From: Armatimonadota bacterium
Lineage (GTDB): Bacteria; Armatimonadota; Fimbriimonadia; Fimbriimonadales; ATM1
Assembly: GCA_003577165.1 (NCBI GenBank)
Contig: QEUM01000010.1
Location: forward strand, 1-64,000
Direction: 5' to 3'
Length of the DNA stretch: 64,000 nucleotides
Under the pieces are notes generated by a model, which was not told where the DNA came from, did not search any database, and saw only the letters and a program-made list of their open reading frames with translations. Made by a program: the position numbers and the translations under genes. This document shows positions 1 through 64,000 of the stretch, piece after piece (within the stretch, counting starts at the first letter, position 1; every line of letters begins with the position of its first letter).

Positions 1-354
1 CGCCCCATCATTGAGAAGAAGCGCGTAATCCCCCGTGTTCCCGAGGTACCCCCAGGCCCCCGTCGCGCCCGAGAACGCCTCCACGATCATCCGCACCGTG
101 GTGAGTTGGCCGTTCAGGTCCCTCAGCAGACCATGGTCGCCGTTCGATCCGGTCATCCCGTTCCAGAATCCCGGCTGGCCCGCCACGGCGCCGAACGACG
201 CCGACGGAACGCCTCCTCCGGCGTATGGAGGGACCGTGTTATTGTCAATGTCGAGGTTGATTCCAACGAGCCCGAGCGCTCCCGGGCAGACGAGGCTGGC
301 GGCAACGGCCAATGCCGACCTGACTTCACATCGCGCTAAACGCTGGGATCTCAT
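1..354 (-). CDS. Secreted protein, N-terminal part, possible PEP-CTERM substrate (cut by window edge)
   Basis: A minus-strand frame is open from an ATG at 354 to the left edge (118 codons, no stop). A purine-rich AGGTAAGG lies about 9 nt before the ATG. The first ~28 residues form a signal-peptide-like stretch (basic start, then ALAVAASLVCPGALG). The mature part begins VGINLDIDNNTVPPYAGGG, rich in Gly, Asn and Asp. This resembles PEP-CTERM or other secreted proteins with 'LDFD...G.PS..FGA..GQ.G.WN' beginnings. The C-terminal sorting signal, if any, lies outside the window, so the class is inferred. The overlapping plus-strand frames read as low-complexity shadows. Confidence 0.65.
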   Translation of the reverse strand, partial: MRSQRLARCEVRSALAVAASLVCPGALGLVGINLDIDNNTVPPYAGGGVPSASFGAVAGQPGFWNGMTGSNGDHGLLRDLNGQLTTVRMIVEAFSGATGAWGYLGNTGDYALLLNDGA

Positions 355-630
355 CTTCTGCGCCTTACCTGTCCTCATCCGCGGCAGGCCCTCCTGAACG
401 GACGCCAGCCTCGGTGGCTCCTCATCCTGCTGGATACAGTCTATCAAGAAATCCGGCAATCTGGGGGACGACTTTCGGCTGATCGGACATATCGGCCGGC
501 CGATCCCGGAGTGGTTGATCAAGGAGCCCGGACGCCCGTGCCCCTGAGATCGGGGCGACACCTTCCGATCCCCACCTGCCTCCCTCTCCGATCTCGGGGA
601 GAAAACCCTGGCTCCCGAATCTCGACTCGT

Positions 631-692
631 GTGCCGCGGGTAAGCGAAGCGCGGTCTTACCCCCCCCGGGTGCCACGGGTAAGCGAAGCGCG
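631..692. repeat. Pair of 23-bp direct repeats
   Basis: Positions 631-653 and 670-692 match at 22 of 23 bases; the shared core is GGGTAAGCGAAGCGCG. The 16-bp spacer is C-rich (a run of C and G at 658-670). The core is extragenic and GC-rich, like REP-type intergenic elements. Function is unknown. Confidence 0.7.
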
Positions 693-869
693 CCCGTGCC
701 AAGCCTCTCCGAACCCGCACGGCCTATCCATCCCACGGCCCCCTCACCGAGGGAACTCGGTTGACTTCCCCCGCTTCCCTGTCCTCATCAGGTGTGTCCC
801 GAACATTCCCAAACGGATCCCCGACGTATGCCCATAACTCAAGTCCGCAGATCACCAAATCTGGACCGC

Positions 870-921
870 GAACCTGCACGCTTTCCAGCACGCGGAGCGT
901 GCACCGTGCACCCGTGCAACC
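870..921. repeat. 52-bp palindromic intergenic repeat, copy 1
   Basis: This copy begins GAACCTGCACGCTTTCC and ends CCCGTGCAACC. It is nearly identical in sequence and length to 996-1047, differing only in a short patch after the first 17 bases. It contains the self-complementary hairpin GCACGC-GGA-GCGTGC followed by GTGCAC-CG-TGCAC-type dyads, so each copy can fold. It looks like a REP/MITE-like extragenic element; no transposase is near. Confidence 0.75.
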
Positions 922-995
922 CCCTCGAACCCGGAAGGCCCTTAGGTCGCCGAGGTTCAATTCGTCCCGGGGGCAACCCGCGTTCGACTCCCCCC

Positions 996-1047
996 GAACC
1001 TGCACGCTTTCCCACGCGCGGAGCGTGCACCGTGCACCCGTGCAACC
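996..1047. repeat. 52-bp palindromic intergenic repeat, copy 2
   Basis: Second copy of the element at 870-921, same orientation, 74 bp apart. The hairpin core is shifted slightly (CACGCGCGGAGCGTG), while the 3' half GGAGCGTGCACCGTGCAC is identical. Confidence 0.75.
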
Positions 1048-1231
1048 TGACGACAAGGGCGAGCACGTGGTCCCGGAATCGGCAGACGCTGAGTCGGGAG
1101 CACGGAAGAGATGAACGAGGGCCACGTCTTGCGGCCGAAGTTCGCGGGTACGAGGGGGTGCGACCTTTTTGGCCGCGGGTTGCGTCAAAATAGCCGGGTA
1201 CCCTTTAGGGTCCAGTTAGGAGCAGACCGAT

Positions 1232-1561
1232 ATGGCAGCAACCCAGAGTTCGAATGACCTTCCCGTGATGGTTGGCGCGGTCGTCGTTGGCCTCATCGCC
1301 ACCGGCATCTTCTTCTTCATGAGGAAGGAGCCCCAGGCGGTTTCGCCTCCCACCAAGCCGATCACCACTCCGGTGGTGACCGCCGCTGCGGCGACGGTCA
1401 TGGTCGAGACTCAGGGGCAGATCTCCGGACCGAATGGCCAAGTCGGCGGAGCCGCGGCCGGCGGCCAAGGCGCCACGGCGGGAGGCGGTGGTCCTTCCGT
1501 TGCGGGCGGCGGAGACAGCGGCCGAATCGAGCGTCCCCGTCCGTCCATCGGCGGCGGATAG
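1232..1561 (+). CDS. Small membrane-anchored Gly/Ala-rich protein, function unknown
   Basis: A 109-residue protein. After about 11 polar residues comes one hydrophobic segment (VMVGAVVVGLIATGIFFFM), then a basic residue pair. The rest is a Pro/Thr/Val linker and a Gly/Ala-rich tail (GGAAAGGQG, GGGGPSVAGGG). The layout is a single-pass anchor with a disordered, probably periplasmic tail. An AGGAG motif lies about 10 nt before the ATG. A strong intrinsic terminator follows the stop, so the gene seems monocistronic. No family is recognised. Confidence 0.7.
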   Translation: MAATQSSNDLPVMVGAVVVGLIATGIFFFMRKEPQAVSPPTKPITTPVVTAAAATVMVETQGQISGPNGQVGGAAAGGQGATAGGGGPSVAGGGDSGRIERPRPSIGGG

Positions 1562-1587
1562 ACCAAGGCGCCTCAGAGCGAACTGAC

Positions 1588-1620
1588 GCAGCCCCCGGAA
1601 CCGGGGGCTGCGCATTTTTT
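1588..1620 (+). terminator. Rho-independent terminator
   Basis: A GC-rich stem GCAGCCCCCGG / CCGGGGGCTGC around an AA loop (1588-1611) is followed by GCA and six T residues (1615-1620). It sits 27 bp after the stop of the 1232-1561 gene and is a textbook intrinsic terminator. Confidence 0.9.
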
Positions 1621-1739
1621 GCCGGGCGGCGGTTCCTTCGGCCACACGCTTGCCCAGCCTCACGGACGCCCAACAGAAACGGGGAGGCCCTGCGCGGGGC
1701 GCAGGGCCTCTGGAGTTGGTCGGGTGCTCGTGAAGTTCG

Positions 1740-2414
1740 TTAGATCGTCGTCGAGGACTTGTCCTCGTGGACGGTCTTTCGGACCTTTTCGCGGTGGATC
1801 TTGTGCTTGGCCTTCAGTTCTGTCAACTTCGCCCTCTGTTCGGGGGTGAGGATGGACTCGACCTCAGATCGGAACTTCTCGATCCTCTGCTTCCGGTCTT
1901 CGGGGGTGGAGGCGCGGAGTTCGGCCTTGAACTTCTCTTTCAAGGCTTTGAGTCGCTCCACCTGTGCCTCCGAAAGGCCGAGGGCGTCGGAAAAGTGTTG
2001 CTTCCACTTCCCGGCGTGCTCCTTGAATGAGGCCTTCAGTTCCGCAAGTTTGGCCCTCTGCTCGGGAGTGAGAACGGAGTCCAGTTCGGCCTTCAGTTCG
2101 GCCCACTTGGCCTTTCGCTCCTCCGGCGTCGCCGACTTCGCGAACTGCTTGGCCATCTCCTTGATCGCCTGCATGCGCTGAATCTGATCTTCGGAGAGGC
2201 CCAACTCTTCGGCGAACCTTGCCTTCATATGGCCGCAGTGGCCCTGATGGGCGCTCCCGTGTTCCTTCTGGGCCTTGTGGGCCTCATGTTCGGCGTGGGA
2301 CTTTGCCTTGGGGTCCGACTGCTGTCCCGTGTTGGCCGCCATGGCGAGCGCGACGAGGCCGACGGCCGAGAGCACGCCGACTGCGATGACGGATGACTTG
2401 CTGATGACTCGCAC
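1740..2414 (-). CDS. Spy/CpxP-like periplasmic helical protein with duplicated LTPEQ repeat
   Basis: A 224-residue exported protein. I chose a GTG start at 2414 because AGGAGG lies 6 nt upstream; a longer reading from 2489 adds residues with no signal character. Residues 1-25 are a signal peptide (SSVIAVGVLSAVGLVALAMAA), followed by a His/Lys-rich linker (HAEHEAHKAQKEHGSAHQGH). The mature part has two tandem units of about 70 residues, each running from 'LGLSE.Q...' to 'LTPEQRAKL.ELKA'. LTPEQ repeats are a feature of Spy/CpxP envelope-stress chaperones. The His-rich linker could bind metal; this is inference. Confidence 0.75.
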   Translation of the reverse strand: MRVISKSSVIAVGVLSAVGLVALAMAANTGQQSDPKAKSHAEHEAHKAQKEHGSAHQGHCGHMKARFAEELGLSEDQIQRMQAIKEMAKQFAKSATPEERKAKWAELKAELDSVLTPEQRAKLAELKASFKEHAGKWKQHFSDALGLSEAQVERLKALKEKFKAELRASTPEDRKQRIEKFRSEVESILTPEQRAKLTELKAKHKIHREKVRKTVHEDKSSTTI

Positions 2415-2603
2415 GATGAATCCTCCTTGAACTGCCTGCTTACAGTTTACGCCGGTCGCGGGCGACCGGTTCCTGTCCGGCACAAGCACCGGGTTCCCAG
2501 GCTGCGAACGGTTTCTCAGAGTTCACTCGAGGTTTTTGGCACGCCACCTGCGGTGAGCCTCGGATTGGTCCGGCTTCTGGCCGGTTCCCGAGGAGCATTA
2601 GCC

Positions 2604-3206
2604 ATGAAATCAGCGAAATGGGCGGCGTTCGCTGCCCTCGTCACCTGCTTCGCGTCGGCGGAGGCAGGCAACTTCAACGTGTGGGTCGTGGAAACGTCAG
2701 GCGACTTCACGTTTTCGGCAACCGCCAACTACTTCGAGTTCGGGATCAACGAGATTCGGCCGAGTCCGAACCTCACTCATGCCGGCTCGAACTCAGTGGC
2801 GCGCGCTCGGATCGTGACCGAGGCGCTGGCCGTCGGCTCGTGGGCGTTCACAGGCGAGCGCCTCCTGACGATGGATGGGGGCCTGCAGTGGTCCGGCGCG
2901 CCCGACGCGCAGCATCAACTCAAGATCACGACGCTCGTCAAGGACCTCCAAAACGGTCTCGAGTACAACGTCGTGTCCTATCTCGACCGCAACGGCGCCC
3001 ATTGGGGCGGCCCCGTGAACTTCTCGCTCCCCACGAACCACGTTCGATGGGAGGACACGATCGAGTTCATCAATGGGCCTTCCGCCGTTTCGACAACCTA
3101 CCAGGGCACGAACCACTACATGAACATGGCGCAGACCCCTGAGCCGGCGAGTTTGCTGGCTCTCGCAGGCGGCCTTGCGCTGGTCAGGAGGCGATTCCGC
3201 CGGTAG
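2604..3206 (+). CDS. PEP-CTERM sorted secreted protein
   Basis: A 200-residue protein starting at ATG 2604 with GAGGAG just upstream. Residues 1-22 are a signal peptide (AAFAALVTCFASAEA). The body has no recognised domain and looks beta-rich. The C-terminus is a canonical PEP-CTERM signal: TPEPASLLALAGG followed by LALVRRRFRR, i.e. the Pro-Glu-Pro motif, a hydrophobic stretch and an Arg cluster. Such signals are cut by exosortase and lead to surface or extracellular-matrix placement. No exosortase gene is in this window. Confidence 0.85.
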   Translation: MKSAKWAAFAALVTCFASAEAGNFNVWVVETSGDFTFSATANYFEFGINEIRPSPNLTHAGSNSVARARIVTEALAVGSWAFTGERLLTMDGGLQWSGAPDAQHQLKITTLVKDLQNGLEYNVVSYLDRNGAHWGGPVNFSLPTNHVRWEDTIEFINGPSAVSTTYQGTNHYMNMAQTPEPASLLALAGGLALVRRRFRR

Positions 3207-3223
3207 CGAACGAACTGCCTCGC

Positions 3224-3265
3224 GGGCGGCGTCCTTTCCTTGAGGATGCCGCTCCGGGGCTTTTT
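3224..3265 (+). terminator. Probable intrinsic terminator
   Basis: The arms GCGGCGTCCT and AGGATGCCGC (3226-3252, one G-T pair) extend by two more pairs outward. GGGGC and five T (3261-3265) follow. It lies after the PEP-CTERM gene and before the 3297 start. The T-run is 8 nt from the stem, so efficiency is uncertain. Confidence 0.5.
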
Positions 3266-3296
3266 GTCGCCCTGTGGGAGGGAGGTGTTACAGGTC

Positions 3297-5141
3297 ATGT
3301 TCTACAAGCGATTGGCTTCCAGTTTCGCTCTTGCGGCTCTTAGCGCGATTGCTGTCGCGCAGGTGCGTTCGCAGGGTCTCGTTCAGCATTTGCCGGTCAA
3401 GCAGGTTTCCGCCCGTGGCACGGCTGATCAGCAGGCGGTCTTCGACACGAGAATCGGCGAGCAGATCACTTCGACGATTCTCGGTGGCAGCTTGGGAAGA
3501 CCTGAGAACCCGCTGATCCGCGCGCGCCGCGTTTCGAATCTGCTTCCCTCGCCCATCTCCCCCGGTGGGTTGATGAGTGAGTCGCGCACCTCGACGGGTG
3601 TGCTCTTCCCGGGCATCGTTCAGGATCAGTGGAGTCCGCCGGACTGCACGATCGCCGTCGGCCCGAACTACGTCGTGCAGACGACGAATATGAAGATCGC
3701 TTTCTTCACGAAGTCCGGCACCAAGGTGTTCGAGCGTTGGCTTGGCAATCAAGATGCGCTGGGCTTTTTCCGACCGGTCGGCGCGCTTGGGTTCACTTTC
3801 GATCCAAAGTGCCTATACGATCGAACCACGGGCCGCTTCATCGTGCTCGCTCTCGAGCAGTACTCTGGTCCGAACCGATCCTTCATGTGCATCGGCGTTT
3901 CCGATGACAGCGATCCAAACGGCAACTGGTACCTGTATCGAGTGGACTGCAAGAAGGTAATCGGCGGAAGCGAGTATTGGGTGGACTATCCGGGACTCGG
4001 CGTCGACCAGAGCGCAATCTATGTTACGGGCAATCTGTTTGGATTCTCGTCCGGCTTCGGAGGCGTTCTCTTCCGCGGTATCCCGATCGCGTCGCTTCTT
4101 TCCGGTGGCGCACTTAGCTATTTCGATTTCATCGATTCCAGCGCGGCCAGCGTTCAGGCGGCTCATGCATATGGGACGCCGGGAGCCGCGTACTTCGTGA
4201 GCGACTGGAACACCACTTCGATGGAACTCCACGCGATTCGAAATCCGTTGGGAACGCCCACGCTTCACTCAGCGCTCGTCAGTGTTCCGAGTTATGCGTA
4301 TCCGAACTCCGACGCTCCACAACAGGGAGGGTCGAGTCGTCTTGACACACTGGATGGGCGCGTGATGAACGTGCAGTGGCGCAACGGAAGGTTGATCGCA
4401 AGCCATGCGGTTCGACCCAGTGGCGCAGTTTCGTACACCGTCGGCCGATGGTACGAGTTTGCGACGAACTCCTGGCCCGCATCCGGTTCTCCGTCGCTCA
4501 TTCAATCCGGCAACATCGAAACCGTCAGCGCGTACATGCTGTTCCCCGTCGTAGCATTCAACGGCTTCAACGATATCGGCGTCTGCATCGGTAGGTCGAG
4601 CACCAGCCAGTTTGCGGGCGTTTACACGACAGGCCGCAAGGTCACAGATCCCGCAGGGGCGATGGGCGCACTCACGCTTGCCAGATTGGGAACCGCTCAC
4701 TACACTGGCGGACGTTGGGGAGACTACTTCGCGGTGGAAGTCGATCCCGCTGACGATCTCACGTTCTGGGGCGTCGGCGAGTACGCGGATGCGTCGGGCT
4801 CGTGGAGCACTTGGATCACGAGTTGGCAAGTCGCATCCTATTCGAGAGTCAACGTTCGCGCGCGCTACGGGTTCATTTCGACCGGGATCCAGTGGATCGA
4901 CGGGATGACGGTGAACGCGACGACGGATGGATTCGGCAACGGTGATGGAGTGACGCCCTTCTCGCGCACGTACTACACCGGAGCCAACATCTCTCTGACT
5001 GCGCCTCAGGCGTTCGGTCCGTATCGGTTCCTTCGCTGGATGATCAACGGCGTGCCGCAGGCGGCCGGAGTTCGGACGATCAACGTGACTCTGTCCGGGG
5101 ACACCAGCGCGATGCCCGAGTACATCCGCGTTTCCGGGTAG
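3297..5141 (+). CDS. Large secreted protein of unknown function
   Basis: A 614-residue exported protein. The start is placed at ATG 3297 (FYKRLASSFALAALSAIAVAQ is the signal peptide); GGAGG lies 11 nt upstream, and an in-frame GTG at 3285 is a less likely alternative. The central ~430 residues have repeated 'W..GD.FAVEVDP'-like, Gly- and aromatic-rich segments suggestive of a beta-propeller, including SPPDCTIAVGPNYVVQTTN near residue 105. The last ~95 residues form a separate beta-domain (NVRARYGFISTGIQW to the end, with PYRFLRWMING) resembling the small repeat domains that end many bacterial surface proteins. I recognise no enzyme motif. Confidence 0.75.
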   Translation: MFYKRLASSFALAALSAIAVAQVRSQGLVQHLPVKQVSARGTADQQAVFDTRIGEQITSTILGGSLGRPENPLIRARRVSNLLPSPISPGGLMSESRTSTGVLFPGIVQDQWSPPDCTIAVGPNYVVQTTNMKIAFFTKSGTKVFERWLGNQDALGFFRPVGALGFTFDPKCLYDRTTGRFIVLALEQYSGPNRSFMCIGVSDDSDPNGNWYLYRVDCKKVIGGSEYWVDYPGLGVDQSAIYVTGNLFGFSSGFGGVLFRGIPIASLLSGGALSYFDFIDSSAASVQAAHAYGTPGAAYFVSDWNTTSMELHAIRNPLGTPTLHSALVSVPSYAYPNSDAPQQGGSSRLDTLDGRVMNVQWRNGRLIASHAVRPSGAVSYTVGRWYEFATNSWPASGSPSLIQSGNIETVSAYMLFPVVAFNGFNDIGVCIGRSSTSQFAGVYTTGRKVTDPAGAMGALTLARLGTAHYTGGRWGDYFAVEVDPADDLTFWGVGEYADASGSWSTWITSWQVASYSRVNVRARYGFISTGIQWIDGMTVNATTDGFGNGDGVTPFSRTYYTGANISLTAPQAFGPYRFLRWMINGVPQAAGVRTINVTLSGDTSAMPEYIRVSG

Positions 5142-5171
5142 AGGTCACTCCTCCGCACGGCGCACGAGTTC

Positions 5172-5198
5172 GGAGGCGGTCGCAGGCCGACCGCCTCC
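5172..5198. terminator. Strong hairpin between genes, possible terminator
   Basis: A perfect 11-bp stem GGAGGCGGTCG / CGACCGCCTCC with a 5-nt loop lies between the secreted-protein gene and the UGA-containing gene. No T-tract follows, so it may be a weak terminator or an mRNA-end stabiliser. Confidence 0.45.
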
Positions 5199-5265
5199 TC
5201 GCCTCTCTTCGGGGCGGGCGAAACTGGGCCGACCCAGAGACGTACATAAGTAAGGTGGTGAGCCT

Positions 5266-6237
5266 ATGAAGTACGGTCTCCTTGCTTGTTCTCTGGCCGT
5301 TGCCGCGCTTTCAGGCGGCGGATCGGCATCGAGCGACCCGTCGGTCCGACCGACGCGGACGGTGGTGTATGGCGTGGCCTGGGAGGCCAATTTCGATGCT
5401 GCCCTTGCGAGAGCCAAGTCGGAAGGGAAGCCCGTGCTGATGCTGCAGATGTTCGGCCGACTCGACGACGAGTTTTGCTGAACGAATGCGCGCACGTTGA
5501 GGGCCGTGTTGCTCTCCGATGAAGAAGTCAAGCAGGTTTTGAACGACGAAGTGATTCCGTGTTGGCAGATGGTGCGCGAAGTGCCGAAGGTAACGATAGA
5601 TTTCGGTGGAGGCCGAGTGCTCAAGCGCACGCTTGTTGGAAACACCGTCATGTACTTGTGCACTCCCGACGGGCGAGTGATTGACGCGCTGCCTGGCGTT
5701 TACACGCCGAACGACTTTCTCGCAGAGGTCCGACCCGGTCTCGATGCGTTCAAAGCGGGGCGCACAAAGGAACTCCACACGACTCTTCTCAAAGAAACGG
5801 TTCGCAGCGAGCAGATTCGTGTGTCGATGTCGAAGTCATATGTGGAAAGCCCGCTGCTTGAAGCACTCGGTGTGAAGCCGACAGTTCGCGACGACGGTGC
5901 GCTTGTGAAGACAGAGAGCGGCTCGACCGACAAAGTCATCGAGCGACTCGCTCGGCTCATCACCGACGTGAGCAAGCAGCCCAAATCGAGCGACGATGTC
6001 CTGAGGGAGTCCGGTGTTCCTGAGGGAGCCGACGGGTCAGAGATCGTCGCCGAGGACTCGCGCAACAATCGGCGATTTCTGAGACCGGCGATCCACTTGT
6101 ATCTTTCTCAGTTCGAGGTCGCTCCGGCTCCCGCCGAGATCACCGAAGACATTTTCAGTAAGATGTTCGAAATCGACTTGAAGGACCCGTATCTGGGGTT
6201 GGCCAAGGCGATTCCCGGAACTCCAGGCGGAGGATAA
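5266..6237 (+). CDS. Thioredoxin-fold selenoprotein candidate (in-frame UGA, Cys-Sec motif), exported
   Basis: One reading frame runs from ATG 5266 to TAA 6237 and is interrupted only by a TGA at 5479-5481. Read through as selenocysteine, it gives 323 residues. A signal peptide (LLACSLAVAALSGGGSA) is followed by a thioredoxin-like start: 'VAWEANFDAALARAKSEGKP' then VLMLQMFGRLDDEFC and the UGA at residue 72. The UGA sits directly after Cys71, where thioredoxin-fold proteins of the 'KPVL.......C..' type carry redox Cys. The frame continues without a break as TNARTLRAVLLSDEEVKQVL, typical of the helix and 'N' region that follow the active site. The coding character on both sides argues against two genes. 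A hairpin starting 10 nt after the UGA fits a bacterial SECIS element. A nonsense mutation is the alternative. Confidence 0.8.
5492..5509 (+). promoter_or_regulatory. Candidate bacterial SECIS hairpin
   Basis: The stem GCACG / CGTGT (5 pairs, the outermost G-U) with 8-nt loop TTGAGGGC starts 10 nt after the UGA at 5479-5481. Two further pairs form below a small internal loop (5488-89 with 5511-12). The first loop G is the 18th nucleotide after UGA, inside the window known for SelB-binding bacterial SECIS elements such as that of E. coli fdhF. Confidence 0.65.
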
Positions 6238-6243
6238 AGGCAG

Positions 6244-6661
6244 ATGGCGATGCGCAGTGTGATGGCGATACTCATGGCGGCGATGTCCGTGTTGGCGTTC
6301 GGCCAGGTGCGGATTTCGGTCGGGCCGCTCGTCATCACGCCGCCTTCCGGTTACGCCCTGTCCGCTCAACAGAAGAGCGACCGCGTCACGTTCACCTCCG
6401 CCAGCCCCGCGCTCCAAGTGATCGTGAGTTTCGGTTCCCTACGCGGCGAAGACTCGTGGGCGGCGCTGGAGCACCACGGTCAGCGGCAAGCCGTACCACT
6501 GGATGACACTCGTCGCTCACGACTCGGCGCGGGCGCGATACCTACAGTTGGAGATCGGGTTCGCACCGGAGAATTCGAAGCACGTCCAGGGAGCGCTGAA
6601 GACCTGGACGAAGGCCGTCAAATACGAGCCTGAGGAACCGGCCGAGATCGGCGCGCGTTGA
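6244..6661 (+). pseudogene. Small exported protein gene broken by a +1 frameshift
   Basis: ATG 6244 follows the previous stop by 6 bp and encodes a signal peptide (RSVMAILMAAMSVLAFG), then VRISVGPLVITPPSGYALSA. Around 6470-6480 the coding character moves to the +1 frame. The original frame becomes Arg/Gln-rich shadow, while the +1 frame reads VSGKPYHWMTLVAHDSARAR and then LQLEIGFAPENSKHVQGALK, ending at TGA 6659-6661. Joined, the product would be about 138 residues with a small alpha/beta look. The cause may be a true inactivating indel, a sequencing error or programmed frameshifting; no slippery run is obvious. No family is recognised. Confidence 0.6.
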
Positions 6662-6728
6662 ATGAAGTAGCGCATGTCCTCCTTTCCCAAAGCGGGAAAG
6701 CCGGCCTCAGGGCCGATTCAGCCTTGGT

Positions 6729-7403
6729 CTAACCAACCAGGGCTGTTTTGATTTCCCAGAGGTCGTCGAGAGCCAGTTCGCGCACCCAGCGAACGCGAAC
6801 CTTGTGCATTCCGGGTTCTTGGGCGCGACAATCCAGGACCCAACCCTCGACCGTTCGGCCGTCCGGAGTTTGCACGAGGACATCGGATCCAGGCTGGAAG
6901 GCGATCGGTGACGATGCAGCGAGCCCGCCCCTCGAGATGTCGTGAGCACGGCAAGGAGCGTCGTCGATTCGCACGCGGGGAGATGTGTCGAGTTCGACGC
7001 GGTCATGGGTGCGCCGTTCTCGCAGTGAAATGCGGGAGGGCGGTGCGAGCACGACCAAGTTCATGGGCTCTCTGTGGACGGCGAGGACCTTCGTCCAGAA
7101 GACGGCGAGCCCCTTGGGGGTTGGGAAACTCGCGAGTAGAGACTTCGCAGCGGAAACCGGCGGGATCTCCGAGGTGGATCGCAGGTTTCTTGCGATCCAG
7201 CCGCGCCTGGAGGCTTCGACCCACTCACACTCGTAAGTGGTTCCCCCATGCTTCAAGGCGACTTTCGAGTTTTGCTGCGGTAGCAGCGACGGCCTATGGG
7301 AAGCGCTTCTCACCGCGGCGACGCAGCACCCGAAGAGAGCGGACGCCGCGAAGAGGGCAAGAAACCAGACCAGCAGGCTCGATGGATCGTTCGGCAGTGT
7401 CAC
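6729..7403 (-). CDS. Membrane-anchored PilZ-domain protein (probable c-di-GMP receptor)
   Basis: A 224-residue protein read from GTG 7403, which has CAGGAAT about 8 nt upstream; an in-frame TTG at 7433 lacks a ribosome site. One N-terminal membrane helix (LLVWFLALFAASALFGCCVAAV) is followed by a ~90-residue cytosolic region. A PilZ domain covers about the last 105 residues. Both c-di-GMP-binding signatures are visible: the RxxxR in RRTHDRVEL and the DxSxxG in DISRGG. PilZ proteins tie c-di-GMP levels to motility, pili or secretion, which fits a flagellated organism with GspF/PilC genes nearby. Confidence 0.85.
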   Translation of the reverse strand: MTLPNDPSSLLVWFLALFAASALFGCCVAAVRSASHRPSLLPQQNSKVALKHGGTTYECEWVEASRRGWIARNLRSTSEIPPVSAAKSLLASFPTPKGLAVFWTKVLAVHREPMNLVVLAPPSRISLRERRTHDRVELDTSPRVRIDDAPCRAHDISRGGLAASSPIAFQPGSDVLVQTPDGRTVEGWVLDCRAQEPGMHKVRVRWVRELALDDLWEIKTALVG

Positions 7404-7454
7404 TGCCCGGTATTCCTGCAAGTTTCGTGCCAAACGAAGGGGATCGTTCGATCT

Positions 7455-8930
7455 TTACTTCGTGGACAGTTCCGCCTGGAACTGCTTCTGCGCTCCGGCA
7501 TACTCACGGCTCGCCTCGATTTGGAGGAGGTTGGCGTCGTCCGGCGACTCGCTTTCCCTGTTCTGACAGTACCTTTGCAGGGTCACCGATGCTTGCAGAA
7601 GTAGGTTGACTGCAAGTCCTCGCTGCCTGTGACTGGCGGCGTGCTTTTCGGGGGGGGCGAGCATTTCGACGTAGCCAGCGAACGCGGCGCACCGATTCAC
7701 GAATGCGACCGCTCTGCGGTTGAGGCCTTCTTGGTCTGGGAACGTCTTCGCCTCGGCGAGCAGGTTGCGCGCGCCCGTTGTGAGGCTGATGAAGACGGCG
7801 TCCATCATGCGCGCTGTGCCTGCGTATCGTCGCAAGACGACGACCGGGTCCGTGCTGAGGCCGAGTTCTTTGGCGCGCGTCATGTCGGCGGTTGCGCCTG
7901 CGAAGTTCTCCTGCATGGCGCGGGCTTGTGACCGGCGGTACAGAAATTCGGGGTCTTCTCGAACGAGCAGCGCCTGGTCGTAGTATTCGATCGCCTTTGT
8001 GATGTCGAGCCTTCCGAGGTAGAGGTCGCCGAGGAGCGCGAGTGCGTTGGCGTTCTTGCTGTCTTGCGCGAGGGCCTGCCTGGCAAGTTCAAACGCCTGA
8101 TCGGTGAGCCCCCCCTCCATCCACGCGTCGGCCGCGGCGAGCAGCAGCCCGGCGCTGTTCGGAATGAGGCTGACGGCTCGCGCCGCCTCCTGGGCGGCGA
8201 GGAACGGCTTGCCAGCCGCCTTGAGCGCGCGCACGAGGGCAAGCCTCGCCTCCTCGCTGGTCGGATCGGCGTCGACTGCGTCGCGAAGCAGCGCGACGGC
8301 TTCGACCGGCCTCCCCTCTTCGAGGGCCTTGAGCCCGTTTGCGAGAGGTTCTTTGTCGATGGGCGTTCTGACGGACGGCGTGATCGCCGGATCGCCTGGA
8401 TCGGGATTTCGTATCACCGCGCCTCCGTCGGCTTTGAGCGGGCCCTGCATCAGTTTTTGACACCACGTGTTTCCGATGGTGATCGCGGTGCTTTCTCGGT
8501 CGAGCAGGTCGCCCGTGACGACCGCGGTGTTCGCTGTGTCGCTCCACAAGGAGCGGGCGCCCCGATTGTCGTACAGCGTGACCACGGCCTTCACGGTGAG
8601 TCCGCTTACAGTCGCTTTGCAGAGCAAAACGTGCTGGGCGCGAAGTTCTTGAGCAGCCTTCGCTAAGTCCGCGAGTTTCGGCTTTTCGACCCACTTGATG
8701 GCGCCCGCTTGAATCAGTGTCGAAATCAGCGGATCGCCCTGGCTCCAGATCACGGTGTCCGCGGCCCGAACCTCTTGGAGCGCCCTCGCGAGCGGACGCA
8801 TCACGTCGAGGTTGGGATCAACATCGGTGAAGTCGGATTCGTAATCTTGACCGACGAGGATGAGCGGCCTGGCGTGGATGACGGCCGACAGGCCGAACGC
8901 GACAACGAGTGCAGCGTACGCGCGAATCAT
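7455..8930 (-). CDS. Exported TPR-repeat protein
   Basis: A 491-residue protein with start ATG 8930, overlapping the stop of the upstream zinc-ribbon gene by 4 bp (ATGA). A signal peptide (AYAALVVAFGLSAVIHA) is followed by a ~150-residue domain with an alternating alpha/beta look (RPLILVGQDYESDF..., HVLLCKATVSGLTVKAVVTL), perhaps TolB-N-like. About six TPR units then run from roughly residue 205 to 370 (e.g. GLKALEEGRPVEAVALLRDA, ALALLGDLYLGRLDITKAIE). The C-terminal 110 residues are helical. TPRs mediate protein contacts; with its partner gene this probably belongs to an envelope assembly. Confidence 0.75.
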   Translation of the reverse strand: MIRAYAALVVAFGLSAVIHARPLILVGQDYESDFTDVDPNLDVMRPLARALQEVRAADTVIWSQGDPLISTLIQAGAIKWVEKPKLADLAKAAQELRAQHVLLCKATVSGLTVKAVVTLYDNRGARSLWSDTANTAVVTGDLLDRESTAITIGNTWCQKLMQGPLKADGGAVIRNPDPGDPAITPSVRTPIDKEPLANGLKALEEGRPVEAVALLRDAVDADPTSEEARLALVRALKAAGKPFLAAQEAARAVSLIPNSAGLLLAAADAWMEGGLTDQAFELARQALAQDSKNANALALLGDLYLGRLDITKAIEYYDQALLVREDPEFLYRRSQARAMQENFAGATADMTRAKELGLSTDPVVVLRRYAGTARMMDAVFISLTTGARNLLAEAKTFPDQEGLNRRAVAFVNRCAAFAGYVEMLAPPEKHAASHRQRGLAVNLLLQASVTLQRYCQNRESESPDDANLLQIEASREYAGAQKQFQAELSTK

Positions 8931-10153
8931 CCGCCGAGGGCTTCTATTTCTTGCCTGCACGTCTTTGCGGCGGTTGCGTTGCCGGCGCGCTCAAAGAGCT
9001 CCATGGCCGTCTGGAAGTGCTGCTTGGCGGAACCCCTGTCTCCCAGCGCTTTGTAGCAGCGGCCGATAAACTGATGCGTGATGGCTGGTTTCGTGGAACC
9101 GTTCAGCGAAGCCGTGAACGCGCTGATCGCTCCTCGGTAATCGCCGGCTCGCATCTTCTCTTGTCCCACGCGATAGGCGTTGTCCGAAACATCGGCGCCA
9201 CCCGTGTTCGAGTTGCCCGAGTGCGGGCGGATGTCGACGAATCCTCGATTCTCATTGGTCGTGGTTGGATTGCTCGTCGTTCCGGATCCACGATTCTCTT
9301 CGGGGTCTTCGACGCGGCCCGTGTTTCCGCCGCTCGTATTTCCTCCTCCGGAGGCGGACGATCCGCTGCTGAACTCGTTGGGATCGGGCAGGCCCGACCC
9401 CGAGTTGTTCTGCGAAGGAGTGATGACGACGTTTCTCGGGTCCCAGATCGGCACCGATCCAGCGAACGGGCTTTGGCGAGAGGATCCGCCGACTGTGCCG
9501 CCGCTCTGGTTCGTTCCGAGCGGGGTCGTCGAGTTGTTCGTGCCGGCCGTCGAGGTTTGCGCGTCACCTGTCGAGTTGAAGTTCGGGATTTGAGACGTTG
9601 CGAACCCGACCGGCTCATTCGATGCGACTCGGTCGGCTTCCGATGCAGCCTCCTGCTTCGGACGGCTGGCGATGGCGAAGGTCACGCCGAGGGCGATGAA
9701 AATGAGCGCGACCGCCGAGGCTGCGAACACGGCCGTCCAATTCCGGCTGCGATATTCGAGGTCGTCGTCCGCCGGCCTGTCGGAGAGTTGCTTTCGCAGT
9801 TGGGCCAGTTTGATTCGATCGAGCGTCGAGTCGGGGTTGAGGAGCACGATCTGCTCGAGCGTGCTGACCGCCTTCTCGAGGTCTCCGTCGCTCTCGTATC
9901 CCATGGCGCAAAGTGCGAGGGCGCTGGTGTTGTCGGGATCCACGTTGAGCACGGCTTCGGCAAGGTAGATCGCCTCCTGGTGTGCTCCGTCGTGGAAGAG
10001 TTGATATCCCTCCTTGAGCAGGCGATCGATGTCCTCCGGACGCGCCTTCGGGCGCTCCTCTTCGGCGCGGGCCTCAGCGAGGCTTGCTCCGCAGATCTTG
10101 CAGAAGCGACTATCGTCGCTGTTCTCGGCTTGGCAAGTCTTGCATTGGATCAT
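8927..10153 (-). CDS. Zinc-ribbon, TPR and transmembrane protein
   Basis: A 408-residue protein. I prefer ATG 10153 because GGAG sits 7 nt before it; an ATG at 10171 is also in frame. Residues 4-20 form a zinc ribbon (CKTCQAENSDDSRFCKICGA, two CxxC knuckles). TPR-like helices follow (about 40-130), then one membrane helix (TAVFAASAVALIFIALGVTFA), a long Ser/Gly/Asn/Thr-rich low-complexity stretch and a final TPR pair (VGQEKMRAGDYRGAISAFTA). The pattern suggests a cytosolic ribbon and TPR, with an extracytoplasmic tail. It is coupled to the next gene by an ATGA overlap. Confidence 0.75.
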   Translation of the reverse strand: MIQCKTCQAENSDDSRFCKICGASLAEARAEEERPKARPEDIDRLLKEGYQLFHDGAHQEAIYLAEAVLNVDPDNTSALALCAMGYESDGDLEKAVSTLEQIVLLNPDSTLDRIKLAQLRKQLSDRPADDDLEYRSRNWTAVFAASAVALIFIALGVTFAIASRPKQEAASEADRVASNEPVGFATSQIPNFNSTGDAQTSTAGTNNSTTPLGTNQSGGTVGGSSRQSPFAGSVPIWDPRNVVITPSQNNSGSGLPDPNEFSSGSSASGGGNTSGGNTGRVEDPEENRGSGTTSNPTTTNENRGFVDIRPHSGNSNTGGADVSDNAYRVGQEKMRAGDYRGAISAFTASLNGSTKPAITHQFIGRCYKALGDRGSAKQHFQTAMELFERAGNATAAKTCRQEIEALGG

Positions 10154-10225
10154 GGGTTTCGCCTCCACCATCTTCGTTAGACGGTTTGGAAAGGGCTCAG
10201 CAGTCGCTGAATCTGACCTTAAAGT

Positions 10226-10804
10226 CTACCGGAGGCTGGCCCTGACCCACTCGAACGGCATTTCTACGAGGTGCGTCCGCGAGGTTCGGTAGGCGGTCGA
10301 GGTCACGGGCCACCAGGGCGGGAGTTCGGGGCGAAGCGATTGGAGGTCGGGGAGAAGGAGGCGTTCGCCCGAGCGCAGGTAGCACGCGCCGGCCATGTCC
10401 CCCGGACTCCATCCGCCGATGATGCTCGGCTCACATTCCACGCGGGTGCCAATTGTGAGGTCGGCGATTCGATACTCGTCCGCGCACTCCGCAGCCGTGA
10501 CTCCGTACCCCGCGCCGACCCACACGGGCCGCACGCCGAGGTTTGTCAGAAAGCGCTCCACGCCCTCGTGCTCTTCGGGCGGCTCGCCGAGCAGCAGAGC
10601 GAGACTGGGTGAGTTCTCGCCCACCACTCTCTCGATGACCTCGCTGGTTCGAGCGCGCAGGCCGTAATCGGGAAAGAGTTCGCCCTGGTGTGAATCCCAG
10701 GGCACGTGGTTGAGGATCACGATTCCTTCGGTGGGGAGGATGGCGACGCCGCTCGGATCGAGGGTCACGGGAACGTCTCCTAAGTCGATTCGCATCCTTA
10801 TCAA
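10226..10804 (-). CDS. Conserved-looking protein of unknown function
   Basis: A 192-residue soluble protein, no signal peptide, translationally coupled (ATGA) to the exonuclease-like gene upstream. It has many hydrophobic beta-like segments (GVAILPTEGIVILNHVPWD, SLALLLGEPPEEHEGVERFL, VRPVWVGAGYGVTAAEC). No catalytic signature is recognised. Overlap with the RNase H-fold gene suggests a linked role, but nothing more can be said. Confidence 0.65.
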   Translation of the reverse strand: MIRMRIDLGDVPVTLDPSGVAILPTEGIVILNHVPWDSHQGELFPDYGLRARTSEVIERVVGENSPSLALLLGEPPEEHEGVERFLTNLGVRPVWVGAGYGVTAAECADEYRIADLTIGTRVECEPSIIGGWSPGDMAGACYLRSGERLLLPDLQSLRPELPPWWPVTSTAYRTSRTHLVEMPFEWVRASLR

Positions 10805-11556
10805 TCCCCTAAGGCAGAAGACCGCAGATTATGGTAGGCGATCCTCATCAGTTTCTCCAAGTTGACGACGTCTTCCTCGTTGTATTGGATCAATCGGTCG
10901 AGAGCGTCCTCATCTCCGGCGACATAGCGATTCCAGAGAAAGATCGCATCGCGCCCTGAGAGGCCCTGCGTGTCCTCGGAGCGGGAGATGCCGAGTTGTC
11001 TTTCGATCTTCTTGAGTCCTCCTCGAAGTCCGAGCCTACGCATCGTGGGACACAAGTCAATGTGGAACATATCGAACCGAATCCACGGGAACTTCCTGGA
11101 CAGCATCGGGACATCGAACCCCGATCCAAAGAAGGTGACGATGACTCCGTAGTTTTCGATGTAGCCTGGGAAGTCTTCAAGGTTGCAGCCCTTGACAAAC
11201 GATCTGTATTCCTTTCCGTCAAAGACTCCGACCATCGTAATGGAGTCGCCTGAACTGCCTCCGTCCGTTTCGATGTCGAGGTACGTGAGTTTCTGCGAGA
11301 ACTCGGGAAAGACACGCCAATGCTCCGCCATGGGCATCTTTCGGCGGAAGTACCTGAAGTCTTGCGATTGGAGTCTCTTCCAACTCGAGTCCAGGGCTCG
11401 CAGGACTCGCTTCGTGTCCACACCATCCAGGTCGTACTTGTCCGGCTGTGCTTGGAACTCGTCCCACGTCGTCGCGCCTTGTCGCCACAGCGACCGCTCG
11501 ATGCCGCCGGTGATTCCTGGGATGTGAAGAAAGGTCGAAGTGAGCAAGCGCGACAA
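10801..11556 (-). CDS. RNase H-like (YprB/DEDD-type) 3'-5' exonuclease-fold protein
   Basis: About 251 residues from a TTG at 11556, placed directly behind the stop codon of the DnaJ gene; the longer reading overlaps that gene out of frame and looks spurious. The N-terminal ~100 residues carry STFLHIPGITGGIERSLWRQ-like sequence seen before YprB domains. The exonuclease core has DEDD-type acidic residues: LTYLDIETDGG (motif I), TFFGSGFDVPML (motif II, F.G..FD) and QYNEEDVVNL (motif III). The family (RNase_H_2, YprB) includes nucleases with possible roles in DNA repair; substrate unknown. Confidence 0.75.
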   Translation of the reverse strand: MSRLLTSTFLHIPGITGGIERSLWRQGATTWDEFQAQPDKYDLDGVDTKRVLRALDSSWKRLQSQDFRYFRRKMPMAEHWRVFPEFSQKLTYLDIETDGGSSGDSITMVGVFDGKEYRSFVKGCNLEDFPGYIENYGVIVTFFGSGFDVPMLSRKFPWIRFDMFHIDLCPTMRRLGLRGGLKKIERQLGISRSEDTQGLSGRDAIFLWNRYVAGDEDALDRLIQYNEEDVVNLEKLMRIAYHNLRSSALGD

Positions 11557-11558
11557 GC

Positions 11559-12650
11559 TTACCGAAAACAGTCGGCGATGACCCAGCCACAAACGACAGA
11601 GAACAGCAGGAGGTTGCCGCTCCAGAGAAGGGTCTGCATCGGCAAGATGGTCGGTGAGAAGTGAGAAGCGACCGCGAAAGAGAGGACGAGACCCGCGGTG
11701 ATGCCGAACGCGCGGCTCACGCTGTACGAGAATGAGTTTCGCAGCACGCCCGCGGCGAAATACACAAGAGTGGCCACCCAGAACGCGATGAACCCGAGGA
11801 CCATCCAAAGGAGGCCGAGCGACGGGCGGCCCGACGAACCTCGAACGACGCTCTGAAACGTGTCCACGGAGTGTGTGAGTGAAAGAGCCGCTCCAACTCC
11901 CATGCCCGTGATGAACATCAGACTCACGAGACCGAGGGTCCAGGTGCTAATCATCACCAGACCCGTTCCCAGGGGCGCCTCTCGCGCGACCATGAGGTAC
12001 AGGAGGCTGAGGCCTGTGACGATGCCGGCGACTACGATCGCTTTGTTGCCACTTCTCGAAGGCTCCGCTCGGCCGTGGTCTCCGACTTTTCCAAACTGGC
12101 GGAATATCTGGTCGTAACGACGTCGGAACGCTTCGTTGTTTGGTTCGAGTTGCATGGCGAAGGCGTAATGCTTGAGCGCGATGTCCATCCGCTGCTGGAT
12201 GCTGGCGATGTCGCCGAGGATCGCGTGCGCCATGGCTTCTTTGGGTGAGAGTTGAAGCACGCGTCGCGCAGCGGACTCGGCGAGCCCGTACTTTCCTTGT
12301 GCGAAGTATCGTGCCGCCTCGCCGAGCGCGTTTGCGATGTCGGCCGTCCGCGATCGGGATGAGGCGCCCGGCGACGAGGTTTCGCCTTTTGAGGTTGTCG
12401 GGCCGGCCGTCGAGCGAGAGGATTCCCGAGTTCTGCGCTGCAGTCGGAGCATCGAGTCGTAGTTCGCTCTTCTCTCCGGATCGGATAAAACTTGATAGGA
12501 CTGAGTTACTTGGTGAAACCGATGCGCTGCGTCAGCCGAACGATTTCGATCCGGATGGTATTCCAGCACGAGCCGCCTGTAAGCGCGACGGATTTCGTCG
12601 CCGGAAGCGGCCTCCGCGACGCCGAGCACTTCGTAGTGTGTCGGCTGCAT
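11559..12650 (-). CDS. J-domain, TPR and multi-pass membrane protein
   Basis: A 363-residue protein. Residues 1-68 are a J domain with the diagnostic HPD (EYHPDRNRSADAA) that stimulates Hsp70 ATPase. A Ser/Thr-rich linker follows, then two TPR-like units (GEAARYFAQGKYGLAESAAR, AHAILGDIASIQQRMDIALK). The C-terminal half has about five hydrophobic helices (e.g. AIVVAGIVTGLSLLYLMVA, LLWMVLGFIAFWVATLVYFA). J-domain membrane proteins recruit DnaK to membranes. The start overlaps the stop of the upstream GspF gene (TGATG), so it probably serves that pilus/secretion operon. Confidence 0.8.
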   Translation of the reverse strand: MQPTHYEVLGVAEAASGDEIRRAYRRLVLEYHPDRNRSADAAHRFHQVTQSYQVLSDPERRANYDSMLRLQRRTRESSRSTAGPTTSKGETSSPGASSRSRTADIANALGEAARYFAQGKYGLAESAARRVLQLSPKEAMAHAILGDIASIQQRMDIALKHYAFAMQLEPNNEAFRRRYDQIFRQFGKVGDHGRAEPSRSGNKAIVVAGIVTGLSLLYLMVAREAPLGTGLVMISTWTLGLVSLMFITGMGVGAALSLTHSVDTFQSVVRGSSGRPSLGLLWMVLGFIAFWVATLVYFAAGVLRNSFSYSVSRAFGITAGLVLSFAVASHFSPTILPMQTLLWSGNLLLFSVVCGWVIADCFR

Positions 12651-13855
12651 CAGGACGAATTGAGGAGGGTGTTGAAGTAGTTGAGAAAGAAGTTGGCAAC
12701 GATGATGGCGACAACGACTCCTGCAATCACGATCAGCACGACCGGCATGATCTTAACCATCTTCTCCATGCGGACATCCGCCTCGTCCTCATACTGCTCC
12801 GCCACGCTGTCGAACATCACTTCGAGGTTTCCCGTGCGTTCGCCTGTGTACGCCATGTCCAGAACGACTCGCGTAAAGGCTCCGGTCGAAGCGAGGGAAC
12901 TGCCGATGCCTTCGCCGCTTTGAATCCTCAGCGACGCTGGGACGATCTTCGCGCCGACCGCCGTGTTGCCGCAGGCCGCGGCCGACATCTCGACCGATTG
13001 AGCGATCGGAACCCCCCCACCGTAAAGGGCCGACATCGCTCTGCTGAACTTCGCCATCGCGATCATCTTGACGGTCCCACCTATGTAGGGCAGCCTTAAC
13101 AGCATCGAATCCCATGCCTGTCGGATGCCCGGCATCTGGAGGGCGAGGGGGAATAGCCACCAGAAAAAGATCGCGAGGCCGACACACGACCAGAAGATCG
13201 TGCTGTCGACGATCGACATGATGGTGAAGCGCGGCCCGCCTGTTTTCGATGCGATGATCTCGATGATGAAATTCGTCGCGAGCGGGAGAGCGATCAGCAT
13301 GAACAGCAGCAACTTGGGATAGAACGTGGCAGTTTTGATCTTGTTGCGAAGTCGAATCTCCTTGCGAAGATACTCGCTGACTTGTTTCAGGCTCGACTCT
13401 AAGACACCGCCGTGTTCGCCCACACGAATCAAGCTGATGATGAGCGGTGTGAAGACCTCGGGGTACTTCTCCATCGCTTCGGACATGGGCTTGCCCTCTA
13501 ACACATGCGCCCGAATGTCCCGGATGATCCCTCGCAGATTCACATGCCGTTCGGACTCCGCCAGGGTGTCCAGGCTCTGAACCAGCGGAACGCCCGCTTT
13601 GTGCATCGAGTGGAGTTGGGCGAAGAACCTCTGGAGGGCCTCCAGGTTGACCCTCATGAAGAGCGGCGCGGCTACGTGCTTGATGAGGACGGACCTTTCC
13701 GCCGTCGAGGCCTGTCCTTCTTGGAGCGCCTCGACGAGTAAGCCCTGACCAGCCAGCCGGTCCCGGGCCTGTCGCTCCGAGAGAGCGTCGATGACGCCCG
13801 TCTTGCGCATGCCCTGCTGATCCACAGCAACGTATGTGAAGAGTTTTCCGCTCAC
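12650..13855 (-). CDS. GspF/PilC-family inner-membrane protein, copy 1
   Basis: 401 residues from GTG 13855, four bases after the stop of the upstream paralog, which matches the ~400-residue family norm. An N-terminal FTYVAVDQQG.RKTGVIDAL domain precedes two GspF (T2SSF) domains, each with a helical cytosolic part and membrane helices: ATFYPKLLLFMLIALPLATN, SCVGLAIFFWWLFPLAL and PVVLIVIAGVVVAIIVANFF. GspF/PilC proteins form the platform of type II secretion systems and type IV pili. No ATPase (PilB/GspE) or pilin gene is in the window. Confidence 0.9.
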   Translation of the reverse strand: MSGKLFTYVAVDQQGMRKTGVIDALSERQARDRLAGQGLLVEALQEGQASTAERSVLIKHVAAPLFMRVNLEALQRFFAQLHSMHKAGVPLVQSLDTLAESERHVNLRGIIRDIRAHVLEGKPMSEAMEKYPEVFTPLIISLIRVGEHGGVLESSLKQVSEYLRKEIRLRNKIKTATFYPKLLLFMLIALPLATNFIIEIIASKTGGPRFTIMSIVDSTIFWSCVGLAIFFWWLFPLALQMPGIRQAWDSMLLRLPYIGGTVKMIAMAKFSRAMSALYGGGVPIAQSVEMSAAACGNTAVGAKIVPASLRIQSGEGIGSSLASTGAFTRVVLDMAYTGERTGNLEVMFDSVAEQYEDEADVRMEKMVKIMPVVLIVIAGVVVAIIVANFFLNYFNTLLNSS

Positions 13856-13859
13856 TTTT

Positions 13860-15080
13860 CTAAGGACTCTCCATCCAGGTATCGATCTTCTCGGGCATTC
13901 CTGAGTAGCAGCCATGCACGAGGTAGATCATCATCGCACCCGATCCCAAAACCAGTATGAGACATCCTATAGACGCAAGTCCGGCCGCCGCTTTCAGCCG
14001 ACTTTGATCAAATTCCTCCGTCGTCATCGAATGCATGCGCTCGAGGGTGGCCACGATGTCGCCCGTCTGTTCCGCCGTTCGGATGAGGGCGTCATAGTCT
14101 GTGGGAAAGAACTTCGTCTGGGAGAAAGCCAAGGATAGGGGCCGTTCTGCGCCGAGGCTCTCGCCGGCCGCCACGAGGTTTTGCGCCATCGCAGCGTTGG
14201 GGACGCTGGCTGCCGCGAGCGTCCAACTCGTTCCAGGGGCGACGCCTCCCCGGCTCAGTCGCGCCAGGGTCCACAAGAAGGTCTCCAGGGATTCCGATCT
14301 CGCCCGAGAGCCGATGCCATAAGGGCAGCGGAGGATGAACCGATGCCGGAACGCGGTCATTTCGGGCCGGAGCAACATGGACCGAATGATGTAGTACAGC
14401 AGGAAGATCGCCCCCCCGATGGGGAGGGTGTACTGAAACAGAATGCTGAAGTACCGCGACCAGAGCGACGATGCGTTTCCGGCGAAGAGCCCTGTCCAGA
14501 ACGCAATGGGCACAGGAGTTGCGAGAGCAAGACCAATCAAACCTTGCCAAGTGGCGAGCCGCGTGATCCAGAACCACCTCTTGAAGGCAGTCGAGTCCGC
14601 ATAGTGATCTGCCAAGCGCTCGAACGCCTCTTCGAGGAATCCGCCGTACTCGCCTGCTCGGACCATCGCAACGGCATTGTAGGGAAAGAGGTCAATGTAC
14701 GCCTGCATGACGTCGCTGATTCGACGGCCTTCGTTGGCGGCTTCGGAGATCTCTCGACAGGCTCGTCGAAGGTCTTTGTGATGAACTCGATTCGAAAGCT
14801 GTTCGAATGCGTCGAACGGATTGAAGCCCGCCTTGATCAGAGAGGCTGCTTGAGAGAACAGGAAGAAGAGATCCGAGTCGCGTGTCCTGGCGGTGCGAAC
14901 ATAGACGACGGGGGGGGCGCTAGAGGTCGAGCTGCCGTCCCGTTCACGGCCCGCGAGTTGAACTTGAGTGAAGCCTCTCGCAGCCAGTTCGCCCTTGGCT
15001 TCCGATTCGGAACGCGCGCGAATGGTTCCATCCAGTCGCTTTCCGTTCGCGTCAATCGCTGTGTATCGAAAGTACACCAT
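13860..15080 (-). CDS. GspF/PilC-family inner-membrane protein, copy 2
   Basis: 406 residues; starts at ATG 15080 inside the folK 3' end (29-bp overlap). It opens YFRYTAIDANGKRLDGTIRA, the typical GspF N-terminus. Two T2SSF domains follow, with hydrophobic helices such as GLIGLALATPVPIAFWTGLF, LPIGGAIFLLYYIIR and GLASIGCLILVLGSGAMMIY. It is clearly paralogous to the next gene but diverged, with an arrangement (two GspF-like proteins in tandem) reminiscent of heteromeric platforms. Partner motor and pilins must lie elsewhere. Confidence 0.88.
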   Translation of the reverse strand: MVYFRYTAIDANGKRLDGTIRARSESEAKGELAARGFTQVQLAGRERDGSSTSSAPPVVYVRTARTRDSDLFFLFSQAASLIKAGFNPFDAFEQLSNRVHHKDLRRACREISEAANEGRRISDVMQAYIDLFPYNAVAMVRAGEYGGFLEEAFERLADHYADSTAFKRWFWITRLATWQGLIGLALATPVPIAFWTGLFAGNASSLWSRYFSILFQYTLPIGGAIFLLYYIIRSMLLRPEMTAFRHRFILRCPYGIGSRARSESLETFLWTLARLSRGGVAPGTSWTLAAASVPNAAMAQNLVAAGESLGAERPLSLAFSQTKFFPTDYDALIRTAEQTGDIVATLERMHSMTTEEFDQSRLKAAAGLASIGCLILVLGSGAMMIYLVHGCYSGMPEKIDTWMESP

Positions 15081-15570
15081 CTTCGTGCCTGCGGATGCTG
15101 AATTCCTTCGAGCAGAGATTCAGGGCTGAATGCGCTGTGTCGCCGGCAGCGTTGATAGGGATGTCCCCGAGTTCGGACAGGGGCTGCAAGACGAACACTC
15201 GTTCGGCGATATGCGGATGAGGAAGGGTAAGGCGATCGGACTGAACGCGAACGACGGAGTTCTCGCAGTCGAGCATCACGAGGAGGTCAATGTCCACTTC
15301 ACGCGGCCCGTATCGTTCACGCGGCTGCCTGCCGATTTCGGCTTCAATCGCCTTGACGGTTTCCAGGAGGCGCTCCGGATGAAGGTCCGTCGAAAGTTCC
15401 GCGGCGGCGTTGAGAAAGGAGGGCTGGTCGACGACGTACATCGGCTCCGTTTCATATACGCTCGAAACCCGCAGCACACGGCCTGCTCGGAGGTCCAGGA
15501 AGTTGACCGCTGCCTGCAGATTCGAGAGGCGACTTCCGAGGTTGCTGCCCAGGCCGAGGTACGCCAACAT
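15052..15570 (-). CDS. folK: 2-amino-4-hydroxy-6-hydroxymethyldihydropteridine pyrophosphokinase
   Basis: A 172-residue HPPK. It transfers pyrophosphate from ATP to 6-hydroxymethyl-dihydropterin in folate synthesis, in the cytosol. The start AYLGLGSNLG is the family N-terminus, VSSVYETEP the pterin-site region, and RYGPREVDIDLLVM the PROSITE-type signature with the Mg-binding Asp pair; LPHPHIAERVFVL also fits. Length is typical. It sits between the dipeptidase gene (21 bp upstream) and the GspF gene, with which it overlaps; no other folate gene is adjacent. Confidence 0.95.
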   Translation of the reverse strand: MLAYLGLGSNLGSRLSNLQAAVNFLDLRAGRVLRVSSVYETEPMYVVDQPSFLNAAAELSTDLHPERLLETVKAIEAEIGRQPRERYGPREVDIDLLVMLDCENSVVRVQSDRLTLPHPHIAERVFVLQPLSELGDIPINAAGDTAHSALNLCSKEFSIRRHEDGVLSIHSD

Positions 15571-15591
15571 CGCCCAACGAGTTTACCGACG

Positions 15592-16314
15592 CTACTCGTT
15601 GACCCATTCGAGGGGCGCCTCGATGGCTTCCTGCGGGTCCGGTAACCAGTCGGGGGGTTGGATCGGTCCGAAGATCGCGTGAGGGTGCTGGCCCCGGTAG
15701 GCCCAACCTTGGTCGCCGTAACTCCAGTGCCAGTACTCGCTCGGATAGTTCGTCAACCCTGTGGAGGACATTGCCTCGAAGAGGATGGCTCGGTTCCTTT
15801 GGGCGATTGGTGAGAGGCCTTGCGCGTGGGTCGGATACGCCCTCGAATCTCGGTAGGCGAAGGGAGAGATCATGTCCAGTTCCTGACCGGACTCGTCCAC
15901 CAGGAGGACGTCCACCGCCCCGCCCGTCGTGTGAGGCGGCGGCACCTTGGGGTGGGGAGGCGCAGTGAACCGGTTCGCGACCCTTTTCACCTGGGTTTCG
16001 CTCCAGTCTGGGTGGCGTTCCCTCCACCGGGCGAGGGCGGCAAGATGCATCCTGCGCTGAATGTGGGGAGGGCGCCAGCCCTCGACGACTGCCAGCCGGA
16101 TGCCGGCCGGAAGCCGCTCTGAGGCCTGGACGAGGGCCCTCGCCACGGTTTCGCGGGCGAGGGTGAGCCGGGTGTAGCGCCACCGCGGGCGCGCCACGAG
16201 GAGCCGCGGGCAGAGGGCAAGGTAATCCACAAGCGGCTCTCCGCACTCCAGAATCAGGACGTTGCGGAGCCGAGACACAGGTTCCCAGGGGGAGATGGCC
16301 CAACGGCGGCTCAC
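15592..16314 (-). CDS. D-alanyl-D-alanine dipeptidase (VanX/DdpX-type, peptidase M15D)
   Basis: A 240-residue zinc peptidase from GTG 16314. Zinc-site motifs are present: PHTTGGAVDVLLVD corresponds to SxHxxGxAxD (the first residue is Pro rather than Ser), and EYWHWSYGD contains the catalytic Glu and third ligand His. LAVVEGWRPP.IQ is the substrate-positioning Arg region (GYRP-like). These enzymes hydrolyse D-Ala-D-Ala dipeptide in peptidoglycan recycling; without vanHA neighbours a resistance role is not indicated. No signal peptide is seen. A -10-like TAAAGT lies 6 nt before the start, so the mRNA may be leaderless. Confidence 0.85.
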   Translation of the reverse strand: MSRRWAISPWEPVSRLRNVLILECGEPLVDYLALCPRLLVARPRWRYTRLTLARETVARALVQASERLPAGIRLAVVEGWRPPHIQRRMHLAALARWRERHPDWSETQVKRVANRFTAPPHPKVPPPHTTGGAVDVLLVDESGQELDMISPFAYRDSRAYPTHAQGLSPIAQRNRAILFEAMSSTGLTNYPSEYWHWSYGDQGWAYRGQHPHAIFGPIQPPDWLPDPQEAIEAPLEWVNE

Positions 16315-16320
16315 GTTCGT

Positions 16321-16368
16321 ACTTTACCGGCAGGGGAAATGTGTGGAAAACCGGGCCGGACGGTATCA
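16321..16368. promoter_or_regulatory. Divergent -10 boxes for dipeptidase and DUF4127 genes
   Basis: On the minus strand TAAAGT (16326-16321) ends 6 nt before the GTG at 16314. On the plus strand TATCAT (16363-16368) ends 10 nt before the ATG at 16379. Neither gene shows a good ribosome-binding site. Both transcripts would start at or within a few bases of the initiation codon. No consensus -35 is evident. Confidence 0.5.
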
Positions 16369-16378
16369 TTTTCGCCGC

Positions 16379-17986
16379 ATGCGCAACTTGGGGATCCTGT
16401 TGGGGCTGGCATTCGCTGCATCGGCGCATGCGTCTGTGACGCTCGTGCCCCTGGATTCCCGACCTGCGACGGGACAGTATCCGCAGATGCTCGGGCACAT
16501 CGCCGGGGAGAGAGTGAGTCTGCCCCCCACCGGACTGCTCGGGCGGTTCACCGAGCCAGGCAAGGCTGAGGCGGTCTGCCAGTGGCTGCTCGCGCAAGAC
16601 CTTTCCGAATCTTCGTCGCTCGTGATTAGCGCGGACATGCTGGCCTACGGTGGACTGGTGGAATCGAGGCTGCCGACGGTCAGCGTTCAAAAGGCAGTCG
16701 AGCGCATCGGCACGATTCGCAAGGTTCGCGCGAAGTGGCCGGGCAAACGCCTGTTCGTTTTCAGTTCCCTGATGCGCACCGCGCCAACGGCGACGTCAAC
16801 GACCGCGAGTTGGAGAATGCACCTCGCTCGCTACGTGGAACTCAAGGAGCGGTACCAGCGAACCGGCGAGAGGTTCCTACTGGGACAGATGGAGTCGCAT
16901 CGCTCCAAATTCTCGAGTCGGGAGCTGGAAAAGTATTACGCGGCCCGCAAGCGCAACATGGAAGTGCACAAGGCGCTCATCAAGATGGTTAAGGAGGGCG
17001 CGATCGATTATCTCGTCATCGGCGTTGACGATGCACAAAAGTACGGGCCTCACGTGCCGGAGACGAAAGAGCTGCGATCGCTCATCGACTCGCTCTCCAT
17101 TGGCGGGCTCGTCTACATTTGCGACGGCGTCGATCAACTTGGCAACTTACTCGTCAGCAGGGCGCTGCTGAGGGAAGCGAAGTGGATGCCTCAAGTGTAC
17201 GTGCGATTCTCTGATCCGGCGCAGGCCAACAAGGCCGCCCCGTACGAGACTCGGCCTCTTGCGATTACGGTGCGAGATCAGATCATCGTCAGCGGCGCGC
17301 GACCTGCCGCCTCGCCTGATTCTGCGGACTTTCAACTTTATCTCAACGCGCCCGGAGCGGATGCGCAGCATCTCGACTTCTTCGCCCTCACCATGTTAGG
17401 GAGTCCGACGAAGACGCTGATGGTGGCTGTTGCGGACGTGAATTTCAGCAAGGACGGGGCCGCCGATCCACAATTGGTCAGCAAAATCTGGAAGTCACAA
17501 AACATCGAGAGCCTTCTTGCCTTTGCGGGCTGGAACACCGCGAGCAACACGATCGGCACTTCCGTGCCGCACGCGAACCTGTATCTCTTGTCGAAGCGGC
17601 TGAACGCGGACGCATTCACAAGGGAAAAGGCTCATCGCGAGTTTTTGTTCCACCGATTTATCAACGACTACGCATTTCACCGATTCGTGCGGCCCGCCGC
17701 GTATCGAATGGCGGACTCCGATCCATCGGGTTCACGCGAGGAACTGTCGGCTTCCTCATGGAAGAAACTTGAGCAGTGGGTCGCGAGGAACACCGAGGGT
17801 CTGATCGTGCGCTACTTCGAAGACCTTTTCCGCGGCGAAAAGTTTTGGGCGCAAGAGATGCAGTACGAGGTCATGGGCATCTCGGGCATCGAAGTCAGTT
17901 TGCCGTGGCCGCGCGTGTTCGAGGCGAGAATTGCGTTCGACTTCGTCGTGTCGCCCGTCGTCGGTCTGGGTTCAGGCGGCTTGTAG
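16379..17986 (+). CDS. DUF4127-family exported protein
   Basis: 535 residues from ATG 16379. A signal peptide (RNLGILLGLAFAASAHA) precedes VTLVPLDSRPATGQYPQMLG, the typical opening of DUF4127 proteins, where 'PLD.RP.....' is conserved. Further family-like segments are SLVISADMLAYGGLVESRLP, YLVIGVDDAQKYGPHVPE and FAGWNTASNTIGTSVPHA. The biochemical role of the family is not established. The 3' end overlaps the convergent purC gene by 15 bp. Confidence 0.85.
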   Translation: MRNLGILLGLAFAASAHASVTLVPLDSRPATGQYPQMLGHIAGERVSLPPTGLLGRFTEPGKAEAVCQWLLAQDLSESSSLVISADMLAYGGLVESRLPTVSVQKAVERIGTIRKVRAKWPGKRLFVFSSLMRTAPTATSTTASWRMHLARYVELKERYQRTGERFLLGQMESHRSKFSSRELEKYYAARKRNMEVHKALIKMVKEGAIDYLVIGVDDAQKYGPHVPETKELRSLIDSLSIGGLVYICDGVDQLGNLLVSRALLREAKWMPQVYVRFSDPAQANKAAPYETRPLAITVRDQIIVSGARPAASPDSADFQLYLNAPGADAQHLDFFALTMLGSPTKTLMVAVADVNFSKDGAADPQLVSKIWKSQNIESLLAFAGWNTASNTIGTSVPHANLYLLSKRLNADAFTREKAHREFLFHRFINDYAFHRFVRPAAYRMADSDPSGSREELSASSWKKLEQWVARNTEGLIVRYFEDLFRGEKFWAQEMQYEVMGISGIEVSLPWPRVFEARIAFDFVVSPVVGLGSGGL

Positions 17987-18916
17987 TCGGGGCTCTCTTC
18001 CCGTGATCCTCCGAAAGATCTCGATGTAACGGCTTCTCGTCTCTTGCACGACAGAATCCGGGAGAACCGGACCCGGCGCGGTTTTGTCCCAATCGAGCGT
18101 CTCCAGATAGTTTCTGACGAATTGTTTGTCGAGGCTTTCCTGCTCCGCGCCCGGGCGGTACTTGTCGGCGGGCCAGTATCGGGAACTGTCGGGAGTGAAG
18201 GCCTCGTCGATGAGCAGAATGCGGCCGTCTTGGGATCCGAATTCCAGCTTCGTGTCCGCGAGGAGAATGCCGACCGTTTCGCAGATACGGCTCGCGCGCG
18301 CAAAGAGATCGAGAGTGTACTTCTTCAATTCTTGGAGGCAGTCGTCCCCGACGATTTGCGCCGCCCGCTGTTCGTCAATGTTCTCATCGTGGCCTTCGTT
18401 CGCTTTCGTCGCCGGAGTGAAGATCGGTTCGGGAAGGCGGCCACACCGTTGAATTCCCGCCGGCAGAGGGATGCCATGAAGGGTCACGTCGCGTTCCCCC
18501 CCTCCGGCGGCGATGTATTCCTTGTATAGGGATCCCGCGAGATAAGCACGCGCGACGCACTCAATCGGAAACGGTTGGCACTTGTGGACGAGCATCGAAC
18601 GTCCGGAGAGAGATTCGTGATCGTACGCAGTCCCGAGCCTTTCACGAATCTCATCGTCGTTTGTGGCGATGCAGTGATTCGGAACCACTGCTGCAAGACT
18701 TTCGAACCAGAATGCGCTCAGTTGGTTGAGGATTCGGCCCTTGTCAGGAATGCCATTCGGGAGTACGACGTCGAATGCGCTGATGCGATCCGTCGCTACC
18801 ATCAATAGAGAGTCCCCAAGGTCGTAGACTTCTCGAACTTTTCCCGAGCGAAGTTTCGGGAACGGGATTTCGATGGAAACGACGGCGGGCATCGGAGAAG
18901 TATAGCCTGAGTTCAT
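17972..18916 (-). CDS. purC: Phosphoribosylaminoimidazole-succinocarboxamide synthase
   Basis: A 314-residue SAICAR synthetase (ATP-grasp-like fold), purine pathway step joining CAIR and aspartate. Visible motifs: RSGKVREVYDLGD, VATDRISAFDVVLPNGIPDK, VECARAYLAGS-type region (ECVARAYLAGSLYKEY) and LIDEAFTPDSSRYW. The length is that of the longer eukaryote-like PurC class. The start at ATG 18916 has AAAGGA 7-8 nt upstream and overlaps the permease stop by 4 bp (ATGA), so it is translationally coupled to an unrelated transporter; an internal ATG at 18892 is an alternative. Confidence 0.95.
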   Translation of the reverse strand: MNSGYTSPMPAVVSIEIPFPKLRSGKVREVYDLGDSLLMVATDRISAFDVVLPNGIPDKGRILNQLSAFWFESLAAVVPNHCIATNDDEIRERLGTAYDHESLSGRSMLVHKCQPFPIECVARAYLAGSLYKEYIAAGGGERDVTLHGIPLPAGIQRCGRLPEPIFTPATKANEGHDENIDEQRAAQIVGDDCLQELKKYTLDLFARASRICETVGILLADTKLEFGSQDGRILLIDEAFTPDSSRYWPADKYRPGAEQESLDKQFVRNYLETLDWDKTAPGPVLPDSVVQETRSRYIEIFRRITGREPRLQAA

Positions 18917-19926
18917 GACGAGTTCCTTTTGCGAAGCGCGATGAACAGAAACGGTGCGCCCACGAGAGCGGTCACGACGCCGACGTTGATTTCGCGATCC
19001 GGGACGACTCTCTGGGCGGCCAGGTCGGCAAGCAGAAGAGCGCAAGCGCCCGCGAGCGCCGAGAGAGGCATGACGCGAGACACCCTCGAGCCGGCGATGG
19101 TTCTTACGATGTGCGGCACGAACAGGCCGACGAAGCCGACGATCCCGACGATGGATACTGCGGCAGAAGTCATGCATGCGCCGGAGATGAGGACCTTTCT
19201 TTTGAGGCGCTCCGCATCGACGCCAAGCGTCGTCGCGCTCTCCTCGCCGAGCGCGAACACGTCCAGAGATCGCGCGGTTGAGAGAAGCACAAAGAAGGAT
19301 CCGATGAACACGACGGAGATGGTTGCTACGTGCAGCCAATTCGTCGCGCGCAGGTCTCCGAGCAGCCAAGAAAGGACCTGCACGGCGTCCTGTCCCGCCA
19401 GCACAAGGATGAGCGTGATGACCGCCCAAAGACAGGCGCCCACGGTGACACCTGCTAAGAGAAGCGAAGACACATTGAGCGTCGCCCCGGCCCGCGCGAG
19501 CGCGAAGACGAGCACGAGCGTTGCGATCGCCGACGCGAATGCGAACGCGACGAGCGCAAGACCCCCGAGTGCGGTCGCCAAACCGAACACTGTCGCGAGC
19601 GCGCCACCCACGGCCGCACCGCTGCTGACACCAATCACGTAGGGGTCCGCCAGAGGATTTCGAAAGAGCGCTTGAAACGCTGCGCCTGCAGACCCGAGCG
19701 ACGCGCCGACGAGGATCGCAGCGACCGCGCGCGGAAGGCGGAGGTGCCAGAACAGAACTTGATCCGGACTTCCGTGCAGCGCATCCGGACCGGAGAGAAG
19801 CGCATTCCAAAGCCTCGCAAAGGTCATCCACTCGGTCGAGCCCGCCGACAGATAGAGAACCAACAACAGGATGCCGAAGAGTGCGATCAGAGGGCCGGGG
19901 CGGCGCCACGATGGAAGTTTCGGCAC
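18913..19926 (-). CDS. FecCD/BtuC-family ABC transporter permease
   Basis: 337 residues from GTG 19926, the family's usual length; it moves iron-siderophore, heme or cobalamin complexes across the inner membrane as a homodimer. About ten hydrophobic helices are visible, and the signatures LPRAVAAILVGASLGSAGAAFQ, NPLADPYVIGVSSGAAVG and GFVGLFVPHIVRTIAG match FecCD permeases. No binding protein or ATPase adjoins it; purC follows by ATGA overlap. A -10-like CATAAT lies 6 nt before the start and is shared in a palindrome with the divergent aminotransferase promoter. Confidence 0.92.
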   Translation of the reverse strand: MPKLPSWRRPGPLIALFGILLLVLYLSAGSTEWMTFARLWNALLSGPDALHGSPDQVLFWHLRLPRAVAAILVGASLGSAGAAFQALFRNPLADPYVIGVSSGAAVGGALATVFGLATALGGLALVAFAFASAIATLVLVFALARAGATLNVSSLLLAGVTVGACLWAVITLILVLAGQDAVQVLSWLLGDLRATNWLHVATISVVFIGSFFVLLSTARSLDVFALGEESATTLGVDAERLKRKVLISGACMTSAAVSIVGIVGFVGLFVPHIVRTIAGSRVSRVMPLSALAGACALLLADLAAQRVVPDREINVGVVTALVGAPFLFIALRKRNSS

Positions 19927-19932
19927 GGGTGG

Positions 19933-19954
19933 ATTATGCGCGAACGCGTATAAT
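19933..19954. promoter_or_regulatory. Palindromic divergent promoter, leaderless on both sides
   Basis: The 22-bp dyad ATTATnCGCG-AA-CGCGnATAAT holds one -10 box per arm: TATAAT (19949-19954, plus) and CATAAT (19938-19933, minus). The plus start codon ATG (19962) is 7 nt after its box and the minus GTG (19926) is 6 nt after its box. No -35 consensus is clear. The symmetry could serve a dimeric regulator acting on both genes. Confidence 0.65.
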
Positions 19955-19961
19955 CGCCTCG

Positions 19962-21137
19962 ATGCTTTCCAACCGAATGGCTTCTTTGAAGCCGTCGCCG
20001 ACAATGGCAATCACCGCGAAAGTTCGAGAACTTGCGGCGGCGGGCAAGGACGTCATCGGTTTCGGCGCAGGCGAACCGGACTTCGCGACGCCCGAGATCG
20101 TCCGGGAAGCCGGGATACAAGCCATCCGAGAGGGTTTCACTCGGTACACTGCCGGCCCCGGAATCGTCGAGTTGCGCGAGGCCATCTGCGAGAAGCTTCT
20201 CGCCGACAACGGAGTCACAGTTTCCGCAAGCGAGGTGATCGTGTCTGCCGGCGCGAAGCAGTGCATCTACAACGCGCTGATGGCTTTGGTAAATCCCGGC
20301 GACGAGGTGATCCTCGTGTCACCGTTCTGGATGACGTACGCCGATCAAGTGTTGCTTGCGGGGGGGGTTCCAGTCGTGGTGACGACGACGGTCGAGCAGG
20401 GGTTCGTTCCCGGCGTCGAGCAGATCGCGGAAGCGATCACCGACAAGACGAAGGCGATCGTCATCAACAGCCCGAGCAACCCGACGGGCGCGGTTTATCC
20501 TGAGGACGTGCTTCGTGGCATCGCGGCGTTGGCCGTTTCGCGCGGCATGTGGATCATCAGCGACGAGATTTATGAGAAACTCCTTTATGACGGCTTCGAG
20601 CACGTGAGCGTCGCGTCGTTCGGCCCGGAAGTCGCCGAGCGGACGCTTACGGTCGGAGGGCTGAGCAAGAGTTTCGCGATGACCGGCTGGCGCATCGGTT
20701 ATGCGGCTGGGCCGAAGGGTGTCATCGACGCCATGGCGACGATTCAAGATCAGGTCACCAGCAACGCGTGCAGTATTTCTCAGCGCGCGGCGATCGCAGC
20801 CTTGAGGGCGGACGGGTCGGTGATCTCGGAGATGGTCGAGGAATTCGACAAGAGGCGCTGCGTGCTGATGTCGGAACTTTCCCGTTTACCCGGCGTCAGG
20901 TTTGCGCGGCCGCACGGCGCTTTTTATGTGTTCGCAGATTTCTCAGAGGCGGTGCAAGGGGTCGCTTGCGACGATGTCGTTCTTGCGCAGCATCTTCTCG
21001 AATCGCAGTACGTTGCGTGCGTTCCGGGCTCTGTCTTCGGTGGTCCGAATCACCTGCGCCTGACGTACACGGTTTCCCGCGAGCGAGTTGCAGAAGGCGT
21101 AGCACGAATCAGGGAGGGACTGAAATCTCTGCGTTAG
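19962..21137 (+). CDS. Pyridoxal-phosphate aminotransferase, class I (aspartate-type)
   Basis: 391 residues starting MLSNRMASLKPSPTMAI, the typical opening of the Ib subgroup (aspC/patA-like). Key parts: VIGFGAGEPDFATPE, NSPSNPTG, the PLP lysine in GGLSKSFAMTGWRIGY, and a C-terminal LRLTYTVS with the substrate-binding Arg. It transfers the amino group between aspartate (or similar) and 2-oxoglutarate. The start lies 7 nt after a TATAAT, with no ribosome-binding site, so translation is likely leaderless. Its 3' end overlaps the RNase III gene. Confidence 0.93.
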   Translation: MLSNRMASLKPSPTMAITAKVRELAAAGKDVIGFGAGEPDFATPEIVREAGIQAIREGFTRYTAGPGIVELREAICEKLLADNGVTVSASEVIVSAGAKQCIYNALMALVNPGDEVILVSPFWMTYADQVLLAGGVPVVVTTTVEQGFVPGVEQIAEAITDKTKAIVINSPSNPTGAVYPEDVLRGIAALAVSRGMWIISDEIYEKLLYDGFEHVSVASFGPEVAERTLTVGGLSKSFAMTGWRIGYAAGPKGVIDAMATIQDQVTSNACSISQRAAIAALRADGSVISEMVEEFDKRRCVLMSELSRLPGVRFARPHGAFYVFADFSEAVQGVACDDVVLAQHLLESQYVACVPGSVFGGPNHLRLTYTVSRERVAEGVARIREGLKSLR

Positions 21138-21844
21138 AAGGGCTTGATGTTCCGGTTCGAGACCTCGGCCTTCTGAGGCTTGCCCTTCGCCACAGATCCG
21201 CGACGGACGATCCTGTCACGAATTCGTACGAGCGGCTGGAGTTCTTCGGCGACTCGATCCTCGGCCTCATCATCGCACAGTATCTGTATGAGCACTTTCC
21301 AGAGTGGGATCAGGGGATGCTGAGCAAGGCGAAGGCGACGATCGTTCAGGAGGCCCCGCTTGCGGAGGCGGCCACCCGGCTGGGGCTGCAGAACTTCATA
21401 GAAGTTTCGGCCACGGAGGCGGCTGCGATGGGCCACATGAGGGCCGCAGTGCTCGCCGACGTGTTCGAGGCGATCATCGGAGCGATCTACATCGAGCAGG
21501 GCCTTCCGATCGCTAGGTGGTTCGTGCTAGAGCACCTCAACCCGTACCTCGAGGAGGTCGCGAGGGGCCGCGTCGCTGCGGGGGACTTTAAGTCGAAGTT
21601 GCAGGAGGTCGCCCAGGCGCGGTGGCGGAGCACGCCGATCTATCGCCAGGTGGGCGAAGCCGGCGATCCCCACTCGAAGCAGTTCGTGATCGAGGTGGTC
21701 CTGGACGGAGAGGTCATGGGTTCAGGGACCGGCCGGAGCAAGAAGGAAGCCGAGCAGGCGGCCGCGAGGGACGCCCTGGAGTTGATCGAGCGTTTCGAGG
21801 CGCTAAGGGCCTCTCGGTCGGAAGGGCCTGTCGAGCGCCACTAA
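21125..21844 (+). CDS. rnc: Ribonuclease III, probably with an ATC start codon
   Basis: About 239 residues. The RNase III domain shows LRLALRHRSAT, the catalytic signature ERLEFFGDSILGL and DVFEAIIGAIY with the second acidic pair. A double-stranded RNA-binding domain follows (DFKSKLQEVAQARW... to SKKEAEQAAARDAL). No ATG, GTG or TTG is in frame near the expected N-terminus. AGGGAGG at 21111-21117 is followed 7 nt later by ATC (21125), giving (M)SALEGLDVPVRDLGLLRLAL, which fits the family length. The gene overlaps the aminotransferase 3' end by 13 bp. Confidence 0.9.
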   Translation: MSALEGLDVPVRDLGLLRLALRHRSATDDPVTNSYERLEFFGDSILGLIIAQYLYEHFPEWDQGMLSKAKATIVQEAPLAEAATRLGLQNFIEVSATEAAAMGHMRAAVLADVFEAIIGAIYIEQGLPIARWFVLEHLNPYLEEVARGRVAAGDFKSKLQEVAQARWRSTPIYRQVGEAGDPHSKQFVIEVVLDGEVMGSGTGRSKKEAEQAAARDALELIERFEALRASRSEGPVERH

Positions 21845-21977
21845 CTGCCCGTTGGCACGAATTCTGCCCCTCTCTGCGTAGAATCTGTGCGAAGCCAGGG
21901 AACGCGCTGGCAACTTTTGTAGTCCCACTACTTGTGGCCGCGCAATGGCTGCGCACAGAAGAGTAGGAGCTAATTTG

Positions 21978-22700
21978 ATGTTACGAATCGGCATGTCCGT
22001 GATGCTTGCCGCCCTGTTCGCCGCAGGGGTGGTTGCCCAGATGCCCAGAAACGCCTTCCTCGAGAAGCCCGCGACAACTCGCGATGCGCTTGTGCGCCAG
22101 GTCAGCACGTATCCGGAAGTGATGGACAGGTACGTCCGACACTTCCAGATGATGCCGGACGACGTGGTCGCCTTCTTCAGCAAGCTGTCGCTTCGAAAAC
22201 TCGACCAAGACACAGAGATGGAAGTCTTCAACGTGCCTCACGCGACAGGCGTGCTGCGCGCGGAGAAGCAGGTCGTGAAGCGCGGCGAGGCCGTTTGGGT
22301 CGACGAATCCGGTCGCATCGTGATGGTCGCGCACTGCGGAAACCCCGTCGTCAGGACCGACAGGGCCGAAGAGCCCGATGCTAAGCCACAGACCAGTGTT
22401 CAAGCGGAAGAAAAGCCGATGGGCGCGGGTGCGGTTACCGTCGACATCGTCGCCCCGACTCCTGCGCCACCTGCGGAGCCGGTTGCGCCCGACGTGGAAT
22501 TCGTCGTGCCCGGCGCGGGCGGCAGTTCGATGGTCGAGGAAGCTGCCGGATTCGATTTTCCTGGCATCGCCTTCCTGCCCACGGTGCTCGTCGGATTCCG
22601 CGGATCGGACAACGAACCGATTCCCGAGCCGGCAACAGTCTTCGGACTCTCCGCGGGCGTCGCTTATCTTGTAGCCCGGTCGCGCAAACTGCGCCACTAA
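21978..22700 (+). CDS. PEP-CTERM sorted secreted protein
   Basis: 240 residues from ATG 21978 with AGGAG 8 nt upstream. Signal peptide: LRIGMSVMLAALFAAGVVAQ. The middle is helical and charged, then Pro/Ala-rich (DIVAPTPAPPAEPVAPDVE). The C-terminus is a PEP-CTERM signal: IPEPATVFGLSAGVAYLVA followed by RSRKLRH. Presumed exosortase substrate; body function unknown. A hairpin terminator follows. Confidence 0.85.
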   Translation: MLRIGMSVMLAALFAAGVVAQMPRNAFLEKPATTRDALVRQVSTYPEVMDRYVRHFQMMPDDVVAFFSKLSLRKLDQDTEMEVFNVPHATGVLRAEKQVVKRGEAVWVDESGRIVMVAHCGNPVVRTDRAEEPDAKPQTSVQAEEKPMGAGAVTVDIVAPTPAPPAEPVAPDVEFVVPGAGGSSMVEEAAGFDFPGIAFLPTVLVGFRGSDNEPIPEPATVFGLSAGVAYLVARSRKLRH

Positions 22701-22722
22701 CCAAATAGTCAACGAGACAATA

Positions 22723-22758
22723 AGACGTGAGTCTTCGCCGGATGGCGAACTCACGTCT
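22723..22758. terminator. Intergenic hairpin terminator, possibly bidirectional
   Basis: The stem AGACGTGAG / CTCACGTCT continues, after a TC bulge, as TTCGCC / GGCGAA around a GGAT loop. It lies between the convergent PEP-CTERM and M24 peptidase genes. The following TCGCTTCTG is only moderately T-rich. Confidence 0.6.
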
Positions 22759-22836
22759 TCGCTTCTGTGGAGTGCCGCCCGTTGATCGAATGGCGGTTCT
22801 GTTCGGACGACGGATCGCCTCAAATGCAGAGCTGGC

Positions 22837-23940
22837 TTAGTTCGGGATCTCCGGGAGCGTCGAAGGCGGCTCCATGTTTAGCGACTCGTGTCCCGTGTCG
22901 GTCACCGTGACGATGTTCTCGATGCGCACTCCAAACTGTCCCGGGATGTAGATTCCCGGTTCAACGCTGAAGCACTGGCCGACTTCCAGCGGGGAGGTGC
23001 TGCCGCGCACGATGTGCGGAGGCTCGTGGCCCATCATTCCGATCCCGTGTCCGGTTCGATGAACGAAGTACTGCCCGAATCCCGCCTCTTCGATCACGGC
23101 CCTTGCGGCTCGATCGATCGCCTCACACGGAACGCCCGGTCGAATGGCGTCTCGTGCGGCCATGTGCGCGCGGTACACGACGTCGTACACCTTTTTGGCC
23201 TCCGATGAGGCCCGACCGACGCACGCGGTCCTGGTGATGTCGCTCAAATAGTTCTCAACGGAGCAGCCCCAGTCTACGACGACAACGTCGCCCTCTTTCA
23301 TCGCTGTCTTCGAGGTTGCGTGATGCGGCTCGGCGCCGTTCGGTCCTGCGGCAACGATGCAGAACGTGGGAGTGCCCCCCCCTGACTGCATTGCTGCGCG
23401 AACGAGAGTTTCACATTCGGCCTCTGTGACGCCGGGTCGAGCGTTCTGGAGAAACGCATCCCAGGCAGCGTCGGCGATTTGCGCTGCCTTACGCATGAGT
23501 CCGATCTCCCTGGAGTCCTTTCGCTTGCGAAGTTCGGCCATCACATCGCCTGCCGCTTTGAAGAGAGCAGCGGGGAGAGCCTGCTGCATCCTCAAAAGAT
23601 GGGCCGCTATGAGTTCGTCGTCCACTCCGATGACCGCGGTGCGCAAGCCCCACTCGACTCCAAGTTGCTCGAATAGTTCGCCCGCGTCGTCTCCGTCGCT
23701 CCACGTTCGGATGTCGGCGACTCCCGTATGGGAGGCGTGCGTCGCGCTGAGGGCCGGTGCGATGATCGCCGGGGAGCCTTCAGGCCGGATCGCCATGAGG
23801 AGCATCCTTTCGCCTCCTCCCTCAAAGAACGAGGCGAGGTAACCCATGGAAATCGGGGTGCAGGCGATGTAGCAGTCGAGCCCGTGATCCAGCAGGAGTC
23901 GCTGAAATCGGGAGAGTCGCTCCTGGTCGAGTCCAGCCAT
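22837..23940 (-). CDS. M24-family metallopeptidase (Xaa-Pro aminopeptidase-like)
   Basis: 367 residues from ATG 23940. An N-terminal creatinase-like domain (residues 1-130) precedes the pita-bread catalytic domain. All five metal ligands are visible: the Asp pair in VVDWGCSVENYLSDITRT, the His in HRTGHGIGMMGHEPPH, and the Glu residues in EPGIYIPGQFGVRIENIVTV. It should cleave an N-terminal residue before proline. A CATACT -10 (23949-23954, minus) ends 8 nt before the ATG, implying a leaderless or near-leaderless transcript. Confidence 0.9.
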   Translation of the reverse strand: MAGLDQERLSRFQRLLLDHGLDCYIACTPISMGYLASFFEGGGERMLLMAIRPEGSPAIIAPALSATHASHTGVADIRTWSDGDDAGELFEQLGVEWGLRTAVIGVDDELIAAHLLRMQQALPAALFKAAGDVMAELRKRKDSREIGLMRKAAQIADAAWDAFLQNARPGVTEAECETLVRAAMQSGGGTPTFCIVAAGPNGAEPHHATSKTAMKEGDVVVVDWGCSVENYLSDITRTACVGRASSEAKKVYDVVYRAHMAARDAIRPGVPCEAIDRAARAVIEEAGFGQYFVHRTGHGIGMMGHEPPHIVRGSTSPLEVGQCFSVEPGIYIPGQFGVRIENIVTVTDTGHESLNMEPPSTLPEIPN

Positions 23941-23948
23941 GGCGTCCG

Positions 23949-23954
23949 AGTATG
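23949..23954 (-). promoter_or_regulatory. -10 box of the M24 peptidase gene
   Basis: On the minus strand CATACT is followed by CGGACGCC and then the ATG at 23940. The same hexamer with the same 8-nt spacing precedes mutS. No matching -35 is seen. Confidence 0.45.
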
Positions 23955-23979
23955 GCAGGAGGCCGGGTCGGCCGGGCTG

Positions 23980-23985
23980 TATACT
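23980..23985 (+). promoter_or_regulatory. -10 box of the tRNA-Gln gene
   Basis: TATACT ends 12 nt before the mature 5' end of the tRNA at 23998, so transcription would begin about 6 nt before the tRNA. The -35 position is not recognisable. Confidence 0.5.
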
Positions 23986-23997
23986 CACGCCCTCCGC

Positions 23998-24071
23998 TGG
24001 CGGATCGTCCAATGGCAGGACACCAGACTTTGGATCTGGGAATCTAGGTTCGAATCCTAGTCCGCCAGCCA
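23998..24071 (+). tRNA. tRNA-Gln (anticodon TTG), CCA encoded
   Basis: A complete 74-nt cloverleaf. The acceptor stem TGGCGGA pairs with TCCGCCA (24061-24067), then discriminator G and an encoded CCA (24069-24071). The D arm is GTCCAATGGCAGGAC, the anticodon loop CTTTGGA reads UUG, and the T arm is CTAGG-TTCGAAT-CCTAG. It decodes CAA (and CAG by wobble) as glutamine. Confidence 0.97.
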
Positions 24072-24136
24072 GCCTTTTCCCACTCGCGGCAGCTCCAGGG
24101 CGCCGTTCGGACGCGGCTCACCCTGTTTCCTTCAGA

Positions 24137-25522
24137 ATGAGTTTCAAGGACATGGACAGACGCGACTTCATCAAGGCGGCTGGCGCAGCAGGCGTCGGCA
24201 TCGTCGGCGGCAAACTCGCCGCCACCACAATTTCCCCTGAGCAGACGAGGAGGCTTTCGACGGCCCCGGGTTCTGCAGCCGGTTTGCGCGCTCCGAAGTT
24301 AGATGTCGTGCGACTTGGCTTTATCGGTGTGGGCGCGCGAGGATCCGGCCACGTCGCGCAGATGCAGCAACTGGACGGCGTCGAGATCAAAGCCATCTGC
24401 GACACGCACGAACCGACTTGCATGAGAAGCGTGAAGAGGTGCGCGGACGCAGGGAGGCCTGCGCCAGACGCTTATACGAAAGGCCCGGATGATTACAAGA
24501 GGATGCTCGATCGCGCGGACATCGACGCAGTCATCATTTCGACTCCGTGGGAGGAGCACGTGCGCATGTGCGTGGACACCATGAACTCAGGAAAGCATAC
24601 GTTCACCGAAGTCCCCGCCGCGTACACGGTCGACGATTGCTGGCAGTTGGTCGAAGTTTCTGAGAAGACGCAGAAGCACTGCATGATGATGGAGAACGTC
24701 TGCTACGGACGTGAGGAGCTCATGGTGCTGAACATGTGCAGACTTGGAGTGTTCGGCGATCTCTTGCACGGGGAGGCCGCCTACATTCACGACTTGCGCG
24801 GTCAGATGCACGAGGTCGAACGCGGAACGGGCTCGTGGAGAACGATTCACTACACGAAGCGAAACGGCAACCTCTATCCTACGCATGGCCTTGGCCCCGT
24901 TGCCCAGTACTTGAACATCAACCGCGGCGACCGAATGGACTTCTTGTCCTCGGTGAGTTGTAATTCGAAGGTGCGCGCAATCTACGCGAAGAAGAACTTT
25001 CCTCCGGACCACAAGTGGAACAAGATGCGCTTCATTTGCGGGGACATCAACACGTCCATCGTTCGGACGGTGATGGGCAAGACGCTCATGATTCAATGGG
25101 ATGAGCAATTGCCCAGGCCCTATACGCGACACAACCTCATTCAAGGGACGCGTGGAGTGTGGGCCGGATTCCCGAATCGTTGCGTAATCGAGGGTCGAAG
25201 CAAGTCCACGGATCAATGGGATCAGGGAGCGGAACTTCGGTCGTATTTCGACGAGTTCGACCATCCTCTATGGAAGAGAGTGGCCAATGATCCGGCCAAC
25301 CAGGGCGGACACGGAGGCATGGACTTCGTGATGCTCTGGCGGATCATTTACTGTCTGCGCAACGGCGAGCCGCTCGATCAAGACGTGTACGATGCGGCTT
25401 CTTGGTCGGTCATCACGCCGCTCAGCGAGTGGTCGGTCGCGAATCGCGGTCAGTCCATCGACGTTCCGGACTTCACGCGAGGAAAGTGGAAGACGATGCA
25501 GCCGCTCGGAATCGTGTCCTAA
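24137..25522 (+). CDS. Gfo/Idh/MocA-family protein, GH109-like NAD-dependent glycosidase, Tat-exported
   Basis: 461 residues from ATG 24137 (24152 is possible). A twin-arginine signal is clear (DRRDFIKAAGAAGVGIVGG). The Rossmann fold binds NAD (RLGFIGVGARGSGHVAQMQ). The stretches EVPAAYTVDDCWQLVEVSE, KHCMMMENVCYGREELMVLN and LHGEAAYIHDLR are characteristic of GH109 enzymes such as alpha-N-acetylgalactosaminidase. That mechanism oxidises, eliminates and re-reduces the sugar with bound NAD. The gene is coupled (TAATG) to a sialate O-acetylesterase, consistent with glycan breakdown. Exact sugar specificity cannot be told. Confidence 0.85.
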   Translation: MSFKDMDRRDFIKAAGAAGVGIVGGKLAATTISPEQTRRLSTAPGSAAGLRAPKLDVVRLGFIGVGARGSGHVAQMQQLDGVEIKAICDTHEPTCMRSVKRCADAGRPAPDAYTKGPDDYKRMLDRADIDAVIISTPWEEHVRMCVDTMNSGKHTFTEVPAAYTVDDCWQLVEVSEKTQKHCMMMENVCYGREELMVLNMCRLGVFGDLLHGEAAYIHDLRGQMHEVERGTGSWRTIHYTKRNGNLYPTHGLGPVAQYLNINRGDRMDFLSSVSCNSKVRAIYAKKNFPPDHKWNKMRFICGDINTSIVRTVMGKTLMIQWDEQLPRPYTRHNLIQGTRGVWAGFPNRCVIEGRSKSTDQWDQGAELRSYFDEFDHPLWKRVANDPANQGGHGGMDFVMLWRIIYCLRNGEPLDQDVYDAASWSVITPLSEWSVANRGQSIDVPDFTRGKWKTMQPLGIVS

Positions 25523-27477
25523 TGAGACACGAAAAGTTCGGACTTCGAGTGTCGGCAAGAATGTTTGCGCCCGCGCTGTTCGCGATCGCTCCGTCCTTCG
25601 TCGTCGCCGTTTCTATGCCGCCGGTGTTCTCAGATCACATGGTGGTCCAACGACAGTCGAATCTCAAAGTTTGGGGGTGGGGGGATCCCGGTGAATCCGT
25701 GTCGGTGTCCGCTTCCTGGACGCCGAAGCCCGCCTCCACCGTCGTCCGGTCGGACGGCAGTTGGGAAGTTGCCCTTCGAACTCCGAACGCTGGAGGGCCC
25801 TATTCGCTTCGCGTCCGTGGGAACAACGTTATCGAGATTCAAGACGTGCTGGTCGGTGAAGTGTGGTTTTGTTCAGGTCAATCGAACATGGAGTGGCCGC
25901 TGGGCAGGGTTCCCGGTTTGACGCCGGTGGACAATTGCGATGAAGAGGTGGCGAACGCCAAGTTTCCTCAGATTCGCCAGTTCCTCGTTCAAAAGGCGCG
26001 TTCGCGTGCACCACAGGAGTCCTGTGTGGGCCGATGGTCGGTCTGTTCGCCTGCGACCGCTGGTTCCTTTTCAGCGACCGCCTACTTTTTCGGACGCGAA
26101 TTGCACAAGGCCCTTCGAGTGCCGATTGGTTTGATCAATTCCACTTGGGGGGGGACGGAAGTCGAGCGATGGACTCCGACACAGGATCTGAAGAGAATCC
26201 CTGGGATCGATAAGAGGATCGAGGAGCAGGAAGCCAACCTGCGCAGTCTGCCCGAACGGATTAAGGAATGGGAGGCGAAAGTTCGATCCCTCGAGCCAGG
26301 GCTCAATTCTTGGATGAACGCGACGATTGACGACAGCGCGTGGAATCGGCTTTCCGTCCTCGGCAAGTGGGCGGGGACGTCCCTTGCGGGCTGGGATGGA
26401 AGCGTTTGGTATCGAGGGACGTTTACGTTGTCCGAAGGCGCTTCGCTCGGACCGGCGACGCTTGAGCTCGGAACGATTGACGACGACGAAATCACTTGGG
26501 TCAACGGACAAGAAGTGGGCAGGACCGCCGGATGGGATCGACCGCGAACTTACGCGCTTCGCCGGACCGACCTGAAGCCGGGGACGAACGTCGTGACGGT
26601 GCGCGTTTGGGACAGCGGCGGGGAAGGCGGGTTCTCCATGTCCGTGCCGCGTGTCGTTCTTGCAGACGGTAGGCGTCTCGAAATCGGCAACTGGAAGTGG
26701 AAGGAAGGCGTCGAGATCAGGCAACTGCCCGCTCATCCTTCCTCGAACCTGCGCGCATACTCGGACCTCTACAACGCGATGGTCCATCCGCTTCGTCGCT
26801 TTGCGATTCGAGGCGCGATTTGGTATCAAGGCGAGTCGAACGTCAGTCGCGCGGAGCAGTACGCGGTGACCTTCCCGGCGATGATTCATGCTTGGCGTCG
26901 CGAGTGGGATCAGCCGAACTTCCCGTTCTACTTCGTTCAGATCGCGCCGTTTGCGGGATATGGGGGCGTGACCTCTGCGGCGGAACTTCGCGAGGCCCAA
27001 CTGCTTACTTTGTCCACGAGCAACACGGGAATGATCGTGACGACCGACATCACGCCCAACGTCAACGACATCCATCCGAGCAACAAGCAGGACGTTGGCA
27101 AGCGGCTCGCTCGTTGGGCTCTGGCGAAAACATATGGGATGAAGCATGTCGTGCCGTCGGGACCTCTGTATCGAAGTGCGAAAGTTGTCGGAGGGGAGAT
27201 CATGATCTCCTTCGACTTCTCCGAGGGACTTGTATTGAAGTCTGCGTTGCCGACCGGGTTCCAAGTCGCCGGAAGGGACGGCAAGTTTGTGCTGGCGGAA
27301 GCCCGTGTCGAAGGAAAAGGCGTCGTCGTTTGGTCGAAGAGCGTGCCAACTCCGATGTATGTGCGCTACGGTTGGGAGAAGGCCCCGATCGCGACGCTGT
27401 TCAATTCGAGCGGGCTGCCCGCATCGCCGTTTCGGACAGACAGTTTCCCGCGCGAGACTGCAGGCGTGTCTTGGTGA
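25522..27477 (+). CDS. Sialate O-acetylesterase-type SGNH esterase
   Basis: 651 residues; ATG 25522 overlaps the previous stop by one base (TAATG). A signal peptide (MFAPALFAIAPSFVVAV around residues 14-31) is followed by an Ig-like N-domain (SMPPVFSDHMVVQRQSNLKV). The SGNH nucleophile is in WFCSGQSNMEWPLG, the Gly/Asn block in IRGAIWYQGESN, and the catalytic Asp/His in DIHPSNKQD. Between roughly residues 265 and 400 a beta-sandwich insert is present (LAGWDGSVWYRGTFTLSEGA..., WVNGQEVGRTAGWD), as in many of these esterases. It should remove acetyl groups from sialic acid or plant/host glycans. Confidence 0.88.
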   Translation: MRHEKFGLRVSARMFAPALFAIAPSFVVAVSMPPVFSDHMVVQRQSNLKVWGWGDPGESVSVSASWTPKPASTVVRSDGSWEVALRTPNAGGPYSLRVRGNNVIEIQDVLVGEVWFCSGQSNMEWPLGRVPGLTPVDNCDEEVANAKFPQIRQFLVQKARSRAPQESCVGRWSVCSPATAGSFSATAYFFGRELHKALRVPIGLINSTWGGTEVERWTPTQDLKRIPGIDKRIEEQEANLRSLPERIKEWEAKVRSLEPGLNSWMNATIDDSAWNRLSVLGKWAGTSLAGWDGSVWYRGTFTLSEGASLGPATLELGTIDDDEITWVNGQEVGRTAGWDRPRTYALRRTDLKPGTNVVTVRVWDSGGEGGFSMSVPRVVLADGRRLEIGNWKWKEGVEIRQLPAHPSSNLRAYSDLYNAMVHPLRRFAIRGAIWYQGESNVSRAEQYAVTFPAMIHAWRREWDQPNFPFYFVQIAPFAGYGGVTSAAELREAQLLTLSTSNTGMIVTTDITPNVNDIHPSNKQDVGKRLARWALAKTYGMKHVVPSGPLYRSAKVVGGEIMISFDFSEGLVLKSALPTGFQVAGRDGKFVLAEARVEGKGVVVWSKSVPTPMYVRYGWEKAPIATLFNSSGLPASPFRTDSFPRETAGVSW

Positions 27478-28271
27478 CCAAAGGACCGGCGCTTCCCAAG
27501 TTAGCTCGTTTTTTGGATCCGCGTCCGCTCCGCGGCACCAGCGGAGCCTATGAGGGCGCGGTGCGGATTCCGGTGGAGGAACTGCGCGAGAGGCAGCACG
27601 AACTCCCCCCACCCGATCGAGTCGTCAGCGTAATCGCCGAGCCCGAGCTGTTTGAAATCGCTCGCTCGGCGCTGGAGGAGACTGGGCGGACGTGCGTTCG
27701 CGTACCTCCCGATTCTGTTCCGGAGGCGACCGCTACGGAGAGACTGCGGCTCTGGGAGCCGAATGAGTTCCTGGTTTCCGTCGCCAGCCAACTGAAGCCA
27801 GGCAAGGCCCTCGACATCGCGTGCGGATCAGGCCGGAATTCGGTTGCTCTCGCCTGCATGGGATGGGACGTTCTGGCGGTCGACCACCTCCCCGATGCAT
27901 TGAAACGATTGGAGGGTTTTGCAGGTCGGACTCTCGAGCCAGGAGAAGGGCGAGTGCGGTGCGAGTTCGCCAACGTTGAAGGAGAGAACTTTGCGCCGGA
28001 TGGCCGGTTCGACCTGATCTGCATCGTTCGGTTTCTGTGGAGACCTTTGTTCGAGCGGGTGTCAGATTGGCTGACGCCTGGCGGCCATCTCGTCGTCGAG
28101 ACCTTCACCGAAGTTCATCGGGAGCGTTTCGGGAAACCGAGGACGGAGCGGTTTGTGCTCAAGGCTGGCGAACTTCCGAGTCTTGTTCCCGATCTCGAAG
28201 TGCGTCACTATTCCGAAGACTGGCGCGAAGGGGCGCACACCGCGCGCCTTTGGGCAACCCGCGGACACTGA
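27474..28271 (+). CDS. Degenerate rhodanese-like domain fused to SAM methyltransferase
   Basis: 265 residues from GTG 27474, overlapping the esterase stop by 4 bp (GTGA). Residues 1-85 resemble a rhodanese fold (ARFLDPRPLRGTSGAYEGA, VRIPVEELRERQHELPPP) but lack the active-site Cys. The rest is a class I methyltransferase with motif I ALDIACGSGRNSVALACMGW, acidic motif VLAVDHLP and post-motif FDLICIVRFLWRPLFE, similar to TehB-like tellurite/thiopurine methyltransferases. The substrate is unknown. Coupling to glycan genes may be coincidental. Confidence 0.75.
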   Translation: MTKGPALPKLARFLDPRPLRGTSGAYEGAVRIPVEELRERQHELPPPDRVVSVIAEPELFEIARSALEETGRTCVRVPPDSVPEATATERLRLWEPNEFLVSVASQLKPGKALDIACGSGRNSVALACMGWDVLAVDHLPDALKRLEGFAGRTLEPGEGRVRCEFANVEGENFAPDGRFDLICIVRFLWRPLFERVSDWLTPGGHLVVETFTEVHRERFGKPRTERFVLKAGELPSLVPDLEVRHYSEDWREGAHTARLWATRGH

Positions 28272-28305
28272 CGACGCGCGCAGCGGACGGCGGGGTCGAA
28301 ACTGC

Positions 28306-31300
28306 TTAGAATGCAAGCGAGACCATAAGCCGCTCGCCTTTGCGAAGAGAGGCTGTCTTTTCCAGATGCACCTCGATTCGATCGCCTTCGACGTGCGTTC
28401 TGGCTGGAATTCGCTCCGCTCCCTTTAGCACGGTAACAGTGCATTGCTCGTTCGCGTGCGGCGACTGAAGCGACACACTCTTCAAGTCAAGGCTTCCGTA
28501 CGCGATTCGGATCTCGGCTCGCATCGCTCGGTCGTCAGTGGTCTGTTCGTACGTGCCCCAACCGGCCGCCGAAGTGAACGGCGCCTTGAAGCGTTCGGGA
28601 TGCACGTTCGGGGCGAAGCCGATGTGTTTTCTTGGGCCGTGGTATTCGAAGCCGCATGCGGTGAGGAACGCGCCGTACGCGGCCATCGAACGAGAGTAGT
28701 GATCGCTGCACTCGATCTCATTGTACGGATTGCGTCTCGCAGGGTGATACCGATCATGAAGCGTGCGCACGATCGCAAGCCCTTCGGTCAACATTCCTTC
28801 GGCGATCATGTGCGCCGCGGCTTGATACTCGAAGCCGTTCATGCACTCGTTGAAGTACCCGACCATCCAATCGGGATTGCCTTCGCCCTTCGCATCTTGG
28901 GCGCCGCCCTTCGGCCACGAGGTCATCAGCAATCCGCCCTCGCCAGGCATCGCGTACCAGCGCCCGCCTTTGATAATCGACTGCATCGCCTTCATATATC
29001 CGCCGGCGTCGGGCGTGTAGTTGTGCTTCCAAATCGCTTGCAGCGCCGATCGGACTTTCGAGGGATCCAAGTTTCCTGGCAGTCCGATCATCCGCAGGTA
29101 ACTGTCTCCGAAGACTTGGTCGATGTGGCATCCGGGCCCGTGACCCGGAGCCTCTCGATGGTTGGGATCCCGAACCATCTCGAAGTACTCGCCGTTGAAA
29201 GTTTGCTCGACAATCGTGCGTGGACCGCGTTCGAGGATCGGTTCGATCTCGCCGAGAAGCTCGCGATCACCGACGTCCTTTGCCATCTCCAACGCAGTTC
29301 GGAGCGCGGCAAGATAGAGCGAACTGATCCAACTGATCTTGCCGAACCAAGTGGCGTCGAGAGTGTTGTACTGGCCGCCTTCCAAGAGACCGTCTCGATT
29401 TGGGTCTTCGGCGATGAGTCGCCGCACGGACTGTTTCACGCGCGGCCAGATGCTCTTAAGCCACTCGTTGTCCTTCCGCATCGTGTGCTCGCGATACGTA
29501 CGCGCAATCGTCCCTGCGAGGCCATCGTGCGCGATGTGGCGACCATGCTCTGCGCGGTAGTCGATCGAGCCGTCTTCGTGCCACGAGATGCCGAAATCGA
29601 TCTCCTTGCGAAGGTACTGCTCGAATTCCGGAAAGATTCTTGCCGCTGCCTGCGCGTAGTTCCAGACGTGTTGGCAAGTGCCGGCACAGCAATAGACTCC
29701 CTCCCAACCGTAGAACCTGCCGCTTGCGAATCGGTGCGCCGTCGCTGTGGCCAGACAGTCGATGGGGATGAACGTCCGATCAAGGAACCAGTAAGGCAAA
29801 GTTGAGTCGTACCAGGTTTGGTTCCAGAGTCGCGTCTCTTCCACCAGGCGACGATCGTTTTGTGCGACGAAGTCGATGACCTCGCCCGCGTGTTGGAACT
29901 GGGTGGAGTAGTGGCGCTTGAGGGGTCGTGGCTCCTGAAGCCAAGACAGTTCGCGCTTGGGCAGGCCGTAGTTGGGATAGAACCAAGCGACATATGCGAC
30001 AAACGTTTCGGATTCGCCTGCGGGAATACGCGCTCGCGAGGAGGCCGTGCCGACGACGCGAAAGTCCGTAGAGTCCGAGTGGGATGAGGATTCCGCCATC
30101 GAGTTGCCGGTTCCCGGATCCGCTGAGTGCTTTGCGCCTTGGCACGAAACCTGGATGGCGAGGGAGCCGAAGTCGGGAAGAAGTGGCACGTCGATCTCTT
30201 CGCGTGCCGGCTCGTCGCTAAAGACGATGTGATCAATCGTGATGTGGCCCCAACCTCCGGTTTCGTCGTCAACGATCTCCAAACGCGCCCTCTTCCCCTC
30301 GTGTTCCGCGACATCGAAGTGCGCAGCGCGCAGAGTGAGACTGTTGCGACCTGTCTCGCTTGCGACCACTTTCCCGTCCACCAGGAGGTTGATGCAGGTC
30401 TTTCCAGGGTGGTTGCCGCCGCCAATCAAGAAGTTGATGTGCTTCCTCTCTATCGCGAACTCGGGACTCGTTAATTTGCCGACGTGCTTGTCGGCTTCGA
30501 CGGAGTCTTCGCCCGAGTGCGCGTTGTGCGTGTTCACGAATCCGCGACCCCGCGGATTGGCCGGTCTGTATCGTTCCGGCAACTCGTCGTGCCGATAAGG
30601 TCGGGTGTGGAAGGCCGTTCCGGTGGCCGTGAATCCGCCGTAGTCGTCTGCCTCGAAGTCGGCGAAGACGACTTCAGGGCGCAGATCGCGTGCCGGGGAC
30701 AGAGGTTTCTCCCTGCAATTCGCGATCAGTTTTGCGTTCGATGTGGAGACAGAAGTCGAGTTGACTCGCTCGATTCTGTCCAGAAATCCATGGAAGCGGC
30801 CGGCTGGGTTCTCGAGGGTACCGATGAGTTCAACGTCCACGGCGAGGTCCGAGTCGTTGCACACGCGATACTCGAATCGAACCAACGGCAGGGTCGAACT
30901 CCCCACATCGAGCGGGATGTAGGGCGAGAGAACTTCCGTTTCGATGCGGATCTGTGATCGGGGGTCGCTGTACTTGATTCTCGCGATTGGGTACTCGCCG
31001 CGAAATTCCATGTCCCAGCCGCCCGAACGGTCGAGCGCCCTCCTTTCATCATCGCCGATTCTTAAATAGAAGGCTTGCTCGAACGGCGATCCTGGCACCA
31101 TTGGGTTCGCATAATGTTTGCCGGTCGTGATTCCCTCGAGGTCGCTGCCGTCCGCGGAATGGAAGATGTCCCAGTGCCAGAGCCTTCCATCCCCCCCCAA
31201 GTAGACCTGGCCGCAGCAGATGCCGCCGACTGGCATTCCGATCCATCTGAGTTCGTCTCCCCTCCATATGTCCGGTTCGCCACGCTCCGTTAGGGAGTTC

Positions 31301-31500
31301 ACCCAGTCCGGGTTGAGTTTCTTATCGGGGGGAACGAGGGTTGTGTAGTCTTGCGCGTCGAATGGACCCGCAACGCTCTCAAGTCTGTGCATCACTGGGA
31401 CGAAACTCGCGGCGGCGGCGCTAGCGAGAAGTTGCCTGCGCGTTAGGATTTGAGGGGGGGCGCATTCATGCCCGTCGCCGCAAGCACAATCATGACTCAT
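28306..31500 (-). CDS. GH116-family glycosidase (bile acid beta-glucosidase-like) with inserted beta-domain, Tat-exported
   Basis: 1064 residues from ATG 31500 (GGAGG about 9 nt upstream). A His/Cys-rich leader precedes a Tat signal (LTRRQLLASAAAASFVPVM). The GH116 N-domain begins about residue 75 (WIGMPVGGICCGQVYLGGDG). The (alpha/alpha)6 catalytic region occupies the last ~450 residues, e.g. YWFLDRTFIPIDCLATATAH, LDATWFGKISWISSLYLAAL, YSRSMAAYGAFLTACGFEYH. Between them, near residues 300-445, lies an extra domain (GKLTSPEFAIERKHINFLIG, GGWGHITIDHIVFSD) like those beside fructan-degrading enzymes. Expected activity is beta-glucoside or glucosylceramide hydrolysis. It converges on the methyltransferase gene. 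Confidence 0.88.
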   Translation of the reverse strand: MSHDCACGDGHECAPPQILTRRQLLASAAAASFVPVMHRLESVAGPFDAQDYTTLVPPDKKLNPDWVNSLTERGEPDIWRGDELRWIGMPVGGICCGQVYLGGDGRLWHWDIFHSADGSDLEGITTGKHYANPMVPGSPFEQAFYLRIGDDERRALDRSGGWDMEFRGEYPIARIKYSDPRSQIRIETEVLSPYIPLDVGSSTLPLVRFEYRVCNDSDLAVDVELIGTLENPAGRFHGFLDRIERVNSTSVSTSNAKLIANCREKPLSPARDLRPEVVFADFEADDYGGFTATGTAFHTRPYRHDELPERYRPANPRGRGFVNTHNAHSGEDSVEADKHVGKLTSPEFAIERKHINFLIGGGNHPGKTCINLLVDGKVVASETGRNSLTLRAAHFDVAEHEGKRARLEIVDDETGGWGHITIDHIVFSDEPAREEIDVPLLPDFGSLAIQVSCQGAKHSADPGTGNSMAESSSHSDSTDFRVVGTASSRARIPAGESETFVAYVAWFYPNYGLPKRELSWLQEPRPLKRHYSTQFQHAGEVIDFVAQNDRRLVEETRLWNQTWYDSTLPYWFLDRTFIPIDCLATATAHRFASGRFYGWEGVYCCAGTCQHVWNYAQAAARIFPEFEQYLRKEIDFGISWHEDGSIDYRAEHGRHIAHDGLAGTIARTYREHTMRKDNEWLKSIWPRVKQSVRRLIAEDPNRDGLLEGGQYNTLDATWFGKISWISSLYLAALRTALEMAKDVGDRELLGEIEPILERGPRTIVEQTFNGEYFEMVRDPNHREAPGHGPGCHIDQVFGDSYLRMIGLPGNLDPSKVRSALQAIWKHNYTPDAGGYMKAMQSIIKGGRWYAMPGEGGLLMTSWPKGGAQDAKGEGNPDWMVGYFNECMNGFEYQAAAHMIAEGMLTEGLAIVRTLHDRYHPARRNPYNEIECSDHYSRSMAAYGAFLTACGFEYHGPRKHIGFAPNVHPERFKAPFTSAAGWGTYEQTTDDRAMRAEIRIAYGSLDLKSVSLQSPHANEQCTVTVLKGAERIPARTHVEGDRIEVHLEKTASLRKGERLMVSLAF

Positions 31501-31568
31501 TACCCTCGCCTCCATTGCGCTCATGGGGCGCCGGCCAAACGACAGGCGCCCAGGACCGCGAGTCCATT

Positions 31569-32372
31569 CTATCTGAGGGGCGATGCCGATGAGAGAGGCT
31601 TCTCCGCCCGGATGAAGGCGGAGTACGCATCGACGCCGTCCGGCAAGCCCGAAGTGCAGCAGGCGGAGCCGGAGTCCCCTGCCATCGAATAGGTGCGGGT
31701 CCTCTGTATCTCGACGTTTCGAAAGCCCGCGGACTCCAATTTCTGTCGGTACTCGTCGGAGGAGAGAGCACCGGCCACGCACCCGACGTATGCATCCACA
31801 TCCTTGCGAATCGCTTCCGGCAAGTCGCCGTCGACGATGATGTCTGAGACCGCGAATCGACCACCCGGCCGCAGGACGCGGAAAGCCTCGCGCAGTGCCG
31901 TGTCCTTGTCGGTAGAGAGGTTGATCACGCAATTGGAGACGATCACATCCACGCTGCCTTCGGGCAACGGAATCTCCTCGATCTGGCCTTTCAAGAACTT
32001 CACGTTCTGTGCGCCCGCCTCTTTTCTGTTCGCTTCTGCGATCGCAAGCATTTCATCCGTCATGTCGAGGCCGTATGCGAATCCTGTGGGCCCGACACGC
32101 TTTGCTGAAAGAAGCACGTCGATGCCTCCTCCGCTGCCGAGATCGAGAACGACTTCTCCTTCTCGAAGTTGCGCCAGGGCCGTGGGGTTGCCGCATCCGA
32201 GGGAGGCGCGAAGGGCGAGGTCCGGCACATCGCCGGCTTCGCTTTCGCTGTACAAGTTAGACGTAACTTCGTCGTCGCCGGGGGTTCCGCAACAGGATCT
32301 CTTTCCTTGCGCGGCCGACTCGGCGGCTTGGCCGTACTTGCGACGGACTTCTTCTTTGAGGTTCTCGTTCAT
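31569..32372 (-). CDS. arsM: Arsenite S-adenosylmethionine methyltransferase
   Basis: 267 residues; methylates As(III) using SAM in the cytosol. Motif I is VVLDLGSGGGIDVLLSAKRV, followed by YGLDMTDEML. The arsenic-binding cysteines match the family: a Cys pair near the N-terminus (RSCCGTPG), one in IVSNCVINLS and one in AYVGCVAGAL. A further SACCTSGLPDG pair near the C-terminus is common in bacterial ArsM. AAGGTGAG precedes the ATG. It lies 12 bp after arsR in one operon controlled by the operator at 32752-32773. Confidence 0.93.
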   Translation of the reverse strand: MNENLKEEVRRKYGQAAESAAQGKRSCCGTPGDDEVTSNLYSESEAGDVPDLALRASLGCGNPTALAQLREGEVVLDLGSGGGIDVLLSAKRVGPTGFAYGLDMTDEMLAIAEANRKEAGAQNVKFLKGQIEEIPLPEGSVDVIVSNCVINLSTDKDTALREAFRVLRPGGRFAVSDIIVDGDLPEAIRKDVDAYVGCVAGALSSDEYRQKLESAGFRNVEIQRTRTYSMAGDSGSACCTSGLPDGVDAYSAFIRAEKPLSSASPLR

Positions 32373-32384
32373 GGGCTCACCTTC

Positions 32385-32744
32385 CTAATTTGGGGTGTTC
32401 GATCTTGAGGGAGTGCAGCATCGGGGAGCGATCTCGGCGGCACGATGAAAATAGTCCGCCAGCCGATCGACCGCTTCGGAGTTCACCGACACCTGGCGTC
32501 GGCGCCCTGCGCGAGTGACGAGCACGAGTCCCGCCGACCGAAGTTCCTTGATGTGGTGGCTTACGGTCGGAGTGATCTTCTCGATCCCGGTCACAGCGCA
32601 GCAGACTTCGCTCGCAGACGCCGCCGGGGAGTCCGGCATCGCCGCGCAGCAGCGTTCGAGTAGGAACTCGAAGATGGCCAGCCGCGTGGGATCGCCCAGG
32701 GCTCGCAGCATGCTGGCAAGGCTCTCGACATCCGGGTTAGTCAT
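32385..32744 (-). CDS. arsR: ArsR-family transcriptional repressor of the arsM operon
   Basis: 119 residues, start ATG 32744. A winged-helix domain (SLASMLRALGDPTRLAIFEF, TPTVSHHIKELRSAGLVLVT) carries cysteine pairs: CCAAMPDSP, SEVCCAVTG and a C-terminal PRCCTPS, plausible As(III) ligands. It presumably binds the palindrome just before its start and releases it when arsenite is bound, inducing itself and arsM. Confidence 0.9.
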   Translation of the reverse strand: MTNPDVESLASMLRALGDPTRLAIFEFLLERCCAAMPDSPAASASEVCCAVTGIEKITPTVSHHIKELRSAGLVLVTRAGRRRQVSVNSEAVDRLADYFHRAAEIAPRCCTPSRSNTPN

Positions 32745-32751
32745 AGTTCGA

Positions 32752-32773
32752 TATTTCGATATACGTCGAAATA
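32752..32773. promoter_or_regulatory. ArsR operator palindrome
   Basis: The perfect dyad TATTTCGA-tatacg-TCGAAATA lies 8 bp upstream of arsR in an AT-rich patch; a further TTCGATAT half-site adjoins it on the arsR side. The pattern resembles known ArsR/SmtB operators and overlaps TATATC-type -10 candidates. Confidence 0.75.
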
Positions 32774-32815
32774 TAACACAAAGTTCCAAGCGATCGTCTG
32801 TGGCGTCCGGCGGGG

Positions 32816-33814
32816 CTAGATCGGCAGCGCGTTCGGGCCGAAGTCGGCGTTGTAGTACTCCCCGACGTTGGTTCCCGGGGCGATGAGGGCGTCGATCTTG
32901 TCGAGCACCTCCTTTTCCAGGCGGAGTTCGGTTGCCGCGATGAGGTCGTCGAACTGCTCCATTCTTCGCGCCCCGACGATGGCGGACGTGACGCCGGGCT
33001 GGTGCAGCACCCACGCGATGGCGAGGGTGGCCAACCGGACGCCGATATCGTCCGCGATTCCCTTGAGACCGGCGACGAGTTTGAGGGTGGGCTCGTTGAG
33101 CCTTCCCATAGGATCGGAGGAACTGTAGCGTCCCTCCTTGGCCCCCTCCAGGTACTTCCCGCTTAGGATGCCGCCGGCGAGAGGTGACCAGGGGATCACG
33201 GCGTAGCTGTAGGTCCTGCAGAACGGGAGGAGTTCCCGTTCAATCCTCCTGTCGAGAAGGTTATAGGGAGGCTGTTCGCTGACGAACCGGTTCAAACCCA
33301 GTTCGCGAGCGACGTAATGAGCCTCGCAAAGTTGCCAGGCTGCGAAGGTGCTCGTGCCGATGTAGCGGACCTTGCCTTGCCGGATGAGGTCATCCAGAGC
33401 GCGGAGCGTTTCGTCGATCGGGATGGATGGCTGCGGTCGGTGGAGTTGGTAGAGATCGATCCACTCGGTTCCCAGCCGCTTGAGGGACGCCTCGCACTGC
33501 ATGATGATGTGCCTTCGGCTGTTGCCCCAGGCGTTCGGGTCGTCGTCTGCCATCCGACCGTGGAATTTCGTCGCGAGGATCACGCTGTCGCGCACGTCCT
33601 TGACAACCTTGCCGGTCACCTCTTCGCAGACGCCTCGCGCGTAGACGTTGGCCGTGTCGAAGAAGTTGAAGCCGAGGTCTAGCGCCTTCCTTCCGATCTG
33701 GTAGCCCACGTCCGTCGAAGATCCCCAGTCCTCGGGATGCCAGCCAAAGGTCATCGTGCCCATGCAAAGCGGAGTGACCATCACTCCGGTCCGCCCCAAC
33801 GGTCGGTGCTCCAT
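32816..33814 (-). CDS. Aldo/keto reductase
   Basis: 332 residues, NADPH-dependent TIM-barrel oxidoreductase. The catalytic tetrad is visible: Asp in FNFFDTANVYARG with its Tyr, Lys in VILATKFHGRM, and His in DLYQLHRPQPSIP. LTYSYAVIPWSPLAGGILSGKY-like sequence (SYAVIPWSPLAGGILSGKY) is a family signature. Physiological substrate unknown. A TAATCT hexamer ends 6 nt before the ATG, suggesting a leaderless transcript divergent from pyrG. Confidence 0.9.
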   Translation of the reverse strand: MEHRPLGRTGVMVTPLCMGTMTFGWHPEDWGSSTDVGYQIGRKALDLGFNFFDTANVYARGVCEEVTGKVVKDVRDSVILATKFHGRMADDDPNAWGNSRRHIIMQCEASLKRLGTEWIDLYQLHRPQPSIPIDETLRALDDLIRQGKVRYIGTSTFAAWQLCEAHYVARELGLNRFVSEQPPYNLLDRRIERELLPFCRTYSYAVIPWSPLAGGILSGKYLEGAKEGRYSSSDPMGRLNEPTLKLVAGLKGIADDIGVRLATLAIAWVLHQPGVTSAIVGARRMEQFDDLIAATELRLEKEVLDKIDALIAPGTNVGEYYNADFGPNALPI

Positions 33815-33820
33815 GCCCGG

Positions 33821-33826
33821 AGATTA
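33821..33826 (-). promoter_or_regulatory. -10 box of the aldo/keto reductase gene
   Basis: On the minus strand TAATCT is followed by CCGGGC and then ATG (33814). The position implies transcription starting at the initiation codon. Confidence 0.45.
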
Positions 33827-33861
33827 CCAAAGGCCGCGTCTCGCACCGGGGCTCGTGGCTG

Positions 33862-35528
<1,667 letters not shown>

Positions 35529-35549
35529 GGGCACGTTCTTGGAGCGTAG

Positions 35550-36722
35550 GTGAAAATGCGCCGCGTGGCGCGCCTATCGCCAACGGTGTACGTTCTCGGC
35601 GTCGCGAGTTTTCTCGCGGACGTTGCGAGCGAGATGGTGTTCCCTTTGCTGCCGGCGTTCCTTTCGGGAACGCTTCGCGCATCGAAAAGGGCGCTGGGGG
35701 TCATCGAAGGGGTCGCCGACGCGACTTCGTCGATCACGAAGGTCGCCTCCGGCGCGCTGACGGATCGTTTCAGAGTTCGCAAGCCGTTCGTGTTGATCGG
35801 CTACTCTCTGTCATCGCTCGGCAAGCCTTTCATCGCGTTGGCTTCGGTCTGGCCAACGGTGTTGGGGCTCCGCTTTCTCGACCGGCTGGGGAAGGGAGTT
35901 CGCACTTCGCCACGCGATGCTCTCATCGCCGACGTAACGGCGGAAGGCGAGCGCGGGCGCGCGTACGGCCTTCACCGTTCGATGGATCACGCGGGCGCGG
36001 TCGTGGGGCCGCTTGTTGCGGCGTGGCTGCTGAGTCTTCCCGGCGTGACGGTTCGCCACGTGATACTCCTTGCGGCGATTCCAGCGGCTCTGGTCGTGCT
36101 CGTCATCGCGATCGGAGTCCGGGAGCCTGCGCGGCATAGAGAACCTCAAGAGCGCATTTCCTTGCGTGCTTCGTGGCCGAAGTTGGGGCGGCAATACAAG
36201 TTGCTGCTCGTCGCAGTTGTCGTGTTCGCGCTGGGGAACTCGAACGACATCTTCTTGCTGCAGAGGCTGCGCGATGCAGGTTTGACCGACTCCAGCGTCG
36301 CGCTGCTTTGGTCGCTGCACCACGTCGTCAAGATGGTCGCGACCTATTGGGGGGGGATGATCGCGGATCGGTATGGCAGCCGGCGCTTGATCGTCCTCGG
36401 CTGGATGGCGTACTCAGCGTCGTATGTTGCTTTCGGGCTGGCCACATCCACTGCCGTCTTGGTTTCTGTGTTCTTGGCGTACGGGCTGCACTTCGGGCTT
36501 ACGGAACCGGCGGAGAAGTCTCTCGTCTCGCGATTCGTCGGCCCGGAATTGAGGGGAACCGCCTTCGGTTGGTTTCACGGCGCGGTCGGCCTCGCTGCTC
36601 TTCCTGCGAGCGTGCTCTTTGGAGCGCTTTGGGAGGCGTTCGGGCCCGCGGTTTCGTTCTTCACCGGCGCGGGCCTGGCGCTCCTTGCAGCGGTCTTGCT
36701 GCTTCGAGTTCGAGAAACTTAG
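35550..36722 (+). CDS. Major facilitator superfamily transporter
   Basis: 390 residues from a GTG start with GGAG upstream. About 11-12 hydrophobic helices are visible. The MFS loop 2-3 signature occurs as GALTDRFRVRKPFVLIGYSL and again as GGMIADRYGSRRLIVLGWMA in the second half. FLDRLGKGVRTSPRDALIAD is characteristic of a subfamily annotated as MFS transporters of unknown substrate. Likely inner-membrane efflux. Confidence 0.88.
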   Translation: MKMRRVARLSPTVYVLGVASFLADVASEMVFPLLPAFLSGTLRASKRALGVIEGVADATSSITKVASGALTDRFRVRKPFVLIGYSLSSLGKPFIALASVWPTVLGLRFLDRLGKGVRTSPRDALIADVTAEGERGRAYGLHRSMDHAGAVVGPLVAAWLLSLPGVTVRHVILLAAIPAALVVLVIAIGVREPARHREPQERISLRASWPKLGRQYKLLLVAVVVFALGNSNDIFLLQRLRDAGLTDSSVALLWSLHHVVKMVATYWGGMIADRYGSRRLIVLGWMAYSASYVAFGLATSTAVLVSVFLAYGLHFGLTEPAEKSLVSRFVGPELRGTAFGWFHGAVGLAALPASVLFGALWEAFGPAVSFFTGAGLALLAAVLLLRVRET

Positions 36723-36747
36723 CGGCGTCCTGCGCGTATGAACTCAC

Positions 36748-37047
36748 ATGGGATCGTTGCTTGCACTCTCGCTGGCGTTGGGCCTGAGTTGGACCCAGGG
36801 CGGGCCGTTGCCGGACCTGCCTCGCTCGTCCGAGCCGATTCGCATCGAGGTAAGGCACGCGGACCCCTATTTGATCGTTGCTTTGCTAAAGGGGCTTCAA
36901 CCGCCTTTCCCGGAATTGAGCACCTTAGGGATCTTCGGCTATCAGTTTCCACTGAATGAGAGTCGGAACCCGTTCGTCCGCGGGCTTCTCATCGTGAACC
37001 CGGCCGATAACTCGATTCTGTTCTTCCCGGAACGAGAGGATCGGTAG
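36748..37047 (+). CDS. Small exported protein, function unknown
   Basis: 99 residues. A signal peptide (GSLLALSLALGLSWTQGG) is followed by IRIEVRHADPYLIVALLKGL, which recalls the short 'I..k.aD...i...L.g' secretin N-domain (STN/N0-like) pattern, but the protein ends after about 60 more residues. NPADNSILFFPEREDR at the C-terminus also fits an N-domain strand. A secretin-like N-domain alone is the best guess at low certainty. It lies 25 bp after the MFS gene. Confidence 0.6.
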   Translation: MGSLLALSLALGLSWTQGGPLPDLPRSSEPIRIEVRHADPYLIVALLKGLQPPFPELSTLGIFGYQFPLNESRNPFVRGLLIVNPADNSILFFPEREDR

Positions 37048-37063
37048 AAGCCGATCGCCGCAG

Positions 37064-38278
37064 TTACACCTCTGCGGTCGAAGGGATCACGCCGAGGGAT
37101 CGCCCAACTTTTTTGAAGGCTTCGAGGGCGAACTCGAGGTCCTCGCGGCTGTGCGCCGCTGAAGGCATTGTCCGAATTCTCGCCCTTCCTCGTGGAACCG
37201 TGGGATAGCAAATCGAGAGCGCGTACACGCCTTCCTCCCACAGCATCTGTTCCATTCGGACGGCCTTCTCCTCTTCGCCGCAGTAAACCGGCGTGATGGG
37301 AGTCTCGCTGCCCATCGTGTCAAAGCCCAGACTCGCGAGGCTCTCCTTCCACCACTTCGCGTTGTCCCACAGGCGGTTCATCGGTTCGGGATCGTTCTCC
37401 ATGATGTCGAGCGCGGCGATCAGCGCGGCCGCGACCATTGGCGGTAGAGCGGTGCTAAAGAGGTAGGGGCGGCCGCGGTTGATGAGCCATTCCTTGAGGA
37501 GTCGCGAGCCTGCGATATATCCACCTACGACGCCGAGCGCTTTACTAAGCGTGCCGAGCTGAATGTCAACGCGACCGTACAGGTTGAAGTGCGATGTAGT
37601 GCCCGCGCCGTTCCTGCCAAGCACGCCGCTCGCGTGGGCATCGTCCACCATTACGAACGCATCGTATTTCTCCGCGAGTGCTACGATTTCGGGAAGCGGC
37701 GCGATATCGCCGTCCATGCTGAACACGCCGTCCGTGATGATCATCCGCTTTTTGAAGTTGCCGGCGCGCTTCAGGATGTCTTCGAGATGGTTCATGTCCT
37801 TGTGGCCGTACACCCATCCCTCAGACTTTCGGTACTCCGCGGGCGAAAGGCGGACACCGTCGATGATGGAAGCGTGGTTGAGTTCGTCGCTGATGACGAC
37901 GTCGTCGCTCGTGAGGACTGCGGGTATGCAGCCACTGTTGGCGGTGAAGCCGGATGTGAAAACCAGCACCGCCTCAACGTTTTTGAACTTTGCAATGCGT
38001 TCTTCCAGTTCGTCATGAACTTTCATCGTGCCGCCGATCCACCGAACGGCTCCGGCGCCCACCCCCCATTCCTCGATGGACTTTCGAGCCGCCTCGACGA
38101 CTTTTGGGTGATTCGCAAGTCCGAGATAGTTGTTGCTTGAGAGGTTGACCACCTCCCTGCCGTTCATTCGAACTCTTCCGCCTGCCGGCGTCTCAAGGAT
38201 TCGCGGAACTTTGTAGAGGTGCTGGTCTTTGAGGGCTTGGAGGTTCTCGGTTAGCCACGACTGAAGCGTCGCATTCAT
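37064..38278 (-). CDS. kbl: Glycine C-acetyltransferase (2-amino-3-ketobutyrate CoA ligase)
   Basis: 404-residue PLP enzyme of the alpha-oxoamine synthase family; splits 2-amino-3-oxobutyrate into glycine and acetyl-CoA in threonine degradation. It shows [47 protein letters not shown] and the PLP-lysine region [18 protein letters not shown]. The last segment fits Kbl better than BioF or HemA, but substrate is not proved; no tdh gene is adjacent. The ATG overlaps the upstream Lgt-like stop (ATGA). Confidence 0.88.
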
Positions 38279-39033
38279 GGTTTCATTCTACCGGCGTGTT
38301 CGGCGGGCGGACGGTCGTATTGCGGCGCGCTCCGAGACCGGGACATTATCGCGACGAGGCCGATGATTCCGAGGATCGCGAGCGCCGCGGATGGGACCCA
38401 CGGAGGGACGACCGCAAGGGAGTCCGTTTGCCGCAATTGGAAGTTGAAGACGCGAAAACTGAAGAGGATCGCCAAGTAGGCGAATGCTGCGGTTCCAGGA
38501 GCAGACCGACGGCGGAAGAGGAGCAAGGCAGCTGCGAATGCGAGAAGTGCGACGAGGCCTTCGTACGCCTGAGTGGGGTGAATCCGGACGTTCATCTCCG
38601 GCGCTAACTGGCCTAGCAACGCTCCGCCGCTGCCTGAGGCATGCCATGTCACAGCCCAGGGAACATCGCTCGGAACCCCTGCACAGCAGCCTTCGAGGGA
38701 ACACCCGACGCGGATGATCGCCATCGAGAGCGCCGCGCCCGGCGCAATGCCGTCGAGCGTTCGGAGCACGGGCCATCCCATGGACCAGGAGAGGCAGATG
38801 GCCGAGATCGCAGCCAAAACGACTCCTCCGTCATGCGACCAGCCGAACGCGCGAAAGTCCAGTCCGGGATGAAGGAGAGCGCAACCCAGAGACGCGCCGA
38901 GCGCAGCCGATGCGGCAATCGTCAAGAGGACGGTGCGTCGAGCGGCTGCCGATGCCGATTGCGGCAAGAGACGATCGGACACGACAAGGAAACCCATCCC
39001 TGCGACGAGAAGGGACCAGGAATGGGGGCTCAT
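38275..39033 (-). CDS. Divergent prolipoprotein diacylglyceryl transferase-like membrane protein
   Basis: 252 residues with about seven hydrophobic helices. [15 protein letters not shown] replaces the Lgt signature (R-[IV]-G-N-F-.-N-[GA]-E) and [15 protein letters not shown] matches the HP(S/T)Q.YE motif that follows in Lgt. The Cys-rich form is common to an Lgt-related subfamily in GC-rich environmental bacteria. It may not perform lipoprotein modification. Coupled to kbl by a 4-bp overlap. Confidence 0.75.
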
Positions 39034-39034
39034 T

Positions 39035-41530
39035 TCAGCCCTTCTTGGTTCCCGTAACAGTTCCTTCGACTCTCACGCCCGGTTGGTCGCCTGAAATCGT
39101 GCCTTCGAAGGTGATGATCACAGGCGTGTCGTCGGGCGGAACGCCCCCCCCTTCCTTCTTGAACGAGCCGATGAGATGGAGGGTCATACCCCTCTCCGTG
39201 ATTTTCCCCTTCACACGGCCGTCCGAATCGTAGACATACGCGATTCGCGTTGCATTCATATTCTTGCCGGAGATCAGCACGTTTCCGGAGTCTTCGCCCG
39301 TCGGGTGCACTGCGATGTTGATCGCCATGGGTTTGTTGAGCAACTGCTGTCGAATTGCCTCCAGCATTTCGGGTGTGAAGTCGAAGTCCAAACAAGCCTC
39401 TGAATTGGATTCGCGCACCTGCTTTTCGTCAAAGTCGATCGTCGTGTACACGAGAGTTCCCGAGAAGAGACCCCTGATGTCGTCGGACTCCAAGCGCGTG
39501 TCAAGGATACCTGTCATTCCCTCTTTGAACAGGTCATCGAGGACTGCGCCCAGGATGTTGTCGATGAGATCGATCGGGCCGCCTCCGACCGTCTGAGAAC
39601 CGTATGCGGACAACAGCCCTTTCCAGTTGTTCGCGAACGACTTGTTGAACAGATCGTCGAGCGACTTGCCCATTTCGTCGCCGACTTTCTCTAGGAACCC
39701 CGCGAGTTTGCTTTTGAGTTGATCACGAAATGCCTTGCCTGCCGCCTCGAGCGCTTCCAGCGATTGGCGTGACGCCGCAAGTTCGGACATGTTGCTGAGC
39801 CACTTGCCGAAGTCGTCCGCCCCTTGTCGCCCCATCTTCTGGAGGAGTTCGCCGATCTTCTTTCTGAGCCCATCCCGTGAGAACGACCTTCCCATCTCCT
39901 TTAGGGCAGCGAGTCCGGTCTCGAGGATTTCTTTGCCGGCTCCGGGAAACTCGCTTGGTTTCAGAAGCGACTTCGACCCGCCGAGACTTCCAAGTGCGAG
40001 TTCGAGAACGCCTTCAAGTAAATCGCCCTTGCTGGAGTTTGGGTCTGAGACGAGGTAGATGCCTTTCGCGAGCCCAGTGAAGGCTCCGACAGCCAATTTG
40101 GCGGCCTTGCCGTTCAGCCAGATGATCGCTCGGTTCTCGGTCTTCGTAGACGAGAATCCCCTTGCCATGTCCTCTGCGGCCTTTTCGAGATTGTCGAGGT
40201 ACTCCTTCGCCTGACGGAGCGTGGTCTTAGGCGGAAGTTTCCCATTCCAGTTATCGCGCAGTTCTCCCGCATATTCGCGGAGGTCGTCCTTCAGGTCCTG
40301 CAATGTGTTGCCCATGTAGGCGTGGTAAGCCGCCTGGGCGCCCATCTTCGTCAAAGTCCCGGCAGCGTCGGTCGAGAACTGGATGGCCCTCTGACCCTTT
40401 TGAACTCCCGTCTTGACGACGCGAAACGTCGTTTCTGTTACGGTTTCAACTGCCTCTTTGTACGCCTGTGCTTTGTCTGCCAAGTAGCGATACCCGGTGC
40501 TATACCAATCTTCACCATCATCTGCGAAGGCAAGCCCGTAGGTTGAGGAGTAGGAAGCCACCGGCGCAGGGAACTCCTTGACGTTTTGACTGCCGAGCGT
40601 CTGCTCCATCGAGCGAACCCACTGTCCGAAGAACTTCACCCACGCTTTCGCGCACGCGATGTCCTCTTCTTCAACCTCATCGTTCGTTTTGATCGAGGAT
40701 GCGGCCTTTTCGAGGCCGGGCAGCGAACCCTTCACATGCTCGACGACCGCTCTCGAGTAGTAGTAGCCCGCGGCGTGCAATTGCTTGAGTCCGTTGTGGA
40801 TCTTCGTGAGCGTTTCCGCAACGGGAGTGAGCGAAGGGACAAGTGGATCGGAACCGGACAGAGAGTCCTCCAGCGCTTTCCCAGCGCCTTTCACCTTCGA
40901 GTCCTTCGAGGACTCGGCGGCGATCACGGCGTACGCCGCATGGGTCGCGATCAGGTCCGCCTCCTGCATCAGTTCGAGCGCAGACTTCGCCACCGCGTAA
41001 ACGGAACACTCTTGGATCATCGCCGCGGCGAACGCGCTTGCCGGCTGGACGGACGACGCGCTCAAATAGGCGGTCGCTGCTCCTTCAGAGCGGATCGCCG
41101 CCCCCCCGATCATCGCCACAGAGGCCGATGCGTAACTCGCGCCTTCGGCGCCCGAAGCGCGCAGCACATCCAGGAACTTGAAGTAGGCGCTCCTCGAGGA
41201 TGTCAGTTCTTTTCGCGCAGCTTCGACGTTAGTCGAGAGTTCCTTTGCCAGTTGGAGAATCTCCGACACCTTCTCCTTACGCACGGTGTCGAACTCCTCT
41301 GCCATTCCGCCCGGCAACGCTTGAGGCGGCCAATAGAAGATCCCGGATCCGGCAAGGACGGTCGCCGTATCACTCTCGATGAAAAAGGCCGTCGTGCCCT
41401 CATCGAGGCGATGTTCTTGGGCGAACGGTTTGGGGATTTTCGGACCGGGAACGCTCGGCGTTCGCTTGAACCACAGGACTGCGCCGATGCCAACCGCGGC
41501 GACCACGAGGGCCGCTATTACTTTCTTCAT
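39035..41530 (-). CDS. Large membrane-anchored helical protein of unknown function
   Basis: 831 residues from ATG 41530 with a strong GGAGGGG site. One N-terminal helix (KVIAALVVAAVGIGAVLWF) anchors it. The following ~550 residues are Ala/Lys/Glu-rich, mostly helical, with coiled-coil-like spacing (EILQLAKELSTNVEAARKEL, AKEYLDNLEKAAEDMARGF) and Gly-rich hinge parts resembling polymorphic-toxin or surface proteins (VGAFTGLAKGIYLVSDPNSS). The last ~180 residues look beta-rich (GKNMNATRIAYVYDSDGRVK, PVIITFEGTISGDQPGVRVE). No catalytic motif was recognised. It is followed at 2 bp by the Lgt-like gene. Confidence 0.7.
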   Translation of the reverse strand: MKKVIAALVVAAVGIGAVLWFKRTPSVPGPKIPKPFAQEHRLDEGTTAFFIESDTATVLAGSGIFYWPPQALPGGMAEEFDTVRKEKVSEILQLAKELSTNVEAARKELTSSRSAYFKFLDVLRASGAEGASYASASVAMIGGAAIRSEGAATAYLSASSVQPASAFAAAMIQECSVYAVAKSALELMQEADLIATHAAYAVIAAESSKDSKVKGAGKALEDSLSGSDPLVPSLTPVAETLTKIHNGLKQLHAAGYYYSRAVVEHVKGSLPGLEKAASSIKTNDEVEEEDIACAKAWVKFFGQWVRSMEQTLGSQNVKEFPAPVASYSSTYGLAFADDGEDWYSTGYRYLADKAQAYKEAVETVTETTFRVVKTGVQKGQRAIQFSTDAAGTLTKMGAQAAYHAYMGNTLQDLKDDLREYAGELRDNWNGKLPPKTTLRQAKEYLDNLEKAAEDMARGFSSTKTENRAIIWLNGKAAKLAVGAFTGLAKGIYLVSDPNSSKGDLLEGVLELALGSLGGSKSLLKPSEFPGAGKEILETGLAALKEMGRSFSRDGLRKKIGELLQKMGRQGADDFGKWLSNMSELAASRQSLEALEAAGKAFRDQLKSKLAGFLEKVGDEMGKSLDDLFNKSFANNWKGLLSAYGSQTVGGGPIDLIDNILGAVLDDLFKEGMTGILDTRLESDDIRGLFSGTLVYTTIDFDEKQVRESNSEACLDFDFTPEMLEAIRQQLLNKPMAINIAVHPTGEDSGNVLISGKNMNATRIAYVYDSDGRVKGKITERGMTLHLIGSFKKEGGGVPPDDTPVIITFEGTISGDQPGVRVEGTVTGTKKG

Positions 41531-41638
41531 TTTTTCCCCTCCTCCGGGTCTCCCTTCGGTTGGCGTGCCGTCACTCACAGTATACAGCGGCAGGTCTGGA
41601 GGCCAGGGCGCCCAGCCGGAGACGGGAGGCAAAAGCGC

Positions 41639-41673
41639 TGTCCGGCAGCCGCCATTACGGCGGCTGCCCGACA
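41639..41673 (-). terminator. Intrinsic terminator of the YHS-protein gene
   Basis: The perfect 10-bp stem GGCAGCCGCC / GGCGGCTGCC with loop ATTAC has four more outer pairs (TGTC/GACA, one C-C mismatch). On the minus strand it is followed by GCGCTTTTGCC. It lies 22 bp after the stop of the gene at 41696-42241. Confidence 0.7.
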
Positions 41674-41695
41674 GATCAACTTGAGAGGCCGGAGG

Positions 41696-42241
41696 CTACT
41701 TCAACTCGATTCGGTAGACCTTCGCCTTCGCAGAGCCGTGCTCTTTGGCGAACGCGGCGGCGTCCTTTTGGAAGTTCGGCAGGCAGCCCTCGCAGCAAAA
41801 GTAGTACCGGGTTCCGTTGTAGTCGCGGTAGCCGGTTAGTTTGCTGTGGACCAACGCGCCCTCGGCCTCGAACGACTCGTTCTCAGGTACTGCGGCAAAC
41901 TGCTTCGCATTCGCGTCGAACTTGGATTTGTTCTCCTTGCTAAGGAAGTAGTACCGAACCTTGTTGTAGTCCGAGTAAGCAACCGCCTTCTTCGGGTCCA
42001 CAACGGTCATTTCGACGACATCGTAAGCAGAGAATCCAAGCAGACCCTCTCCCTGGTAGGCCTTGATGAACTTGTCGGGAGTGCTCTCGAAGCCTCCGAC
42101 GCAGCCACCACAGCAGAAGCCGTATACGACTCCCTTATAGAGCACGAAGGGCTGGGAATCCTTGGCGGTTCCACCCATAACAGGACAATGAATCGGCGCG
42201 GGCGGCGCGAAAGCCATGGCGGCCAGCAGCATGGTGATCAT
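41696..42241 (-). CDS. Exported YHS/TRASH-like double metal-binding domain protein
   Basis: 181 residues, AGGAGG 9 nt before ATG 42241. A short signal peptide (ITMLLAAMAFAPPAP) precedes two copies of a YHS/TRASH-type unit: IHCPVMGG...VVYGFCCGGCVGGFESTP and GYRDYNGTRYYFCCEGCLPN. Both keep the aromatic-[FY]CC.GC pattern that coordinates copper or other soft metals. It is divergent from the arsR-type/copZ/copA operon and is probably part of the same metal-stress locus. Confidence 0.82.
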   Translation of the reverse strand: MITMLLAAMAFAPPAPIHCPVMGGTAKDSQPFVLYKGVVYGFCCGGCVGGFESTPDKFIKAYQGEGLLGFSAYDVVEMTVVDPKKAVAYSDYNKVRYYFLSKENKSKFDANAKQFAAVPENESFEAEGALVHSKLTGYRDYNGTRYYFCCEGCLPNFQKDAAAFAKEHGSAKAKVYRIELK

Positions 42242-42329
42242 CTGTAGTTTCCTCCTAAAACGTAGCGAAAGGTCGCTCCACCCATTTTACGCTCCAGGGA
42301 ACCCTTGCGTCACGATTTTGGTTAGTTCA

Positions 42330-42353
42330 TATATCACGATTCTGTGATATAAT
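42330..42353. promoter_or_regulatory. Operator palindrome overlapping the -10 of the ArsR-copZ-copA operon
   Basis: The perfect dyad TATATCAC-gattct-GTGATATA (42330-42351) overlaps TATAAT at 42348-42353. The ATG at 42361 is 7 nt after that -10 box, while the ATG at 42352 lies inside it. This is strong evidence for autoregulation by the adjacent ArsR-family protein, whose binding would block the promoter. Confidence 0.8.
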
Positions 42354-42360
42354 GAACGTC

Positions 42361-42732
42361 ATGCGATCGCTCCGGCGTGTGCAGGCCCTTGGAAAGGCCC
42401 TCGCGGACGAGACCAGGCTGAAGATCCTGGCCGCCCTGTGTCGGTCGGACCTATGCGTGTGCGAACTTTCGGACGCTCTCGCCCTGCCTCAGCCCAGAAT
42501 CTCGAATCACCTGGGTTGGCTCAGGCGGGAAGGCTTCGTGAAGACTCGTCGAGACGGGACCTGGATTTACTACGGCATCTCGCCGGAAGTCCGGCCCACT
42601 CTCGAGGCGGTTTCTGAACGAGGGCTCTCGTTAGACGGGCCCGAGGCGAAGAGGCTCGAAAGGCGGCTCGCCATGCGGGTCGGAGGAAAGTGCCTCCGCA
42701 GTTACGGCGCGATTTCAGGGAGAACAACATGA
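42361..42732 (+). CDS. ArsR/SmtB-family metal-sensing repressor
   Basis: 123 residues from ATG 42361, chosen because the ATG at 42352 overlaps the -10 box. The winged helix runs QALGKALADETRLKILAALC through LALPQPRISNHLGWLRREGF. The motif DLCVCELSDAL places a CxC metal site in the helix before the recognition helix, as in ArsR- or CadC-type sensors. It heads an operon with a copper chaperone and CopA, so it may sense Cu(I), As(III) or Cd(II). The family alone cannot decide. Confidence 0.88.
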   Translation: MRSLRRVQALGKALADETRLKILAALCRSDLCVCELSDALALPQPRISNHLGWLRREGFVKTRRDGTWIYYGISPEVRPTLEAVSERGLSLDGPEAKRLERRLAMRVGGKCLRSYGAISGRTT

Positions 42733-42941
42733 ACGCAATCAAACTCAAAAGCGAAGACATCCACTGCCAAGCGTGCGCGGCGAGCGTTACGCGCGCCCTC
42801 ACCGCGGTCGCAGGAGTGGCCAACGTGTCCGTCGACGTGGACAATCAAACCGTCGTCGTGCACTTCGACGAGCCTGCGACGGAGGAGTCCATCAAGACGG
42901 CGATGGATGACGCTGGTTTCGCTGTAGCGAGCAGCAATTAG
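42729..42941 (+). CDS. Heavy-metal-associated domain copper chaperone
   Basis: 70 residues; ATG overlaps the regulator's stop (ATGA). A single HMA domain with the CxxC metal site in SEDIHCQACAASVTRALTAV, and TAMDDAGFAVASSN at the end. Such CopZ-like proteins carry Cu(I) to the CopA pump encoded next. Confidence 0.9.
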   Translation: MNAIKLKSEDIHCQACAASVTRALTAVAGVANVSVDVDNQTVVVHFDEPATEESIKTAMDDAGFAVASSN

Positions 42942-42962
42942 CGGAAGGAAACGACGATCGGT

Positions 42963-45245
42963 TTGCAGTCAATAGTAGTAGCCGCCGGCGCCTCGCTTAT
43001 CGCTCTCATCTATTGGTTCTTCTTCGGGGGCAAAGCGCGGAGCGAGCGGCCGCGCGCATCCTCGGAGGTCGCGCGAGAGATCGCTCTCGACATCCGAGGA
43101 ATGACCTGTGCCGCGTGCGTCGCGCGCGTCGAAAAGGGACTCAGCCGCGTGCCCGGCGTCGTAGCAGCGAACGTCAATCTCGCGACGGAAACCGCGTCGG
43201 TACAAGTTGATCCGAGCGTCTCCTCGGGTCAGTTGACGCGAGCGGTAGAGAAGGTCGGTTACGAGGCCTCGCTTCAAGACCGTCGGCGAGTCGAGGATAA
43301 GAGTGAAGAGCGGGCCCGAGAGATTCGAACCCTCGGTTGGAAATTCTGGGGCTCCGCGATCTTCACCGTTCCACTCCTGATATTCGCGATGCACATCCCG
43401 GGCGTTCCGATGCTCGGACACGCGATTCAGTTCGCGCTTGCGACTCCCGTCGTAATCGTCTTTGGAGCGCACTTCTTCGTCCACACGGCTCGCGCGCTTC
43501 GCTATCGAAGCGCCGACATGAACGTGCTTATCGCCTTGGGAACGGGAGCGGCCTACGGCTACAGCACAGCCATCACGTTCTTGCCTCACACGTTCGGCCA
43601 CTCCGGAGTCTATTTCGAAGTCGCTGCCGCGATCATCACTTTGATCCTCATGGGACGGTGGCTCGAGGCTCGCGCAAGAGGGCGAACGGGCGACGCGATT
43701 CGGAGGCTCCTGTCCTATCAGGCGAAAACCGCGACCGTCATTCGCGACGGGCAGGAACAGGATGTGGACATCGAGTCAGTTCGCGTTGGTGACGTTTTGC
43801 TCGTGCGCCCCGGCGAGAGGATCCCGGTGGATGGGACGATTGTGTCCGGTGAGAGTTCCATCGACGAAGCGATGTTGACGGGCGAGAGCATCCCGGTCGA
43901 CAAGGGCGTGGGAGATAAGGTGTACGCGGGCACTCTCAATCAGTTCGGCTCCATCCAGTTTGCGGCCACCGGTGTCGGCGAGCAGACGACTCTTTCGCGA
44001 ATCGTCGACTTAGTGCGGCGGGCGCAAGGATCGCGCGCACCGATTCAAACCCTCGCAGACAAGATCACTTCCATCTTTGTGCCTTCGGTTCTCATGGTCG
44101 CTGTGGCGACGTTCGCCGTTTGGCTTGCTTTCGTCGCCCCCGGCGACGGGGTCATGGCGATGATGCACGCGGTCGCAGTACTCATCATTGCCTGTCCATG
44201 TGCCCTCGGGCTTGCCACGCCGACCGCTGTGATGGTGGGGATCGGGCGCGCGGCGCAGTTGGGAATTCTCGTTCGAGACGCAGAAGCGATGCAAAAGCTC
44301 GCCTCTGTTCGGGCGGTCGTTCTCGACAAAACGGGCACGGTGACGGCCGGACGCCCGGAAGTCGTGGACGCGGCATTCGAAGATGGCGCCGTCGACGAGG
44401 TGCTCAGTTACGCTGCGTCGGTCGAGAGCCGAAGCGAACATCCGCTCGCCAAGGCGATTGTCCGATACGCGGAAGAGCGCGCTTCGCGCACTCACGAAGT
44501 CGAAGCATTTGCGGCGACGTCCGGACGGGGTGTATCTGGAAGAGTGAAAGACAAGGATGTCGCGATCGGCACAACGGCGTTTCTCGAGTCCCTGGGCGCG
44601 TCCTCGAACGGCCTCGCGGAGCGGGCAGTGGCCTTCGCGAACGAGGGAAAGACCTCGATCGGGGTCGCGATCGACGGCTCAGTGCGAGCCGTTTTCGCGA
44701 TCGCAGACACGACGAGGCCGGAATCCAAATCGGCGGTGGAACGACTCACTCAAGCCGGAATCGAAGTCTGGATGATCACGGGGGACAACAAGGCGACCGC
44801 CGAGTCGATTGCGAAAGAAGTGGGAATTCGGAACGTCGTTGCGGAGGCCCTCCCCGAAGACAAGGAACGAATCGTCGCGCAACTCTCCGCCCAGGGCGGC
44901 GTTGCGATGGTCGGAGACGGAATCAACGATGCTCCCGCGCTTGCGCGCGCCGATGTTGGAATCGCGATGGGAGGCGGCGCCGATGTCGCGATGGAGACCG
45001 CAGACATCACTCTCATGCGAGGCGACCTTCACGGAGTTCCCGATGCGATCGCGCTGAGCAGAGCGGCGATGAGAAAGATTCGCCAGAACCTCTTCTTCGC
45101 CTTCGTCTACAACACCCTCGGCATTCCTCTCGCTGCGGCAGGCGTACTGAGCCCGATCGTGGCTTCGGCGGCGATGGCGCTGTCGAGCGTGTCGGTCGTG
45201 ACGAACGCGCTCACGCTTCGTTCGTTCAAGCCGACAAGGGACTAA
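42963..45245 (+). CDS. copA: Copper-translocating P1B-type ATPase
   Basis: 760 residues from TTG 42963; exports Cu(I) from the cytosol. An extra N-terminal hydrophobic segment ([20 protein letters not shown]) precedes one HMA domain ([20 protein letters not shown]). Then follow the P-type ATPase parts: TGE loop (LTGESIPV), the metal-binding CPC in [14 protein letters not shown], phosphorylation site [33 protein letters not shown] and C-terminal [16 protein letters not shown]. The N-terminal segment before the HMA domain is unusual. It overlaps the convergent DUF1552 gene by 4 bp. Confidence 0.95.
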
Positions 45246-46579
45246 AGCAACTCGGTCAGTTTGCCCGTGCTGTCCCCCAGCGACTCGATCGGCACCTTCA
45301 TGCGGTCCAGCATGGAGAGGAACAAGTTGTTCATCGGCGTGCCGTTTGCGAAAACGTAATGTCTGCCGGCTTGGATCGTTCCGCCGCCCTTTCCGCATAG
45401 GAGGATGGGCAGATCGTCGTGATTGTGCCGGTCGCCATCGCTGATTCCCCCTCCGAAAACGACCATGCATTGATCGAGGAGCGTGCCGGAGCCCTCGCGG
45501 ATCGAATTGAGTCGCTGCAAGACGTAGGACAGTTGATCCACGTAGAACCGATCAATCTTCCGTTTCTTTTCGAGTTTGTCCGGATCTTTCCCGTGGTGCG
45601 ATATGTCGTGGTGGCCTTCCGAGACGCCGACGTCCCGGAACGGCCGATTGCTTCCGTCGTTTGCAAACATGAACGTGCAAATTCGCGTCAAGTCCGCCTG
45701 GAAGGCAAGCACCATCATGTCTCCGAGTAGGCGGATGTGTTCGCCGTAGTCGCTCGGAGTTCCGGATGGCTTCTGCATGCCACCCCCGATCGCAATCGCT
45801 TCCTGCTCATACTTCTCCAAGCGCAACTCCACTTCGCGCACCGAAGTTAGGTACTCATCGAGTTTTCGCTTGTCCTGCAACCCGAGCTGCGATGAGAGCC
45901 GGGAAGCGTCTTCGAGCACGAAGTCCAGAATGCTGAGGCGCTCTCGATTGCGCTTCGCGAGAGAGGCGCTGTTTTCGGCGGAGTCGGCTGATCCGAAAAG
46001 CCTTTCGAACACGGCACGGGGGTTGACCTCTTTGGCAACCGGCGTCGTCGGAGATCGCCACGAGATGTTCGACGAGTAAGCGCAACTGTATCCCGAGTCG
46101 CAGTTGCCCGCCTGCGCGCCGCGCTCACATCCAATTTCGAGCGAAGCGAACTTGGTGAGATGTCCGATCTTCTGGGCCGCCACTTGATCCGCGGAAATCC
46201 CGACCGAGATGTCCGTCCCTGCGGTCTTTTTGGGGTGCACGCCAGTGAGCCAGGTGGCGGTCGAGCGCGCATGGTCGCCCGGACCATCGCCGAGAGCGAA
46301 TGCGTTTCTCTGCGTAAGGCCGGTCAGAACGCTGACTGACCCCTTGACGGGTTCGAGCGGCGCGAGCGTGGTTGGTAGGGCCTGCAATGCGCCTGGACCC
46401 GTGGGTCGCCAGTGCTCCATGTTCACGCCGTTCGGGATGAACAGGAACGCCATGCGCGTCGGCGGTCGAACTGCGGATTGAGCGAGCGCGGACAAAGGCG
46501 CCATCTTTTCAAGGAACGGAAGTGCGACCACAGTGCCGAGGCCCTTCAAGACCGTTCGGCGATCGAGTTTGTTTTTCAT
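45242..46579 (-). CDS. DUF1552-family Tat-exported protein
   Basis: 445 residues. The leader [20 protein letters not shown] is a Tat signal with the RR motif. The body is typical of DUF1552: [20 protein letters not shown] near the start, [19 protein letters not shown] and [20 protein letters not shown]-like segments ([19 protein letters not shown]). The fold is related to DUF1501/sulfatase-like proteins. The family is almost always encoded next to cytochrome-like DUF1592 proteins, as here (ATGA overlap). Function is not established. Confidence 0.9.
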
Positions 46580-48903
46580 CGAGTGGCTTCTCCAGTGCGG
46601 CGCTTGCGGAATGCGTCGCTTGTGATGATGGAATTGACGATGGAGGAAAAACGATACTGGTTTGACTTCGCCGCCTTCACCGCGTCATCGAGCACGCACG
46701 CGTCCGCGGAAGTCAGGCCTCGGCCGAGCGCGAAGGTCATCAGTTTGGCCGTTAGGTTTCGGACGAAGTCGTCCGACCTCGACTTGAGGAGCGACTTGAG
46801 TTCTGTTACTCCCGAAAACTTCTTTCCGTTCGGAAGCGTGCCGCTCGCATCGACGGGCGCGCCACCGTCGACGGCTCGATACGCGCCGATGGCGTCGAAG
46901 TTCTCAAGTCCGAATCCTAGCGGATCCATCTTTGCGTGACACGAATAGCAGGTCGGATCCTTTCGGTGCTGCTCGAGCCTTTCGCGAAGAGTGCGTCCTG
47001 TCAGCGGCTGACCGTCGGCCTTCAAGTCGGGCGTGCCGGGTGGGGGAGGAGGGACTGGGTCGCCCAAAATCTCTTCCAGAATGAACTTGCCCCGTTTGAC
47101 CGGTGACGTGCGGGTTGGGTTTGACGTGAGCGCAAGGATGCTCGCTTGGGTGATGACTCCGCCTCGCTGAGTCCCCTTGACGGGGACTCGCTGGAATTCG
47201 TCAGAGGTGACGCCACCGATGCCGTAGAGATCGGCGAGCCGACGGTTCACGTACGTGTAATCTGCGTCGATGAACTCAAGGACACTGCGATCGGCCGCCA
47301 CGATGCCATCGAAGAACTTGCGCGTCTCCGCTTCCATGTCGGCAAGCAGCTGCGGCGAGAATCGCGGGAACAGCGACCGATCGGGGTTGACGTCCTGAAG
47401 TCGCCGGAGTTGTAGCCATTGGCCTGCGAAGTTCTCCCCCAAGCCTCTCGCCTTCGGGTCCTTCAACATTCGGGCGGCCTGCACCTTCAGGACGGTTGGC
47501 GACTGCAGTTTGCCTTGTGCGGCGAGCGCGAACAGTTCGTCGTCGGGCATCGAACTCCAGAGGAAGTAACTCAACCGCGAGGCGATTTCCCAGTCGTTCA
47601 AGTTGCGCGCCTTCTGACCGGCCATAGGTTTGCCGTCGGACTCGACTCGAAAGAGAAAGTGCGGAGAAACCAGCACGGCCTGAACCGCAAGTTGAATCCC
47701 CTTCTCGAACGACTCCTTCTCTTTGTGTCGGAGTCTGTAGATGGCCAAGAGGCGATCTACCTCGTCAGACGTTGCGGGCCTTCTGTATGCGCGGGATGCG
47801 AATTTCGAAATGATCTGACGTGCCGCTGTTTCTTCGTTTCCCGGCGCGGGAGTCGTAAAGATAATGCGCGTGTGCGAAGCCGGCAGTGCGCCTACTGCAT
47901 TGAACGGACCAGCGATTTCGATGTAATCCAGCAACAGGTTGCGGTCACGCTGCTTCGGGTCTGGGTGGTTCGGGGCGTAATAGTCGTTGATAAACGTCAC
48001 AGAAATCTGGTGTGCGCCCGCGCGAAGTGTCAGTGGCAGTTCGTACAACGCCGGCTTCTCGGGAGTGGCGGCAACATCCATCGTTTGGGCGTGAACTCCA
48101 TCCACGAGAATTGCCATTCTCGCCAACTCGGGCCCCGCCTGCTGTGCGCACGCGCGAATGGACAACCGATAGGCCCCCCCCTCGGTCGCGTGGTAAGACG
48201 CAGTCGCCACGCTCCGAGTGAACATCACCCGAAGTCCGTCGTCGCGGTTGCGTGAACCCTCTTCTTCTGGCAGATCCTCAACTTCGAATCGTCGAGTGGC
48301 GAGTGACGGAACCCTGATGGCGGCCTGCGCGATCTTCTCCGCCGCCTGCAGATATTTCTCAAACAGCAGGGTGGACATCGAAAGCACATCCCCCTGGTTG
48401 TCGAAACCGTTCCCGACGTCGTCGCTCGGAAAGTCCGCCGTGGGATCGAAGTCGATTCCCACCAGGTCGCGGATCGTATTCTGGTATTCGGCGCGGTTCA
48501 GTCGGCGCAATGTGACTCGACCCGGGTCTTGGACCTCGCAACTCGCGCTCAGTTGCGTGTCGATCCACTTCGCCACGGCCTGCCGCTGGGCATCGCCTGG
48601 GCTCGGAGCGCCGGGCGGAGGCATCGTCCCGCTCCGGAGGCGAAGGGAGACGCGGTCCCACACGTCCCGGTCGGCGATCATGGAGGCGAGGGAGAGGTAC
48701 TTGTCCAGGGCGAGTCCTGCGGTCTTCGCCTGGGAGTTGTGGCATCCCCAGCAGTACTTCTTGACCACGGGAAGGACGACTTGAGCGAACTCGCCGGGCT
48801 TGGCCGCCGCCTGCCCGCCGACGAGCGCGGGCAGAGCCGCCAGCAGGCCAAGCGTCCCGCCGAGCAGCGCAGTCCAACCGCTTCGCCCCGGTCCTCTCCT
48901 CAT
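46576..48903 (-). CDS. DUF1592/DUF1588/DUF1587/DUF1585 cytochrome-type protein (planctomycete-type)
   Basis: 775 residues from ATG 48903 (GAGGAT upstream). A signal peptide with a hydrophobic core (TALLGGTLGLLAALPALVGG) precedes a heme-binding CxxCH (VVKKYCWGCHNSQAKTAGLA). Ordered family segments follow: DUF1587 (RRLNRAEYQNTIRDLVGIDF), a CBM-like middle part (RLSIRACAQQAGPELARMAI), DUF1592, DUF1588 (RGGVITQASILALTSNPTRT with GKFILEEIL) and DUF1585. A second CxxCH (CYSCHAKMDPLGF) may hold another heme. It and the DUF1552 partner likely work together on an unknown periplasmic redox or degradation step. Confidence 0.9.
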   Translation of the reverse strand: MRRGPGRSGWTALLGGTLGLLAALPALVGGQAAAKPGEFAQVVLPVVKKYCWGCHNSQAKTAGLALDKYLSLASMIADRDVWDRVSLRLRSGTMPPPGAPSPGDAQRQAVAKWIDTQLSASCEVQDPGRVTLRRLNRAEYQNTIRDLVGIDFDPTADFPSDDVGNGFDNQGDVLSMSTLLFEKYLQAAEKIAQAAIRVPSLATRRFEVEDLPEEEGSRNRDDGLRVMFTRSVATASYHATEGGAYRLSIRACAQQAGPELARMAILVDGVHAQTMDVAATPEKPALYELPLTLRAGAHQISVTFINDYYAPNHPDPKQRDRNLLLDYIEIAGPFNAVGALPASHTRIIFTTPAPGNEETAARQIISKFASRAYRRPATSDEVDRLLAIYRLRHKEKESFEKGIQLAVQAVLVSPHFLFRVESDGKPMAGQKARNLNDWEIASRLSYFLWSSMPDDELFALAAQGKLQSPTVLKVQAARMLKDPKARGLGENFAGQWLQLRRLQDVNPDRSLFPRFSPQLLADMEAETRKFFDGIVAADRSVLEFIDADYTYVNRRLADLYGIGGVTSDEFQRVPVKGTQRGGVITQASILALTSNPTRTSPVKRGKFILEEILGDPVPPPPPGTPDLKADGQPLTGRTLRERLEQHRKDPTCYSCHAKMDPLGFGLENFDAIGAYRAVDGGAPVDASGTLPNGKKFSGVTELKSLLKSRSDDFVRNLTAKLMTFALGRGLTSADACVLDDAVKAAKSNQYRFSSIVNSIITSDAFRKRRTGEATR

Positions 48904-49028
48904 AAATCCTCGTCTTCGGCGCCTGCCGCCGATCCCCATATCTCTCTATTGTACGGCAGCCCCGGCCCGCGGCCCAAGAAAAACGGGCGAAAGGGCACTT
49001 TCTCGCGGCGGCGAAATATCCCAGGTCG

Positions 49029-49901
49029 ATGGTTCAACTTGGGTTCGCCGGCCTCGGCGTGATGGGCGCGCGGATGGCCGGCCACTTGCTGCGCGCCGGC
49101 CACCGCCTCCGTGTTTGGAATCGCACGCCGGCGAAGGCGGACGGCCTTATCGAGAGCGGCGCCCTCTGGTGCGACTCCCCAGAATCTCTCGCGGAGTCGA
49201 GTGACATCGTCTTCCTGTGCGTTTCTCGATCGGAAGACGTATCCGAACTCGTGGGTCGCATGGCACAGGCGAGCCGGGGGGGGACAATGTTCATCGACCA
49301 CTCGACGATCGAACCCCATGTGGCCGAGTCCCTCCACGGAGACATCAGAGCGAGGCAGCTGGCGTTCCTCGATTGCCCGGTCACGGGCGGAGAGAAGGGA
49401 GCAATCGATGGGACGTTGACCATCTTCTGCGGTGGCGAGAAGGAGCACTTCGACACCGCCCTGCCCTTCCTCGAGTGCTACGGGAAGAAGGTCCGACACG
49501 TCGGCCCGCCGGGCAGCGGTCAGAAGATGAAGATGGCCAACCAGATTGCCGTGGCGATCAGCGTCTTGGCCATGTCGGAGGCGCTCGTCTATGCGCAAAA
49601 GGCAGGACTCAGCGTCGCCGACACGGTGGATCTCGTCGGTTCTGGTGCGGGGGGGAGTTGGTCGTTCGCAAATTACGGACCGAAGGTCTTGAGCCGGGAT
49701 TGGACGCCGGGATTTGCAGTGTCGCTTCAACAGAAGGACCTCTCTTATGCTCTTGCGAGCGCGAGAGACTCTGGAGCGTGCCTGCCGGGTGCTGCCCTGA
49801 CTCACCAGCTGTTTGCGGCCTTGGAGGCGAGCGGAAGGGGGGGGGACGCAACTCCGGCCCTCTTCGAGATTCTGGAACAACTCAGCGGTGGACGCGACTA
49901 A
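49029..49901 (+). CDS. Beta-hydroxyacid dehydrogenase (3-hydroxyisobutyrate dehydrogenase family)
   Basis: 290 residues. The N-terminal Rossmann fold starts QLGFAGLGVMGARMAGHLLR; DCPVTGGEKGAIDGTL is the substrate-binding signature and GQKMKMANQIAVAIS contains the catalytic Lys in GxxxKxxxN. It should oxidise a short beta-hydroxyacid such as 2-hydroxy-3-oxopropionate or 3-hydroxyisobutyrate with NAD(P). Its 3' end overlaps the ABC ATPase start by 14 bp. Confidence 0.9.
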   Translation: MVQLGFAGLGVMGARMAGHLLRAGHRLRVWNRTPAKADGLIESGALWCDSPESLAESSDIVFLCVSRSEDVSELVGRMAQASRGGTMFIDHSTIEPHVAESLHGDIRARQLAFLDCPVTGGEKGAIDGTLTIFCGGEKEHFDTALPFLECYGKKVRHVGPPGSGQKMKMANQIAVAISVLAMSEALVYAQKAGLSVADTVDLVGSGAGGSWSFANYGPKVLSRDWTPGFAVSLQQKDLSYALASARDSGACLPGAALTHQLFAALEASGRGGDATPALFEILEQLSGGRD

Positions 49902-51399
49902 CCCCGCGCCCGCCGTAAAGATGCTGGGGATCTCCAAGCGATTCGGCCGCGTGCGCGCGAACGATTCGATCGACTTCACCGTTTCCCGGGGCACGCTCCA
50001 CGCGATCATCGGCGAGAACGGCTCCGGCAAGTCGACTCTAATGCGGATTCTCTATGGGAGTCTAAGACCTGATCGTGGACGCATCGAAATCGACGGTCAG
50101 CGCGTCAGTTTCCACTCTCCGAAGGACGCGATTGGCCTCGGAGTTGGGATGGCGAGCCAACAGCCGTCCATCATCCCGGAGCTGAGTTGCATCGAGAACC
50201 TGCTGCTTGGCGCGGGCGGACCTTTCTTGCTTCAGCGGGATGCCGCGATCGCGAAAGCGAGCGCAGACGCAAAGAGGCTTGGATTCGAGTTCGAGTGGAC
50301 GCGCTCTGCGGGCGAATCCGGTCCCGCAGGGATGCAGAAGCTCGAGATCCTTCGGCAACTTTGGCGAGGCGCGAGACTTCTTATCCTGGACGAGCCGACG
50401 GTATTGCTTTCCCCGCTCGATACAGAGGCGCTCTTTCGAAATCTCAAGTCGTACGTCGAAGAGGGCAACACCGTCATTCTCGTGACGCACCGCCTCCGAG
50501 ACGTCGTGGACTTCTGCACGCATGCGACGGTCTTGCGGGGGGGCAAGAAGGTCTCCGACCTCATCGTGTCGGAGACGAGCCTTGATCAGATGTCCTCTCT
50601 GATCGTCGGAGAAACCGCGGCGCCTGCCTCCGCAACTGTGGGTTCGCCGGGAGATGCGCTGTTGTCGTTGAAGGACTTCCACGCTCTCCAGGAGGACGGC
50701 CGAATCGCAGCCACGGTCGAGCAACTCACGGTCCGATCGGGAGAGATCGTCGGCATCGCCGGCGTGGACGGCAACGGCCAGCGGCCGTTCCTCGAATCGC
50801 TTCTCGGCGTTCGGAGGCATAAGGGGTCCCTCGTTCTCGCCGGAACCGACATCGGCAGGTGGTCCGTGCGAGAACGCATTGCGGGGGGGGTGACGCTCAT
50901 TCCCGAAGTGGTGCAGACGGAGGGTCTGGTTCTGGATTGGCCCCTCTTGGACAACGCGCTCATCGGAAACCAGTGGCGCAAGGAGTTTCGGAGGTCTGGT
51001 CTGATCGATCGCAGATCCAAGATCGGATACGCAGGCCGGATGGCTGCGCGCATGCGAGCGAAAGTGCGTTCGGTGGAAGAGCCCGCGCAGAATCTGAGCG
51101 GAGGCAATCAGCAGAGGTTCGCAGTCGGGCGAGCGCTCGAAATGAAGCCGAGGGTCTGTCTCGGACTTCAGCCCACGCGCGGACTCGACGTCAGCGGAGC
51201 GGCGACGTTCTATGAAGAGGTCGCGAGTCTGTGCGGGGAGGGGGCTTGTGCGATCCTTGTCAGCAACGAACTCGACGAACTCCTCGAACGCTGTCATCGC
51301 GTTCTCGTGATGTTCGCCGGCAGGCTGCTCGAGGTTCCTGAATCCAAGTCGAAGGACCGGCACGCGATCGGCCGCATGATGGTCGGGCTCGATCCATGA
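49888..51399 (+). CDS. ABC transporter ATPase, nucleoside/BMP-type (two cassettes)
   Basis: 503 residues from GTG 49888. Two ABC cassettes as in sugar and nucleoside importers (YufO/NupO-like). The first has Walker A GENGSGKST, LILDEPT Walker B and H-loop LVTHRL; the signature is weak (GMQKLEILRQL). In the second the Walker A is degenerate (GVDGNGQRPF), the signature is LSGGNQQRFAVGRAL and the Walker B region reads LGLQPTRGLD. It forms a complex with the two permeases encoded next (ATGA overlaps). A BmpA-type binding lipoprotein is not in the window. Confidence 0.9.
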   Translation: MDATNPAPAVKMLGISKRFGRVRANDSIDFTVSRGTLHAIIGENGSGKSTLMRILYGSLRPDRGRIEIDGQRVSFHSPKDAIGLGVGMASQQPSIIPELSCIENLLLGAGGPFLLQRDAAIAKASADAKRLGFEFEWTRSAGESGPAGMQKLEILRQLWRGARLLILDEPTVLLSPLDTEALFRNLKSYVEEGNTVILVTHRLRDVVDFCTHATVLRGGKKVSDLIVSETSLDQMSSLIVGETAAPASATVGSPGDALLSLKDFHALQEDGRIAATVEQLTVRSGEIVGIAGVDGNGQRPFLESLLGVRRHKGSLVLAGTDIGRWSVRERIAGGVTLIPEVVQTEGLVLDWPLLDNALIGNQWRKEFRRSGLIDRRSKIGYAGRMAARMRAKVRSVEEPAQNLSGGNQQRFAVGRALEMKPRVCLGLQPTRGLDVSGAATFYEEVASLCGEGACAILVSNELDELLERCHRVLVMFAGRLLEVPESKSKDRHAIGRMMVGLDP

Positions 51400-52421
51400 T
51401 TCGCGTCACGCTCGCGATCGCCGCCGCTCTCGGCGTCCTCGCCGCGCTCTTGGCGTTGGCTGGTGTGCCGCTGCGCGACGTGGCCGTGAGTTTCGTGGAG
51501 GGCACGACGGGATGGATCCCGGATCGTGGCGAGTTCGTCGGTTGGCAGCCTGTGAGCGAAGTCCTGAGACGCGCGACGCCACTTCTCCTGACGGGGCTCG
51601 CCGTGCAGATCGCGCTGCAGGCGGGTTCGTTCAACATCGGTGCAGAGGGGCAGTTGCGGGTGGGGGGGCTCGTAGCCGCGTGGGCGTGCCTCAGTTTGGG
51701 ACTGACAGGGCCTCTCGGGATCGTCGTTGCGACGATCTTGGGAGCGGCTGCGGGGCTCCTCTGGGCCGCGCCCGCAGCCTGGATTCGCGCCTTTCGGGGG
51801 GGGCACGAGGTGATCTCCACGATCATGCTCAACTATGTGGCCGTATTCGCGACGGAGTTCGTCGTCTCGGGCCCGATGCAGGAGCGACCTGGCGGCGAGC
51901 CGACGACCGCAGTCATCCCTGAGGCCGCGTCCCTGTCGGCGATCACTTTCGGCGGCGGATTCGTGCTCTATCCGGCGCTTCTCGTCGGGATCGGACTCGC
52001 GATTCTGGCGCGGCTCTGGCTGAACCGAACACCTCCCGGATTCGAACACCGCCTCGTCGGTGCGAACCCGTCGGCGGCCGCCTATGCGGGCGTCAAGACG
52101 AAGTGGGTGTCCTTGCGCGCGCTCCTGCTGAGCGGCGCGGTCGCGGGAGTCGCGGGAGCGCTGCATCTCTTGGGACAGGAGCGACGGTACTCGATTGGCT
52201 TCTCCCCTGGGTACGGATTCGACAGCCTCGGCGTCGCGTTGCTTGCCGGAGGGCATCCGCTGGGCGTGCTGCCTGCGGCGCTGCTGTTTGCCGCGATCGA
52301 GCAGGGAGCGGTTCGCGCGCAGGTTGCGATCGGTTTGCCGAAGGAGATCTCCTTCGTGATTCAAGGATTGCTTCTCCTTCTCGTCGCCTATGTTCGGTGG
52401 CGGAGGAGATCAACGCTATGA
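51396..52421 (+). CDS. ABC transporter permease, nucleoside/BMP-type, subunit 1
   Basis: 341 residues, about nine hydrophobic helices. FNIGAEGQLRVGGLVAAWA and FRGGHEVISTIMLNYVAVFA are signature segments of the BPD_transp_2 family in nucleoside importers. Start ATG overlaps the ATPase stop by 4 bp. Confidence 0.9.
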   Translation: MIRVTLAIAAALGVLAALLALAGVPLRDVAVSFVEGTTGWIPDRGEFVGWQPVSEVLRRATPLLLTGLAVQIALQAGSFNIGAEGQLRVGGLVAAWACLSLGLTGPLGIVVATILGAAAGLLWAAPAAWIRAFRGGHEVISTIMLNYVAVFATEFVVSGPMQERPGGEPTTAVIPEAASLSAITFGGGFVLYPALLVGIGLAILARLWLNRTPPGFEHRLVGANPSAAAYAGVKTKWVSLRALLLSGAVAGVAGALHLLGQERRYSIGFSPGYGFDSLGVALLAGGHPLGVLPAALLFAAIEQGAVRAQVAIGLPKEISFVIQGLLLLLVAYVRWRRRSTL

Positions 52422-53272
52422 CATTGGATTGGATGGACATCGGCGGCGCGACGTTGCGATTAGGTGGGCCGCTCTGCCTCGCCGCCATGGCGGGTCTCAT
52501 CAGCGAAAGGAGCGGTGTGATCAACATCGGCCTGGAGGGAAAGATGTTGGCGGCGGCTGCAGGAACGTCGTTTGTGAGCGCGATGACGGGCAACCCTCTC
52601 CTTGGAATCGCGGTCGGCATCGCGTCTGCTGTCCTGTTCGCGCTTCTTCACGCGATTTCAGTCATCGTCTTCCGCATCGACCACGTAGTGAGCGGGATGG
52701 CGATCAACGCCGTTTCGTTCGGCATCACAGGTTATCTCGCAAAACTCCTAACGGCGCGCGGAGCCGATCAAGACTTCGATTCCATTCCTCAACCCGTGTT
52801 CATTCTGTTCGCAATCGCCGCGCCGCTTCTGATCGCGTGGGCGCTTCGCTCGACGAATTGGGGATTGCGTTTGACTGCCGTCGGACACAGCGGTGCGAAG
52901 TCGCGGGAGGCTGGAGTGGATCCGGTCAAGGTGAGGTGGAACGCGCAACTTTGGGTCGGCGTTCTTGCCGGCATCTCGGGAGCGATGCTCGTTTCGCAGC
53001 CGGAGCAGTTCGGGGTCGGGATGACGGCAGGTAGAGGATTCATCGCGCTCGCCGCTCTCATCTTCGGCGGTTGGCGTCCGATACCGACTGCGCTTGCCGC
53101 GTTTTCCTTCGGGTTCTTCGATGCGCTTCAACTCCGACTCCAGGGAGAGAAGGTCGCGGGAGTCGAATGGCCCTCGCAGATGTGGGCGGCGTTGCCGTAT
53201 CTGCTGACTCTGATCGCATTGGCCGGCTTTTTGATGAAGTCGCGTCAGCCCGCCGCGCTTGGGAAGGAGTGA
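52418..53272 (+). CDS. ABC transporter permease, nucleoside/BMP-type, subunit 2
   Basis: 284 residues from ATG 52418 (4-bp overlap with subunit 1). ISERSGVINIGLEGKMLAAA and DHVVSGMAINAVSFGITGYL are the family's conserved parts; eight or so membrane helices. Last gene of the transporter operon; a hairpin follows at 53289. Confidence 0.9.
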   Translation: MTLDWMDIGGATLRLGGPLCLAAMAGLISERSGVINIGLEGKMLAAAAGTSFVSAMTGNPLLGIAVGIASAVLFALLHAISVIVFRIDHVVSGMAINAVSFGITGYLAKLLTARGADQDFDSIPQPVFILFAIAAPLLIAWALRSTNWGLRLTAVGHSGAKSREAGVDPVKVRWNAQLWVGVLAGISGAMLVSQPEQFGVGMTAGRGFIALAALIFGGWRPIPTALAAFSFGFFDALQLRLQGEKVAGVEWPSQMWAALPYLLTLIALAGFLMKSRQPAALGKE

Positions 53273-53288
53273 AGGCAACCAAAGAGAG

Positions 53289-53317
53289 CGAGAGGACACG
53301 CGAAGCGCGTCCTCTCG
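53289..53317. terminator. Hairpin between convergent genes, probable bidirectional terminator
   Basis: CGAGAGGAC / GTCCTCTCG form a 9-bp stem with a small inner CGC/GCG helix. It lies between the permease gene and the convergent TlpA-like gene. T-tracts are weak on both sides. Confidence 0.55.
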
Positions 53318-53338
53318 AAGAAGCAGTGGGCAGCAGCT

Positions 53339-53848
53339 CTACTTCACGGCGATGCCCTTGGCTTTGAGGGTCTTACGTATGCGAGCCTCGTCGAACCCGC
53401 ACATTCGATCGAGAACGACGCCCTTGCTGTCCACGACGTAGTTCGATGGATAGGCTTGGATGCCGAACTTCTTGTGGACTTCGGTCGGAGCCATCAGCGG
53501 CGTCAATTCGAATCCGTTCTCTCCGAAATACTTCTTGATCGTGTCCGCCGAGTCTCCGATGTTCATCGCCAACATCCCAAGACCGGAGGCTTTTCCTTCC
53601 GCGTACAGTTTCTGAAGGTGAGGCAACTCCTCACGGCAGCCCCCTCAGTTGTAGAACCAGAAGTTGATCAGGGTCGCCTTGTTCTTCTTGACGTAGTCGA
53701 GCAACTTGACTTTCGCGCCCGTGTGGGTCGGGATCTCGTAGTCGGGGATCGTCTGCCCGACCTTGAGCATCTGCTTTTCGTACTCAGGAAAGGTCTGAGG
53801 CGGAACGGCCAGAGCGCAAGTGGCGACCGCCAGCGTGGTTAGTATCAT
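53339..53848 (-). CDS. TlpA/thioredoxin-like selenoprotein candidate (Sec-Gly-Gly-Cys active site), exported
   Basis: One minus-strand frame runs from ATG 53848 to a stop at 53339, interrupted only by TGA at 53647-53645. With Sec there, the product has 169 residues. A signal peptide (MILTTLAVATCALA) is followed by VGQTIPDYEIPTHTGAKVKL and ATLINFWFYN, the usual strand before a TlpA active site, then Sec68-Gly-Gly-Cys71 and REELPHLQKLYAEG. This is exactly where TlpA has CxxC, and the downstream VHKKFGIQAYPSNYVVDSKG is the cis-Pro region. So UGA replaces the first, nucleophilic Cys. A hairpin starts 10 nt after the UGA. A chance point mutation at precisely this residue with a SECIS-like hairpin is much less likely. 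Confidence 0.85.
53618..53634 (-). promoter_or_regulatory. Candidate bacterial SECIS hairpin
   Basis: In the mRNA, GUGAGG-AGUUG-CCUCAC is a perfect 6-bp stem with a 5-nt loop. It starts 10 nt after the UGA; the loop G is the 18th nucleotide after UGA and is followed by U. The total of 17 nt matches the minimal fdhF-type upper stem-loop. The 5.3-kb gene has the same spacing. Confidence 0.75.
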
Positions 53849-53982
53849 GTGAGCCTCCAGTGGGACGTCACCAGGCGTCCCTCACGCAGGATGATACGCC
53901 ATACTCCCGGGTACGAAGCCCTAATGCCTCGGCCTAAAGCCCCGGCTACCGGGTAATTGGTCGGTGGAAAGGGAGGTTCACT

Positions 53983-55251
53983 CTGTTTAGAGCCATCTTT
54001 GTCGCTTGTTCGCTGCTCGCCGCGTCGCTCGGCGCCGCGCAGACGCTTTCGCTCATGGAGGCGCTCGAAATGGCTCGCGAGAACAACGGGACACTCGCCG
54101 CCGCCCTAAAGTCCCGCGAGTCGGCCGAGTCCTCCGTTCGCTCTGCGATGTCGGCCTTCTGGCCGACGATCACGCCACAGTATCGGCACACGAACACCCG
54201 CATCGATCCGGGCCTGTTCACGGGCACGACTAGAACGGACGAGTTGGGCATCTTCGCCAACTGGACTCTCCTCGACGGAGGACAGAGGTGGTTCTCGCTC
54301 GAGCGTGCGAAGCGGATGAGTCAGGCGAGCGCATACCAAACCGTGTGGACCATGCGCCAGGTTCTGTTCAACGTCGTCGTTCAGTACTACGATGCTCTGC
54401 GAAGCAACGAACTGCTCAAAGTGGCGGATGCTCAGGTGGCCCGCGCGAAGCAGGCGCTCGAAATCACGCAGAAGCAGGTCGAGATGGAGATCGCAGCCGC
54501 CAAAGACATCCTTCAAGCGAAAGCCGATTTGGCAAACGCGGTGGTGAATCAACTCACGGCGAAGAATGCGGTGAAATCGTCTCATGCGTCTCTCAAAGCG
54601 ACGATCGGTTGGCCCTCGAGAGAAGATTTGCCGGAACTGACAGAGCCTCAGCGAATCGGCGAAATCGCGCCCGAGTTGACCATCGATCAAGCATGGGAGG
54701 AAGGGATCAAAAACCGCCCGGACTTAATGGACTCGCAGAGGCGAATCGAAGCCTCGAAGTTCGACGTTTTGAATGCGAAGCGGTCGGCCGGCCTCGACTG
54801 GTCGCTCAACCTCAGCTACGATCGAACGTTTGAATCAGAGGACTTTGGGCAGCGCGCGCTCACCTTCTTAGTTCACTTTCCGCTGTTCGATGGCGGCTTC
54901 TCGAGGGAACTCGTCAAACAGTCCGAACTTTCGTTCGAAGCGAGCCAGAAGTTGTTCGACCAGGATCTTCGTGACGTTCGTTCTGAGATCGAAAGCGCGT
55001 TCTATTCCTGGAAGCAGAATCAGGAACGCCTCGGCGCCGCTGAGTCGGCGCTCGAAGCGGCGCGAGAGAACTTCAAGGCTGCAATCGAGAGCCAGGACGC
55101 CGGTGTTGCGAGCATCGTTGAGGTGACGAACGCACAGGTTTCACTTGTGACTGCGGAGACGAACTACGTCGAGGCGGTGTACGACTTCTACATCAGCGAA
55201 GTCCAATTGCGGCTGGTGATCGGTGAGCCGATGCCCGGTGAAGAGAAGTGA
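53983..55251 (+). CDS. TolC-family outer-membrane efflux protein, probable CTG start
   Basis: About 422 residues if translation begins at CTG 53983, preceded by GGGAGG with a 6-nt gap. That start completes a signal peptide (LFRAIFVACSLLAASLGAAQ); the first in-frame ATG (54055) would delete it, and no GTG or TTG is available. Two TolC-like repeats follow, with SLMEALEMARENNGTLAAAL as the standard opening and ILQAKADLANAVVNQLTAKN and FYSWKQNQERLGAAESALEA in the helical barrel. It forms the outer-membrane channel of an export system; an ABC ATPase is coupled by a GTGA overlap. Confidence 0.85.
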   Translation: MFRAIFVACSLLAASLGAAQTLSLMEALEMARENNGTLAAALKSRESAESSVRSAMSAFWPTITPQYRHTNTRIDPGLFTGTTRTDELGIFANWTLLDGGQRWFSLERAKRMSQASAYQTVWTMRQVLFNVVVQYYDALRSNELLKVADAQVARAKQALEITQKQVEMEIAAAKDILQAKADLANAVVNQLTAKNAVKSSHASLKATIGWPSREDLPELTEPQRIGEIAPELTIDQAWEEGIKNRPDLMDSQRRIEASKFDVLNAKRSAGLDWSLNLSYDRTFESEDFGQRALTFLVHFPLFDGGFSRELVKQSELSFEASQKLFDQDLRDVRSEIESAFYSWKQNQERLGAAESALEAARENFKAAIESQDAGVASIVEVTNAQVSLVTAETNYVEAVYDFYISEVQLRLVIGEPMPGEEK

Positions 55252-55997
55252 GCGAGCCCGTCATCTCGGTGCGACACCTTTCCAAGGACTACGACATGGG
55301 AAAGGTCGTGGTTCACGCGCTGCGTGACGTGAGCCTCGACATCATGCCCGGCGAATTCGTGGCTGTCACGGGACCATCGGGTTCTGGAAAGTCCACGTTC
55401 ATGAATCTGCTCGGGTGCCTCGACAGGCCGACACGGGGCGAGTACTTCCTGCAAGGCCGTTCCGTCTCCGAACTCTCGGATGCAGAACTCGCGGTGATTC
55501 GCAATCGCATGATCGGTTTCATCTTCCAATCGTACAATCTCTTGCCGCGCACCACCGCGCTTCAGAACGTCGAGCTTCCGTTGGTCTACGGAGGGACTGG
55601 CAGCCGGCGGGAGAAGGCCGCCAAGGCGCTCGAGCGCGTCGGGCTGCAGCAGCGAATGGATCACCGGCCGAACGAGTTGTCCGGCGGACAGCAGCAGAGG
55701 GTCGCCATCGCACGAGCCATCGTCAACGACCCGGTCATCATCCTCGCAGACGAGCCGACGGGCAACCTCGACACTCGCACGGGCGAGGAGATCCTGGCCC
55801 TGTTCCAGGAACTCAACCGCGAGGGCCGAACCGTCGTGCTGGTGACCCACGAGCCGGATGTCGTCCAGCACTGCACGAGGGTGATCCGGTTCCGGGACGG
55901 CCACCTGGTGGCGGACGAGCCCGTGACCGAACGCCTCGATGCCCGCGACGTGCTGGCCTCGCTCCCGCCGCCGGAACCGGAGTATGCCGAAGCCTAG
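55248..55997 (+). CDS. ABC transporter ATPase, LolD/MacB type
   Basis: 249 residues from GTG 55248 overlapping the TolC stop. Walker A GPSGSGKSTFMN, signature LSGGQQQRVAIARAI, Walker B VIILADEPTGNLD and H-loop VVLVTHEPD are all intact. KDYDMGKVVVHALRDVSLDI at the N-terminus is characteristic of the MacB/LolD/FtsE-like subfamily. The expected permease and membrane-fusion partner are not adjacent. Confidence 0.92.
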   Translation: MSEPVISVRHLSKDYDMGKVVVHALRDVSLDIMPGEFVAVTGPSGSGKSTFMNLLGCLDRPTRGEYFLQGRSVSELSDAELAVIRNRMIGFIFQSYNLLPRTTALQNVELPLVYGGTGSRREKAAKALERVGLQQRMDHRPNELSGGQQQRVAIARAIVNDPVIILADEPTGNLDTRTGEEILALFQELNREGRTVVLVTHEPDVVQHCTRVIRFRDGHLVADEPVTERLDARDVLASLPPPEPEYAEA

Positions 55998-56024
55998 GCC
56001 CGGGTCCCGCTGAGACCGGGGGCC
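55997..56024 (+). terminator. GC-rich hairpin after the ABC ATPase gene
   Basis: The arms GGCCCGGGTC and GACCGGGGGCC pair with one G-G mismatch and a bulge, loop CCGCTGA. It overlaps the ATPase stop codon and lacks a T-tract, so termination strength is doubtful. Confidence 0.35.
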
Positions 56025-56087
56025 GCCCACGCCGATAATCTCTCTGGGGCCGGAGTCATCCTGCGGCGCCTGGAGGGTTCGTTTCGA

Positions 56088-56492
56088 GTGACCGAATTTC
56101 GCGCCAAGGGCATCAGTGAGTATCGCCGGCAGAGCGTCAACAGCGCTTCCCCCATACAACTCGTCGTGATGCTCTATGACGGTGCGCTTCGAGCCTGCGA
56201 GGCAGCCGCAGCCGCGATGGAGGGGGGGAACCTCCAGAGGCAGCACGAGCAGTTGCTCCGTGCCCAAAAGATTCTCACCGAACTGTCGGGAAGCCTCGAC
56301 ATGGACGGCGGAGGGGAGATTGCGAAGAATCTGTTCGGCCTCTACGCGTACTGCCTGAACGAACTCGTTACCGCGAATATCGACGACGATCCAGCGCCAG
56401 TGCGACGCTGCATCCGAGTGCTCAGCGAACTGAGGGGCGCGTGGGCGGAACTCAACGAAAGGCCCCCGCAGGAGGCGAAACATGCAGCATGA
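56088..56492 (+). CDS. fliS: Flagellar export chaperone FliS
   Basis: 134 residues from GTG 56088. It binds the flagellin C-terminus in the cytosol and stops early polymerisation. The start FRAKGISEYRRQSVNSASPI, followed by QLVVMLYDGALRACEAA, is the FliS signature (Y....V.[ST].[ST]P..L...LYDGA). The four-helix length is normal. FliT-like gene overlaps by 11 bp. It is evidence that the organism is flagellated; no other flagellar gene is in the window. Confidence 0.92.
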   Translation: MTEFRAKGISEYRRQSVNSASPIQLVVMLYDGALRACEAAAAAMEGGNLQRQHEQLLRAQKILTELSGSLDMDGGGEIAKNLFGLYAYCLNELVTANIDDDPAPVRRCIRVLSELRGAWAELNERPPQEAKHAA

Positions 56493-56820
56493 GCGAAACG
56501 CATGCGTGCTTGCGGAGAAACTGATGGCGGTCACGCTCGCAGCGCACGCTTCGATCCGTGACGACGATTGGCAGACCGCCGGGCAACTGCTCAGACGACG
56601 CGACCAACTCTTGACACAGTTGGAGGCGTGCGAGAACCTGCCGGATGCTCAAGCCGTGCTTGAGCAGATCCAGGGCGCCGAAGAATCACTGTTCGCGCTC
56701 ATCGACAAGAAGGCGTGCGAGGCCTTCGCTGAGGTCGCCAGAAACCACCAGGTTCGTTCCGCCGCGATCGCCTACGCAGGCGAGAGAAGAAAGTACGGCC
56801 ATCTCGAAGACGTAGGGTAG
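56482..56820 (+). CDS. FliT-like flagellar chaperone
   Basis: 112 residues, all-helical, overlapping fliS. Position and size match FliT: charged helices around SIRDDDWQTAGQLLRRRDQLL and ESLFALIDKKACEAFAEVAR. FliT sequences are poorly conserved, so the call rests largely on context. Confidence 0.65.
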   Translation: MQHERNACVLAEKLMAVTLAAHASIRDDDWQTAGQLLRRRDQLLTQLEACENLPDAQAVLEQIQGAEESLFALIDKKACEAFAEVARNHQVRSAAIAYAGERRKYGHLEDVG

Positions 56821-56876
56821 CGCTCCTCGACCCAATCCTCCCACACACAAGCCCGCCTACAGGGTATCCCTAAGCC

Positions 56877-57752
56877 ATGCCAGTCGTTCTCGACGGCGCG
56901 ATGGGTACGGAACTGCAGCGGCGTGGGCTCGACACGAGCCTTCCTTTGTGGTCTGCGCGCGCGCTCATCGAGGCGCCGGACGAAGTTGTGAAAATCCACC
57001 AGGACTACGTAACGGCGGGAGCCGACGTGTTGACCACAAACAGTTTCCGAACCCACCGAAGGTCGCTGGAAAAGGCGCAATTGGGCGAGCAAGCGATGCG
57101 CCTGACGAGGCTCTCCGTTGAACTCGCTCGCACCGCCGCGTCAATGAGTTCAGGCGCCGTGAAAGTCGCGGGCTCGATCTCGCCGCTCGAAGACTGCTAC
57201 CGCCCGGACTTGTCTCCGAATGACTTCGGGCGTGAATTCCATGGAATCGCGTCGCATTTGGCGGACGCCGGATGCGATCTGCTGCTGGTCGAGACGATGA
57301 ACAACGGCCGCGAAGCAGAGGCGGCCACTCGCGCTGCGGTCGACACGGGCTTGCCCGTGTGGGTGAGCCTCAATCCTTCAAATGCCGATCCCGCGCGGCT
57401 GTTGAGCGGCGAGTCGCTCGCCGACGTAGCGAAGAGTATCGAATCACTGGGAGTGGCGGCGATCCTTGTGAACTGCGCCCCCCCGGAGGTCATCGAGTCG
57501 GCTCTGAGAGTTCTGCGCGGCGCGGTTCGAACCAGGATCGGCGCCTACTCTAACAACGGCCTGCCCGACGAACAGAGCGGTTGGCGATTCGATTCCGACT
57601 TACCCGTCCGTGAGTTCGTTCTCCACTGCCGCCGACTCGTGGAAATTGGTGCGGACATCGTTGGCGGGTGTTGCGGAACTCGACCGGAGCACATCGAAGC
57701 GCTGTCTCGCGACTTGCGAAGCGGCGACCGCACAACGGAGGCGATGCACTGA
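56877..57752 (+). CDS. Homocysteine S-methyltransferase family protein
   Basis: 291 residues, zinc-dependent TIM barrel. The start VVLDGAMGTELQRRGLDT and the TTNSFRTHRRSLEKA segment are characteristic. The three zinc-binding cysteines are visible: NCAPPE and GGCCGTRPEHI. It probably makes methionine from homocysteine using S-methylmethionine or SAM, or a related thiol substrate. Confidence 0.92.
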   Translation: MPVVLDGAMGTELQRRGLDTSLPLWSARALIEAPDEVVKIHQDYVTAGADVLTTNSFRTHRRSLEKAQLGEQAMRLTRLSVELARTAASMSSGAVKVAGSISPLEDCYRPDLSPNDFGREFHGIASHLADAGCDLLLVETMNNGREAEAATRAAVDTGLPVWVSLNPSNADPARLLSGESLADVAKSIESLGVAAILVNCAPPEVIESALRVLRGAVRTRIGAYSNNGLPDEQSGWRFDSDLPVREFVLHCRRLVEIGADIVGGCCGTRPEHIEALSRDLRSGDRTTEAMH

Positions 57753-57753
57753 A

Positions 57754-58782
57754 TTGAGAAGGACGGTCGGCTCGTTCCTTGTCATCTTGATCGTCGCAGC
57801 AGCGACGTTCCTTCTAATCAAGTTCGGATTCGAGCGGCCCGTCGTCATCCCAGAAAAGCAGTCGGGCCTGAGAATCGCGACTTACAACATCGCCTGGATG
57901 GGCGAGGGAATGACGCCGGAACGAGTGGCGAACCTTCGGTCGGTTCTTGCGAACCTGAAGGCGGACATCGTGGCGGTCCAGGAAGCGGAAAGCCTGAAGG
58001 CGATGCGGCGAGTGTTCGGGAGGGAGTGGCAGATTGCGATGTTGAACGATCCTTCCGAACTTCAAGAACTTGCGCTCGCCGTTCGCCTGCCTTCGAAAGT
58101 GCTATCTCGCTCGATGGTCTTTCCGGACTCGTCCCTCGACGACGCGTTTCCCGGAAAGCGCGACGTGCTTCGGGTTGTGGTGCGACCGCCGAGCGGAAAC
58201 GACATCGTCTTCTACGTCGTGCATATGAAGAGCCGGCGCGGTGGAAGGATTGAAACCGATCCTCAGCGCATCAAGGCTTGCGCCCTGCTCGCGAGTCGCT
58301 TGGAGAAGTCCAAGGACGAACGGATTGTCGTATTGGGCGACTTCAACGACTATCCCGACGACCGCAGCGTGAACATTCTGGAGACGGGCGACCCGAATGC
58401 GAAGGGCGAGATGGAGGAGCGCCCGGGCCGCCTCTTCATTAACCTGGCAGAAGACCTCGCGAAGCGGGAGTGCGTCTCACTCGAACTCCACGCGCGGTTC
58501 CGCGGAAGGCCGATGCAACCCGTCGTCTACGGGGCGAGGTGGGACAACAACCGACTTCAAGGCGTGAAGTACCGGTTTCCGGATGACGTCAACGTCACGC
58601 AGGCTCTGTTCGACCAGATTCTGATCAGTCACTCGCTCAAAGATGCGGTGATAGGGCGGCCGTTCGTGTACGCGGGCGCGGATGCGCTTCGGGGAGCAGA
58701 GGCGAGGCGATTGGAGGGTGGCCGGCAGGAGGGGTCGCTCGCGTCCGACCACTTGCCGGTTTGCGTCGACCTGCGCCCTTAG
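57754..58782 (+). CDS. Membrane-anchored endonuclease/exonuclease/phosphatase-family protein
   Basis: About 342 residues from TTG 57754, two bases after the previous stop; GGAGG lies 12 nt upstream. An N-terminal helix (VGSFLVILIVAAATFLLIKF) anchors it. The EEP domain shows LRIATYNIAWMGEG (Asn/metal motif), IVAVQEAESLKAM (Glu ligand), FYVVHMKSRRGG (His), VVLGDFNDYPDD (DxN) and ASDHLPVCVDLRP (catalytic DH). It may hydrolyse extracellular nucleic acid or phosphoesters. It overlaps the convergent coaBC end by 4 bp. Confidence 0.88.
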   Translation: MRRTVGSFLVILIVAAATFLLIKFGFERPVVIPEKQSGLRIATYNIAWMGEGMTPERVANLRSVLANLKADIVAVQEAESLKAMRRVFGREWQIAMLNDPSELQELALAVRLPSKVLSRSMVFPDSSLDDAFPGKRDVLRVVVRPPSGNDIVFYVVHMKSRRGGRIETDPQRIKACALLASRLEKSKDERIVVLGDFNDYPDDRSVNILETGDPNAKGEMEERPGRLFINLAEDLAKRECVSLELHARFRGRPMQPVVYGARWDNNRLQGVKYRFPDDVNVTQALFDQILISHSLKDAVIGRPFVYAGADALRGAEARRLEGGRQEGSLASDHLPVCVDLRP

Positions 58783-59978
58783 TTCTTTCCAGGGGGGGCC
58801 ATCAGCGGGCGCAAGGCTTCGAGCAGCCTCATCGCGACGACGAGTTTCGAGGAGCGCGGAATCTCGATCTTGGAGCCGTCTCGAAAGAGGACGGTGACCT
58901 CATTGTCGTCCGAATCGAATCCGATGTCCGATCTCGACACGTCGTTTGCGGCGATGGCGGAAAGCCCCTTCTTCTCCAACTTCGCTCGAGCGGCCGCTTC
59001 GACCTCGCTCACTTCGGCGGCGAATCCGCAGACGACAAGTTCGGGGAACTTCTCTGCCACGGTTGCCACGATGTCCTGTGTCGGCGCGAGTTCGACCGTC
59101 AGATCTCCGTCGCGCCGGATCTTGTCGGACCGAGGCTCCTTCGGCGTGAAGTCCGCGACCGCGGCCGCCGCGACGAAGAGATCGGCGTTTTGGCAAGCGT
59201 TGAGCGCGCTCGTCAGCATCTCGGAGGCGGTCTCCACTCTCCGGGTGTCGGCTCTGGGTGGGGGCGTGAGGCAGGTCGGACCCGTGATCAGCACGACCTC
59301 GGCCCCCATCTGAATGGCGGCTCTGGCGATGGCGTATCCCATCTTTCCGCTCGAACGGTTCGTGAGAATTCGAACCGGATCCAGCGGCTCGGCAGTCGGC
59401 CCCGCGGTCACCACGACACGGGTCCCGCGATAGAGGTCCGAGCGCATCGCCGCTTGAAGCGTCGCCTCGACGATGACTTGTGTCGGCGCGAGTTTTCCCT
59501 GACCGTGCTCGCCGCAGGCCACATCGCCTTCGGTCGGCTCGACGACGATCGCGCCCCGATCTCTTAGAGCCTTAAGGTTCTGCTGCGTCGCTTCGTGCGA
59601 GAACATCTCGGGATTCATCGCGGGCGCAACGACGAGCGGGGCGGTGGAGGCGACGGCGATCGTGGAAAACATGTCTTCGCTTCGGCCAGCCGCAAGTCGG
59701 GCCAGCGCATTCGCGCTTGCGGGGCAGACGAGGAGAACATCGGCGTCCCTCGCCCAGTCTATGTGCGCCATTCTCCCGGGCTTGGGTTCGTCGAAGGCGT
59801 CCGTGAGAGCTGGATTTCCGGTGAGGGCCTCGAAAAGGGTCGCTGTCACAAACTCCGCAGCCCCGCGAGACAGGCACACGCGAACCTCGAAGCCGGCACG
59901 CATCAGATCGCGAGCGACGTCCGCCGCGCGGTACGCGGCCACGCTTCCCGTAACTCCCATGACGACGACGCCCTTCAT
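58779..59978 (-). CDS. coaBC: Bifunctional phosphopantothenoylcysteine decarboxylase/synthetase
   Basis: 399 residues; two steps of coenzyme A synthesis. The CoaC flavoprotein half starts VVVMGVTGSVAAYRAADVAR, with VAPAMNPEM and ACGEHGQGKLA (active-site Cys). The CoaB half begins near residue 187 with VVVTAGPTAEPLDPVRILTN and contains PKEPRSDKIRRD and ANDVSRSDIGFDSDDNEV. ATG overlaps the gmk stop (ATGA). Confidence 0.96.
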   Translation of the reverse strand: MKGVVVMGVTGSVAAYRAADVARDLMRAGFEVRVCLSRGAAEFVTATLFEALTGNPALTDAFDEPKPGRMAHIDWARDADVLLVCPASANALARLAAGRSEDMFSTIAVASTAPLVVAPAMNPEMFSHEATQQNLKALRDRGAIVVEPTEGDVACGEHGQGKLAPTQVIVEATLQAAMRSDLYRGTRVVVTAGPTAEPLDPVRILTNRSSGKMGYAIARAAIQMGAEVVLITGPTCLTPPPRADTRRVETASEMLTSALNACQNADLFVAAAAVADFTPKEPRSDKIRRDGDLTVELAPTQDIVATVAEKFPELVVCGFAAEVSEVEAAARAKLEKKGLSAIAANDVSRSDIGFDSDDNEVTVLFRDGSKIEIPRSSKLVVAMRLLEALRPLMAPPGKN

Positions 59979-60535
59979 GCGGCGACTTCCCCAAAGACCG
60001 CCTCGTCGAGTTCGCGCACCGCTTCCTCCACGACATCGTTGACGATCTGCACTTTGTATTGCGACACGAAAGCCATTTCACGCTTGGCGTTTTCCAGCCT
60101 CGTTCTCAGCGATTCCGCCGTTTCAGTGCCGCGAGCGCGAAGCCTTCGTTCGAGTTCCTCCAGGCTTGGTGGGAGCAGGAACACGGTGATCGCTTCCGGC
60201 ATGACGTTCACGACATCCATCGCGCCCTGAACATCGATTTGCAGCACGACCGTCTTGCCCTGGGCCAGGAGCCTTTCGACGTCGGATCGAGGGCTTCCGT
60301 AGCGATCTCCGTGCACGTCTTTATGCTCCAGGAACTCGCCCCGCTCCACCATCTCCTGAAATTCGTCGTCCGTGACGAACTGATAATGCACTCCGTCCAC
60401 CTCACCGCTTCTCGGTTCGCGGGTCGTAAATGTCAGCACGCGCGCCACGTCCGGCCGCAGGGACTTCCATGCGTTGAGGACGGTGTCCTTCCCGCTGCCG
60501 CTCGGGCCGGAGAGGATGACGAGTTTTCCGGCCAT
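59975..60535 (-). CDS. gmk: Guanylate kinase
   Basis: 186 residues; GMP to GDP. P-loop GPSGSGKDT (Asp in place of the usual Ser/Thr after Lys, as GKDT), TTREPRSGEVDGVHYQFV and FLEHKDVHGDRYGSP fit Gmk. Between gmk and coaBC many bacteria have rpoZ; here the genes overlap and no omega-subunit gene fits. The start ATG overlaps the stop of the yvcK-like gene by one base. Confidence 0.95.
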   Translation of the reverse strand: MAGKLVILSGPSGSGKDTVLNAWKSLRPDVARVLTFTTREPRSGEVDGVHYQFVTDDEFQEMVERGEFLEHKDVHGDRYGSPRSDVERLLAQGKTVVLQIDVQGAMDVVNVMPEAITVFLLPPSLEELERRLRARGTETAESLRTRLENAKREMAFVSQYKVQIVNDVVEEAVRELDEAVFGEVAA

Positions 60536-61839
60536 CAGCCGACCATCCTCATGATCGCGTCAGCGATTCTCAGTGGATCATGCCGCACGACGTCGGTTTC
60601 CGAAATGAGGTTGCCCGCAACCGGCCGCAGGCCCATTGCCCGAATTCGATCCGAATCCGGTTCGACAAACTCCTGTCCAACTTCGGCGTATCGCTTCAGC
60701 AGGTATTGCGTCGGCATCGCTTTGTTGATCAGAACGTAATCGAAAACCCTCCGCTTAACGTTCGCTTCGATCGCGTGCACGTGATCGCTGGCTGAGAACT
60801 GGTCGCTCTCTCCCGGCTGGGTCATGACATTGCAAACGTAAACTTTTGTTGCGGGCGAATCCGCAATCGCCTCTGCGATTCCGGGCACGAGGAGGGGCGG
60901 GATCACGCTGGTGAAAACTGATCCTGGGCCGACGACGATGATGTCTGCTTCCGCGATCGCATCGAGAACGGGAGCGTAAGCCTGGACGTTGGGAGGATCC
61001 AAGTAGATTCGCCTGACTCTCAAGCGAGATTGAGCGATGGCCGTTTCGCCGCACAGGATCGAGCCGTCTTCCATTTCGGCGCGAAGCCGAACGGATTCGA
61101 GGGTCGCCGGGAGCGCTTTGCCGCGAATCGCGAGGACCTTTCCGATCTCCTCCACGGCTTTGTCGAAATCGCCTGTGAGATCAACCATCGCCGCGATGAG
61201 CAGGTTGCCCGTGCTGTGTCCGCTCAGCGAGCCGGACGCGCCTTCAAAGCGGTGCTGGAAGAGGTCGGTCATCGTCTTCTCTGCGTCTGCGAGCGCGACG
61301 AGGCAGTTTCTGATGTCGCCAGGAGGCAGGATGCCCTTGTCTTCGATCAGTTTCCCGCTCGAGCCGCCGTCATCCGTGACCGTCACGACGGCTGTGATGC
61401 GGTTCGTTCGCTGCTTAAGACCTCGCAAAAGCGTCGAGAGACCAGTGCCCCCCCCGATCGCCACGACGCTCGGTCCCGCCGAGAGCGCGTGAAGTTTCAA
61501 TATCGTTCCGACGATCTTTCCCTGATAGTTCGGATTGAGAGTCCTCATAATCTCGCGCATGAGGTTTTTGAGCCCGACGAACACCACGTATCCGCCGAGA
61601 ATCAGGAGCGCCCCGGAGAGATAGTGCTTCGCGACCGGCACCTGCGAAGCCTCCACGAACACGGAAAGCAGCCCATTCACAAGGTTGCCGATGCCGGCCA
61701 AGATCGGCTTCAACAGCAGGTCGAAAGAGAGCGCGACGCCCACAAGGAACATCGCAACGCCCGCGAGCACGGTGTAGAGCGCGCGGCGAAATGCCGCTGC
61801 GCTCGAAAGCCACCTCTTGATCTTATGCGGTCTTTTCAC
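60535..61839 (-). CDS. YvcK/CofD-like protein (gluconeogenesis factor family) with N-terminal membrane anchor
   Basis: 434 residues. Two hydrophobic N-terminal segments (RRALYTVLAGVAMFLVGVAL, HYLSGALLILGGYVVFVGL) precede the CofD-like domain, starting VVAIGGGTGLSTLLRGLKQR with TVTDDGGSSGKLIEDKGI and LPPGDIRNCLVALAD. Soluble YvcK binds UDP-GlcNAc and supports cell shape; membrane-anchored forms occur in some phyla. It overlaps both neighbours and belongs to the holin-like/gmk/coaBC operon. Confidence 0.9.
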   Translation of the reverse strand: MKRPHKIKRWLSSAAAFRRALYTVLAGVAMFLVGVALSFDLLLKPILAGIGNLVNGLLSVFVEASQVPVAKHYLSGALLILGGYVVFVGLKNLMREIMRTLNPNYQGKIVGTILKLHALSAGPSVVAIGGGTGLSTLLRGLKQRTNRITAVVTVTDDGGSSGKLIEDKGILPPGDIRNCLVALADAEKTMTDLFQHRFEGASGSLSGHSTGNLLIAAMVDLTGDFDKAVEEIGKVLAIRGKALPATLESVRLRAEMEDGSILCGETAIAQSRLRVRRIYLDPPNVQAYAPVLDAIAEADIIVVGPGSVFTSVIPPLLVPGIAEAIADSPATKVYVCNVMTQPGESDQFSASDHVHAIEANVKRRVFDYVLINKAMPTQYLLKRYAEVGQEFVEPDSDRIRAMGLRPVAGNLISETDVVRHDPLRIADAIMRMVG

Positions 61840-62194
61840 CCTTCACCGCAAATCGACGCAAGAAGCCCAGGATCACCCCCATCACCACGCTGCAGAAGAG
61901 CGCCGCCCAGAAGTCACCGACGAAGAACCCGATCTTCAATTGACCGACCCAAAGGAAGAGCGCGGCGTTGATCACAAGCCAAGCGATGCCGAACGTGAGA
62001 CAGTTCAGCGGGGCTGTGATCAGTTTCGCCACGACGCCGACGGTCGCATTCACTAATCCAAGCAACGCTACCCCGAGGAACATGGGCCAGGGGTTCTTCG
62101 GGTCGAGGGCTGCGTCGAAGCCGAGTCGGCCTGCAACGTAGACGGCCGCCGCAAGGCTCACGGCCGAGATCATCCAGTAGAGGAGCAGGTTCAT
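61823..62194 (-). CDS. Phage holin family / YvlD-like membrane protein
   Basis: 123 residues from ATG 62194 with AAGGG upstream. Four hydrophobic helices (LLLYWMISAVSLAAAVYVAG, PMFLGVALLGLVNATVGVVA, LNCLTFGIAWLVINAALFLW, FWAALFCSVVMGVILGFLRR). LITAPLNCLTFGIAWLVINA is the conserved core of the mycobacterial-phage-holin/YvlD family. Function unclear, probably not a phage holin. First gene of the minus-strand operon that ends with coaBC; a TACAAT (62215-62210, minus) may be its -10. Confidence 0.85.
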   Translation of the reverse strand: MNLLLYWMISAVSLAAAVYVAGRLGFDAALDPKNPWPMFLGVALLGLVNATVGVVAKLITAPLNCLTFGIAWLVINAALFLWVGQLKIGFFVGDFWAALFCSVVMGVILGFLRRFAVKGEKTA

Positions 62195-62228
62195 GGTGTG
62201 AGCCCTTCCATTGTAGACTCGGCTCGGC

Positions 62229-62257
62229 TTGACTTGCCGTCGGGTCCCGGCCATACT
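62229..62257 (+). promoter_or_regulatory. Promoter of mutS
   Basis: TTGACT (62229-62234) and CATACT (62252-62257) are separated by 17 bp, an optimal sigma-70 layout. The GTG start codon follows the -10 by 8 nt, so the mRNA is expected to be leaderless. No ribosome-binding site is present before the start. Confidence 0.7.
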
Positions 62258-62265
62258 CCGGGACC

Positions 62266-64000
62266 GTGAAGCCGCACACGCCGATGCTCCGGCAATATTT
62301 CGCCACGAAGGAGCGGCATCCTGGAGTCCTCCTGGCGATGCGAGTCGGAGACTTCTACGAGTTCTACGGAGAGGATGCGGAAACCGCGGCTCGCGCCCTG
62401 TCCATCACTCTCACCGGCCGGGAGGACGGGCCGAACGGACGCATCCCGATGGCGGGAGTTCCCTTTCACTCGGTTGAGAAGTACCTCGCGCAACTGATCC
62501 GACAAGGATTCAAGGTTGCGCTCTGCGATCAGGTCGAAGATCCGAAGAAGGCGAAAGGGCTCGTGCGGAGGGAAGTTACGAGAGTCATCACGCCCGGCAC
62601 GGTGCTGGAAGAAAGCATGCTCTCCGAGCGATCGAATAACTTCCTCGCGTCGATCGCGCCGGCGGAGGGTGGCGCCGGGATCGGATTCCTCGATCTCTCG
62701 ACAGGCGAGTTCTTGGTAACTCAAGTCGACGGAGAGGACGCGGCCGAAAAGAGCCTAAACGAAGTTGTGCGCCTGAATCCCGCAGAGTGCCTACTGCCCG
62801 AAGAAGCGGAAGAATTGTACGAGTTCCTGTCCAAGATCACGCAGGCGATCGTCACGAGGCGAAAGGGACTCAGACCGAGGGAAGCCAAAGAGAGGCTGCT
62901 GCGACAGTTTGGGACACAGTCACTTGCGCCATTCGGACTCGAAACACTCGACGCTGCGACCATGGCCGCAGGGACGATTCTCGATTACCTCGACGAGAAT
63001 GAACTCGACGCAAGCCACATCGATCACGTCGTCACCTACTCTCTCGGCGACCGAATGAGGATGGACGCGGCCACGCTGCGAAGTTTGGAACTCACGTCCA
63101 ACATCTTCGACGGCGGGAGCAGGATGACGCTCTTGGAAACGCTCGATCACACGAAGACGGGAATGGGCTCGCGTCTTCTCAAGCGCTGGATCGAAGAGCC
63201 GCTGCTCGACGAAGCCGCCATCAACGACCGCCTCGACGCAGTGGAGGGTTTTCTTCGCTCCGCTTTGCAAAGGGACTCCGTTCGAGACCTTCTCGCAAGA
63301 CTCTATGACATTCAGAGGCTCGTAGGAAGATGCGCGACGGCGGTCGCCAACCCGAGGGACCTCGTTGCGCTCCGCTCTTCGCTGGAAACTGTCCCGGAAC
63401 TCGTCGCCAAGGCGAGCGAGTGCGCAAGCGGATCGGCGAAGAAGGCGATCGAGAACATCTCCGCCGAAGAGGAACTCACGGACCTCCTGAAGAGAGCCAT
63501 CGTGGACGATCCGCCGATGACCGTTCGCGAGGGGGGGATCATTCGGCAGGGGTACTCGCAGGAACTCGACGAACTCCGCGCACTCTCGCGTGAGGGCAAG
63601 ACTTACATCGCTCAACTCGAAGGAAAGGAGCGGACGGCGACCGGAATCGAACGTCTGAAAGTCGGATACAACTCCGTCTTCGGTTACTACCTCGAAGTCC
63701 CGAAGACGCAAATCGCTCACGTCCCGGACCGTTACATTCGAAAGCAAACGACGGCGAACGCGGAGCGATACATCACGGCGGAGTTAAAGGAGTTCGAGGC
63801 GAAGGTTTTGGGTTCGGAAGAAAAGGCAACCGAACTCGAATACGATCTGTTCGGTGAGATTCGATCTCAAGCCGCGGCGCGCGCGAGCAGCCTGCTTCGC
63901 ACCGCAAGATCAATCGCAGAACTGGACGTGTTTCAATCCCTCGCCCACGTCGCTTCGGCCAATCGTTACTGCAGACCAGTGCTGAGAGAGGCGCATGAGA
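62266..64000 (+). CDS. mutS: DNA mismatch repair protein MutS, N-terminal two thirds (cut by window edge)
   Basis: The frame is open from GTG 62266 to the right edge (578 codons). Domain I with the mismatch-reading motif is visible: PMLRQYFATKERHPGVLLAM then RVGDFYEFYGEDAE, the conserved GDFYE(F/M)F. VPFHSVEKYLAQLIRQGFKV and EDPKKAKGLVRREVTRVITP continue it. Lever and clamp regions follow (LLETLDHTKTGMGSRLLKRW, KVGYNSVFGYYLEVPKTQ). The ATPase domain begins beyond the window. An ATG at 62284 is an alternative start, but the promoter spacing favours the GTG. Confidence 0.96.
   Translation, partial: MKPHTPMLRQYFATKERHPGVLLAMRVGDFYEFYGEDAETAARALSITLTGREDGPNGRIPMAGVPFHSVEKYLAQLIRQGFKVALCDQVEDPKKAKGLVRREVTRVITPGTVLEESMLSERSNNFLASIAPAEGGAGIGFLDLSTGEFLVTQVDGEDAAEKSLNEVVRLNPAECLLPEEAEELYEFLSKITQAIVTRRKGLRPREAKERLLRQFGTQSLAPFGLETLDAATMAAGTILDYLDENELDASHIDHVVTYSLGDRMRMDAATLRSLELTSNIFDGGSRMTLLETLDHTKTGMGSRLLKRWIEEPLLDEAAINDRLDAVEGFLRSALQRDSVRDLLARLYDIQRLVGRCATAVANPRDLVALRSSLETVPELVAKASECASGSAKKAIENISAEEELTDLLKRAIVDDPPMTVREGGIIRQGYSQELDELRALSREGKTYIAQLEGKERTATGIERLKVGYNSVFGYYLEVPKTQIAHVPDRYIRKQTTANAERYITAELKEFEAKVLGSEEKATELEYDLFGEIRSQAAARASSLLRTARSIAELDVFQSLAHVASANRYCRPVLREAHE

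Follow-up and report, generated by a model that had tools for sequence, protein, structure and literature searches.

The minus strand of the window, by which we mean the whole stretch of 64,000 nucleotides analyzed here, derived from an uncultured member of the Armatimonadota, carries at positions 53848 to 53339 a gene which very probably encodes a selenoprotein with selenocysteine (Sec) at residue 68. The sequence-only reading had arrived at the same proposal, and it is now backed by the Sec machinery of the genome, a UGA at the same codon in orthologues, Cys at this position in other homologues and a covarying SECIS-like hairpin. According to our model SelA and SelD would make the Sec-tRNA-Sec, SelB would bind the hairpin just 3′ of the UGA and deliver Sec at codon 68, and the product would be a full-length protein of 169 amino acids with a U-G-G-C active site.

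Reading frame and predicted protein

The frame starts with the ATG at 53848-53846, ends with the true stop codon TAG at 53339-53341 (all on the minus strand) and comprises 169 residues, its sole interruption being the TGA at 53645-53647. The minus-strand translation of 53848-53342 reads MILTTLAVATC...LINFWFYN-U-GGC-REELPHLQ...KAKGIAVK, with the UGA (residue 68) aligned to the first active-site Cys of the homologues. No other start codon is found between the upstream in-frame stop and the start of the protein, and a Shine–Dalgarno-like GGAGG (53854-53858, minus strand) precedes the ATG by 5 nt. The position of the frame and of its single TGA had been given correctly before, the strand having been left unstated; it is the minus strand. 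A plus-strand reading of 53339-53848 yields a meaningless frame and was rejected. In a mechanical ORF listing the gene is split into two ORFs of 67 aa (53848-53645) and 95 aa (53626-53339). A mechanical scan of the window detected 128 places where a TGA has an open frame on either side together with a loosely redox-like motif. Because such frames are this common the bare frame is weak evidence, and it is therefore the homology and the machinery which decide on the Sec reading.

The gene stands alone. It converges on the operon of an ABC transporter (49813-53272), and on its other side a gene for outer-membrane efflux and one for an ABC ATPase (54055-55997) are transcribed divergently from it. 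The divergent TolC-type neighbor is shared with one orthologue of the same family (L075) and is absent next to the other orthologues. Among the neighboring genes of the window gene and its orthologues no conserved redox partner was found.

When the UGA was read as Cys, the joined frame matched the Pfam families AhpC-TSA (PF00578, 64.7 bits), Redoxin and Thioredoxin_8 above the gathering cut-offs, with the matches spanning the UGA. AlphaFold2 predicted a thioredoxin fold (mean pLDDT 93.7), and the top PDB matches obtained with Foldseek were ResA and related thiol-disulfide oxidoreductases, in agreement with the sequence matches. U68, C71 and P134 occupy invariant alignment columns, and the fold displays the UxxC motif and a putative cis-Pro loop (P134). 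As had been noticed from the letters, the UGA takes the place of the first Cys in the CxxC motif of thioredoxins, with a Cys at position 71, and this active-site column is invariant in a conserved family. By its fold as well as by its sequence the protein groups with ResA/TlpA, which bears out the earlier description as a TlpA-like oxidoreductase. Since the scores with the NCBIfam models for ResA (PRK03147; 69.1 bits, cut-off 170) and DsbE (48 bits, cut-off 123) stay below the cut-offs, we call the protein ResA/TlpA-like and not ResA proper. It has the same fold as ResA, CcmG (DsbE) and TlpA (TM-score normalized by target up to 0.87, with ResA-type structures) and the CxxC motif at the same position; unlike in these proteins the nucleophilic Cys is replaced by Sec, and the gene does not adjoin cytochrome c biogenesis genes. 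A ResA-like selenoprotein is also described by the NCBIfam model NF041054 (ResA-like WAxxUGC motif protein), but the window protein scores only 26.9 bits with this model (cut-off 300) and has the motif UGGC instead of UGC.

At the N-terminus there is a short hydrophobic segment of approximately residues 1-21 (53786-53848, minus strand), a possible signal peptide or anchor, for which similar segments exist in the orthologues. The pLDDT of residues 1-10 is low. As the N-terminus contains no basic residue and hence no basic n-region, export of the protein appears uncertain from its sequence.

We consider it likely that the selenoprotein acts as a disulfide reductase. It would probably be a thiol-disulfide reductase of the ResA/TlpA type, most likely situated outside the cytoplasm, in which the selenolate of U68 would attack the disulfide of a client protein and C71 would resolve the mixed selenenyl-sulfide. 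The U68/C71 pair would then be re-reduced by a membrane thiol-electron carrier, for example the DsbD/CcdA-type protein of the genome; a protein of the DsbD_TM family is encoded elsewhere in the genome and could supply the electrons. Among the alternatives the one faring best is a selenoprotein with another role, for instance a member of the AhpC/TSA superfamily which acts in a peroxidase-like way. Peroxide chemistry is often enhanced by Sec and AhpC-TSA is the best Pfam match, but the UxxC motif and the neighbors in fold and sequence, which are thiol-disulfide oxidoreductases of the ResA/TlpA/DsbE kind, make such a role improbable. In addition, the motif of Sec peroxiredoxins, PxxxTxxU (PMC13188914), is not seen at the UGA site of the window protein.

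The UGA codon in related genes and the hairpin behind it

Altogether we collected 26 distinct UGA-bearing genes with the UGA at the codon used in the window gene. Close homologues with one TGA are present in four genomes of the same family (46-50% identity) and in further genomes of the order and the phylum, and the same-codon UGA recurs in many other Armatimonadota, Acidobacteriota and Planctomycetota. The nearest relatives are Armatimonadetes MAGs; UGA-bearing relatives from Acidobacteria and Planctomycetota were added by a scan of named genomes with an alignment of eight rows. Read from the DNA, the UGA forms have the motifs UGGC, UGAC, UGSC, UPPC and UTAC. The homologues with Cys aligned to the UGA which the sequence-only reading had called for do exist (CGGC, CAGC, CGPC, CPHC and others), and a true stop was not encountered at this codon. 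A search of a plasmid collection returned distant relatives only (<60% identity).

Immediately downstream of the UGA the RNA may form a bSECIS-like hairpin (53618-53634, minus strand), a candidate which emerged from folding, conservation and covariation. Its stem of 6 bp pairs GUGAGG (53634-53629) with CCUCAC (53623-53618) and carries the apical loop AGUUG (53628-53624) with a G in the second position, 16 nt separating the UGA from the loop. The bSECIS model demands a stem of 4-16 bp, a loop of 3-9 nt, a G in the first two loop positions and a distance of 16-37 nt from the UGA (PMC13188914, Fig. 2). The window hairpin keeps within these limits, the spacing being at the lower limit of the model. 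If 60 nt of context are added, the fold of lowest energy for the window RNA is a competing one which includes the UGA; the bSECIS-shaped fold is obtained when the folded stretch begins 3 or 6 nt past the UGA. An Rfam search of the window recovered only a tRNA-Gln and not the SECIS.

The comparison of UGA and Cys genes is clear. All six stem pairs are present in 23 of the 26 UGA genes and in none of the 32 Cys homologues, some of which encode the same residues at this place without having the hairpin. Compared with shuffles of synonymous codons the mean z-score is −2.4 for the UGA genes and −0.1 for the Cys genes. In an alignment of 25 sequences (A3) 97.3% of the cells are paired versus 88.9% after shuffling, and the pair at columns 17/27 changes in a compensatory manner: 15 genes have A-U and 10 have C-G. 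RNAalifold predicted the inner four pairs of the helix in the UGA genes and no consensus fold for the Cys homologues. A larger covariation set (A5) adds a U-A version of the 17/27 pair; since A5 omits four UGPC paralogues which do not have the window-type hairpin, A3 is to be taken as the unselected count. As the hairpin is complete only in the UGA forms, it offers a usable signature for finding more genes of this type. A paralogue group with the sequence FWGFWUGPC (L125, L126, L128, L130) does not have the GGAGUUUCC hairpin.

These data bear on two further explanations. The gene could be a recently broken pseudogene, or translation could truly end at the TGA, which would yield a product of 67 aa and leave the downstream part as a separate ORF, just as the mechanical listing has it. 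A nonsense-like TGA is in fact known from a TlpA-like homologue in a genome with no selA match (G086, L127), where it lies away from the intact Cys-x-x-Cys and is perhaps a nonsense change or a sequencing error. For the window gene both versions are very improbable, considering that in many genomes the frame is open and the protein conserved both before and after the codon, and that the UGA coincides exactly with the catalytic Cys and is followed by a covarying hairpin. Even less probable is an error of sequencing or assembly, with TGC or TGT as the true codon and an ordinary Cys-containing TlpA as the product. The assembly is a draft and a single base change would suffice, but independent orthologues have TGA at the same codon and for this reason an error is very unlikely; moreover only the TGA genes have retained the SECIS-like hairpin, and the genome possesses the machinery for Sec.

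Selenocysteine machinery and further predicted selenoproteins of the genome

The sequence-only reading had asked for a search for selA, selB, selC (tRNA-Sec) and selD, and the search of the genome (2.75 Mb in 23 contigs, 97.5% complete, 0.9% contamination) revealed all four. The tRNA-Sec scores 76.4 bits against a cut-off of 47 and is called SeC with the anticodon TCA (UCA) by ARAGORN. The matches to selB (376 bits), selA (491 bits) and selD (355 bits) are each above the curated cut-off. The selD gene itself has an in-frame UGA within VDCAGUASK (L013, UGA at locus nt 1531, G000:C18), followed by a hairpin with a GGU loop, and its CAGUASK fits the UxxK motif listed for Sec-containing SelD (PMC13188914).

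Two more thioredoxin-fold frames with UGA, each behind a long N-terminal region, were found in the genome: a TlpA-like one with the motif UGPC, the second of its kind (L117, UGA at locus nt 1591, G000:C16), and a third with UGFC (L119, UGA at locus nt 1609, G000:C1). In both a stable hairpin follows the UGA. Counting the window gene, the UGPC and UGFC frames and selD, the predicted selenoproteins of the genome would number at least four, of which three have a thioredoxin fold. The selenoproteome was sampled through family searches only, and the search of the AhpD/CMD family gave no member with UGA. A genome-wide reassignment of UGA to another amino acid would likewise have the in-frame UGA read, but its probability is very low, as the adjoining ABC permease (52103-53272) terminates in TGA, the UGA frames which came to notice in the genome belong to selD and to thioredoxin-fold genes and have the UGA at redox sites, and tRNA-Sec, selA and selB are present.

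A match to selA was obtained in 88 of 151 related genomes. In the survey selA was present in all 11 genomes whose close homologue has UGA (hypergeometric p ~0.002, ignoring relatedness). An apparent exception is an assembly without a listed selA (G132, 88% complete), in which a paralogue of greater distance has a frame with UPIC.

Lineage and evolution

Predicted selenoproteins in reviews include a Prx-like thiol:disulfide oxidoreductase (PF00578, UxxC) and a thiol-disulfide isomerase-like protein (cd02966, UxxC) (PMC9312934, PMC13188914). Compared by description, these classes resemble the window protein in having an AhpC-TSA/TlpA-like thioredoxin fold with Sec in the first position of CxxC and in having been predicted from an in-frame UGA with Cys homologues; they differ in that the clade studied here stems from Armatimonadota and has relatives in Acidobacteriota and Planctomycetota. 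A TlpA-like UxxC selenoprotein is thus a known type. Our literature search, which covered few subscription journals, found no paper on selenoproteins of Armatimonadota, in keeping with the earlier remark that this lineage is little described. Because the reviews list the protein class and such a paper was not found, the novelty is limited to the lineage. Gene finders split genes of this kind, and selenium use in the phylum is therefore probably under-reported.

In a tree of 58 homologues parsimony demands a minimum of 12 changes of the label Sec or Cys. Its resolution is poor, however, and only two changes are forced by well-supported branches; repeated switching between Sec and Cys can therefore be suggested for the clade. 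A natural Sec/Cys pair is found in L029 (G118), where a UTAC and a CPPC paralogue lie ~1.2 kb apart. A clade with UGA and Cys forms, which are sometimes adjoining paralogues within one genome, represents a clean natural set for timing the gain and loss of Sec in bacteria. Taking the findings to the level of the phylum, we lean slightly towards the view that Armatimonadota possess an undescribed selenoproteome dominated by TlpA-like thioredoxin-fold selenoproteins, of which each genome would have several. In these, Sec and Cys would have been swapped repeatedly while a nearly fixed GUGNGGAGUUUCCNCAC SECIS module has stayed with the Sec forms in at least three phyla.

Two observations on individual records may be added. 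The loci L077 and L079 (SYKE01000058.1 and SYKE01000193.1) are titled Actinomycetota and have the same sequence as G145, a genome from the phylum of the window; the name on the record looks wrong. In three loci of other Armatimonadota (L020, L021, L027) the Sec domain follows, as part of a fusion, an additional N-terminal domain of about 200 residues which looks LolA-like.
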